Assembly (NCBI GenBank): GCA_028293565.1
Contig: JAQGON010000211.1
Span: forward strand, 1-39,970
Reading direction: 5' to 3'
DNA length: 39,970 nt
From: Verrucomicrobiota bacterium
GTDB taxonomy: Bacteria; Verrucomicrobiota; Verrucomicrobiia; Opitutales; Opitutaceae
Part shown: positions 1 to 39,970 of the stretch, in pieces
How positions within the stretch are numbered: position 1 is the stretch's first letter
How the letters are laid out: each line of letters opens with the position of its first letter
Notes under the pieces: generated by a model
Seen by the model: the letters and a program-made list of their open reading frames with translations, nothing else
What the model was told of the DNA's origin: nothing
The model's database searches: none
Program-made: the position numbers and the translations under genes

Positions 1-2010
1 GAACCCGAGGCGCCGAGCACCACCGTGTCGATCACGTCGCTCGTCCCCTACTCTAAGGAACCCGACACCGCGGCCAACCGCCTGAAGGAGCTGCCCCGCA
101 GCATCGCGCTTTCGATCCTGAACCGCCGCTTCTCGGAACTGGCCAAGAAGGAGAACGCCCCCTTCAGCAGCGCGAGCGCAGGCGTCGCGGAAGATTTTGA
201 CTTTCTGCGCGAGGCGTCCGTCGACCTGAACTGCAAGCCCGACCAATGGCCGGCCGCCCTCACGGCCGGCGAACAGGAACTCCGCCGCGCGCTGGAACAC
301 GGGTTTACCGCGGCCGAGCTGACGGAAGTGGTTTCCACCTACCGCAATTCTCTCGAGCAGGCGGTGAAGACCGCGGCGACGCGGCGGTCGGACGGTCTCG
401 CCGAGGACATCGCCGACAGCATCCTCCACGACGAGGTCTTCACGTCGCCGGCCGACGATCTCGCCTTGTACGGACCCGCCCTTGCCGGGCTCACCGTCGC
501 GGATTGCGAGGCAGCGCTCAGAAAGGCTTTCCGCGCGCCCGGGCGTTACGTCCTCGTCGCCGGCAACGCGAAGATCGACGGCGACGCCAACGCCGCCATC
601 GCCGCCGCGTATTCCCAGTCGGGCCGGGTCGCCGTCGCCCCGCCTGCCGCCGCCGCCGAACTCGCCTGGGGCTACGCCGATTTCGGGCCGGCGGGAAAAG
701 TCGTGAAACGCACGCACGTCAGCGACCTCGATCTTGAGCTCATCACGTTCGCCAACGGCGTCCGCCTCAATTTGAAGAAAACCGATTTCGAGGCGGGCAC
801 CATCCGGCTGCTGGCACGCGTGGGCAACGGGTCGATCACGGAGCCGCCGGACCAGCCTGGGCTCGCGGGTCTCGCCAACGGCACGTTCGACGCCGGCGGA
901 TTGGGCCGGCACAGCGCCGACGATCTCCGCCGCATCACCGCGGGCAAAAACGTCGGCGCGCGCTTCGAGACCGGCACCGACGCCTTCGACGTGCGCGGCG
1001 TCACCACGCGCGAGGACCTGGCGTTCGAACTTCAGCTCATGGCGGCGAAATTGACCGATGCCGGCTACCGGCCGGAAGCGCTGCGCCAGGCGCGCAAGGG
1101 CATCGACCAGCTCTATCTCGGATTCCAGCACACGCCGAACGGCCCCTTCGCCACCGAGGTCGCGCGGCTGCTCGCCGGCGGCGATTCCCGTTTTTTCCTT
1201 CCGCCCAAGGAGGTCATGATCGCGCGCAACCTCGACGAAATCCGCGCCTGGCTTTCGCCCCAGCTGGCCCATGGCGCGCTCGAGATTTCCGTCGTCGGGG
1301 ACATCGACATCGACGCCACCATCGACGCCGTGGCCTCGACGATGGGGGCGCTGCCCCCCCGCGAGGCCAGGCCGTCCCTGACCGACCTCAAGCACGTCGC
1401 CTTTCCCGCCCAGCCGTTCACCCGGGATTTCGCCATCGATTCCGAGATTCCCAAGGGCGTCGTCCGCATCTACTGGCCCTCGACCGACGCCCTCGACGTG
1501 AAACGCGCGCGGCGCATGAACCTGTTGGCAAGCGTCCTGAACGACCGGCTGCGCGTGAAGCTCCGCGAGGAACTGCACGAGACCTACTCGCCCGACGCCT
1601 CCAGCAATCCCAGCGAGGTTTTTCCGGAATACGGTTACTTCACCGCCAGCGTCGACGTCGCGCCGGCGTCGGCTCCGCGGATCATCGAGCTGGTGCTTTC
1701 CATCGGCGACGATCTCTCCCGGAACGGCGTGACGGACGACGAGCTCGTCCGCGCCAAACAGCCCGCGATGACCAAGATCAACGAATCGCTCCGGGTGAAC
1801 GGGTACTGGCTGAACAGCGTGCTCGGGCGCGCGCAGGAAAAACCCGAGGTGCTGGACTGGTGCCGCGGGCGGCTCGCGGATTTTCAATCCATCACCGCCG
1901 CGGACCTGGGCGCGCTCGCGAAAATCTACCTGCCCCGGGAGCGGGCCTCGCGCGCGACGGTCCTGCCGGCCGCTCCGCCGGCGGGTGGGTCTTCAGCGGC
2001 GGGCCGTTAG
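1..2010 (+). CDS. M16 family zinc peptidase, C-terminal part (5' end outside window)
   Basis: The reading frame is open from base 1, so the gene begins upstream of the window; the GTG at 25 is internal. The visible 669 residues look like the non-catalytic lobes of an M16 (pitrilysin/insulinase-type) peptidase. The last third has the hallmark segment LNDRLRVKLREELHETYSPD (around bases 1540-1605), equivalent to the R/Y region of the C-terminal M16 domain that helps bind substrate in the closed chamber. The HxxEH zinc site of the N-terminal domain is not visible and must lie upstream if present. The Ala/Pro/Gly-rich tail ends at TAG 2008-2010. Members of this family in Gram-negative bacteria are commonly periplasmic; location cannot be judged without the N-terminus. 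The 3' end overlaps a convergent small gene by 18 bases. Family assignment is firm; substrate is unknown. Confidence 0.88.
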   Translation, partial: EPEAPSTTVSITSLVPYSKEPDTAANRLKELPRSIALSILNRRFSELAKKENAPFSSASAGVAEDFDFLREASVDLNCKPDQWPAALTAGEQELRRALEHGFTAAELTEVVSTYRNSLEQAVKTAATRRSDGLAEDIADSILHDEVFTSPADDLALYGPALAGLTVADCEAALRKAFRAPGRYVLVAGNAKIDGDANAAIAAAYSQSGRVAVAPPAAAAELAWGYADFGPAGKVVKRTHVSDLDLELITFANGVRLNLKKTDFEAGTIRLLARVGNGSITEPPDQPGLAGLANGTFDAGGLGRHSADDLRRITAGKNVGARFETGTDAFDVRGVTTREDLAFELQLMAAKLTDAGYRPEALRQARKGIDQLYLGFQHTPNGPFATEVARLLAGGDSRFFLPPKEVMIARNLDEIRAWLSPQLAHGALEISVVGDIDIDATIDAVASTMGALPPREARPSLTDLKHVAFPAQPFTRDFAIDSEIPKGVVRIYWPSTDALDVKRARRMNLLASVLNDRLRVKLREELHETYSPDASSNPSEVFPEYGYFTASVDVAPASAPRIIELVLSIGDDLSRNGVTDDELVRAKQPAMTKINESLRVNGYWLNSVLGRAQEKPEVLDWCRGRLADFQSITAADLGALAKIYLPRERASRATVLPAAPPAGGSSAAGR

Positions 2011-2337
2011 CCGCGCGAGAATCAGGTCGCGCAGCGGCGGCTCGAGCGAGCCGCTGTGCGACTCGAAAAGTTTGGTCAGTTCGGCCCACGGCACGCGGCC
2101 GTTGGGCACGATGATGGGCGTCTCGTTCTTGAGCGGCGTGCTGTCACCTTCGTCGATCCGCCCGTGGGCAAACCCGCGCCCGCGCCGCCACGTCAGCGCG
2201 TGCGCGTCGCGGCAGAGCTGAAATCCGGCGACTTCGTTTTTGTCGTCGAGCCAGACAATGAGGTCGAGCCCGTCGCCCTCGAACCAGCGGCGCTGCTGGC
2301 CGGGTTCCTGGCGGACGCTGCGATGTTCCTGAAACAC
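1993..2337 (-). CDS. Small conserved protein of unknown function (114 aa)
   Basis: The 114-residue product starts MFQEHRSVRQEPGQQRRWF and has a well-formed mix of hydrophobic and charged residues (DLIVWLDDKNEVAGFQLC, then ALTWRRGRGFAHGRIDEGD). This is unlike the Arg/Ala/Pro-rich shadows typical of this G+C content. No signal peptide, membrane segment or known catalytic motif is seen. I recall similar short proteins in other Gram-negative bacteria but cannot name a function. It converges on the M16 peptidase gene and their 3' ends overlap by 18 bases. It lies downstream of fabF on the same strand with a gap of about 100 bases, so it could be co-transcribed with tetR-fabF. Protein-like composition is the main support. 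Confidence 0.65.
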   Translation of the reverse strand: MFQEHRSVRQEPGQQRRWFEGDGLDLIVWLDDKNEVAGFQLCRDAHALTWRRGRGFAHGRIDEGDSTPLKNETPIIVPNGRVPWAELTKLFESHSGSLEPPLRDLILARLTARR

Positions 2338-2439
2338 GCCTCACGATGGCCAACCTGCGCCGCCTCCGCAAATCGGAACACGCGGCCCGCTCATTGCCGG
2401 AGAACACCGGGAGTTCGCCGAAGCCACGATCGGAATCGC

Positions 2440-3765
2440 TCACATCCGGCTCACCACCAGCGACGCATTCGTGCCGCCGAAGCCGAAGCTGTTCGCGAGG
2501 GCGGCGCGCACGGTCCTTTTCACCGCGGTGTGCGGAGTGAAGTTCAACCCGGTCGCCGCGCAGGCGGGGTCGAGATTCGTCAGGTTGATCGTCGGCGGGA
2601 CGATCCCGTCGCGGATCGCCAGCACGCCCGCCATCAGGCCCATCGCGCCGGCTCCGCCGAGGAGATGGCCGGTCATCGACTTCACGGCGCTGACCTGCAG
2701 CGCCGCCTTGTTCGCGGAAAAAACCGCCGCGATCGCCGTCGCCTCCTCGCCGTCGCCGCCCGGAGTGGACGTCGCATGCGCGGAAACGTAGTCGATCTCC
2801 GACGGATCCAGCCCGGCCCTGGCCAGCGCGAGCCGCATCGCGCGCGCGGAACCCTCCGCGCCCGGCGCGAGCGAGGAAAGATGAAATGCATCCGCCGACG
2901 CTCCGTAACCGCGCAGCTCGGCGTGGATCCGCGCCCCGCGTTTCACAGCGTGACCGTGCTCCTCGAGCACGAAGACCACCGCGCCTTCGGAGAGGACGAA
3001 GCCGTCGCGATCGCGGTCGTAGGGACGCGACGCCTCCTTCGGCGCCTCGTTGCGCGTGGACAGCGCGCGCATCTGCGCAAATGCGCCGATCGCCAGCGGA
3101 GTCACGGTCGACTCCGCGCCGCCGGCGATCATCACGTCGGCATCCCCGCGCGCGATCGCCGCCGCGGCCTCGCCGATCGCATGACCGCTGGTCGCGCAGG
3201 CCGAGGCCACGCTCATGTTGGGCCCGCGAAAATCCAGCAGCAGGCTCACCTGTCCTGCCAGCAGGTTGGGCGCGATCTGGATGATGAAAAAGGGCGAGAT
3301 ACGCCGGTAGCCGCCGGCTTTCCAGGTGTCGTGCATCGCCTCCATTTCCGGCAAGCCGCCAAGCCCGACGCCGAGGTTGACCCCCATCCGCTCCGCATCG
3401 AGGTGCAGCCGGTGGGCGTCGATTCCCGAATCGGCATAAGCCTCGACGGAGGCGGCCGCGCCGAGGTGCGTGAAGCGGCCGAATTTTTTCACGTCCTTCG
3501 GGTTCAGCACCTGTGACAGCGGCTCGGCCTCTTTTCCGCGCGGATGCAACGGCGCGGCCAGCGCCCGCGTCGGATCGAAATCCCGGACCTCGCCGGCGAT
3601 CCGCGCGGCGCAGCCGGTGGCGTCAAACCGGGTGATCGGCCCCAGCCCGCTGCGCCCGGCGATGAGCGCGGCCCAGGTGTCGGCCACGGAATTTCCGCAG
3701 GGCGTGACTGCGCCCATGCCGGTGATCACCACGCGGCGGGCGGACGAAGGGAGGGAGGTGTTCAT
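2440..3765 (-). CDS. fabF: 3-oxoacyl-[acyl-carrier-protein] synthase II (KAS II)
   Basis: Condensing enzyme of type II fatty-acid synthesis; it elongates acyl-ACP with malonyl-ACP in the cytoplasm. The 441-residue product has the whole thiolase-fold signature: RRVVITGMGAVTPCG at 10-24, active-site Cys190 in SVASACATSGHAIG, His330 in SAHATSTPGGD, Lys362 and His367 in VKSMTGHLLGGAG, and the C-terminal NSFGFGGTNASLV loop. It is slightly longer than typical FabF (about 412) because of an insertion near residues 72-90 after FDPTRAL. It starts inside the stop codon of the upstream tetR gene (ATGA overlap, 3762-3765), so translation is probably coupled. Being the second gene behind a TetR regulator suggests a dedicated or stress-responsive KAS paralog rather than the main housekeeping fabF (inference). 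No ACP gene is adjacent. Confidence 0.93.
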   Translation of the reverse strand: MNTSLPSSARRVVITGMGAVTPCGNSVADTWAALIAGRSGLGPITRFDATGCAARIAGEVRDFDPTRALAAPLHPRGKEAEPLSQVLNPKDVKKFGRFTHLGAAASVEAYADSGIDAHRLHLDAERMGVNLGVGLGGLPEMEAMHDTWKAGGYRRISPFFIIQIAPNLLAGQVSLLLDFRGPNMSVASACATSGHAIGEAAAAIARGDADVMIAGGAESTVTPLAIGAFAQMRALSTRNEAPKEASRPYDRDRDGFVLSEGAVVFVLEEHGHAVKRGARIHAELRGYGASADAFHLSSLAPGAEGSARAMRLALARAGLDPSEIDYVSAHATSTPGGDGEEATAIAAVFSANKAALQVSAVKSMTGHLLGGAGAMGLMAGVLAIRDGIVPPTINLTNLDPACAATGLNFTPHTAVKRTVRAALANSFGFGGTNASLVVSRM

Positions 3766-4352
3766 GAAAGAGTGGAAAAGGTGCGCCGCAGCATCCGGCG
3801 GCTCGAGGCGAGCAGTGCGTCGCTCCGCGCCAGATCGTCGGTGGCCCGCGCGAAGATCAGCGCACCGACCAGCGAACTCATCAAATGTGTCACCCGATCC
3901 CGGTTTTCCTCCGGATCGCGCGCCAGGCGGAGCGTGTCGCAGAGGCGGTCAATGTGCCGGATGAAACCGCACGCATATCCGGCGCGCGCCGGCCCGGTCA
4001 GCCGTCCCATGTCCGCGCCCACCGCCACAATCAGGCAGCCCGAGCCGCGGTTGTCGCGATGCCGCGGGGAAAGATAACTGTCGATCAGCAGCCGCGCCCG
4101 TTTGGCCGCCGTCGGCTGCGCGGCGATGCGCCCGAGATTTACCACCGCCTCGTCGAATGCCTCGACGCACGCCTCCGCGACCAGCTCGGACTTGTCGCGA
4201 AAGTGCGCATAAAATCCGCCATGCGTCAGCCCCGCGCGCCGCATCACCTCGTCGACGCCGGTGCTTTCCACGCCGCGCTCCCGGAACGCCGCGCTCGCCA
4301 CCGCGACAATGCGCCGCCTCGTCGTCTGCTTGTGATCTGCGGCGTAACGCAT
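3762..4352 (-). CDS. TetR/AcrR family transcriptional regulator
   Basis: The product begins MRYAADHKQTTRRRIV, followed by a canonical TetR helix-turn-helix (about residues 31-51, TGVDEVMRRAGLTHGGFYAHF) and an all-helical C-terminal ligand/dimerisation domain. Another ATG three codons upstream (4361) would add MIS. I prefer 4352 because relatives start with MRYA and because it leaves a longer leader after the predicted promoter. Its stop overlaps the fabF start by 4 bases, so the two form an operon. A perfect 6-bp inverted repeat with a 2-base spacer lies just upstream (4366-4379), overlapping the predicted -10 box, as expected for autorepression. The ligand is unknown; a fatty acid or acyl-CoA would suit the fabF partner, but that is a guess. 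Confidence 0.88.
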   Translation of the reverse strand: MRYAADHKQTTRRRIVAVASAAFRERGVESTGVDEVMRRAGLTHGGFYAHFRDKSELVAEACVEAFDEAVVNLGRIAAQPTAAKRARLLIDSYLSPRHRDNRGSGCLIVAVGADMGRLTGPARAGYACGFIRHIDRLCDTLRLARDPEENRDRVTHLMSSLVGALIFARATDDLARSDALLASSRRMLRRTFSTLS

Positions 4353-4365
4353 GGAAATCATTCAA

Positions 4366-4379
4366 ATGACGCTCGTCAT
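4366..4379 (-). promoter_or_regulatory. Predicted TetR-family operator upstream of the tetR-fabF operon
   Basis: ATGACGCTCGTCAT is a perfect inverted repeat of ATGACG with a 2-base centre. It sits 14 bases before the chosen tetR start and overlaps the predicted -10 hexamer by 2 bases. Position, symmetry and the neighbouring regulator gene suggest autoregulation. Confidence 0.55.
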
Positions 4380-4405
4380 ACTAATGAGCAAGCCGGATTT
4401 ATCAA
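4378..4405 (-). promoter_or_regulatory. Predicted sigma70-type promoter of tetR-fabF
   Basis: On the minus strand, TTGATA (4400-4405) is followed after 16 bases by TAGTAT (4378-4383). The expected start point is about 4371, inside the operator palindrome. The -35 box matches five of six consensus bases; the -10 box matches four. Confidence 0.4.
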
Positions 4406-4545
4406 AAATGACAGGCCTGCTAAACGTTTCGTAACAAGGGCGATACATCCCATCGGCGCGATGCGACCCATCGCAAGCCGCTCGGAACCCGGCCCCGCAC
4501 TCCGCCATTGCCCTCCGGTGGGCCGGACTCTTTGCTGACCGCCCT

Positions 4546-5076
4546 TTGAATACGCCGCAGCTTCACGCTTACTGGCGAATGGCGTACATTGAGGCGCCGC
4601 GCTATCCTTCGGAACTGAAACTGCCGTTCTCGGAGTTGCCGACAATCGGGGACGATCGGAAAGCCCTGATCGTTCACCGCTCGAAATACACATACCTCCT
4701 GTTGAATCGCTTTCCCTATAATCCAGGACACCTGCTGGCCGTTCCCTTTCGCGACGTGTCGAACCTGGAGGATCTCAAACCCGCCGAGCGCGCCGATCTC
4801 ATGGAGGAAATCGTGGTCGCCCGGCAGATGCTGCACGCCGCCGTGAAGCCCAACGGCTTCAACGTCGGCTTCAATCTCGGCACCGCCGCCGGCGGCAGCA
4901 TCTCCCACCTGCACGGCCACGTCGTGCCGCGCTGGAACGGGGACAATAATTTCATGCCCGTCCTCGGCCACACCCGCGTGCTTCCCCAATCGCTCGACGC
5001 CATGTGGGAGCGCCTCGCCGGCGACAAGAAAACGCTGCACCTCGCCAAACCGAAACTCCGCCGGCGCAGGACCTGA
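4546..5076 (+). CDS. HIT-family nucleotide hydrolase/transferase (Ap4A hydrolase-like)
   Basis: Histidine-triad protein of the Fhit/Ap4A-phosphorylase-like branch, which acts on dinucleoside polyphosphates or nucleotidyl conjugates. The triad is H121-L-H123-G-H125 in SHLHGHVVPRW. Upstream are the conserved LLLNRFPYNPGHLLAVPFR strand-loop (51-69) and GFNVGFNLGTAAGGS (104-118). The chosen start is TTG 4546, because LHAYWRMAYIEAP before the first ATG (4579) is conserved in relatives I recall. No clear Shine-Dalgarno site precedes it. The length (176 aa) fits the family. It is the first gene of a plus-strand group running into phoH, from which it is separated by 57 bases containing a heptamer repeat. 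Confidence 0.88.
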   Translation: MNTPQLHAYWRMAYIEAPRYPSELKLPFSELPTIGDDRKALIVHRSKYTYLLLNRFPYNPGHLLAVPFRDVSNLEDLKPAERADLMEEIVVARQMLHAAVKPNGFNVGFNLGTAAGGSISHLHGHVVPRWNGDNNFMPVLGHTRVLPQSLDAMWERLAGDKKTLHLAKPKLRRRRT

Positions 5077-5095
5077 CGGAGATCCGAAGGCGAAC

Positions 5096-5130
5096 CCGAA
5101 CTGCGATCTCCGAACTGCGAACTGCGATTC
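5096..5130 (+). repeat. Degenerate 7-nt repeat array (5 units)
   Basis: Units in register: CCGAACT, GCGATCT, CCGAACT, GCGAACT, GCGATTC. They fill most of the spacer between the HIT gene and phoH, ending three bases before the phoH ATG. Similar 7-nt arrays occur at 6149, 12287 and 31299. Confidence 0.6.
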
Positions 5131-5133
5131 GTC

Positions 5134-6144
5134 ATGCCGAGCAAAACGCTCCACTTCCCCAGCCCGCGGCACCTCCACTCCCTCTACGCCGGACGCGAGG
5201 AAAACCTCGCGCACGCCGAGCGCATGCTGGGCGTGAAACTCGTGACGCGCGACGAATGGCTGAAGATCGAGCCGCCGACCGGCACGAGCGCGGCCGACGC
5301 GGTGGAACCCATCCGCCGCACGGAAGACCTCTTCAATTTCCTCAACGAAGCGCGCGGACAGGGCATGACCATCCGGACTCCGGATTTCCACCGGATCACC
5401 GACGGCTTCGCGCGCGGGGAGGGCGACCAGATGCGCGCGCTCATCGACGAGCCGCTCGTCATCTCCACCAATCGCAAGAGCATCGTCCCGAAAACGCTTG
5501 GGCAGAAACTCTACCTCCAGTCGATGCTGGCCCACCCCATCGTGTTCGGCATCGGCCCCGCCGGCACCGGCAAGACCTACCTCGCCATGGCCGCCGCCGT
5601 GTCCGCCTTGCTGCGCAACCAGGTCGAGCGGATCATCCTCACCCGCCCCGCCGTCGAGGCGGGCGAAACCCTCGGTTTCCTCCCGGGCGACCTGCGCGAA
5701 AAAATCCTGCCCTACCTTCGTCCGCTGTACGATGCCCTGGGCGACATGCTCGATCCCGAGGACACCAGCCGGCTCACCGAAAAAGGCGTCATCGAGATCG
5801 CCCCGCTCGCCTACATGCGCGGACGCACGCTGTCGCGGAGCTTCGTCGTCCTCGACGAGGCCCAGAATACCACCCCCGAGCAGATGATGATGTTCCTCAC
5901 GCGCCTGGGCGAAGACTCGCGCATGGTGGTCACCGGCGACATCACCCAGATCGACCTGCCGCGTTCAAAGCAGAGCGGGCTTCTCGAGGTCCGCCACATT
6001 CTCGCCGACATCCCGGGCATCGATTTCCACACCTTCAGCGGCGCCGACGTGGTGCGGCATCCGCTCGTCGGCCGGATCATCGCCGCCTACGACGCCTACC
6101 GGAACCCGATGAACACCGAAAACGGCGCCGCGCCGAAACCGTAG
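5134..6144 (+). CDS. phoH: PhoH-family ATPase
   Basis: Cytoplasmic P-loop NTPase of the PhoH/PhoH-like family. The 336-residue protein has Walker A GPAGTGKT at 141-148, Walker B VVLDEAQN at 238-245, the GDITQIDLP sensor segment and the conserved GFLPGDLREK loop (181-190). The N-terminal ~110 residues resemble the KH-like extension found in PhoH proteins next to ybeY. Members encoded with ybeY and a PgpH-type gene are thought to act in RNA metabolism or ribosome maturation; the precise activity is not established. It lies 31 bases upstream of pgpH and two genes upstream of ybeY, an order conserved in many bacteria, so co-transcription is likely. Confidence 0.95.
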   Translation: MPSKTLHFPSPRHLHSLYAGREENLAHAERMLGVKLVTRDEWLKIEPPTGTSAADAVEPIRRTEDLFNFLNEARGQGMTIRTPDFHRITDGFARGEGDQMRALIDEPLVISTNRKSIVPKTLGQKLYLQSMLAHPIVFGIGPAGTGKTYLAMAAAVSALLRNQVERIILTRPAVEAGETLGFLPGDLREKILPYLRPLYDALGDMLDPEDTSRLTEKGVIEIAPLAYMRGRTLSRSFVVLDEAQNTTPEQMMMFLTRLGEDSRMVVTGDITQIDLPRSKQSGLLEVRHILADIPGIDFHTFSGADVVRHPLVGRIIAAYDAYRNPMNTENGAAPKP

Positions 6145-6148
6145 CCTC

Positions 6149-6175
6149 TCCGCCGTCCGCCATCCGCAACTTCCG
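6149..6175 (+). repeat. Degenerate 7-nt repeat array (3-4 units)
   Basis: TCCGCCG, TCCGCCA and TCCGCAA, then a partial unit, fill the gap between the phoH stop and the pgpH ATG. The unit type is close to the array that ends pyrR at 31299. Confidence 0.5.
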
Positions 6176-8554
6176 ATGTCCGTTCGCAACCAGCTCAAGC
6201 TCATCGTCGGCGGCCTCAGCGCCCGCCGGGCGGGCCGGCCGGCGCGCGTGAACCAGGCCACCCGCGAGTTCTTCGATCGCAGCCGCGCCGTCGCGATGCT
6301 GATCTTTTTTGCGACGGTGACGTCGATCGTCGTCATCAGCTCCGCCGGCCTCACCACGCTGAACGTCCCGGTGCTCCCGAATCAGGTCGCGACGACGCGT
6401 GTCGTCGCGGGCGCGGCCTTCTCCTACGAGAGCGCCGAGAAGACGAACGCCCTGCGCGAGCAGTTCTCCAACCGGGTCCCTCCGATCTACCGCATCGATG
6501 GGGAGCCGTTCCGGAAATTCGAGGCCGCGGCGCGCGACCTTCTCGTCAATCTCGAGCTGTTCGAGCGCGCGCACCCGGACCGCACCCCGGTGATGGGCAG
6601 TCGCCGCGCGGACCTCACGCCCGTGGTCGAGGCCTTCAACGCCCGGGGGCCCTACAATGCCAGTGTCGACGACGTCGCGGCCGTGCTCTCGGCGGGCGAT
6701 GCCAAGGTCCGCTCCGCCCTCTTCGAGAACGGGCTCGCCGCCCTGCGCGATCTCGCCGTCGAAGGCGTGCATGACGACAGCCTCGGCGGCGCCGGCCCCG
6801 GGAGCGTCACGGTTTTCCAGATCGCGCGGCCGAGCGGGAATATCGCGTCGCGCCCGGTCCAGTCGCTCGAGGAGGCCATGACCTTCCTCCGCGTCAACCT
6901 GGCTGTCGAAGGTCTTCCGCGCCCGAGCTCGCTCGCACTCTTCCGGCTCTTCCGTCTCGGGCTGGCGCCGAACGTGGTGTTCGACCCGGAGGCGACGCGG
7001 CGGCGCGAGGCCGAGACCGTCCGCCAGATGAAGCCCGTGATCGTGAACGTCGCGCGCGGCCAGACCATCGTCGAACCCGGCGAGCGCGTGACACCCGAGC
7101 AGCACGAGATGCTGATGGCGCACCGACGCTATGTGCGCGAGCACACCGACTCCGATTTCGCGGAAAACCTCACGCTGTTCGGCCGCATCCTCCTCGTCTT
7201 CGCGATGGTGATCGCCAGCGTGCTCTACATCCGGCTCGAGGATCGCGAGACCCTGCAGAGCAACGGGCGCCTGGGCCTCCTCGCGCTGGTCGTGATCGCG
7301 AATCTCGCGCTGGTCCGCCTGGTTTATTCGATCGGCGGCCTGGATTTCTTCATCCACGACGGATCGTGGGCGTCGACGCTGCCCTACGTCGCGCCGACGG
7401 CCCTCGCGCCGCTGATCGTCGCGATCCTGATCGACGCGGGCTCGGCGATTTTCATGGCGCTCCTGATCTCGATCTTCACCGGGATCATCTATGGCAACCG
7501 CCTCGACCTGATCGTGCTGACGTTCCTCGCGTCGATGGTGGCGATCTTCGGCTGCCGCGAGGTCCACCGTCGCAGCCGGGTCGTCCGCGCCGCGGCGGCC
7601 GGCGGCCTGACCCTCGCCATTTTTGCCCTGCCCCTCGGGTTCGCCGACCAGGTGCCGCTCGCGACCCTGCTCCGGCAGATGACCGCCGGGCTCGCGAACG
7701 GCATCCTCACCGGCATGGCGGTGGTGGGCGTGCTGCCCGTCCTCGAATCGCTCTTCAAGCGGACCACCGACATCACGCTCCTCGAACTCACGGACTACAA
7801 TCATCCGCTGCTCCGGCTGATGCAGCTCGAGGCGCCCGGGACGTACCACCATTCGCTCGTCGTGGCGCAGCTCGCGGAGAACGCCGCGAACGCGATCGGG
7901 GCCAATCCGTTGCTCGCCCGGGTCTGCGCGCTGTTCCACGACATCGGCAAGACCGCGAATCCCGCGTATTTCACCGAAAACCAGCGCGAACGGATGAGCC
8001 CGCACGACATGCTCCCGCCGGCCGAATCGGCGCGTATCATCAAGCAGCATGTCACCGACGGCGTGGAGCTGGCGCGGCGCCACCATCTTCCGGGCGCGGT
8101 GATCGACGTGATCCAGCAGCACCACGGCACGACGCTCGTGCGGTACTTTTACGCGCGGGCCCTCGCCGCGTCGCGCGCACCTTTTCCCCCGCGTGATGCC
8201 CACGAGACCCAGCACCCGCTCGGCAAGATCGTGACTCCGTCGGTGCCCGACCAGGGCTACCGTTACGACGGCCCGCGGCCGCAGTTCAAGGAAAGCGCCG
8301 TCATCTCGCTCGCCGACGGCACCGAGGCCGCGACCCGGTCCCTCCGCGCCCTCTCGCCGGAACAGCTCGGGCCGCTGATCGAGCGCATCTTCAACGAGCG
8401 GATCGCGGAGGGCCAGCTGGACGAATCGCCGCTGACCCTCGAGGAACTAGCCAAGATCAGGAACAGCTTCCAGTTCACCCTGCTGAACATGCTGCACGCC
8501 CGCCTCGGCGATGCCGCCGCCGACCAGTCCCCGACCAGCGAGGCCAAGGCCTAG
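6176..8554 (+). CDS. pgpH: 7TM-HD domain phosphodiesterase (cyclic di-AMP hydrolase, PgpH/YqfF type)
   Basis: Membrane enzyme that hydrolyses the second messenger c-di-AMP to pApA in characterised relatives (Listeria PgpH). The 792-residue product has one N-terminal membrane helix (about 38-58), a long extracytoplasmic domain (to about 330, the 7TMR-HDED region), a cluster of hydrophobic helices (about 335-560) and a cytoplasmic HD domain. The HD signature is H588-D589-I-G-K in CALFHDIGKTANPAYF, with further metal-binding His in TYHHSL, MSPHDM and QQHHGTT. Full length for the family. It lies between phoH and ybeY. No diadenylate cyclase gene is in the window. The architecture is clear; the exact nucleotide substrate is by homology. 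Confidence 0.92.
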   Translation: MSVRNQLKLIVGGLSARRAGRPARVNQATREFFDRSRAVAMLIFFATVTSIVVISSAGLTTLNVPVLPNQVATTRVVAGAAFSYESAEKTNALREQFSNRVPPIYRIDGEPFRKFEAAARDLLVNLELFERAHPDRTPVMGSRRADLTPVVEAFNARGPYNASVDDVAAVLSAGDAKVRSALFENGLAALRDLAVEGVHDDSLGGAGPGSVTVFQIARPSGNIASRPVQSLEEAMTFLRVNLAVEGLPRPSSLALFRLFRLGLAPNVVFDPEATRRREAETVRQMKPVIVNVARGQTIVEPGERVTPEQHEMLMAHRRYVREHTDSDFAENLTLFGRILLVFAMVIASVLYIRLEDRETLQSNGRLGLLALVVIANLALVRLVYSIGGLDFFIHDGSWASTLPYVAPTALAPLIVAILIDAGSAIFMALLISIFTGIIYGNRLDLIVLTFLASMVAIFGCREVHRRSRVVRAAAAGGLTLAIFALPLGFADQVPLATLLRQMTAGLANGILTGMAVVGVLPVLESLFKRTTDITLLELTDYNHPLLRLMQLEAPGTYHHSLVVAQLAENAANAIGANPLLARVCALFHDIGKTANPAYFTENQRERMSPHDMLPPAESARIIKQHVTDGVELARRHHLPGAVIDVIQQHHGTTLVRYFYARALAASRAPFPPRDAHETQHPLGKIVTPSVPDQGYRYDGPRPQFKESAVISLADGTEAATRSLRALSPEQLGPLIERIFNERIAEGQLDESPLTLEELAKIRNSFQFTLLNMLHARLGDAAADQSPTSEAKA

Positions 8555-8558
8555 GCGG

Positions 8559-8577
8559 CACGGGCATCCTGCCCGTG
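8559..8577. repeat. CACGGG-type intergenic hairpin
   Basis: CACGGGC and GCCCGTG form a perfect 7-bp stem around ATCCT, just after the pgpH stop. It could attenuate transcription into ybeY, but no T-run follows. Same style as the pair at 14841-14948. Confidence 0.6.
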
Positions 8578-8614
8578 GATCCGGCTTCGATCTTCTCCCC
8601 GACTTCCGCCTCCC

Positions 8615-9190
8615 TTGGAAAAATCGATCCCGCACTCCTCCCGCGACCCCGCCGCGGCGCGCACGATCGAAGTCGCCAACCATCACCCCGGCCTGCGCCT
8701 CAACCGCCGCGCGCTCCTCGCGGTGATCCGCCGGCTCGACGCGGAATTCCGCGTCGCGCCCGCCGATCGTCGTTTTCTCCTGCGCGAGCCCGTTTCAGCC
8801 GATACCTCGCCCGTCCCGCCCGGCGAACTTTCGCTCGTGTTCCTGACCGATCCCGAGCTCGCGAAGCTGCACGGCCAATTCATGCACGACCCGGCGGTCA
8901 CGGACGTGATTACGTTCGAAGGCGATGCGGCGCATGGCACCGCCGGCGAGATCTGCGTTTCCGTGGACACGGCCGCCGCCTATGCGCGCGAGCATGACGG
9001 GGATTTTTCCTCCGAACTCGTTCTCTATGTCATCCACGGCTGGCTCCATCTCGCCGGATACGATGACCTGAAGCCCGCGCGCAAGCGCGTGATGCGCCGC
9101 GCCGAAGCACGGGCCCTGAAGCTGCTGGAGCCGCATCGACGCGGGACCGGATCCGCGTTTGTGATGGCGAGACGAGCAATCAAGACGTGA
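8615..9190 (+). CDS. ybeY: Endoribonuclease YbeY (16S rRNA maturation factor)
   Basis: Metal-dependent single-strand RNase needed for 16S rRNA 3'-end maturation and ribosome quality control. The 191-residue product has ELSLVFLTDPELAKLHGQFM (71-90), the TDVITF segment (96-101), GEICVSVDTA (111-120) and the metal site H141-G-W-L-H145-L-A-G-Y-D-D151. The third ligand, usually His, is Asp here. The in-frame stop of pgpH and the absence of any ATG or GTG in between make TTG 8615 the first possible conventional start. The recognisable domain begins around residue 17, so the first residues are uncertain. Last gene of the phoH-pgpH-ybeY group, followed by a repeat-filled gap. Confidence 0.88.
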   Translation: MEKSIPHSSRDPAAARTIEVANHHPGLRLNRRALLAVIRRLDAEFRVAPADRRFLLREPVSADTSPVPPGELSLVFLTDPELAKLHGQFMHDPAVTDVITFEGDAAHGTAGEICVSVDTAAAYAREHDGDFSSELVLYVIHGWLHLAGYDDLKPARKRVMRRAEARALKLLEPHRRGTGSAFVMARRAIKT

Positions 9191-9219
9191 AACGCCGCGG
9201 CGGTGGCGGGCTCTGGCAA

Positions 9220-9338
9220 GGTGGGAGCGCGTTGCCGCAGACCCTGAGCTTGGCGAACGGACCTCACCGCGCTGGAGCCGCGAGCGACCTTGCACGGTCG
9301 ACGGAGCCGCCAACGCGTTGAGGGCAATGCGTTCCACC
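9220..9338. repeat. MITE-like intergenic repeat, copy A (long form with nested insert)
   Basis: Begins GGTGGGAGCGCGTTG and ends AACGCGTTGAGGGCAATGCG followed by TTCCACC, so its ends are inverted repeats of each other. The left hairpin loop holds the motif ACCCTGAGCTTGGCGAACGG (9241-9260), absent from the short copies. It fills the first part of the 480-base gene-free stretch 9191-9670, where no protein-like frame is seen. Confidence 0.7.
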
Positions 9339-9353
9339 TCTCCGGCACCTCTT

Positions 9354-9437
9354 GGTAGCAGCGGACGTCAGGAGGCTGACGCCCGCGTTCGGGCGAATAC
9401 GCGCAAACAGTCCAACCGCCTGACGGCGGCTGCTACC
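9354..9437. repeat. Second intergenic element: inverted ends enclosing three hairpins
   Basis: The ends GGTAGCAGC and GCTGCTACC are inverted. Between them are three consecutive hairpins: GTCAG-gagg-CTGAC (9367-9380), GCCCG-cgtt-CGGGC (9381-9394) and CCGCC-tgac-GGCGG (9417-9430). It sits between two MITE-like copies. Confidence 0.6.
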
Positions 9438-9440
9438 GGA

Positions 9441-9533
9441 GGTGGAGCGCATTGCCCTCAATGCGCTGGAGGTGCGAGCAGGACCCAAAGGACTGACGGA
9501 GCGTCCAACGCGTTGAGGGCAACGCGTTCCACC
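9441..9533. repeat. MITE-like intergenic repeat, copy B (short form)
   Basis: The left end is hairpin AGCGCATTG-CCCT-CAATGCGCT and the right end is hairpin AACGCGTTG-AGGG-CAACGCGTT. The two ends are also inverted repeats of each other (about 25 of 29 positions). A solitary left end, GGGTGGAGCGCATC, follows at 9567-9580. The remainder of the gap to 9670 shows no other structure. Confidence 0.7.
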
Positions 9534-9670
9534 CGCTGTCCGGCGCCAGCGTTTCCAACTTCCGGAGGGTGGAGCGCATCACTTCGCGGAGGACGACAAA
9601 CCGTTTTGACGGCACGCCTTGAATCAACCATGAGTGAGCCGTCCCCTAAGCCCCGCCGGTTTCTCTCCCG

Positions 9671-10543
9671 ATGAAAACATCCCCCTCCGCCTTGCTGGTG
9701 CTCGCTGCTGCACTGTGCCTCGACCACGCCTTGTCATCAGCCGCCGACCATCCGCTTCCGGAAGGTTCAAACCGACCGCAGGACATCATCATCGATTTTC
9801 CCCAGCCTTTTCCCGTCGGCGAAAAACAGATCAGCACCAGCGTGGTCCTCCGGACGGTCGAGTTCAAATATGCGCCGGCCCCCGCGCCAGCGGTCGTGAA
9901 TCTCGCGCCGGGCTCCGGCTTGAAACTTTCGCTTCCGTTCGACGATTCCGTCGTTCAGTCCGTCCGATGGATCAAGGACGGGAAGGTGCTGCCGGCAGCG
10001 GGGAAAACCTACGAGGTCGCGTCGATGACCCCGGAGCAATCCGGCAATTATTCCGCCAATCTCACGAAGACGGATTTCACGGGTGTCGCGTTCGAACAGG
10101 TGATGGTCCGGGTGGAAACGCCCGCGCGCCAGCGGCTGCTCAACCTCTCGATGCGCGCGACGATCGGACCGGCGAACCGGTTCGTCATCGGCGGCTTTGT
10201 CGTTTCGCCTTCCGCGGGGAAACTCGTTGAAAACAAGCTCATCCTCATTCGCGCGATCGGCCCGAGCCTGGCCGCGTACGGCGTCGGCGACCCGCTGGCC
10301 GACCCGGAAGTGCATCTTTTCCGTCAGGATGGCTCGGAAGTTTCGCCGCCAATCGTCATCGCGATTTATCCCGGGCCCTTCGACGGGATCCCGGCCAAGG
10401 TCGGCGCGTTTCCGATTCCCGCCGGCACCAAGGATGTCAGCACCGTGTTTTTTGTTTCCGCCGGAGTGTACAGCGCGCGGGTCTTGAGCGCGGGCGGCGG
10501 CAGCGGAACGGTGCTCCTGGAAATTTACGAAGTGCCGGAGTAG
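9671..10543 (+). CDS. Secreted Ig-like protein with Opitutaceae-type C-terminal module
   Basis: The 290-residue product starts with a signal peptide (about 1-25, MKTSPSALLVLAAALCLDHA). A short region (26-70) is followed by an Ig-like beta domain (about 75-148) with the usual WIKDGKVLP and SGNYSA signatures. A C-terminal module (156-290) runs from LLNLSMRATIGP through ILIRAIGPSLAAYGV and LADPEVHLF to VYSARVLSAGGGSGTVLLEI. The same module occurs twice at the end of the subtilase encoded at 26068-30378, which suggests a shared role in surface retention, sorting or interaction (inference). No catalytic motif is seen. A 14-codon frame (9630-9674) ends in a 4-base overlap with this start, probably by chance. 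The gene stands alone between repeat-rich gaps. Confidence 0.8.
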   Translation: MKTSPSALLVLAAALCLDHALSSAADHPLPEGSNRPQDIIIDFPQPFPVGEKQISTSVVLRTVEFKYAPAPAPAVVNLAPGSGLKLSLPFDDSVVQSVRWIKDGKVLPAAGKTYEVASMTPEQSGNYSANLTKTDFTGVAFEQVMVRVETPARQRLLNLSMRATIGPANRFVIGGFVVSPSAGKLVENKLILIRAIGPSLAAYGVGDPLADPEVHLFRQDGSEVSPPIVIAIYPGPFDGIPAKVGAFPIPAGTKDVSTVFFVSAGVYSARVLSAGGGSGTVLLEIYEVPE

Positions 10544-10598
10544 GTCGTCGCGAGAAGGTCCGCTGCAGAAGCGGGCTCCGGACCGAATTGCGCCAGCG

Positions 10599-10717
10599 GG
10601 TGGAGCGCATTGTCACAGACCCTGAGCTTGTCGAACGGGCCCTCAATGCGCTGGACGGTCGAGCCGAGTTCCAGGGATTTACGGAGCGTCCAACGCGTTA
10701 GCGCCGCTGCGTTCCGC
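10599..10717. repeat. MITE-like intergenic repeat, copy D (long form, degenerate right end)
   Basis: The left hairpin pairs GCGCATTG with CAATGCGC. Its loop is enlarged by the insert ACCCTGAGCTTGTCGAACGG (10619-10638). The right end (AACGCGTTAGCGCCGCTGCG, then TTCC) has decayed. It is followed at about 10720-10752 by a single arm of the 9-nt-period type (CTTTGCGTC, CCGTCGCGT, TTGCGCGAG). Confidence 0.65.
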
Positions 10718-10765
10718 AAAAACCCTTTGCGTCCCGTCGCGTTTGCGCGAGCGTAGGCGCGCACC

Positions 10766-11446
10766 ATGCCTGCCCGCCCTTCCCGTTCCATCGCCACGCT
10801 CCGCACCGCTTTTTTCTCGGGACTGCTGCTGCTCGCACCGCTCGTCGTCACCGTCTGGGCGTTCACCAAGATCATTGACCTCGTCGGCGGCACGTTTCGT
10901 CCGCTCTTCTTCTTTTACATGCCCGAATGGCTGCTCAGCAGCCCGCGGCTCGCCATCGTCTGGGACATCCTCGCGACCATCATCGTCGTCCTGCTGGTGA
11001 CCCTGCTCGGTTTTCTCTCCCGCTACGTGTTCGGAAAATATTTCCTCGAGGTCGGCGAACGCGTCATCCAGGGCATCCCCGGGGTGAGTGCGGTCTACAA
11101 CACGGTCAAGCAGATCGTCGACACCTTCGGCACCCAGAACCGGAATCTCTTCAGCAAGGTCGTGCTCGTCCAGTATCCGCGCCGCGAGGTCTGGACGCTC
11201 GGCTTTTTGACGAGCAAGGCGCAGGCCGAGGCGCAGACGCGCACGGGCCAGGAGGTCTGGACGGTTTTCGTGCCGACTTCGCCCAACCCCACCAGCGGTT
11301 TCCTGCTGATGCTGCCGCGAGCGGAAGTCACCGAGCTGGAAATGACGGTCGGCGACGGCATGAAGATGGTGATTTCCGGCGGCGCGGTGGTGCCGCCCTG
11401 GAACAAACCGGACCCCGCGCGGAAAATCGCCGCGACCGAAACCTGA
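10766..11446 (+). CDS. DUF502 family membrane protein
   Basis: The 226-residue inner-membrane protein has two N-terminal transmembrane segments (about 14-40 and 58-83). After these comes the family's conserved stretch GERVIQGIPGVSAVYNTVKQ (about 97-116), then SKVVLVQYPRREVWTLGFLT and the VFVPTSPNPTSGFLLMLP block. This order matches DUF502 proteins, which have no established biochemical function. The C-terminal part is hydrophilic and probably cytoplasmic. The next gene (recO-like) starts 4 bases after its stop, so the two are co-transcribed. ATG 10766 is preceded by repeat-derived sequence, and no clear promoter was seen. Confidence 0.88.
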   Translation: MPARPSRSIATLRTAFFSGLLLLAPLVVTVWAFTKIIDLVGGTFRPLFFFYMPEWLLSSPRLAIVWDILATIIVVLLVTLLGFLSRYVFGKYFLEVGERVIQGIPGVSAVYNTVKQIVDTFGTQNRNLFSKVVLVQYPRREVWTLGFLTSKAQAEAQTRTGQEVWTVFVPTSPNPTSGFLLMLPRAEVTELEMTVGDGMKMVISGGAVVPPWNKPDPARKIAATET

Positions 11447-11450
11447 GCGT

Positions 11451-12071
11451 GTGCCGGGCCTTCCCCTCCAGACCGATGGATTCGTGCTGCTGAAGGGCGC
11501 GCCGACCGACGCGTTCCAGGGCTTCACGGTTTTTTCCCCCGAGCACGGGGCACTGCTCGTGCAGCAGCGGTTGTCGCGCAAGGCGACGTCGTCCGTCGCC
11601 CTCGATCTCTTCGACGAGGTTTCGCTGCGGCTCGAGAGCCCCAACCAGGGCCAGACGTGGTTTGTGCAGGAAGCCCGCCTGCTGGCCCGCCATCCCGACC
11701 TCGGGCGAAGCTACGAGACGCTCCGCCACGCCTCCGCCGTCGCGGCGCTCGTCGCGCGCAACACCGTCCACGAAGACAGCCGCGCGCAGGTGGCCGCGCT
11801 GCTCCGCCAGGCGTTCGCCTCCTTCGCCGCCGGCGCGCGGCCCGACCTCGTGTGGTTCAAGACCCTTTACGTCTTCGCCCGCGACGAAGGCTACCCGGTC
11901 AAGCAGGAATGGCTGCCCTCGCTGCCCCCGCCAATGCGCGCGCAGGCGAAACACTTTCTCGCGACCCCTCTGGCCTCTCTGGAAATGCCCGCGACCCAGC
12001 CCCAGATCGCCGTCCTCGCCCAGCGCCTCGCCGATTACCTCCGGGGTCACTCGGACATTCTGGTGGAGTAG
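11451..12071 (+). CDS. recO: RecO-like DNA repair protein
   Basis: The 206-residue product starts at GTG 11451. TDGFVLLKGAPTDAFQGFTV followed by FSPEHGALLVQQRLSRK fits the RecO N-terminal OB fold (the usual pattern is a conversion of exogenous signal to 'tLfTrehGkl...arGark'). The rest is helical with ASAVAALVARN and VWFKTLYVFARDEGYPV, as in the RecO C-terminal domain. RecO anneals SSB-coated DNA and loads RecA with RecR. The C-terminal zinc-binding cysteines of many RecO proteins are absent. Linked to DUF502 (4-base gap) and followed by a repair-type helicase gene, which fits. The assignment is by pattern and length, so moderate. Confidence 0.62.
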   Translation: MPGLPLQTDGFVLLKGAPTDAFQGFTVFSPEHGALLVQQRLSRKATSSVALDLFDEVSLRLESPNQGQTWFVQEARLLARHPDLGRSYETLRHASAVAALVARNTVHEDSRAQVAALLRQAFASFAAGARPDLVWFKTLYVFARDEGYPVKQEWLPSLPPPMRAQAKHFLATPLASLEMPATQPQIAVLAQRLADYLRGHSDILVE

Positions 12072-12072
12072 A

Positions 12073-12245
12073 TTTGAACAGAAGAGAACCAAGGAAACGA
12101 AGCGCCGTCCGTGCGCGGAGTCTGCGTTGCGAGCGGGAAATAAATCGGAGAGGGGTTCGGAAACCAAACCGATCACGGGATGCCGCTTGCAACCCGGGGC
12201 CCTTCAACGGACGGCGCTTCGTTCCTCGGTTCTCTTCTGTTCAAA
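12073..12245. repeat. Long imperfect inverted repeat with 9-nt internal period
   Basis: Left arm 12073-12112 and right arm 12207-12245 are inverted copies differing by one substitution and one indel. Within the left arm the sequence repeats every 9 bases: GAACAGAAG, AGAACCAAG, GAAACGAAG. The 94-base centre shows no gene. It occupies the gap after the recO-like gene and might act as a terminator hairpin. Confidence 0.75.
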
Positions 12246-12286
12246 AAAGGGTTCGGCGCCCGCGAAGCACGGCTTGAAGTTGCTTT

Positions 12287-12314
12287 GAGGCTTGGATGCT
12301 GGAGCTTGGAGCTT
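12287..12314 (+). repeat. 7-nt repeat array (4 units) upstream of the helicase gene
   Basis: GAGGCTT, GGATGCT, GGAGCTT, GGAGCTT. The ATG at 12296 falls inside this array, which argues against using it as the helicase start. The last GGAG may serve as a ribosome-binding site for ATG 12323. Confidence 0.6.
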
Positions 12315-12322
12315 TCCCGCTC

Positions 12323-14839
12323 ATGGATTTCAACCTCGACCGACGCACCGCCAGCCTGAGCGTGGGGGAATTCTCGGCGTTCACCACCGGGCCGCACGAC
12401 GCCGGCGAGGGCGCGGCGGGACTCTGGCGCGCGCAGCTCGGCACCCACTGGCACAACGAGCTGCGCCTGCGCGCGACCGACGAGTCGCCCGGGGCGGAAT
12501 TCGAAATCCCGGTGACGGGACAGATTTTCCACGCCGGCTGGACACTCACGCTCGCCGGCCGGATCGACCAGCGGGTGAAGCGCGGCGACGTCCAGGTCCT
12601 CCGCGAAATCAAGACCGTCACGCGGCCGCTGCCCGAGGATGAATCCGTCCTGCGCGCCGATTATCCGTCCTACTTCGTCCAGCTCGCCACCTATGTCTCG
12701 CTGCTGCGCCCGGCGGACGGGACTCCGGCCGCGCCGGGGGGCGAGCTCGTGTTCGTCGAAACCGGCAGCGGACTGGCCCAGACCGTTTTGCTGCTCCCGA
12801 CCGACGACCGCCTGCTCCGCGCGCAGCTCGAGCGCATCGTCGAGTTTCTCAACCTCCGCCTGCGCGCGCGGGCGCGCCTGCGGGCCCTGCGGTTCCGGCC
12901 GGCCTTCACCGATCCGCGCCCCGGACAGGAAACGACGCAGGCCGAGCTGACCGCCGTGTTCGAGCGGCAACCACTCGTGCTCTTCGAGGCCCCGACGGGT
13001 TTCGGCAAGACCGGCGTGCTGCTGGAGTTCGCCCTCGGACAGCTGAAATCCGGCCACTTCGATCGCGCACTCTACCTCACGAGCAAGTCCACCGGACAGC
13101 TCCAGGTCGTCCGCACCCTCGCCGGCATGACGGGGGCGCCGTCTGGCGCCGGAGAAAAATTCCAGAATGAGGACGGAAGAATGGCCGATCCGACTGCTTC
13201 GATCCTGAGTCCGGAATCCCTCGCCGCGACCACGGCGGTCGCGGTCTGGCATGTCCGGAACAAGGCCGAGCACTGCGTCAATTCCACGTTCCACTGCGTC
13301 CGTGAATCCTGCGGCTATCTCGACCAGCTGGAAAAACGCTGGCCCGGCAGCGGGCTCTCGCGGTTCTATCTCTTCGAGCACCACGCGCGCGACCTCGAAA
13401 CCCTCCGCTCCGCCGGGCGCGACGCGCGCATCTGCCCCTACGAGATCACGCGGGCCTCGCTCGCCTTCAACGATGTCTGGATCGGCGACTACAATTACGT
13501 GTTCGCTCCGCGCAACCGCTCGCTGTTCTACCAGCAGCCCGGCTTCGACCCGGCGCGGACGCTCCTCCTGCTCGACGAGGCGCACAACCTGCCGTCGCGG
13601 GTGGCGGACGCGCACTCGCACCTGGTGCGCAGCGACGATGCCCGCGCGGTCCTGGCCGAGCTCGACCACCTCCGCGTGCCCGCGTCCCTGCTTCGCGCAT
13701 GGGAAAGCTGGGCACAGCTTCTCGCCGCGCTCCAGCCGGTCGACGCCCTCGACCCGGCCCTCGAGGCGGATGTCGAGGAGACGGTGGGACGGATTTCCGA
13801 TCTGCTCCTCGATGCGCCGGTCGACTACGCCGCGCTGGGGCCGCAACTCAGCGAGGTGCTGTGGCAGACACCGCAACTGAGGGAATGGCTGGCCGACGCC
13901 CGCCTGAGGAAGCTTTTGTGGTGTCCCCGCGCGGGCGAACTCTCCCTGACGTGCCTCGACGCCGCCGAGGTGATCGGCGCGACCCTCCGCGACTACGGCG
14001 GCGTGGTGCTCGCCAGCGCGACGCTTTTGCCGGCGGAGAATTTCGCGGAAGCGTGCGGCATTGCCGAGGGCGCATCGCCGACGGCGGACCAGGGCGGCGA
14101 AAGCGGGGAGTTCGCGGCGGTGGGAAATTCCGCACCCCGCAGTCCGCCCGCCGTCCTGCTCGCGCACACGCCGTGGCGCGACGGAGCCTACGACGTCGCC
14201 GTCGATGCGCGCGTCGACACCACCTTCCACCATCGCTCGCGGTACTACGCGATGACGGCGGAAACGGTCGCGGCCCTCCACGCTTCCGCGCGAAACGCGG
14301 TCGCGGTGTTTTTCCCGAGCTACGCCTATGCCGAGGCGGTCGCGCGCGCGCTCGAGCAGGGCGGACCGGGGATGAAGCTGCCCCACGGTCCGCTGCGCGT
14401 CGCGCTGCAGCCGCGGCAGCGCGACCTCGCGGCGCAGACGGCGTGGGTGGAGGAATCGCTCGCGTTCACCGACGCGCTTTTTCTCGTGCTCGGTTCGAGT
14501 TTCGCCGAGGGAATCGATGCGCTGGGCGGGCGTGTCACGCACGCGATGGTCGTCGGACCGGCGCTGCCGGAAGTGAATGCCGTCCAACGGGCGCGCCTCG
14601 CGGAATTTTCGGGACGCGGACGCGAGGCGGCGTTCCGTCGCGTCTACCAGATTCCCGGCATGACGAAGGTGAACCAGGCGCTCGGCCGGCTCGTGCGCGC
14701 TCCTGGGCAGCGCGCCCGTGTGATCCTCCATTGCCGCCGTTTCGCCGAACCCGCCTACGCGAGCCTTCTCGCGCGCGATTACCAGTTCGGCACCAACCTC
14801 CTCGCCGACGCCGACCTCGCCGCGTGGCTGGCGCTGTAG
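12323..14839 (+). CDS. Fe-S (XPD/DinG-type) helicase with N-terminal PD-(D/E)XK nuclease domain
   Basis: This 838-residue protein joins two activities. The N-terminal ~200 residues carry RecB/Cas4-like nuclease motifs: D82 in AGRIDQR, E95-I-K97 in LREIKTV and Q120-L-A-T-Y124. The remainder is a superfamily 2 helicase of the DinG/XPD group. It has Walker A APTGFGKTG at about 223-231, four cysteines (AEHCVN, FHCVRESC, ARICPYE) placed like the Fe-S cluster ligands of XPD, and the DEAH box at 418-421 (LLLLDEAHNLPS). C-terminal motifs include FFPSYAYAE, LVLGSSFAEGID and NQALGRLVRA. A role in DNA repair or removal of abnormal structures is likely by family. The preferred start is ATG 12323; ATG 12296 lies in a repeat array. 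It is downstream of a recO-like gene. Confidence 0.88.
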   Translation: MDFNLDRRTASLSVGEFSAFTTGPHDAGEGAAGLWRAQLGTHWHNELRLRATDESPGAEFEIPVTGQIFHAGWTLTLAGRIDQRVKRGDVQVLREIKTVTRPLPEDESVLRADYPSYFVQLATYVSLLRPADGTPAAPGGELVFVETGSGLAQTVLLLPTDDRLLRAQLERIVEFLNLRLRARARLRALRFRPAFTDPRPGQETTQAELTAVFERQPLVLFEAPTGFGKTGVLLEFALGQLKSGHFDRALYLTSKSTGQLQVVRTLAGMTGAPSGAGEKFQNEDGRMADPTASILSPESLAATTAVAVWHVRNKAEHCVNSTFHCVRESCGYLDQLEKRWPGSGLSRFYLFEHHARDLETLRSAGRDARICPYEITRASLAFNDVWIGDYNYVFAPRNRSLFYQQPGFDPARTLLLLDEAHNLPSRVADAHSHLVRSDDARAVLAELDHLRVPASLLRAWESWAQLLAALQPVDALDPALEADVEETVGRISDLLLDAPVDYAALGPQLSEVLWQTPQLREWLADARLRKLLWCPRAGELSLTCLDAAEVIGATLRDYGGVVLASATLLPAENFAEACGIAEGASPTADQGGESGEFAAVGNSAPRSPPAVLLAHTPWRDGAYDVAVDARVDTTFHHRSRYYAMTAETVAALHASARNAVAVFFPSYAYAEAVARALEQGGPGMKLPHGPLRVALQPRQRDLAAQTAWVEESLAFTDALFLVLGSSFAEGIDALGGRVTHAMVVGPALPEVNAVQRARLAEFSGRGREAAFRRVYQIPGMTKVNQALGRLVRAPGQRARVILHCRRFAEPAYASLLARDYQFGTNLLADADLAAWLAL

Positions 14840-14840
14840 A

Positions 14841-14948
14841 GTGTAGCACGGGTCTCCGACCCGTGTGGGCGGACTCTGCCAACGGAGCACGTCGAGCACA
14901 CCCGTTGAGCTCGAGCCCACCTTCACGGGTCGGAGACCCGTGCTACAC
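14841..14948. repeat. Perfect 25-bp inverted repeat built from CACGGGT hairpins
   Basis: Arms 14841-14865 and 14924-14948 are exact inverted copies. Each arm is itself a hairpin (CACGGGT-ctccg-ACCCGTG). A further GTGGGC/GCCCAC pair lies just inside. It sits between the convergent helicase and isomerase genes and could end transcription from either side. Confidence 0.8.
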
Positions 14949-14973
14949 GTGGCTACCGTTTTATTTAAAACAC

Positions 14974-15921
14974 CTAGTTTATCAGCTCCTCGACCCTCGC
15001 CTTGGACGCGCGGACGTCGTCGACCGGGATCCGGGGGCTCAGCTCGATCACCAGGAGGTGTTCCGGCCGCCAGAATTCGCTGACCATCCTGAAATCGATC
15101 TTGCCCTTGCCGATGCCCTGATGGTCGCGGCCTTCCGCGTCGACGTCGTGGAGGTGAAACCCGATCAGCCGCGAAGCCATTTTTTCCAGGTGCGCCCGAT
15201 GGTCGAGGATCCCCATCGACTGCTTGATGTCCGCGTGCCCCGTGTCGTGCCAGTAGCCGGCCGGAGCGTCGGCGGGCAGGCTGGCCAGAAACGCCGGATA
15301 ATCCTCATCGAGCGGAAGCTCGTCGAACGCCTCGCGGTTTTCGAAGCCGAGCCTCACGCCTTTTTCCGCCGCGCGGCCGAGCACCTGCCGCACGTTTCCC
15401 GTCGTGCGTTCCCAATAGGGCCCCATTTTTTTCCGCAGCCGGGCCAGCGAGCTGGCGAGCAGCGCCCGGTAGGTCTTGTCGCCGGCCAGGTCCGCGGAAG
15501 GATGCCGCGCGAGATAGGCCTCGAGCTTCTCCTTCGGATTGAACCAGAAGAATCCGACGCTTCCCAGGTGGCAGACCAGCACGCGGGCCTTCACCTGGGC
15601 CGCAAAGTCGATCGAGCGCCCGGTGTGCCGCAGCCACTGGTCGCGCTCCTGCGAGTTCTCGGCCGACGGCTCGAACAGGTTTGGCGCCGCATGCAGCACG
15701 CCGGTGGGCAGCGGGCAGAAATTATGCGTCGAGCCGATCCGGACCACGCCGTCCTCGACCGCCTTGAGGATTCCCGGCACGAGCGTGATGCGAATGCCAT
15801 GGCTCAGCTCGATGAATTCGAAGCCGAGCCCCGCCATCTCCTCCGCCATCGCATAACCGTCCGTATGCCGCGAGGAACACCAGCTGGTGGAAAGGCACAG
15901 GGTCGGTTTCGCGCGGGGCAC
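14974..15921 (-). CDS. Sugar phosphate isomerase/epimerase, TIM-barrel (AP_endonuc_2 family)
   Basis: The 315-residue cytoplasmic TIM-barrel protein of the xylose-isomerase-like superfamily has the expected metal-binding strands: a Glu in LGFENREAFDE, His/Asp in YWHDTGHADIK, His in GFHLHDVD, and the late GIGKGKIDF loop followed by VIELSP. Length is normal. Members isomerise or epimerise sugars or inositols; the substrate cannot be told from sequence. It is the last gene in a minus-strand group with a GH2 glycosidase, a sensor kinase and a heparinase-like lyase, consistent with processing of released monosaccharides. The gap to the GH2 gene is 120 bases and holds an ill-defined GAAGCGCGGAGAAGCG segment. 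Confidence 0.82.
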   Translation of the reverse strand: MPRAKPTLCLSTSWCSSRHTDGYAMAEEMAGLGFEFIELSHGIRITLVPGILKAVEDGVVRIGSTHNFCPLPTGVLHAAPNLFEPSAENSQERDQWLRHTGRSIDFAAQVKARVLVCHLGSVGFFWFNPKEKLEAYLARHPSADLAGDKTYRALLASSLARLRKKMGPYWERTTGNVRQVLGRAAEKGVRLGFENREAFDELPLDEDYPAFLASLPADAPAGYWHDTGHADIKQSMGILDHRAHLEKMASRLIGFHLHDVDAEGRDHQGIGKGKIDFRMVSEFWRPEHLLVIELSPRIPVDDVRASKARVEELIN

Positions 15922-16041
15922 GGCTTCTCACGAAGCCAGCGCCACCCGCGATTGCACCAAAAAAATTCGGCGGCGCCGCATTCGACCACGGAAGCGCGGA
16001 GAAGCGAAAGACCGGAACCGGATTCGGCCTTCCGCGCGCCC

Positions 16042-17997
16042 TCACCTCTTCAGCTCCGCATACCCGTCCCGCACGTCCTTCAGGCTGCGCTTCACGCTGC
16101 AGGGATAGGCGATGTACGCGTCCGACATCTGCGGCCAGCTGTCCGCGAGGTTCCACAGGAAAATTCCCCAGCAGTTCGGCTGGTTGCCGTAAAATTCGAT
16201 CCAGAACTTCGACGCCTCGCCCTGCAGCCGCTGCGATTTCTCGATCAGCTCCGCGAGGCTCTTCGGCTCGGGCCAGCCGCGCTCGCGGATGCTCTCGAAA
16301 TTCAGCCGGTAGCGCGCGACGCGATCGAGCCGGATGCAGTCCGACCCATGGGTCAGGTGCTCCGCGTGGTACACCGGCCAGAGATTCTCCGGGCTCACGT
16401 AGGCGCGCACCACCTCCTCCGCGGGCAGGCTGAGATGCCCGATTTCGGTCACCATCCGCGGCCGCTGCTTCACGTAAAAATCCGACCGGTACGACAGGCC
16501 GTGGCCCCAGATGTGGCAGTCGCCTTCCATCGGGGCGTTCTGGTCATAGGTGAACGGCGAATAGGGCGACGTCGGCACGTACGGCGTCGCCGGCGCATGC
16601 GCGTGCACCGCGTCGCGGAGCACTTCCTTGCTGAGGCGATTGTGCCGGTAAGCCGGGTAATTGAAGCTATTGTCGGCCAGCACGTCGTTCTCGTTGTCGC
16701 CGAACCACGCGATCATGCAGGCAAAATGACGGAGCCGCTTCACCTGGAACTCCGCCTCCTTGCGCGCCTCGTCGAGAAACGCGAGGTCCTGCGGATAACA
16801 GCCGCACGCAAACATGAAATCGTGGGTGATCAGGATGCCGAGCTCGTCGCACTTCGCATAAAACGAATCCAGCTCGTAGACCCCCCCGCCCCAGACGCGC
16901 ATGGCATTGATGTGGGTTTCCTTCGCGATCTTCAGCAGCTGGTCGTAGCGCGCGTCGTCCACCCGCGCGAAAATTGCGTCGGCCGGCGTCCAGTTCATGC
17001 CCTTGAGAAAGATCTTCCTCCCGTTGACCGCGAAAACGAACGAGATGCCGCCATCGTCGTCCGGCTCCTGGACCAGCTGCACCGTGCGAATCCCGAATCG
17101 TCCACGGCGCTCATCGAGCTGCCGTCCGCCGCGGCGCAGCGTCGCGCTCCAGTCGTGGAGCGGCTGCGCGCCGTGGTTGTGCGGCCACCACATCCGGGCC
17201 TGCGGGACGGTGAACCGCTCGACGTGGCGTCCGCCGCCCGCGTCGCAGGGAATGGTAATCGTCCGGGTCTGGCCCGCGACCGTCAGCTCGACCTCCGCCG
17301 CGCCGGGCTTGCCGTGGTTCAGCGTCAGCTCGACCAGCGCCTCGAGCTCCGCCGTCCCGTCCTTCAGCGCGACGGTGTTCACAAAGACGTCCGCGATCTC
17401 CACCTCGTCGACGAGCAGGAACAAGACGGGTTTCCAGATTCCGATCGTGACCATGCGCGGCGAGATGTTCCAGCCGTAGCACGACTGCGACTTCCGCACC
17501 TGCAGGCGGGTGATCTGGCCGTATCCGCGAACGTCCGGCTGGCGCGCCGGGCGGTCGGGCGGGAAGAGCGGCGCACCCAGGCAGACCTCGAGGCGGTTCG
17601 CGCCGGGCGCCACGTGGTCCGTGACGTCGATGCGCAGCGGCGTGAACATGTTCGCATGCCGGCCCACCTCCTTGCCGTTGAGGTGGACCGTCGCAAAGAC
17701 ATCGAGGCCCTCGAACAGCAGGTGGACGCGCTGGCCCGCCGCCGGAACCGGCGGCGTGATCTCGGCGCGGTACCACCAGTCCATTTCCTCCATCCAGCGG
17801 AGCTGGTCGTGATTGAGCCCGAAGAACGGCTCCGGGATCAGTCCCGCGCGCCGGTAATCGAGGTGCACGTCGCCCGGCACCTCCGCGGGAACCCACCGTT
17901 CCTCGAGCGGCATCGCCGAGCACGCCGGCGTCGGACCCAGATTGGGCTCCGCGTGCATGAGTTTCCAGGTGGCAGCGAGGGGAACGGATTTTTTCAT
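16042..17997 (-). CDS. GH2 beta-mannosidase-like glycoside hydrolase, short form
   Basis: The 651-residue product has the GH2 sugar-binding jelly-roll (about 35-195, with VPGDVHLDYRRAGLIPEPF and WWYRAEI), the Ig-like domain (about 196-310) and the TIM barrel (about 325-640). The barrel shows KGMNWTPAD, MRVWGGGVYE, acid/base Glu436 in WFGDNEND and nucleophile Glu518 in MVTEIGHLS. Overall pattern fits beta-mannosidase, which releases mannose from the non-reducing end of manno-oligosaccharides. It ends soon after the barrel (LWNLADSWPQMSDAYIAYPC), lacking the C-terminal domains that bring typical enzymes to over 800 residues. No signal peptide, so probably cytoplasmic. It starts 37 bases after the histidine kinase gene. 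Exact substrate is uncertain. Confidence 0.85.
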   Translation of the reverse strand: MKKSVPLAATWKLMHAEPNLGPTPACSAMPLEERWVPAEVPGDVHLDYRRAGLIPEPFFGLNHDQLRWMEEMDWWYRAEITPPVPAAGQRVHLLFEGLDVFATVHLNGKEVGRHANMFTPLRIDVTDHVAPGANRLEVCLGAPLFPPDRPARQPDVRGYGQITRLQVRKSQSCYGWNISPRMVTIGIWKPVLFLLVDEVEIADVFVNTVALKDGTAELEALVELTLNHGKPGAAEVELTVAGQTRTITIPCDAGGGRHVERFTVPQARMWWPHNHGAQPLHDWSATLRRGGRQLDERRGRFGIRTVQLVQEPDDDGGISFVFAVNGRKIFLKGMNWTPADAIFARVDDARYDQLLKIAKETHINAMRVWGGGVYELDSFYAKCDELGILITHDFMFACGCYPQDLAFLDEARKEAEFQVKRLRHFACMIAWFGDNENDVLADNSFNYPAYRHNRLSKEVLRDAVHAHAPATPYVPTSPYSPFTYDQNAPMEGDCHIWGHGLSYRSDFYVKQRPRMVTEIGHLSLPAEEVVRAYVSPENLWPVYHAEHLTHGSDCIRLDRVARYRLNFESIRERGWPEPKSLAELIEKSQRLQGEASKFWIEFYGNQPNCWGIFLWNLADSWPQMSDAYIAYPCSVKRSLKDVRDGYAELKR

Positions 17998-18034
17998 CGG
18001 AGAAATGCCGGAAAGGTGACCGCCGGTGTCGCCG

Positions 18035-19213
18035 TCAGTTGCCGAGCATGCGCACGCGGCGGTCCTTGCGCGGGAACTGGAGCGAGACGGCCGTGCCGCG
18101 GCCTTCCTTGCTCTCGATGCCGATCTGCCCGCCGTGCGCGCGCATGATCCGCTGCACGATCATCAGCCCGAGGCCGTGTCCGCCGGTCTTCGTCGTGTGG
18201 TAGGGCTGGAAGAGCCGCGGGAGATCCTCGGGCTTGATCCCCGCGCCGCTGTCGCCGAAAACCAGATACACGTTGCCGTCGTCGGCGCGCGACCGGATCT
18301 TGAGCGCGCCGCCGGGCTGCATCGCCTCGATCGCGTTCTTCGTGATGTTGAAGAACACCTGTTTCAGCTGGTTCCGGTCCGCCATCACGGTCGGCAGCTC
18401 GGCTGGCGTCTCGGCCTCGACCTTGATCCCGCGGTCGGCGAACTCGTTCTGCTGGAACCGCAGGACCTCGGCCAGGACCTCGGCGAGATTCGTCTCCGCG
18501 AGGTCCGGCGGCCGCGGACGGATCGCCTCGAGAAAATTGCTGATGATGCCGTCGAGGCGCTGGACCTCCTGCTCGCAGATCTCGATCGATTCCGCGAGCG
18601 ATCCGGAATCCCTGCCCTCCGCGAGCTTCAGCTTGCGCAGCTTCCGCTCGATCAGCTGCAGGTGGATCGTGAGCGAGTTGAGCGGGTTGCCGAGCTCGTG
18701 CGCTACGCCCGCGGCGAGCAGGATGATCGACGAGGTCCGCTCGCTCTCGATCCGCTCCTCCGTGCTCTGCTTCTCCCGCGTGATGTCGGAAAGGATCACG
18801 GCAAAACGGTGCGCCGAGACTTTTCCCTCGCCGCGAAACGGCACCATATACAGCCGCAGGCTCCGCGGCTCGGGATAGGTCAGCTCGAACTCGCGGGTGA
18901 CCACCGACGAGGCCGTGCCGCTCGGGTCGAACGACTCGAGCGACGTCCGCAGGCCCGGCACGAGCCTCCACAGCGTCTCGCCCGTGAGGCTGTCCGCGCC
19001 GAGCCCGACCAGGCGCTGGGCCGCGGCGTTCGCATATTCGATCCGGCCGTCGGCTCCGATCACGAGCACGCCTTCCTGCAGCATGTTGAAGATGTCCTCG
19101 AACAGCCCCCGCTCGCGCGCGAGGCGCTGCACGAGGTTCGAGAGATTGACCGAGTCGAGCGTGTCGAGCCTTCCCAGCACCCGGTCAAGCGAGGAGGTTT
19201 TTCTTCCGGCCAT
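18035..19213 (-). CDS. Soluble PAS-domain sensor histidine kinase
   Basis: The 392-residue product has no membrane segment. A PAS domain (about 38-145, GVLVIGADGRIEYANAAAQ) is followed by a HisKA-type dimerisation helix with phospho-acceptor His172 in GVAHELGNPLNSL. The HATPase domain has the N box NITKNAIEAM (289-298), G1 DSGAGI (321-326), FQPYHTTK and G2 GHGLGLMIVQ (345-354). The layout resembles NtrB-like cytoplasmic kinases. No response regulator is adjacent, so its partner lies elsewhere. It is embedded between the heparinase-like gene (gap 32 bases) and the GH2 gene (gap 37 bases) on the same strand, which suggests a regulatory link to carbohydrate use or simply operon hitch-hiking. Confidence 0.9.
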   Translation of the reverse strand: MAGRKTSSLDRVLGRLDTLDSVNLSNLVQRLARERGLFEDIFNMLQEGVLVIGADGRIEYANAAAQRLVGLGADSLTGETLWRLVPGLRTSLESFDPSGTASSVVTREFELTYPEPRSLRLYMVPFRGEGKVSAHRFAVILSDITREKQSTEERIESERTSSIILLAAGVAHELGNPLNSLTIHLQLIERKLRKLKLAEGRDSGSLAESIEICEQEVQRLDGIISNFLEAIRPRPPDLAETNLAEVLAEVLRFQQNEFADRGIKVEAETPAELPTVMADRNQLKQVFFNITKNAIEAMQPGGALKIRSRADDGNVYLVFGDSGAGIKPEDLPRLFQPYHTTKTGGHGLGLMIVQRIMRAHGGQIGIESKEGRGTAVSLQFPRKDRRVRMLGN

Positions 19214-19245
19214 CGTCGGGTTTCTGAATCAGCAATCGGGACCGG

Positions 19246-22200
19246 TCAACGCTGCCAGGAAAAGACCGACGGCACCGTCAGCCGGTCGCCCGGGCCCACG
19301 CTCGAGATCCACAGGTCGCGCCCCGTCAGCTCCGCCGCATTCGCGGGAGCTTCGGCCAGCTCGAGGTGATCCTGGTCGGCCGAGCCGACGCGCCCCAGCG
19401 CGCGATAATCCGCGTCCAGCACGGACGCCCCCCGATAGCTCGGCGCGAAGGGCAGTCGCGTCCTCGTGTCCACCCGCCGGCCTGAAATTCCGGAAACCCG
19501 CAGGACGCCCTCGAGCAGATCGTCGCGCAGCTCGAGCACGAGGTCTTCGCCTTCCCGGTGCGCGGCCTTGATTTGGTGGGCCGTCTGGGCGAGGGAATTT
19601 CCAAAACTCACCACCCGCCCCGCCAGGCCGTCGGCGCTCCCGGGCGAGCGGACCTTGACGACGGCATGCGCCGGATCGACGGCCGAAACGGACCCGGCAA
19701 TCGTCGACGAGGTGAAAAATGCGCGCGTGCCGGCCACGAGCGAGCGCCCGCCGGCGAAAAAGACCCCCGCCAGCTGGCCGTCAGCCGCGATCCGCACCAC
19801 GGCGAGCCGGGCGTCGGTGAGAATTTTCCCGCTGTCGACGCTCACGGATTTCGACCCGCCCGCCGGATCGTGGATCACCACGTCGCGGCCGCCGTCGGGA
19901 AGCTCGACCAGCAGCGCCGTGCCTCCGCCCGCGCACTCCAGCCGGCTCACCTTGCGGATCAGCTTGGCGCCGGTGCGATGCGGCTCGAGCACGCTGACGA
20001 AAGCGCTGTCCAGCGGCGCGCCCTCGCGGCCCGTGCTGCGCGCAATGAGGTACTTGACGAGTTCCGGACGGTTCACCGGCGAAACGCGCGCGTCCGCCGC
20101 CATCAGCGTCTGCCCAGGCGCCGCCAGCGTCCGGATCCGCAGCTCCGCCGCCGGATCCTTCGCGTGGACATAATCGATCACCGCGTCCTCGCTCAGCCGC
20201 CGCTGGACGCCGACGAGGTGCTGGAAACCCGAGCCGCGGTACTCGTAGTAGCCGGTCTTCGCGCCCTCCGCCGCCATCTTCGGGTTGTCGTAGATTTCCC
20301 CGACCGCGACGTTTTCCCCGGCGAGCGTCCCCTTGGCCGGCGCCGACCAGTCCGCGCCGACCAGCGTGGCCGGCCCCGGCGGGCCATGCAGGGAGTAATC
20401 GTGCTGCCGCCCGCCCGCGACGTGGAAGAAATCGACGTAGTAAGGGCCGGCCGCGCCCTCGATCATCACGAGGCCGCGGCGATAATCCGTGCATTGGGGA
20501 TAGGTGCCGTTCGCGCTGACCTCCACTCCCCGCGCCCAGCCGCCGTCGGCGAACAGTTCGACGACGCCCGGGACGTTTCCCGGCTGCGCCGCCGCATCGA
20601 CGGTGACGGTGTTGTGCGCGATGGTGTTGACCGACCAGGTCCACACGCCCGCAACGAAGACATTCATCGCGTCGGGATAGCCGAGGTCCGGCGTCATCGG
20701 CTGCCCGTTCGCGTAGAGGTCGAAATGCAGACGGTCGAAATGCGCGTGGTTCACGTGCTGGCCGAAATAAAGCGACATCCCGGCCTCGTCGGCCGCGTCG
20801 TTCAGCAGCGCGAGGCCAAAGCCCGAGAGCAGCCGCGAAGGCTGCGGCGCGACCCGGCGTCCGCCCGCCTGCGCGCCGGCGGCGTCGACCGCCGGATGGA
20901 GCAGCGAGGCGAAATCCTTGAAGCCTTTTTCCCCGTCGGCGCCGAACCCCGCGAGGAACGCCGCATAGCGCGCGTCGCCATAGGTGCGGAACGCGTGCTG
21001 GTAAACCGACGCCTCCTCCCCGACCACGCCGCCATAGACGCTGGTCGTGTCCCCGATCGCCGGCGTGTGGCGGCCGATCGCGACCGCGGAAAGCGGGGCG
21101 TCGTAAAGCCGCCGGAGCCGCGGCAGGGTCGAGACGTCGACGCCGAGCTTCGGCAGGAGCCGGACGACCGCCGTCAGGTTCTGGACCCAAAGCAGGTTGT
21201 AGCCCGGCGACTCGTACGGCTCGCCGTCGCGCCAGACGAGCGTGTACAGCGCCGGCCGGAGCCCGAGATAGGAGGAGCCTTCCGGCCGGTCGAGGACGTC
21301 GGCGAGGTAGCGCCGGTTGTCGCCGTGCTGGCGGACGATCGCCGCCGTCAGCAGCGCGCGCTGGTGCATCCCGTAATTACCCCGCGCGCGGACTTCGTAG
21401 ACCGCATCGATGCCGTCCTCGATCACGTTCGCCTCGATGAAGCCGCGAATCTGCTCTCCGGTCTGGCCCGTCTCCTTCTGGAGCGCGAGGTCGCCGTCGA
21501 GCGAGGGCCAGATTGCGTCGTAGGTCTCGGCGAACTGCGCGACAAAATAGGTTTCCCAGATGGCATTGATGATCTTCCCCGAATAGCGCGACCCGTCCAT
21601 CTCGGCCATGAGCTGGCCGTAGCGCGACTGGCTCTCGTGGTCCATGTTGGGGTAAACCTCTGCCGTGCGATGGAGCAGCACCGCGGCCTTGTGCGCGTAG
21701 CGCGCGTCGCCCGTCAGCAGGTAGGCGCGGCCGAGGGCCGCCAGCCCGCCCTGGATGTTCCAGTGCGGCGAGGTCTCGTGCTGGGTCCACACCCAGTGGT
21801 TCCAGTGCGCGACAAACCAGTACCGCTGTCCGTTCGGCGCCACCCAGCCGCGGCCGTCATCCACATAGGGTCCGTTGAAATCGCTCCGGTCCTTGAACCC
21901 GCTGCGATAAAACCGCCCGTAATCGTTGCTCGGATAAATCTCGCCGCCGATCGGGCACTTCACCTTGTAGGGCAGCTTCGGGTCGACGATCCACGGGTAG
22001 AATTTCCCGGTGACCTCGTAGATTTTCTTGCCGTGGATCGGGCACCCTTCGGGACAGACCTCGAACGACCGCGGGACCTCGGCCGTCGAGATCAGGTCGT
22101 GGAGCGCCTGATCCGTCCACTCGACCCAGTAGTTCGCGTCCTCGAAAATCGTGTCGGCTACTTTCTTCGCCGCCGGATAGTTCGCGACGTTCTCGCGGGC

Positions 22201-22413
22201 CTGCCGGATCTCGGCGTCGGTGAAAAGCGTCCGCGCATCCTTGAGCGGGAACTGCGGGGTGCGCACGCGCGGCGGGAGGATCACGCCGACCTTGAGGGCC
22301 GGGTGCGCCTTGCCGGGCGCGGCCCAGTCGTCGTTCGGCTGCGGGCCCGACAGGGAGGAGGCGGATCCGGTGGCGGCCACCATGATGCCCACGAGGACAA
22401 GGGAGGATTTCAT
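19246..22413 (-). CDS. Secreted heparinase II/III-like polysaccharide lyase
   Basis: The 1055-residue product starts with a signal peptide (MKSSLVLVGIMVAATGSASS), so it is exported. Near the N-terminus is a cysteine motif (VCPEGCPIHG and KCPIGGEIYPSNDY) seen in some planctomycete and verrucomicrobial relatives. An alpha-helical toroid region follows (about 200-480) with NYGMHQRALL, a usual place for catalytic Asn/His. The heparinase II/III beta region contains FGQHVNHAHFDRLHFDLYAN, then DLGYPD and TIAHNTVTVD. The last ~200 residues are beta-rich and unassigned. Family members cleave uronic-acid polysaccharides such as heparin, alginate or ulvan-like polymers by beta-elimination; the polymer here is unknown. 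It starts 67 bases after rnhB and is followed by the histidine kinase. Confidence 0.83.
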   Translation of the reverse strand: MKSSLVLVGIMVAATGSASSLSGPQPNDDWAAPGKAHPALKVGVILPPRVRTPQFPLKDARTLFTDAEIRQARENVANYPAAKKVADTIFEDANYWVEWTDQALHDLISTAEVPRSFEVCPEGCPIHGKKIYEVTGKFYPWIVDPKLPYKVKCPIGGEIYPSNDYGRFYRSGFKDRSDFNGPYVDDGRGWVAPNGQRYWFVAHWNHWVWTQHETSPHWNIQGGLAALGRAYLLTGDARYAHKAAVLLHRTAEVYPNMDHESQSRYGQLMAEMDGSRYSGKIINAIWETYFVAQFAETYDAIWPSLDGDLALQKETGQTGEQIRGFIEANVIEDGIDAVYEVRARGNYGMHQRALLTAAIVRQHGDNRRYLADVLDRPEGSSYLGLRPALYTLVWRDGEPYESPGYNLLWVQNLTAVVRLLPKLGVDVSTLPRLRRLYDAPLSAVAIGRHTPAIGDTTSVYGGVVGEEASVYQHAFRTYGDARYAAFLAGFGADGEKGFKDFASLLHPAVDAAGAQAGGRRVAPQPSRLLSGFGLALLNDAADEAGMSLYFGQHVNHAHFDRLHFDLYANGQPMTPDLGYPDAMNVFVAGVWTWSVNTIAHNTVTVDAAAQPGNVPGVVELFADGGWARGVEVSANGTYPQCTDYRRGLVMIEGAAGPYYVDFFHVAGGRQHDYSLHGPPGPATLVGADWSAPAKGTLAGENVAVGEIYDNPKMAAEGAKTGYYEYRGSGFQHLVGVQRRLSEDAVIDYVHAKDPAAELRIRTLAAPGQTLMAADARVSPVNRPELVKYLIARSTGREGAPLDSAFVSVLEPHRTGAKLIRKVSRLECAGGGTALLVELPDGGRDVVIHDPAGGSKSVSVDSGKILTDARLAVVRIAADGQLAGVFFAGGRSLVAGTRAFFTSSTIAGSVSAVDPAHAVVKVRSPGSADGLAGRVVSFGNSLAQTAHQIKAAHREGEDLVLELRDDLLEGVLRVSGISGRRVDTRTRLPFAPSYRGASVLDADYRALGRVGSADQDHLELAEAPANAAELTGRDLWISSVGPGDRLTVPSVFSWQR

Positions 22414-22480
22414 GACGGGGCCGAGTTCTTGGGCCGCGGCCGGAAGGCGTCAATGGGCGTTGCACGCCCCCGCGCGCCGC

Positions 22481-23233
22481 TCAGAGAAATTCCATCTGCG
22501 CCGGGTCGGTGTGCTCGGCGAACAGCTTCCGCAGGAACAGGTCGCGATGCTGGACGCAGCGGCCGAGCCGGAGGACGGCGTCGCGATGCTCCTCGGTGCC
22601 GTAACCCTTGTGCTGGGAAAAACCGTAGCCGGGATGCTGCGCGTCGAGGGCCTCCATCAGCCGGTCCCGCATCACCTTGGCCACGATGCTCGCCATCGCG
22701 ATGCCGAGGGAGCGGGCGTCGCCGTTGACGATCCCGTCGTGCGGGTAGGGAAAATTCCGGAGCGCGAGCCCGTCGATCAGCACGCGCGCGGACACGGTCG
22801 GGCGGAAGGAGGCGATCTCGGCCTCCGACGCAAAGAGGTCCGGCTCGATCTTTTTCAGGAAAGCTTCCGGCGGATAAATGCCGGCGATCGCGCGGCGCAT
22901 CGCGAGTTTCGTCGCGCCGAGGATATTGTGCTGCTCGATCTCCACGACGTCCGCCACGCCGAAATGCGCGTGGATCTGTCCCTTCGCCGCCAGGACTTCG
23001 AATTCCTCCCACAATTCGTCGCGGTCCGCGGCGGTCAGCAGCTTGGAATCGTTGACCCGTCCCGACTTGGTGACCGCCCAGCGTCCGTCGAGGAACTCGC
23101 GGGTCACCAGCACCGCCCCGGCCACCACCGGGCCGGCCAGCGCGCCGCGCCCGGCCTCGTCGACGCCGATCAACGCCGCGACGCCCTCGAGCTGCCTGAG
23201 GTCAAATCCGCGAAGCTGGCGACGCTTGGCCAT
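22481..23233 (-). CDS. rnhB: Ribonuclease HII
   Basis: Type 2 RNase H that cuts RNA in RNA/DNA hybrids and starts removal of single ribonucleotides from DNA. The 250-residue product has the conserved acidic set: D25-E26 in GVDEAGRGALAGPVVAGA, D154 in VLIDG and D190 in MASIVAKVMRDRLM, plus the NDSKLLT loop and the C-terminal GYGFSQHKGYGTEEH. Length is a little above the usual 200-230. The ATG lies 3 bases after the stop of a small toxin-like gene, so rnhB may be read from that gene pair's transcript. An RNase HIII gene lies about 0.5 kb upstream in the same orientation. Confidence 0.95.
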   Translation of the reverse strand: MAKRRQLRGFDLRQLEGVAALIGVDEAGRGALAGPVVAGAVLVTREFLDGRWAVTKSGRVNDSKLLTAADRDELWEEFEVLAAKGQIHAHFGVADVVEIEQHNILGATKLAMRRAIAGIYPPEAFLKKIEPDLFASEAEIASFRPTVSARVLIDGLALRNFPYPHDGIVNGDARSLGIAMASIVAKVMRDRLMEALDAQHPGYGFSQHKGYGTEEHRDAVLRLGRCVQHRDLFLRKLFAEHTDPAQMEFL

Positions 23234-23236
23234 GAA

Positions 23237-23419
23237 TCATCGCGCCAGCAGGAGACGGAACGCGTCCATCACACGCCGCGAATCTCTTTCGTTCAATTCG
23301 CCGGCGGAACTCTGGGGACAAACCATGATCGTGGGGACCCTATCCAAATCGGCGGCCTGAACGGCGACGAGGTTTGGAGGCGCTGAACCGCGTCTCGAGG
23401 AATAAAGTTTCAACCTCAC
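23237..23419 (-). CDS. Toxin-like small protein, possibly shortened by internal deletion
   Basis: The 60-residue product starts at GTG inside the stop of the preceding gene (GTGA overlap, 23416-23419). It begins MRLKLYSSRRGSAPPNLVAV, then QAADLDRVPTIMVCP, and ends NERDSRRVMDAFRLLLAR. The beginning resembles the first strands of CcdB-like toxins, which usually have about 100 residues. The end resembles the last helix of that fold, so a central segment of about 40 residues appears to be missing. If so, it is unlikely to be an active gyrase poison or nuclease. Its stop is 3 bases before rnhB. Assignment as a toxin is by gene order and weak sequence resemblance; it may instead be an unrelated small protein. 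Confidence 0.5.
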   Translation of the reverse strand: MRLKLYSSRRGSAPPNLVAVQAADLDRVPTIMVCPQSSAGELNERDSRRVMDAFRLLLAR

Positions 23420-23613
23420 AGGTCGCCATGAATCGGCAGTGAATCATTTAGGGCGAGCGTCCGTGCACACACCTCGGGGGTATATTCTTCCCGCAAGCGG
23501 GCAAGCCACGCCGCCCGGGTTTCTTTCGCTCCCCTTCTCTTCGCGGCAACTTTCACGGCTGGCTTGCTGCCGAATTTGGCAGCAGGTCGTTTCTTTTTTA
23601 ACGCCACGCGCAT
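23416..23613 (-). CDS. Small basic protein, candidate antitoxin
   Basis: The 65-residue product has a Lys/Arg/Ala-rich N-terminus (MRVALKKKRPAAKFGSKPAV) and a more ordered C-terminal half (TRAAWLARLREEY, then PEVCARTLALNDSLP). Size, charge split and the 4-base overlap with the following small toxin-like gene fit a type II antitoxin: a DNA-binding basic part followed by a toxin-binding tail. No ribbon-helix-helix or HTH motif can be named. On the minus strand, TTGACC (23642-23647) and TAATTT (23620-23625) with a 16-base spacer could form a promoter starting almost at the ATG. The gene lies 80 bases downstream of rnhC. The codon pattern is protein-like, but without known relatives the call stays tentative. 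Confidence 0.5.
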   Translation of the reverse strand: MRVALKKKRPAAKFGSKPAVKVAAKRRGAKETRAAWLARLREEYTPEVCARTLALNDSLPIHGDL

Positions 23614-23692
23614 GGGTGAAAATTAAATTGCCGCCGCCATGGGTCAAGCGCTGCGTCGGGCCTCCGCTTCCCGTCGCCAGGAACCGGGCGTC

Positions 23693-24700
23693 TCACCATT
23701 CCATCTTCGGCGGCGGCGGCTTGAGCGGGAGTTCGTCGAGCTTGCCGGCGGCCGCCACCACCTCGTAGGCGGTGCGGAAATGGAGTTTCGCGAAATTGCC
23801 GAGCGCGCGGACGCCGAACCGGTTGATGATCTCGTGCGCCTGGTCCTTCACCAGCGAACCCGCGCCCTTCTGGAGCTGGCCGCCGAACTGTTTGGAGAGG
23901 GCGTGCATCTGGCGGACAAATTCGGCGCGGGCGACGACGGAAGCGGCCGCGACCACCGGGTCCTCCTCGGCGCGGACGCGCATCCGCAGGTCGAACCCCT
24001 CGACCTTCTTCCGCGCGAGCTCCTTCTGCACGAGCTGCTTTTCCGTGAACTGGTCGAGCAGGCCCCACGGCACGCGCTTGGCGGCGAGCGCCTGCTCCAG
24101 CGCCGTCGCGTGCTGCCAGGCGAGGAGGTTGTTCAGGCTCGCCCGCGGGCGCGCCATGAGCTCGTTGTACTTCGGCATGCCGCAGAAGCACGTCCGCGCC
24201 ACCGCGCCCCGCGTCTCCCGGATGATGCGGTCGAGTTTGATGATCTGGGATTCCGCGATTTTCTTGGAGTCCTTCACGCCCGCCTTGATCCACGCGTCGA
24301 TCGCGGGCCGGTCGGCGATGACCGTCGCCGCGATCACCGGCCCGAAAAAATCGCCCTTGCCGCTTTCATCGAGCCCGGCATGCGACTCGAACCAGTCGGG
24401 GTGCAGCACTTCATCGTAGCCGAGTTTCGCCGCGCCCGTGACTTCCGGCTCCAGCGTGTCGCGCACGAAGTCCTCCGTGCCCTTGCCGGCAATGACCACC
24501 TTCCCGCTGGTGTAGGCGGCGATGTTGATCTTCAGGTGGTCGGCCTTGTACGCGAATCGCGTGTAACCAACCTCGAAGGGCACGAAGCTCCGGGCCTCGC
24601 AGATGGCGCGGAGCTTTTCCATTTGTGCGTCGTCGAGCTTGGCGGTGTACGACGCGAGCTTCTTGGGCGCCTCTTCCTCGGAGGCCGGTTTCTTGGGCAT
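23693..24700 (-). CDS. rnhC: Ribonuclease HIII
   Basis: Type 2 RNase H of the HIII branch, degrading RNA in RNA/DNA hybrids. The preferred start is ATG 24700 (MPKKPASEEEAPKK, 335 aa); an upstream ATG at 24763 would add a Cys/Phe-rich stretch derived from an intergenic repeat. The N-terminal ~95 residues form the TBP-like substrate-binding domain typical of HIII (YKADHLKINIAAYTSGKVVI). The catalytic domain has D111-E112 in GLDESGKGDFFGPV, the KDSKK loop (143-147), D216 in LLDQFTEK and acidic residues at 245-247 before AAASVVAR. The GKGD signature distinguishes it from HII. Divergent from mutY and followed by the toxin-antitoxin-like pair and rnhB. Confidence 0.93.
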   Translation of the reverse strand: MPKKPASEEEAPKKLASYTAKLDDAQMEKLRAICEARSFVPFEVGYTRFAYKADHLKINIAAYTSGKVVIAGKGTEDFVRDTLEPEVTGAAKLGYDEVLHPDWFESHAGLDESGKGDFFGPVIAATVIADRPAIDAWIKAGVKDSKKIAESQIIKLDRIIRETRGAVARTCFCGMPKYNELMARPRASLNNLLAWQHATALEQALAAKRVPWGLLDQFTEKQLVQKELARKKVEGFDLRMRVRAEEDPVVAAASVVARAEFVRQMHALSKQFGGQLQKGAGSLVKDQAHEIINRFGVRALGNFAKLHFRTAYEVVAAAGKLDELPLKPPPPKMEW

Positions 24701-24711
24701 GCCGTGGAATG

Positions 24712-24788
24712 GCCGCAAAAAAGCGCGGAAAGCGCAAAGGAGAAAACTGCACCGCCCCGCCATTTTTCTTGCGCCTTCCGCGGCGCTC
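24712..24788. repeat. Imperfect inverted repeat, 9-nt-period type, between rnhC and mutY
   Basis: Left part 24712-24746 (AAGCGCGGAAAGCGCAAAGG at its core) and right part 24763-24788 (TTTTTCTTGCGCCTTCCGCG) are roughly inverted. It fills the divergent rnhC/mutY spacer, where promoters would be expected; none was recognised. Confidence 0.5.
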
Positions 24789-24813
24789 CACGGGAGATTC
24801 CTTTTCCCCTGCC

Positions 24814-25896
24814 ATGCCCGCCCCGAACGATCGTCACGAAATCCGCGGCTCCGCCCCCGCGCCGGAGCGGGAGCTGGTCCGCCACGCCCGCGGTTTCGGC
24901 CGCGCGCTTTCGGCGTGGTATCGGACCAGCGCGAGACCGCTGCCGTGGCGCCAGGCGCCGTCGCTCTACAAGACGGTGGTGAGCGAATTCATGCTGCAGC
25001 AGACGCAGGTGAAAACCGTCCTGCCGTATCTTGCCCGCTGGCTGGAGGAACTGCCGGATTTTGCCGCGCTGGCCGCCGCGCCCGAGGCCCGCGTGCTCAA
25101 GCTCTGGGAGGGACTCGGCTACTACTCGCGCGCGCGCAATCTCCACCGGCTCGCCCAGGCCATCGCCGCGCTGCCATCGGCGCCGCGCGATGCCGCCGCC
25201 TGGCAGGAGCTGCCGGGCGTGGGACCCTACACCGCCGCCGCCATCACGAGCATTTCGTTCTCGGCGCCCGCCGCCTGCGTCGACGGGAACGTCGTCCGGA
25301 TTCTCGCCCGGCTCACGTCCGACGCCACCCTGCACCGGGATTCCGCCAGCGCCGCAAAGACGCTCGCCCCCCTCGCCGCCGCTCTCCTGCCGGCCGCGAA
25401 TCCGGGCGGGCATAACCAGGCCATGATGGAGCTGGGAGCGACCGTCTGCCTGCGGTCCAATCCGCTTTGTCCGCAATGTCCCGTCCGCGAATTCTGCTCC
25501 GCCGGCCTCCGCGGGAACCCCGGGGATTATCCGCGCCTCGCCCCCAAAAAAATGGAGCGGCTCAGCCTCACCCGGGTGTGGTGCCAGCGGCGCGGAGCCC
25601 TGCTGCTGCACCTGTCCGCCAACGGAGCCCGGCGCTTCGCCGCGATGCACGAGCTGCCCACCGCCGATCAGGCCGGCTCGACTCCCGGCGCCGTCGAACG
25701 CGGCGAGCTCCTCGCGAAAAAACGCCGCGGCATCACCCGTTATCAGATCACCGAGTCGATTTTCCGCGTGTCGTCCGTCTCGAAAAATCTCTCGAAGGAG
25801 CTGGTCTGGGTGCCGATCGACGAGCTGGAATCCGTAACCCTCTCCGGCCCCCACCGCCGCTGGATCCGCGAAATTCTTCTCGCGGCTCCAGCATGA
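24814..25896 (+). CDS. mutY: A/G-specific adenine glycosylase
   Basis: DNA repair enzyme that removes adenine mispaired with 8-oxoguanine. Start ATG 24814 (MPAPNDRHEIRG, 360 aa). It has catalytic Glu58 in VVSEFMLQQTQV, the helix-hairpin-helix LPGVGPYTAAAI (133-144) with catalytic Asp157 in CVDGNVVRIL, and the [4Fe-4S] ligands C212-x6-C219-x2-C222-x5-C228. The C-terminal ~110 residues form the NUDIX-like domain that recognises 8-oxoG. Full length for the family. Divergently transcribed from rnhC; the stop codon directly abuts a 90-base inverted repeat. Confidence 0.95.
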   Translation: MPAPNDRHEIRGSAPAPERELVRHARGFGRALSAWYRTSARPLPWRQAPSLYKTVVSEFMLQQTQVKTVLPYLARWLEELPDFAALAAAPEARVLKLWEGLGYYSRARNLHRLAQAIAALPSAPRDAAAWQELPGVGPYTAAAITSISFSAPAACVDGNVVRILARLTSDATLHRDSASAAKTLAPLAAALLPAANPGGHNQAMMELGATVCLRSNPLCPQCPVREFCSAGLRGNPGDYPRLAPKKMERLSLTRVWCQRRGALLLHLSANGARRFAAMHELPTADQAGSTPGAVERGELLAKKRRGITRYQITESIFRVSSVSKNLSKELVWVPIDELESVTLSGPHRRWIREILLAAPA

Positions 25897-25986
25897 GTTT
25901 CACCGCGAAGGACGCGAAGCACGCGAAGGTCGGAAGGCAGCCTGACAGATCGGCCTTCGCGGCCTTCGCGCCCTTTGCGGTGAAAC
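25897..25986. repeat. Inverted repeat with 9-nt period directly after mutY
   Basis: The left arm starts GTTTCACCGCGAAGGACGCG and the right arm ends GCGCCCTTTGCGGTGAAAC; about 31 of 36 arm positions pair. Inside the left arm CGCGAAGGA, CGCGAAGCA and CGCGAAGGT repeat every 9 bases. It begins at the base after the mutY stop and probably folds as a terminator-like hairpin. Confidence 0.75.
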
Positions 25987-26067
25987 TCCGGAGCTTGGAT
26001 TCGGCCCGCTTTTCATGCACCTTTTCCGCCGGGTGATTGTCTCACGGACGGTCCCTCTCCCTACCCT

Positions 26068-29000
26068 TTGAAAACCATTTCGTTCCGCGTCGCGGTCCTG
26101 TTTGCCCTGCTCGCATCGTTCGCTTCGGCAGCTCCCGGGGAGGCCCGGTTCACTTCGAAAGAGCTGCTCCAGGGCTTCACCGACACCGTCGTCCTCGCCA
26201 AACCGAAGCCCGCCCACCGCGACACCGCCGAAGCCGAGGAGACCCGCGAAGGCATGCGCGTCCGGCGGAAATTCGACCGGATCGGCGATCTCCGCGTGCT
26301 CGAGCTCGCGGCCGGCGAAACCGTCCGGCAGGCCGTGGCCCGGCTCCGCGCGACGGGACGCTACGACTACGTCGAGCCCGACCGTCTCATCCGCGCCACC
26401 AGCACGCCGAACGACGCCTCGTTCGGGACCCAGTGGTCGCTCAACAACACCGGAAGCAACGGTCCCGGCGGCGGCGTGTCGGGCGCCGACATCCACGCCG
26501 TCAGCGCGTGGGACACGCTGACGAGCGCCCCGGGCATCGTCGTGGCGGTCGTCGACAGCGGCGCGCGCCTCACCCACGAGGATCTGAAGGCCAATCTCTG
26601 GACGGGATCGAACGGAGCTCACGGCGCCACCTACACCAGCGGGAACGGCAGCCAGACGGACACGACTCCCAACGACACCGACGTCGGCCACGGCACGCAC
26701 GTTTCCGGCATCGTCGGCGCCGCGGGCAACAACGGTGTCGGCATCGCCGGCGTCGCGTGGAACGTCCAGCTCATGGAGCTGCGCTTTCTCCACGGCACCG
26801 ACGGCTACGGCACGACCTCGGACTGCGTCGGCTGCATCAATTTCGCGATCGCGAACGGCGCGAAGGTGATCAACGCGAGCTTCGGCAGCGATTCCTACGC
26901 GGCGGCCGAGTACGATGCGATCAACAGCGCCCGCACGGCCGGGATCATCTTCGTGGCCTCCGCCGGGAACGACGCCCTGAACGTCGACACCGGCAGCGCC
27001 TATCCCGCCGCCTATCCCCTCGACAACATCATCACCGTCGCCGCCACGACCAACACCGACGCCCTCGCGTCCTACTCCAACTACGGCGCCGGCTCCGTCG
27101 ATCTCGGCGCGCCGGGCAGCAATATCAACTCGACGATCAACACCGCCGACAACACCTACGGCATCTACAGCGGCACGTCGATGGCCGCGCCCCACGTCAG
27201 CGGCGCCGTCGCCCTCATGCGGGCGAAGTTTCCCACGGACACCTACCGGCAGATCATCAATCGCCTGATGCGCACGGTCACGCCGACAACCGCGCTGAAC
27301 AGCAAGGTCCAGAGCGGCGGCCGGCTCAATCTCGCCGCGGCGCTCGCGAGCACCGACAACCGTCCCTTCAACGACGACTTCGCGAATCGCCCGCTGATCT
27401 CCAATTCACCCAACGTCCACGTGCGCTCCAACAGCGTCGGCGCAACGCGCGAGGGCAACGAGCCCGTGCGCGGCGGGGTCACCGGCACGAACACCCTCTG
27501 GTGGTCGTGGACCGCGCCGGCCTCGACGCTGGTGACGTTCAACACGACCGGGAGCGCCTACGACACCACGCTTGCGATCTACACCGGCACCAGCATCGCA
27601 AGCCTCACGTCGGTCGATTTCAACGACGACGACACCGCCCATGGCAAGACGACGAGTCTGATTTCCAGGGACGTCACCGCCGGCACCACCTATCAGATCG
27701 CGGTTTCCTGCAAGAGCGGAGCCCCCGGCCTCACGCTGCTCACGATCGGCGCCGTGCCGCCGAACGACGACTTCAGCAAGGCGCAGCTGTTGAGCGGCAC
27801 GAGCGTGAGCGTCAGCGCCACCACGCTGAACGCCGTGCGCGAGACGGGCGAACCCGACCCGACGGCTCCGACCAATTACGCGGCGGGGCACAGCGTCTGG
27901 TACAAGTGGGTTGCTCCCGCCACCCGCGCCTATTCCCTCTACGCGTACAGCTCGCTCGTCGACATGCTTGCGGCGGTGTACACGGGCAGCTCCGTTTCCA
28001 GCCTCACCAAGATCGCCTGGACGGACGATGCGGCGGACGTGATCAACGGCGGGACGTACGACGGAGCGGTCAACAGCAACAGCCTCGTCACCTTCAACGC
28101 CACCGCCGGCACCACCTACTATTTCCAGATCGACACGACGAACGTGAGCCCGACCGGCGGCGATTTCACCCTAACGCTGACCGACCCCGCATGGGCGTTT
28201 GCGGCGTACGGCGGCATCGTGTCGTCGCCCGCCGTCGGGAGCTCGGGCACGATTTATTTCGGCGCCGGCACGGCCATCACCGACAAGCCGCTGGGCGACG
28301 GGACCGAGCCCGAGACGAGCGTCTATGCCCTCAATCCCAACGGCACGAAGAAATGGAGCCACCCCACCGGCAACGCCGTCGACCTTTCCTCGCCCGCCGT
28401 CGGTGCCGACGGCACCGTCTACATCGGCTCGGCGGACAAGAAACTCTACGCGCTCGACGGCGGCACCGGCTCGCTCAAGTGGAGCTACACCGCCGCCACT
28501 CCGATCGGCTCGTCGCCGGCCATCGCAACCGACGGCACGATTTATTTTCGCGACGATTCGATCCTCTATGCCCTCAACCCGAGCGGCACGCTGAAATGGA
28601 GTTTTGCGCTGGGCGGGCTGACTTACGCGTCGCCGGTCCTCGCAGCCGACGGGACCGTCTACGTCGGAGCCACCGGCGGCAGTTTCTACGCCGTGAATCC
28701 CGACGGCACGCAGAAGTGGAAATTCACCGCCAACGGGGACATCTACACCTCCGGTGCGGTGGCGACGGACGGCACCGTTTATTTTGGAACGCTGAACGGA
28801 AATTTCTACGCCGTGACGCCCGCCGGCGCGCAGAAATGGATCTGGAGCAATGCGGGCAGCAGCATCACGTCCTCGCCGGTGCTCGCGCCGGATGGGACGA
28901 TTTATTTCGGCGGCTATGACCACAAGCTTCATGCCCTGGCCAGTGGCGGCACCGAAAAGTGGACCTACACGATGGGCGACGAGGTTCGCGCCGCGACGCC

Positions 29001-30378
29001 CGCGGTGGGCGCCGACGGCACGGTCTACATTCCCGACTACGACGGGCAGGTCTACGCCGTGAGCGCGAGCGGCGCACCGATCCGCACCTACGTCACCGCG
29101 GCCCTGGTCCGGTCCTCGCCGGTGATCGCGAACGGGCTCCTGTGTTTCACCAGCTCCGACGGGCTGTTCTATGCCTACAGTCTCGATCCCGTCGTCAACG
29201 CGGGCCCGGCCAACTCCGCCTGGCCGCTGTTCCAGCACAATCCGCTGCGCGACGGGCGCTACACCGCCAATTTCATCACGATCAGCGCCTCGCCGTACAC
29301 CCAGTCGGCGGCGATTGGCTCGTCCGTGACGCTCGGCGTCGCCGCCACCGGCCCGGGGACGCTTTCCTACCAATGGCTGAAGAATGGCGTGGCGATCGCC
29401 GGCGCGACGAATTCGAACCTCACGCTGAACAACGCGCAGATTTCGGACTCGGGATCGTACGTCGTGCGGGTGACCAGTTCGACGGGGGCCACCGCGGTTT
29501 CGTCGGCGGCCACGCTGACCATCGCCGCGATCGTGGCCGCGCCGGGGCATCTCATCAACCTCTCCGTCCGCACCGCCGCCGGGACCGGCGACAGCACGCT
29601 GATCGTCGGCGTGGTCATCGGCGGCGCGGGCACCAGCGGAAACAAACCCCTCCTGATCCGCGCGGCGGGGCCGACGCTGGCGACCTTCGGCGTCACCGGC
29701 GCGCTGGCGGATCCGACCCTCGATTTCCTCCTGCAAAACACGACGGTGCCGATCGCGTCGAACAACGACTGGGGCGGCGACGGTCAGATCACATCGGTCG
29801 GCGTCGCGGTGGGGGCGTTTCCCTTCTCCGCGAGCACGAGCAAGGACGCGGCGCTTTATGTGACTCCCGCGAGCGGCGTCTACTCCGTGAAAATCGCGGG
29901 GACCGGCGGCACCACGGGGATTGCGCTCGCGGAAATCTACGACGCCTCGGGCGTGGCGTTCACCGCCGCGACTCCGCGGCTCGTCAACGTTTCCGCCCGG
30001 GCGCAGGTGGGCACGGGCGACGGCGTGCTGATCGCGGGTTTCGTGATCGAAGGCAGCACGCCGCGCACGGTGCTCATTCGCGCGGTGGGTCCGACGCTCG
30101 CCGGCTACGGTGTCACGGGCACCCTGGCGGACCCGCAGCTGGAGCTCAGCCAGACGGTGAATGGCGCCAACGTCTTTGTCGCGGGCAACGACAACTGGGC
30201 GGGCGACGCGCAGGTTGCGGCGGCGGGCTCGACGGTCGGGGCATTCGCGCTGAGCGGAAGCACGAGCAAGGACGCCGCGATCCTCGTGACGCTGCAGCCC
30301 GGGGTCTATTCCGCCAAGGCCTTCGGCACCGGCGGCACCACCGGTGTCGCGCTGATCGAGGTGTACGAGGTGCCCTGA
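26068..30378 (+). CDS. Secreted multidomain subtilase (S8 peptidase) with beta-propeller and C-terminal modules
   Basis: The 1436-residue protein starts at TTG 26068, the only start giving the full signal peptide (MKTISFRVAVLFALLASFAS). A propeptide-like region (to about 115) precedes the S8 domain with the triad Asp163 (VVAVVDSGARLTHEDL), His208 (GHGTHVSGIVGA) and Ser371 (GTSMAAPHVSGA). Two similar beta domains follow (about 429-563 and 564-706, each beginning NDDF and containing WWSW or VWYKW). Next is a PQQ-like beta-propeller of about eight SSPAVGADGTVYIGS-type repeats (about 707-1066), an Ig-like domain (about 1070-1155) and two copies of the RAxGPTLAxxGVxGxLADP module (about 1161-1294 and 1304-1436). 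It is probably an exported, surface-associated or extracellular protease. Substrate unknown. It stands alone between repeat-containing gaps. Confidence 0.92.
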   Translation: MKTISFRVAVLFALLASFASAAPGEARFTSKELLQGFTDTVVLAKPKPAHRDTAEAEETREGMRVRRKFDRIGDLRVLELAAGETVRQAVARLRATGRYDYVEPDRLIRATSTPNDASFGTQWSLNNTGSNGPGGGVSGADIHAVSAWDTLTSAPGIVVAVVDSGARLTHEDLKANLWTGSNGAHGATYTSGNGSQTDTTPNDTDVGHGTHVSGIVGAAGNNGVGIAGVAWNVQLMELRFLHGTDGYGTTSDCVGCINFAIANGAKVINASFGSDSYAAAEYDAINSARTAGIIFVASAGNDALNVDTGSAYPAAYPLDNIITVAATTNTDALASYSNYGAGSVDLGAPGSNINSTINTADNTYGIYSGTSMAAPHVSGAVALMRAKFPTDTYRQIINRLMRTVTPTTALNSKVQSGGRLNLAAALASTDNRPFNDDFANRPLISNSPNVHVRSNSVGATREGNEPVRGGVTGTNTLWWSWTAPASTLVTFNTTGSAYDTTLAIYTGTSIASLTSVDFNDDDTAHGKTTSLISRDVTAGTTYQIAVSCKSGAPGLTLLTIGAVPPNDDFSKAQLLSGTSVSVSATTLNAVRETGEPDPTAPTNYAAGHSVWYKWVAPATRAYSLYAYSSLVDMLAAVYTGSSVSSLTKIAWTDDAADVINGGTYDGAVNSNSLVTFNATAGTTYYFQIDTTNVSPTGGDFTLTLTDPAWAFAAYGGIVSSPAVGSSGTIYFGAGTAITDKPLGDGTEPETSVYALNPNGTKKWSHPTGNAVDLSSPAVGADGTVYIGSADKKLYALDGGTGSLKWSYTAATPIGSSPAIATDGTIYFRDDSILYALNPSGTLKWSFALGGLTYASPVLAADGTVYVGATGGSFYAVNPDGTQKWKFTANGDIYTSGAVATDGTVYFGTLNGNFYAVTPAGAQKWIWSNAGSSITSSPVLAPDGTIYFGGYDHKLHALASGGTEKWTYTMGDEVRAATPAVGADGTVYIPDYDGQVYAVSASGAPIRTYVTAALVRSSPVIANGLLCFTSSDGLFYAYSLDPVVNAGPANSAWPLFQHNPLRDGRYTANFITISASPYTQSAAIGSSVTLGVAATGPGTLSYQWLKNGVAIAGATNSNLTLNNAQISDSGSYVVRVTSSTGATAVSSAATLTIAAIVAAPGHLINLSVRTAAGTGDSTLIVGVVIGGAGTSGNKPLLIRAAGPTLATFGVTGALADPTLDFLLQNTTVPIASNNDWGGDGQITSVGVAVGAFPFSASTSKDAALYVTPASGVYSVKIAGTGGTTGIALAEIYDASGVAFTAATPRLVNVSARAQVGTGDGVLIAGFVIEGSTPRTVLIRAVGPTLAGYGVTGTLADPQLELSQTVNGANVFVAGNDNWAGDAQVAAAGSTVGAFALSGSTSKDAAILVTLQPGVYSAKAFGTGGTTGVALIEVYEVP

Positions 30379-30385
30379 GCACGCG

Positions 30386-30405
30386 CCCTTTCGCGGCCCG
30401 CTCAA
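30386..30405. repeat. Remnant of the tandem unit found at 30480-30715
   Basis: The tail motif TTTCGCGGCCCGCTCAAT found after copy E1 also occurs here, just past the subtilase stop. This suggests a third, mostly lost copy. A small hairpin, GACGGT-gaatgaa-ACCGTC, follows at 30424-30442 without a T-run. Confidence 0.45.
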
Positions 30406-30479
30406 TCCGCCGGGCGCGGCTGCGACGGTGAATGAAACCGTCCGCCCGACGGAGGCCGCGGCAATCGCCCCCGGCGCAA

Positions 30480-30588
30480 GGTGGAGCGCGTTGCCCTCAA
30501 CGCGCTGGAGACTCGAGCTCGCGTTCCACCGCCGACGGAGCCCCCAACGCATTCGGGCAATGCGTTCCACCCAGTTTCGCGGCCCGCT
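30480..30588. repeat. MITE-like intergenic repeat, copy E1 (first of a tandem pair)
   Basis: The left hairpin is AGCGCGTTG-CCCT-CAACGCGCT and the right hairpin is AACGCATT-CGGGC-AATGCGTT, ending TTCCACC at 30571. The tail runs to GGCCCGCT. The unit repeats 127 bases later. This gap (30379-30764) contains no protein-like frame. Confidence 0.75.
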
Positions 30589-30606
30589 CAATAACGCCGG
30601 ACACCA

Positions 30607-30715
30607 GGTGGAGCGCGTTGCCCTCAACGCGCTGGAGACTCGAGCTCGCGTTCCGCCGCCGACGGAGCCCCCAACGCATTCGGGCAATTCGTTCTACCCA
30701 GTTTCGCGGCCCGCT
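30607..30715. repeat. MITE-like intergenic repeat, copy E2 (second of a tandem pair)
   Basis: Almost identical to E1 over 109 bases; the differences I see are one base near 30654 and two in the right end (TTCGTTCTACC in place of TGCGTTCCACC). The pair lies directly upstream of the pyrR operon. Confidence 0.75.
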
Positions 30716-30764
30716 TCCAAAAAAACCTTCCCTCGGCTTGCGCGAGCCGTCACAAACGGAACTC

Positions 30765-31334
30765 GTGGCCACGCCCAAGACCATCGGAGCCGGGGAGATT
30801 CACGCCGCGATCGATCGGCTGGCCGCGGGCATTTCGCAACGGCATCACCCCGACCATCCGCTGCTCCTCCTGGGCATTGCCAACGGCGGAATCGAGCTCG
30901 CGCGGCGCCTTTCGAAGCTGCTTTCGCCGCGCCGCGCCCCCGCCGGCACCATCGACATCTCCTTCCACCGCGACGATATCGGCCGCCATCCGATCCCGAA
31001 GGAATTTTCGCCCACCCACATTCCGGCGGAGGTGCAGGGGGCAACGATCCTCCTCGTCGACGACGTGCTCTTTTCCGGTCGCACCGTGAAAGCCGCGCTC
31101 GAGGAGCTCTTCGACCACGGGCGCCCCGCCAAAGTCGAACTCGCCGTGCTCGTCGACCGCGGCGGCCGGCTTCTTCCTGTCGCCGCCGACTATTCGGGTC
31201 TGACCCTCTCACCCGCCGCGGGTGAGAATGTCGTCGTTCACCTCGATCCCAAGGACAACCGGAAGGACACCATCCGCCTCGAGCCCTCCGGGCGGAAATC
31301 CGCCGTCCGCCGTGCGCAATCCGCCATTCCGTGA
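30765..31334 (+). CDS. pyrR: PyrR-type phosphoribosyltransferase / pyrimidine operon regulator
   Basis: The 189-residue product from GTG 30765 (upstream in-frame sequence is repeat-derived) has the PRPP-binding loop ILLVDDVLFSGRT at 95-107. GIANGGIELARRL (37-49) and GTIDISFHRDDIGRHPIP (61-78) are typical of PyrR. In Gram-positive bacteria PyrR regulates pyr mRNA by UMP-dependent binding and has uracil phosphoribosyltransferase activity. The position directly before pyrB and pyrC fits a regulator or salvage enzyme. No PyrR-binding loop or attenuator was recognised upstream. The last ~10 residues (KSAVRRAQSAIP) are encoded by a degenerate 7-nt repeat array, so the native C-terminus was probably altered by repeat spread. 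The stop overlaps the pyrB ATG. Confidence 0.88.
   Translation: MATPKTIGAGEIHAAIDRLAAGISQRHHPDHPLLLLGIANGGIELARRLSKLLSPRRAPAGTIDISFHRDDIGRHPIPKEFSPTHIPAEVQGATILLVDDVLFSGRTVKAALEELFDHGRPAKVELAVLVDRGGRLLPVAADYSGLTLSPAAGENVVVHLDPKDNRKDTIRLEPSGRKSAVRRAQSAIP
31299..31326 (+). repeat. 7-nt repeat array (4 units) inside the 3' end of pyrR
   Basis: TCCGCCG, TCCGCCG, TGCGCAA, TCCGCCA, in register and coding for the last residues of PyrR. The array ends five bases before the GTGATG that closes pyrR and opens pyrB. Confidence 0.6.
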
Positions 31335-32287
31335 TGCCCTGGAACCGCCGCCACCTGATCACGCTCGAGGAGCTCTCGCTGGCGGAGATCGAACAGATCC
31401 ACGCCACCGCCGCCGCCTTCAAGCGCACGCTTTCCCGCAGCGTGAAAAAAGTCCCGGCCCTCCGCGGCAAGACGATCGTCAACCTCTTCCTCGAGCCGAG
31501 CACCCGGACGCGGATGGCGTTCGACATGGCGGCGAAGCGGCTGAGCGCGGACGTGATCTCGCTCGACGGCACCAGCTCCAGCACCTCCAAGGGCGAGACG
31601 CTGCGCGACACCGCCCAGAACATCCAGGCGCTGCAGGCCGACATGATCATCATCCGGCACGCCGCCGCCGGATCGCCGCTGTATCTTTCGCGGATCCTCG
31701 ACATTCCCGTGATCAACGCCGGCGACGGCGCGCACGAGCATCCGACGCAGGGCCTGCTCGACACCTTCACGATGAAGGAGCACCTCGGGCGCCTCAAGGG
31801 CCGCAAGGTGGTCATCCTCGGCGACATTCTCTTCAGCCGGGTCGCCCGGTCGAACATCCACGCGCTCACCAAAATGGGAGCGGCCGTGACGCTCGTCGGC
31901 CCCTCCACGCTGGTGCCGCACTGGTTCATCGACCTCGGCGTGAAGGTTTCCCACGACCTGAAGTCCGCGCTCGCCGACGCGGAAGTCGTGATGCTCCTGC
32001 GCATCCAGCACGAGCGCCAGGCCAGCAGCCATTTTCCGTCGCTGGGCGAATACACCAGCATGTTCGGCCTCAACAAGACGCGCGCCTCGTGGCTGAATCC
32101 GAAGGCCATCATCATGCACCCCGGGCCGATCAACCGCGGGGTCGAAATCGACAGCGAACTCGCCGACGGCGAGCGCAGCGTGATCCTCGAGCAGGTGACC
32201 AACGGCATCGCCGTCCGCATGGCCGTCCTCTACCTGTGCCTGGGCGGACAGCCGGAAAATGTCTACGCCGGCCCGGACCCCGGCTGA
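31334..32287 (+). CDS. pyrB: Aspartate carbamoyltransferase catalytic subunit
   Basis: Second step of UMP synthesis: carbamoyl phosphate plus aspartate gives carbamoyl aspartate. The 317-residue product has the carbamoyl phosphate loop EPSTRTR (54-60), the mobile SSSTSKGETL loop with Lys86, the HPTQ motif (136-139) and the aspartate-binding region (about 225-275, including RIQHERQ). ATG 31334 overlaps the pyrR stop by one base; a GTG three bases earlier is an alternative. Normal length. No pyrI regulatory subunit is present, so regulation would rest on PyrR or transcription. Followed after 105 bases by pyrC. Confidence 0.96.
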   Translation: MPWNRRHLITLEELSLAEIEQIHATAAAFKRTLSRSVKKVPALRGKTIVNLFLEPSTRTRMAFDMAAKRLSADVISLDGTSSSTSKGETLRDTAQNIQALQADMIIIRHAAAGSPLYLSRILDIPVINAGDGAHEHPTQGLLDTFTMKEHLGRLKGRKVVILGDILFSRVARSNIHALTKMGAAVTLVGPSTLVPHWFIDLGVKVSHDLKSALADAEVVMLLRIQHERQASSHFPSLGEYTSMFGLNKTRASWLNPKAIIMHPGPINRGVEIDSELADGERSVILEQVTNGIAVRMAVLYLCLGGQPENVYAGPDPG

Positions 32288-32310
32288 TGTTCGACCACGC
32301 ATGAACACCA

Positions 32311-32390
32311 ATCGGGAAAAATCAAAAGCGAGCCGGCGGCCGATTCCGTTTGTGGCTCTCTGCCTCCCTTTGCGGTTAAAAATTTTCCCT
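32311..32390. repeat. Partial 9-nt-period element between pyrB and pyrC
   Basis: Read on the minus strand, 32346-32382 gives AACCGCAAAGG, GAGGCAGAG, AGCCACAAA, the period-9 pattern seen at 12073 and 25897. Short inverted ends GGGAAAAAT (32314-32322) and AATTTTCCC (32381-32389) enclose it with one mismatch. Confidence 0.45.
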
Positions 32391-32392
32391 TG

Positions 32393-33694
32393 ATGTCCTC
32401 GATCTGGATTCGCAACGCCCGCGTCATCGATCCCGCCGCCCGGCGCAACGCCGTCGGCGATGTGTTCATCACGGACGGAAAATTCGTCCCGTCGCTGTCC
32501 GCCGCGGCCAGGGCCTCGGCCCGGCAGATCGCGGCGAAGGGCCTGGTCGCGTGCCCCGGGCTGGTCGACATCCATGTCCACTTCCGCGAGCCCGGCCAGA
32601 CCCACAAGGAGACGATCGCCACCGGGTCCCGCGCCGCCGCCGCCGGCGGATTCACGACGGTGGTCTGCATGCCCAACACCTCGCCGGTCGCGGACACCGC
32701 CGGCACGATCCAGTTCATCAACGACGCGACCCGGCGCGACGCGGTCGTCAAGGTGCTCCCCACCGGCTGCATCACCGTCGGCCAGAAGGGACAGGCGCTC
32801 GCCCCGATCGGCTCGCTCAAGCGCGCCGGCGCGGTCGCGATCACCGACGACGGCGACTGCGTGCAGAGCAACGAACTCATGCGGCGGGCCTGCGAGTACG
32901 CCAAGATGTTCGACCTGCCGATCATGGACCATTGCCAGGACGCCTCGCTCACGCAGGGGGCGGTGATGAACGAGGGATCCGTCTCGACGCGGCTCGGCCT
33001 CCGCGGGTGGCCGCGCGCCGCCGAGGATATCATCGTCGCGCGCGACGTCATCCTCTCCGAATACACCGGCGCCCACATCCACCTGCAGCATATCTCCTCG
33101 AAATATTCCGTCGGGATCATCCGCCGCGCGAAAGCGCGCGGCGTCCGGATCACCGCCGAGGCGACGCCGCACCACCTGGCCTTCACGGACGACGCGCTGG
33201 GGACGTACGACACCAACTTCAAGATGAACCCGCCGCTGCGCACCGTGTCCGACCGCCGGGCGATCATCGCGGGCCTGCGCGACGGCACGCTGGACTGCAT
33301 CTCGACCGACCACGCGCCCCACACCGATTACGAGAAGGACAAGGAGTTCGATTATGCGCCGAACGGAATCCTCGGCCTGGAAACCGCGCTGGCCGTCGCG
33401 CTCGACGTCCTCGTCCGCCAGGGCAAATTCAAGCTCGCGCAGGTCGTCGACCTGATGACCCGCCAGCCCGCGCGGATTCTCGGCCTTCCGGCCGGCACGC
33501 TGTCCGCGGGGGCGGCCGCGGACCTGTGCCTCTTCGATCCCCGGGAAAAATGGCGCTACAACGCCAAGGCCGGCTTCAGCAAGTCGAGCAACTCGCCGTG
33601 GCACGGACAGGAGCTCACCGGACGGGTGAAGACCACGATCGTCGACGGCCGCATTGTGTTCGCCGACGGACAGATCGCAGCCAATGACCGGTGA
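32393..33694 (+). CDS. pyrC: Dihydroorotase (multifunctional-complex type)
   Basis: Third step of UMP synthesis: cyclises carbamoyl aspartate to dihydroorotate. The 433-residue amidohydrolase has the zinc motif H61-V-H63-F-R (DIHVHFREPGQTH), MPNTSPV, EATPHHLAF and the catalytic Asp in STDHAPHT. Start ATG 32393; the TTG three bases before is possible. Length and motifs fit the class that assembles with PyrB in many bacteria. The 3' end overlaps the next gene by 11 bases (33684-33694), showing continued co-transcription. Confidence 0.95.
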   Translation: MSSIWIRNARVIDPAARRNAVGDVFITDGKFVPSLSAAARASARQIAAKGLVACPGLVDIHVHFREPGQTHKETIATGSRAAAAGGFTTVVCMPNTSPVADTAGTIQFINDATRRDAVVKVLPTGCITVGQKGQALAPIGSLKRAGAVAITDDGDCVQSNELMRRACEYAKMFDLPIMDHCQDASLTQGAVMNEGSVSTRLGLRGWPRAAEDIIVARDVILSEYTGAHIHLQHISSKYSVGIIRRAKARGVRITAEATPHHLAFTDDALGTYDTNFKMNPPLRTVSDRRAIIAGLRDGTLDCISTDHAPHTDYEKDKEFDYAPNGILGLETALAVALDVLVRQGKFKLAQVVDLMTRQPARILGLPAGTLSAGAAADLCLFDPREKWRYNAKAGFSKSSNSPWHGQELTGRVKTTIVDGRIVFADGQIAANDR

Positions 33695-35765
33695 GGCGGG
33701 GCCCCGGGCGATCCCGCCGCGCGCGACCTTCGCGCTCTTCGCCGCGGTGCTCGTGCTGCACTTCATCGCGGCCACCGTCGGCTGGCGCCACGGCATGTTG
33801 CCGGGCAACACGTTTCGGCAGGCCCAGACCGCCGTCAGCACGCTGTTCATCCAGCGGGACGGGGATTTCTCGCTCGCCTATCCGACGCCCGTTCTTGGGA
33901 AGCCGTGGTCGGTGCCGATGGAGTTTCCCCTCTATGAGTGGACGGTCGCGGGATTGAACCATCTCACCGGCGGGCCGCTGGTCGAAACCGCGCGCTTCGT
34001 CTCGCTGCTCTGTTTTTACCTGGCGCTGCCGGCCCTCTGGCTGCTGCTGCGCGAATCCGGCATCGACCCCGCGCGGCGCTGGCTGGCGCTGGCGTTCGTG
34101 CCGGCCATCCCGATCCACATTTATTATTCCCGCGCGTTCCTGATCGAATCGATGGCGCTCATGTTTGCCTGCTGGTTCCTCGCGGCGATCGTCGCCGGCC
34201 TGAATCGCCGTCATCGCGGCTGGCTGACCCTCGCGGCCGCCGCCGGCGTCGGGGCCGCCCTCGTGAAAATCACCACGCTGCTGCTGTTCCTCGTTCCAGC
34301 GGCTGCGGTTGTCGTGCTGCCGGGATGGACGGCGAGAGTATCTCCCTCGCTCCCGCTCGCCCCGGCGGCCCGTCGCGATCGTGTGTGGCTGGCGGCGGCG
34401 ACGCTCGCCGCGCCGTTCGCCGCCGTCATCGCGTGGGTGCTTTATACGGACAAGATCAAGGCGCTCAATCCCGCGGCCGACATGCTCCGCTCCGGCGCGC
34501 AGCGCACTTATAATTTCGGACACTTCGCGGACCGGTTCTCGGCCGATTACTGGCCGCGGTGGCTGAACCTCGCTTCCCACGCGGTGGTGCACCCGGCGGT
34601 TTTTTCCGGCGCCGTCGTCGTCGGAATCTTTGGTCCGCGTCAATGGCGCGGGCCGATCTGGTGCGGGCTCGCGCTGTTCTGCCTCGGGCCCGCGGTGTTT
34701 CCGTTTCTCTATGCGTGGCACGACTATTATTATTTCGCGAACGCGGTGTTCCTCGCCTGCGCCTTGGGAATCGCGGCCATCGCGCTGCTCGACAGCCGCC
34801 TGCCGCGTTTCCTCGGAGCCGGCCTGATCGTCGCCGCGCTGGCGCTGCAGGGACGCCTTTACTGGAGCCACTACCTGCCTGAACAGCGCGTGGCGGGCAA
34901 CGGCGACAGCGGCCTGACCCAGTTTCTTTTCGACCTCACGGACGAGAACGACGTCATCGTCGTCGCCGGCCAGGACTGGAATTCCATGGTCCCCTGGTCG
35001 GCCCGTCGCCGCGCCCTCATGATCCGGCGCGGTTTCGAATTCAACCCGCCCTACCTCGAGCAGGCCTTCGGAAACCTGGCCGGCGAATTCACCGCCGCCC
35101 TGATCCTGACCGGCGACACGCGCGACAACGCCGCGCTGCTCCGTCTCGCGGAGTCGAAGCTCAATCTTCATCCGGAGCCCTTTGCCGAATTTCTCGATTC
35201 CACCGTGTACGTGAACCGCTCGCTGCGCGACGAGTGGTCCGCCCGCGCGCCGTTCTCCTATGACCGGCTTCGCGTCCTCCATCGCAACGAACAGGCCGCG
35301 CCGCTGCTGGCCCGCGACGTGGCCGCGCTGCACAGCCGCTCGGTGTTTGGCCGCATGCATCCGCGGCCGGTTCGCTTCGAGGTCCCGTTCGGCCTTTCGA
35401 CCTTCTGGCCGACGCCGGACTTTGTGCTCAACGCCCACGCGACCACCCGCCTCTGGTTCGATCCCAGCGCCGGGCCGCATCGGGCAAGGATCGAATTCGG
35501 AATCCTCGACGCCGCGTGGCAGGGCGCCAACAGGACCGACGGCGTGGAATTCGTCGCGGAGGTGGAGCGCAAGGGAGAACCCGCCCGGAGAGTCTGGAGC
35601 CGCCTGCTCGATCCGGCGAAAGTCGCGGCCGACCGCGGTGAGCAAGCCGCGGAATTCGATTTCGAAATGCCCCCGGAAGCCCGCCTGAAATTGAGCACCC
35701 TGCCCGGCCCGAGCGGAATCAATTCCTACGATTGGGCGTATGTCGCGAGCTTCACGCTCAAATAG
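33684..35765 (+). CDS. Polytopic GT-C-like glycosyltransferase with C-terminal soluble domain
   Basis: The 693-residue membrane protein starts at ATG 33684, 11 bases before the pyrC stop. The N-terminal half has about ten hydrophobic helices (first about 14-29). The loop after the first helix carries TFRQAQTAVST and FSLAYPTPVLGKPWSVPMEF, like the catalytic loop of ArnT/PMT-type (GT-C fold) glycosyltransferases, which use lipid-linked sugars at the outer face of the inner membrane. Further landmarks are YYSRAFLIESMALMF and AWHDYYYFANAVFLA. After the last helix (about residue 400) comes a soluble part, ending in a beta-rich stretch (about 570-693) that could be a carbohydrate-binding or jelly-roll domain. 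Donor and acceptor are unknown. Association with pyr genes may be positional only. Confidence 0.72.
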   Translation: MTGEAGPRAIPPRATFALFAAVLVLHFIAATVGWRHGMLPGNTFRQAQTAVSTLFIQRDGDFSLAYPTPVLGKPWSVPMEFPLYEWTVAGLNHLTGGPLVETARFVSLLCFYLALPALWLLLRESGIDPARRWLALAFVPAIPIHIYYSRAFLIESMALMFACWFLAAIVAGLNRRHRGWLTLAAAAGVGAALVKITTLLLFLVPAAAVVVLPGWTARVSPSLPLAPAARRDRVWLAAATLAAPFAAVIAWVLYTDKIKALNPAADMLRSGAQRTYNFGHFADRFSADYWPRWLNLASHAVVHPAVFSGAVVVGIFGPRQWRGPIWCGLALFCLGPAVFPFLYAWHDYYYFANAVFLACALGIAAIALLDSRLPRFLGAGLIVAALALQGRLYWSHYLPEQRVAGNGDSGLTQFLFDLTDENDVIVVAGQDWNSMVPWSARRRALMIRRGFEFNPPYLEQAFGNLAGEFTAALILTGDTRDNAALLRLAESKLNLHPEPFAEFLDSTVYVNRSLRDEWSARAPFSYDRLRVLHRNEQAAPLLARDVAALHSRSVFGRMHPRPVRFEVPFGLSTFWPTPDFVLNAHATTRLWFDPSAGPHRARIEFGILDAAWQGANRTDGVEFVAEVERKGEPARRVWSRLLDPAKVAADRGEQAAEFDFEMPPEARLKLSTLPGPSGINSYDWAYVASFTLK

Positions 35766-35875
35766 GTGAAGCACGCCACCCCCGGCGCGCTCGAGAGTCC
35801 GCGCTTTGGAGCCGGCCTGAACTGCTCGAACAGCTGCGTTGCACGGCCCCGGCTTTTCGTCCGCACTCTTCGCCC

Positions 35876-36682
35876 ATGTCGTCCTCCGCCGAGTTCACGA
35901 TCGTCGCCGTGCAGCTGGCCGTGCTGATTTTTGGGACGATGCTGCTCTGGCGGCTCGGCCTGTCGGCCCGCGCGCGCCGCATCGCGCCGGCGCTCGGCGC
36001 CTGGGACGTGTCGGTGGCGGATTTCTTCTTCTTTATCTGGTTTGTCGTCGCCGGCGGCTGCATCGGCCCCGCTCTCATGGGATTGTGGTTCAAGCGCCAC
36101 CCGTTCGACACGGACGTCCGGGTGATCCTGAGCACGGCGGTCTTTCAGCTCGGGATGTTCGGCGGCGTCCTCGCGTATCACCTGGGTTTCAGGCGGCGGC
36201 CCGAATCCCCCGCCGAGCACGGCGGGCGACCCGTGCTCGCCGGCGTCGCGACGTATCTGATTTCGCTCCCGGTGGTGCTCGTGGTCAGCCTCGTCTGGAT
36301 CGGGCTGCTGAAGCTCTGCCAGGTCGCGACGCCGCAGCAGGAGGCCATCGACATCCTGCGGAACACCGGCAACACGCTCCCGCTGACCGTCCTGCTGGCC
36401 TGCGCCCTGGTCATCGCCCCCGTCACCGAGGAACTGATTTTCCGCGCCGGGATTTTCCGCTACGCGCGGACGCGGCTCCCGCGCTGGGCCGCGCTGCTCC
36501 TCCCGGCGAGCCTGTTCGGCGCGATGCACGCCAACCTCGCCAGCTTCGCCCCCCTCGTCGCGCTGGGAGTCGTGTATTCGCTCGCGTACGAGCGCACCGG
36601 CCGGATCACCACCACCATCGTGGCGCACTCGCTCTTCAATGCGACGACCACCGTCCTCGTCCTCGCCGGTCTCGACGTATGA
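35876..36682 (+). CDS. CPBP family intramembrane metalloprotease
   Basis: The 268-residue polytopic membrane protein starts at ATG 35876 (MSSSAEFT). It carries the three CPBP (type II CAAX prenyl protease/Rce1-like, ABI) motifs: E185-E186-x3-R190 in APVTEELIFRAG, FxxxH ending at His218 (LFGAMHANL) and HSLFN (251-255). About seven hydrophobic segments. Bacterial members cleave membrane-embedded peptides or protect against bacteriocins; the substrate here is unknown. It lies 55 bases upstream of thiL on the same strand. Confidence 0.9.
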   Translation: MSSSAEFTIVAVQLAVLIFGTMLLWRLGLSARARRIAPALGAWDVSVADFFFFIWFVVAGGCIGPALMGLWFKRHPFDTDVRVILSTAVFQLGMFGGVLAYHLGFRRRPESPAEHGGRPVLAGVATYLISLPVVLVVSLVWIGLLKLCQVATPQQEAIDILRNTGNTLPLTVLLACALVIAPVTEELIFRAGIFRYARTRLPRWAALLLPASLFGAMHANLASFAPLVALGVVYSLAYERTGRITTTIVAHSLFNATTTVLVLAGLDV

Positions 36683-36737
36683 ACCGGGCTCCGCGCCATT
36701 TCCTGTTTCCGCCCGCGCGCACCTGACCGCGCCCATC

Positions 36738-37712
36738 GTGCATCCCTTCACCCGCATTCCGGCCCAGGCTGTCTCCGCCCTCGGCGAGGAAAAACTCATC
36801 GCCGAAATCCGGCGCTGGCTCGGCCGCGCGTCGCCGCGCGCGCCGTTCGGGATCGGTGACGACTGCGCCGTCCTTCCGCCGTCCCGCGGGCGCCAGCTGA
36901 TCACCGTCGATCCCGTGATCTACGGCCAGCACTTCGACGACGAGGTGCCGCCGCGCGCCGTCGGCGCGAAACTGTTCAAGCGCAACCTGAGCGACCTCGC
37001 CGCGATGGGAGGACGCCCCACGGCCGGAGTCCTGGCGCTGACGCTCGATGCGGGGGTCAGCCGGAAATGGCTCGAGGAATTTTACCGCGGACTCGCCGCG
37101 TGCGCGCGGAAGCATCGCGTGATGATTGTCGGCGGCGACGTCGCCCAGTCCGACGGTGTCGTCGCGGCCAGCCTCACGCTGCTCGGCGAAGCCGCGGGCG
37201 AACGGGTCGTGACGCGCCAGGGCGCCCGCGTCGGCGACAGGATTTATGTGACCGGGCGCCTCGGGAACAGCCTCCGCAGCCGGCATCATTTTCGTTTTTC
37301 GCCGCGTCTCGCGGAGGGCGCCTGGCTCGCGGCGCACCTCGGAGTCCGGGCGATGATGGACGTGAGCGACGGCCTGGCGAAGGACCTCCGCGCGCTCACG
37401 CCGCGCGCCGGACTGGCCGCGCTGGATCCCTCCTCGATCCCGCGTCGTGCCGGCGCGACATTGAAGTCCGCGCTGAGCGACGGCGAAGACTACGAGCTGG
37501 CCTTCGCCTTTGACCGGCGCGCCGACGCCGGCGCCTTCGAGCAAAAATGGCGGCGCGCCTTCCCGCGCACCCCGCTGACGCTGATCGGACGTTTCGTGTG
37601 CGCCGGAAAGGCGCCCGCCGGATCCGTCGATCTCGCGCAGTTTCACGGCTACGAACACCTCGACGCATTTCGGAAGCCGGCGGACCGGCGCCGCGGACGG
37701 GTCTTGTCATGA
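36738..37712 (+). CDS. thiL: Thiamine-monophosphate kinase
   Basis: Last step of thiamine diphosphate synthesis: ATP-dependent phosphorylation of thiamine monophosphate. The 324-residue product from GTG 36738 (MHPFTRIPAQAV) has the AIR-synthase-like fold with FGIGDDCAVL (37-46), NLSDLAAMGGRP (83-94), MIVGGDVAQSDG and MMDVSDGLAKDL. The ATP and metal site is intact. The conserved Asp-rich segment reads TVDPVIYGQHF rather than the more usual form with a Met or Leu. Its stop overlaps the tsaE ATG by 4 bases (37709-37712), so thiL-tsaE are translationally coupled. Confidence 0.93.
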   Translation: MHPFTRIPAQAVSALGEEKLIAEIRRWLGRASPRAPFGIGDDCAVLPPSRGRQLITVDPVIYGQHFDDEVPPRAVGAKLFKRNLSDLAAMGGRPTAGVLALTLDAGVSRKWLEEFYRGLAACARKHRVMIVGGDVAQSDGVVAASLTLLGEAAGERVVTRQGARVGDRIYVTGRLGNSLRSRHHFRFSPRLAEGAWLAAHLGVRAMMDVSDGLAKDLRALTPRAGLAALDPSSIPRRAGATLKSALSDGEDYELAFAFDRRADAGAFEQKWRRAFPRTPLTLIGRFVCAGKAPAGSVDLAQFHGYEHLDAFRKPADRRRGRVLS

Positions 37713-38149
37713 CCGTCGGCGAAAAACTGCGGGCGGGAATCACCACGCTCTCCGCGGAGGAGACGCGTTCGATCGCCCGTCAATTCGCCGCCGAGCTGTC
37801 GCCGGACTGCACGCTCGCGCTCCACGGAAATCTCGGCGTGGGCAAGACCACGTTCGTGCAGGGGCTCGCGCAGGGCATCGGCGTCGCGGAGCCGGTGACG
37901 AGTCCGACCTTCAACATTTACACCGTCCATCGCGGGCTGAACGGCCGGACCCTGGTGCATCTCGACGCCTATCGTCTGGAAGGACCGGCGCAGGTGGAAG
38001 ACCTGCTGCTGGAGGATTTTCTCACGCCGCCCTGGTGGCTGGCGGTCGAGTGGCCGGAAAAAATCGCGGAGTGGCTTCCGGCGAATGCGCTCCACCTCGA
38101 CCTGGGCATTGACGCCGGCGAACGCCACACACTCCGGCTGCGCGGCTAG
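37709..38149 (+). CDS. tsaE: tRNA t6A biosynthesis ATPase TsaE
   Basis: The small P-loop ATPase works with TsaB and TsaD to attach threonylcarbamoyl to A37 of ANN-decoding tRNAs. The 146-residue product has Walker [12 protein letters not shown] (39-49), [19 protein letters not shown] and the VEWPEKI segment. ATG 37709 overlaps the thiL stop. Full length for the family. The rest of the t6A genes are not in the window. Confidence 0.95.
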
Positions 38150-38178
38150 CCGGCAGTCCGGAGCGTCCCACTTCCGCG

Positions 38179-38294
38179 GGTGGAATGCGTTGTCGCAGAC
38201 CCTGAGCTTGTCGAACGGGCCCTCAACGCGTTGGGGCTCCGTCGACCACCAAGGTCCGCTCGCACCGCCAGCGCATTGAGGCCCGTTCGCTACC
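38179..38294. repeat. MITE-like intergenic repeat, copy F (long form with nested insert)
   Basis: Starts GGTGGAATGCGTTG and contains the insert ACCCTGAGCTTGTCGAACGG (38199-38218) in the left hairpin loop, followed by CAACGCGTTGG. The right end (CAGCGCATTGAGGCCCGTTC) is degenerate. It separates the convergent tsaE and RG-rich protein genes and may help to end transcription. Confidence 0.65.
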
Positions 38295-38300
38295 CGCCGA

Positions 38301-39970
38301 TCAATCGGTGTGACTCGCCGTTTCGGCAGCGGGCGCTGCGGGCATGGCAGGGATTTCCGCCGGAGCCGGTGCGTCGCTGGCTTTCCCCTCGAATGGAGGG
38401 ACCGAAACCGGAGCCTCCGGAAAGTTCTCGGGATCGTGTTCCTCGGCCTCGACCTCCTTCTTCCGCGCCTCGGCCATCGGCGGCGGGGCAAACAGCCGGC
38501 CGTCGATGAACTCGGTGACGTAGCCCTCGGTCACGAGCCACCGCAGGTCTCCCTGCATCCGGGCGATCTTCGCGCGGTCGTCGATCGAGAGCAACGGCTC
38601 GGCGGCGGGCGCCGCCTCGGCCGGGGCCTCCCCGGCGACGGACGGCTTCGCCGGCGCCGGCAGCTTGATTCCGAGGAACTTCGTGATGAGCTCGCTCGCG
38701 CGGATCATCGGGTGCGCCTCGATGAATGAAATCAGCGCGCCGATGCTCTCGGCGAACGTCTGGCCGGGCACGCGGAATTTCCGCTTCACCGCGCAGACGT
38801 AGGAAATGCCCTTCGAACCCTTCTTGAAGATCGTGAAGCGTTCGCGGCGCAGGCGGCCCCGGAGCGCATTCGCGGTGTCGAGGGGGAACCGGCGCTGGCG
38901 TTCGAGCGCGCCCTCGGTGGCCCGGCGAATTTCGCCGGGCGGCAACGCCTCGGCGATCTTGCCGTGGAAACGGGCCGACTCGACCTGGCGGACCACCTTG
39001 TCGCGCGCGTTCGCCAGCAGGAAGGTCCGGGCTTCCTCCAGCGTGTCGAACGTCGTGGGCGCCGGCGCCGTGATGGGGGCGGCCACCGGCGGCGTCGCAG
39101 CAGAATCGGCGGGAGCGAGCGAAGGAGCGGACGCGGTTTCGACCGTCGCCGCGGGTTCAACCGCCGCCACAGGTTCGGCAGCCGGTGCGGGGATTGCGGT
39201 CGGGATTTCCGCCGTGGATTCCTCCGTCGACGCCGGCGATTCGCCGGTGGGAGCCGTTTTTGGCGCCTTGCCCGGCGGCTTCCACGCGTACCGCGTGGCC
39301 TTCTTCATTTTTTCCAGCCACTGCGCGACGACCTCGGGGTCGCGGATCGTCTCGATCCGGCTCCGGTAAGCCTCGAGCGGCATGCCGCGGATCCGCGCGG
39401 CGTGGTGCTGCTGCACAATCTGGTTGTAACGGTGATAATTCGGCGGCCCAAGCAGTTCGCCCGTGACCGTGCATTTATTGATGACGAGGAAGTTTCCCTT
39501 CGGCGGCTCGATCTCGACCTCGGCGCGCTCGAAAAACTTGTCGAGGTGCGTGCTGAGCACGTGGGCGATGGCGGCCTCGTCCGTCTCGAACGGGAGTCCA
39601 TCGGGCACCGAAACGGAAATCGGGGCAGGCTTGGCGTCGCCGGCGGCGGCCTTTCGTGTCAGGACGACGACGAAGCGGTCGAGCTTGTCGATCACGGTGC
39701 GCGCGATCTCGAAGAGCTCGATCGTGCGGCACGAGGTGCGGATCGTCTTCGCCAAAGCGGCAAAACTCGTGTCCTCGGGATAAAACGTCGCCGCGAAATA
39801 TGGGCTGTCGTAGAGGCCGCGATCCGGCGGCTCGCCGCGGTCGGCGTAGCGCGAGGCGCCGCGATCACCCGCAGGGCCGCCGTCGCGGCGCGGTCCGCCG
39901 GCATAAGCCGGCCGGCGCTCGCCGCCCGGTCGCCGTTCGCCGGCGTAGTCGCGGCGTTCCGGCGCGCCTG
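38301..39970 (-). CDS. RG-rich protein of unknown function (5' end outside window)
   Basis: The frame is open to the window edge: 71 codons upstream of the TTG at 39755 read without a stop, giving at least 555 residues. The visible N-terminus is low-complexity and arginine/glycine-rich (RRDYAGERRPGGERRPAYAG type), as in RGG-box RNA-binding tails. An ordered region follows (SPYFAATFYPEDTSFAALAK to about WLEKMKKATRYAWKPP), then an Ala/Pro/Glu linker of about 75 residues. A second ordered region (FDTLEEARTFLLANARDKVV to WLVTEGYVTEFIDGRLFAPP) ends with an acidic Pro/Ala tail. The second part has a winged-helix-like look, but I cannot name a family. No membrane segment. An RNA- or DNA-binding role is a guess from composition. 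Confidence 0.72.
   Translation of the reverse strand, partial: GAPERRDYAGERRPGGERRPAYAGGPRRDGGPAGDRGASRYADRGEPPDRGLYDSPYFAATFYPEDTSFAALAKTIRTSCRTIELFEIARTVIDKLDRFVVVLTRKAAAGDAKPAPISVSVPDGLPFETDEAAIAHVLSTHLDKFFERAEVEIEPPKGNFLVINKCTVTGELLGPPNYHRYNQIVQQHHAARIRGMPLEAYRSRIETIRDPEVVAQWLEKMKKATRYAWKPPGKAPKTAPTGESPASTEESTAEIPTAIPAPAAEPVAAVEPAATVETASAPSLAPADSAATPPVAAPITAPAPTTFDTLEEARTFLLANARDKVVRQVESARFHGKIAEALPPGEIRRATEGALERQRRFPLDTANALRGRLRRERFTIFKKGSKGISYVCAVKRKFRVPGQTFAESIGALISFIEAHPMIRASELITKFLGIKLPAPAKPSVAGEAPAEAAPAAEPLLSIDDRAKIARMQGDLRWLVTEGYVTEFIDGRLFAPPPMAEARKKEVEAEEHDPENFPEAPVSVPPFEGKASDAPAPAEIPAMPAAPAAETASHTD

Follow-up and report, generated by a model that had tools for sequence, protein, structure and literature searches.

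What kind of enzyme joins a nuclease and an Fe-S helicase in a single chain, and does it serve repair, defence or some other process? The question is raised by a gene in a 39,970-nt stretch of DNA (the window) from an Opitutaceae member of the Verrucomicrobiota. Its product is referred to as the fusion protein, and the features discussed are listed in Table 1. The frame is open from an alternative in-frame ATG at 12296, which would yield 847 aa. In the alignment, the family consensus begins at the Met of 12323, and this position is therefore probably the right start. Residue numbers refer to the 838-aa chain; nine must be added for the 847-aa numbering. A long open frame on the opposite strand (12173-14926) was rejected as most likely an artefact of high GC content. 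No Rfam match was found in the region 11900-15100 at E<=0.1.

Table 1. Features of the fusion gene and its surroundings, and relatives with altered Fe-S cysteines.
Feature	Position or loci	Strand	Basis
Nuclease-helicase gene, EndoDinG-type	12323..14839	+	single chain, 838 aa
PD-(D/E)XK (RecB/Cas4-type) nuclease domain	12323..12907	+	residues 1-195, motifs, model fold
XPD/DinG-type SF2 helicase core	12908..14836	+	Pfam matches, motif residues
Fe-S cysteine region	13274..13435	+	Cys 318, 325, 330, 371
Divergent recO-like gene, directly upstream	11451..12071	+	family matches to TIGR00613
DUF502 protein gene	10766..11446	+	PF04367 3.9e-34
Zero-cysteine relatives (1)	L076, L092, L093, L096, L123, L124, L126-L130		
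Zero-cysteine relatives (2)	L133, L135, L142, L143, L146, L154, L155		
Irregular Cys pattern	L125, L151		

The original prediction described a PD-(D/E)XK nuclease, marked by D82, E95-x-K97 and Q120-x3-Y124, fused to an XPD/DinG-type helicase with an Fe-S cluster. All five nuclease residues are present. H44 and E61, which were absent from that list, complete a RecB-type active site with the layout H44, E61, G79-R80-x-D82, E95-x-K97, Q120-x3-Y124. The domain thus carries the GxxD, ExK and QxxxY motifs on a RecB fold, as RecB/Cas4-type nucleases do. In a first alignment of 88 rows, each spanning query residues 80 to 800 and including two exact duplicates, E61, D82, E95, K97, Q120 and Y124 are found in every row and H44 in 87, the remaining row having a gap.

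A larger set was built from open frames of at least 500 aa in 156 loci, of which 151 matched the family and 142 were full length. Nine of the 151 were dropped and two duplicates removed, leaving 140 distinct full-length rows. The dropped sequences are six truncated relatives (L032, L036, L038, L039, L075 and L110), a partial copy of the fusion gene (L098), the YoaA-like paralogue of the host (L097) and a Cupriavidus copy with an unaligned N-terminal part (L102). Copies cut by a contig edge, such as L041, L044 and L045, lie outside the set. H44, D82, E95, K97, Q120 and Y124 are invariant in all 140 rows and E61 in 139, the sole exception being L079; R80 is changed in a single row (L132). The expectation that the motif residues would be kept in homologues is thus borne out. 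Identity to the fusion protein falls as low as 22% over the whole chain and 19% over the nuclease domain in a 59-row alignment, which was obtained from the 72 rows left by an 80% identity filter after 13 had been removed by hand for brevity. Judged from these alignments, conservation of the motif is far above chance, and invariance at such low identity indicates that the nuclease site is under strong selection.

The nuclease half of the fusion protein matches nothing in Pfam or PADLOC, and NCBIfam and PHROGs each match the helicase half only. Searched by itself with phmmer, the nuclease domain found no PDB sequence at E<=10. Relatives of the domain were reached by profile and fold searches only. 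The Pfam model PDDEXK_1 matches 43 of the 59 aligned N-terminal domains at E<=1, with a best value of 9.2e-9. AlphaFold2 modelled the full chain with a pLDDT of 90.6; for residues 1-204 in the 847-aa numbering, the value is 93.4. Compared with solved structures, the modelled nuclease domain is closest to the N-terminus of 9kqh, a Finegoldia magna DinG (Z 14.8, rmsd 5.1, 178 aligned residues), followed by SSO0001 (Z 12.8, rmsd 4.2, 159), MGME1 (Z 12.1, rmsd 5.9, 166), the Cas4 part of a Cas4/Cas1 chain (Z 10.8, rmsd 6.2, 162), RecE (Z 10.7, rmsd 3.7, 162), EXO5 (Z 10.1, rmsd 4.6, 146), AddA (Z 9.5, rmsd 3.9, 139) and Dna2 (Z 8.3, rmsd 3.6, 160). Foldseek lists the same group of nucleases, with Dna2 not among the best 50. 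Since matches near Z 8 include the unrelated proteins eIF3d and DXO, the weight of the comparison lies on the top group of matches together with the motifs. On this model, the N-terminal domain has the fold of a PD-(D/E)XK nuclease, as the proposed comparison of the first 200 or so residues with RecB and Cas4 folds had anticipated.

The second half is a complete helicase. It matches Helicase_C_2 (6.3e-22) and DEAD_2 (7.6e-14) in Pfam and carries a Walker A motif (APTGFGKT), a DEAH box at residues 418-421 and a motif VI of the QxxGRxxR type (QALGRLVR). Ten helicase motif residues were checked and are invariant in all 140 rows. The four Fe-S cysteines (318, 325, 330 and 371) are all kept in the fusion protein. 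Motifs, fold, Pfam matches and the alignment with 9kqh therefore agree that nuclease and Fe-S helicase occur in one chain, and the claim of a complete helicase with four cysteines and a DEAH box holds.

Matches to the fusion protein are found in 97 of the 177 sampled genomes of the order and in 65 of the 288 genomes of the phylum. About a dozen of the latter match weakly, at the C-terminal helicase end, and may be ordinary DinG proteins. A collection of plasmids yielded 14 matches, all from Bacillota and Pseudomonadota, one of which covers at least 80% of the query (Legionella sainthelensi, 22.6% identity); five of the 14 are annotated as “ATP-dependent DNA helicase” and the others are unannotated. 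Phage records yielded 16 matches, all in unannotated records and none covering 80% of the query, and a phage family was not accepted.

The two halves were also followed separately. A profile built from the helicase part within the order scores 11 relatives outside the order at 158-298 bits and the YoaA-like helicase of the host (L097) at 64. One of these 11 relatives, L102, has no aligned nuclease half. A profile built from the nuclease part finds nine relatives and does not match the YoaA-like protein; this order-only profile misses L101 and L102 at E<=1, including the Enterococcus domain, which a full-length profile does align, motif residues included. These sequence comparisons suggest that the two halves have stayed joined for a long time, probably after one ancient fusion. 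The joint history is suggested rather than shown, because a single outside helicase was available for the comparison of helicase profiles. In L102 (Cupriavidus campinensis), the match at 3191-5823 is spread over two overlapping frames, and this copy may consequently be frameshifted or wrongly sequenced.

The gene resides in a recurring chromosomal cluster. The upstream gene had been called recO-like. The protein itself matches no RecO model, and 12 of the 26 aligned members of its family match TIGR00613 at E<=1 (best 6.5e-5), in agreement with that designation; at E<=10, TIGR00613 detects no RecO anywhere in the genome. In 42 of 46 loci, the recO-like gene lies upstream of the fusion gene on the same strand, and the other four loci start at a contig edge. 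DUF502 (40 loci), ybeY (34), pgpH (32) and phoH (29) are likewise found upstream on the same strand, and all five genes occur in the order of the source genome in 27 of the 46 loci. Six loci (L015, L017, L027, L029, L030 and L035), each with several kb of upstream DNA, lack phoH, pgpH and ybeY and retain DUF502 and the recO-like gene; the tight association is therefore with these last two. The relatives with the recurring cluster are apparently Opitutales. A little-studied, published class of nuclease-helicase is thereby placed in a recurring chromosomal cluster beside a recO-like gene. Downstream (14974-18971, minus strand), the genes include those for a TIM-barrel (AP_endonuc_2) protein and a glycoside hydrolase family 2 protein.

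Elsewhere in the host genome, a second Helicase_C_2 protein is closest to YoaA, its best NCBIfam match lying below the cut-off of that model. Two PDDEXK_1 matches were found on one contig, beside AddA/RecB-like helicase sequence. In one locus of this genome (L099, 2-2749, minus strand, contig C150), an open frame of 916 aa that runs off the locus contains a PDDEXK_1 match followed by the start of an AddA/RecB-like helicase; AddB- and AddA-like parts may be joined here or read in one frame.

Several repeats were also noticed in the window. A near-perfect palindrome of about 176 bp (12072-12247) separates the recO-like and fusion genes. Its predicted fold has an energy of -105.6 kcal/mol (z -10.4), and it has no Rfam match. 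The palindrome belongs to an interspersed family, of which 116 pieces were matched across the genome at E<=0.001 (40 of the 75 candidates were scored), a figure that exceeds the number of copies because both strands and single arms are counted. Several pieces stand as close pairs, and the family looks MITE- or REP-like. Directly after the stop codon of the fusion gene, an inverted repeat with 36-nt arms that are 89% complementary (14841-14948) is possibly a terminator or another repeat. Several overlapping inverted repeats of 21-34 nt are clustered after ybeY, at 9307-9540.

The fusion protein is likely to be a chromosomal, EndoDinG-type and Dna2-like nuclease-helicase that serves genome maintenance or repair. 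XPD helicases travel 5'->3' on single-stranded DNA, and the nuclease of Dna2 cuts the translocated or displaced strand. The helicase would accordingly move 5'->3' along single-stranded DNA, the polarity being that of the XPD family, and the strand being fed or displaced would be cleaved by the nuclease attached at the beginning of the motor. Such Dna2-like work may be carried out on flaps, gaps, stalled forks or similar structures, ahead of RecFOR/RecA repair. We infer both activities, the substrate and the repair role; a published assay of the fusion protein or of a close relative was not found. The neighbourhood weighs against a repair reading, as it reflects shared ancestry within one family and includes the RNA genes ybeY and phoH, so that the link to recO may be incidental. 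An unwinding role throughout the family is opposed by the loss of Fe-S ligands in some relatives. Moreover, with AddA-like and YoaA/DinG-like proteins also encoded in the genome, the enzyme may have a narrow task.

The RNA genes could instead point to an RNA-linked role, in which the enzyme both unwinds and cleaves R-loops or contributes to the quality control of rRNA. Both ybeY, which encodes an rRNA maturation RNase, and phoH recur near the gene in relatives, and the Listeria DinG exonuclease is reported to act on unprocessed rRNA (PMC12774634). This role is nevertheless unlikely: the nuclease fold best matches DNA nucleases and the immediate neighbour is recO-like, and the nuclease of the Listeria enzyme is presumably of the DEDD type.

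Defence systems often contain nuclease-helicase pairs, and the original prediction left room for either a repair or a defence-like DNA-processing enzyme. An enzyme that degrades invading DNA would be in keeping with the match of the fusion protein to the PADLOC model typeIV_DinG (5.2e-60), but this match is limited to the helicase (203-826), with no PADLOC model matching the nuclease domain at E<=0.1. The ten neighbouring proteins show no convincing defence match in the 2023 PADLOC library. They give partial matches for which the HD, ATPase or glycosidase domains of these proteins account; for instance, the glycoside hydrolase family 2 protein matches the model of a CARF-beta-galactosidase fusion (1.9e-29) in its glycosidase part. 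Recurring housekeeping genes upstream, the presence of the gene in more than half of the sampled genomes of the order and the lack of a convincing PADLOC neighbour argue for a chromosomal maintenance enzyme over a defence gene. We consider defence very improbable, and of the two options in the original prediction, DNA processing is the likeliest function, while the defence part receives no support from PADLOC or from the neighbours. An N-terminal domain devoid of catalysis, serving as a DNA-binding clamp beside an active helicase, is scarcely credible, even though pseudo-nuclease forms of DinG exist (pExoDinG, among the forms covered in PMC11981726) and Pfam does not recognize this domain, since catalytic and QxxxY residues invariant over very diverged relatives would be unexpected in a dead domain.

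The Fe-S site varies within the family. Among the 140 rows, 95 have four cysteines, 25 have three, 18 have none and two are irregular. All 58 rows from L001-L067 have four, and the pattern is degenerate elsewhere in the order. The 18 zero-cysteine rows all come from this order (group codes f3, f4 and f63) and keep the nuclease and helicase residues that were checked; their share describes this sample, which was drawn from part of the matching genomes of the order and comprises 40 selected stretches (one taken twice) in addition to the loci returned by the searches. On a tree scored for presence or loss of the cysteines, parsimony requires six changes, and the starred branches force at least three for the zero-cysteine group. 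The number of losses is approximate, as the tree is a quick one with long-branch warnings. Most XPD helicases that have been characterised require the Fe-S ligands in order to unwind. It is a real possibility, falling a little short of probable, that part of the order has lost the Fe-S cluster, probably on several occasions, with no change in the nuclease-site and helicase-motif residues examined, and that the cluster is dispensable there. If so, these nuclease-helicases form a naturally occurring series with four, three or no cysteines for asking what the cluster does, and natural ligand loss would make its role in XPD-family enzymes testable across natural proteins. The CCCC motif of EndoDinG is called conserved in the review that describes the class (PMC11981726, sections on DinG subgroups), a statement that is not true of every part of this order. 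Those sections report Fe-S-free forms in other DinG subgroups and describe none for EndoDinG. The Fe-S losses may be the sole part of our findings that is new.

Among known systems, Dna2 resembles the fusion protein in that a single chain holds a RecB-type nuclease followed by a helicase. The helicase of Dna2 belongs to SF1, and the Fe-S cluster of Dna2 sits in the nuclease. In contrast, the helicase of the fusion protein is of the SF2/XPD type and its nuclease domain has no cysteine, the first one (residue 327 of 847) lying outside the domain. The Fe-S cysteines inside the nuclease that characterise the Cas4, AddB, Dna2 and EXO5 type are hence absent.

ExoDinG proteins, to which the DinG proteins of Staphylococcus aureus and Bacillus subtilis belong, also combine an N-terminal nuclease with an XPD-type helicase, but the nuclease is a 3'-5' exonuclease (DEDD in B. 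subtilis) and not a PD-(D/E)XK enzyme. The S. aureus protein aligns to our model only from residue 187 on, outside the nuclease domain. Membership in ExoDinG was rejected, as the N-terminal model matches PD-(D/E)XK nucleases and bears their motif. The original prediction had set the fusion apart from the DEDD-type fusions of Gram-positive bacteria. This contrast is incomplete, because Gram-positives carry PD-(D/E)XK-DinG proteins too: in addition to Finegoldia magna (9kqh), full-length relatives with the nuclease motif are found in Enterococcus gallinarum, Paenibacillus and Acetoanaerobium.

The name EndoDinG was given to this architecture in a review of DinG-like proteins from 2025 (PMC11981726). 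Its section on the class describes DinG proteins that bear a PD-(D/E)XK domain at the N-terminus, with the residues H, E, D, E and K, and cites the endonuclease activity of the Bdellovibrio protein as unpublished data. Further traits of the class are a short Arch domain and the lack of beta7 in motor domain 2. The terms “Opitut” and “Verrucomicrob” do not occur in the main text of the review. The fusion protein has a PD-(D/E)XK domain with H, E, D, E and K, a DinG/XPD core and a CCCC Fe-S motif; it is of the EndoDinG type and a well-conserved member of the family. It shares the N-terminal PD-(D/E)XK domain, the DinG helicase and the CCCC motif with Bdellovibrio bacteriovorus DinG, a likeness that is drawn from the description in the review. 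The novelty implied by the original prediction is thus not upheld: as the class is already named and the crystal structure of a relative is public, the fusion protein is not a new kind of system.

That relative, 9kqh (“Finegoldia magna DinG in complex with ssDNA and ADPNP”, released 2025-12-03), is the closest solved structure; a literature search found no paper on it. The profile search for the same domain order that had been proposed succeeded in finding end-to-end relatives, and 9kqh aligns with the family profile over its entire length (7.1e-147). The full-length model superposes on it with Z 26.5 and rmsd 5.5 over 710 aligned residues (model 16-830 on chain 2-748). In the deposited chain, which is probably an engineered nuclease-dead form, Ala takes the place of the motif Asp. 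At 22% identity over the aligned part, 9kqh and the fusion protein share the domain order and the H, E, E-x-K and Q-x3-Y residues of the nuclease.
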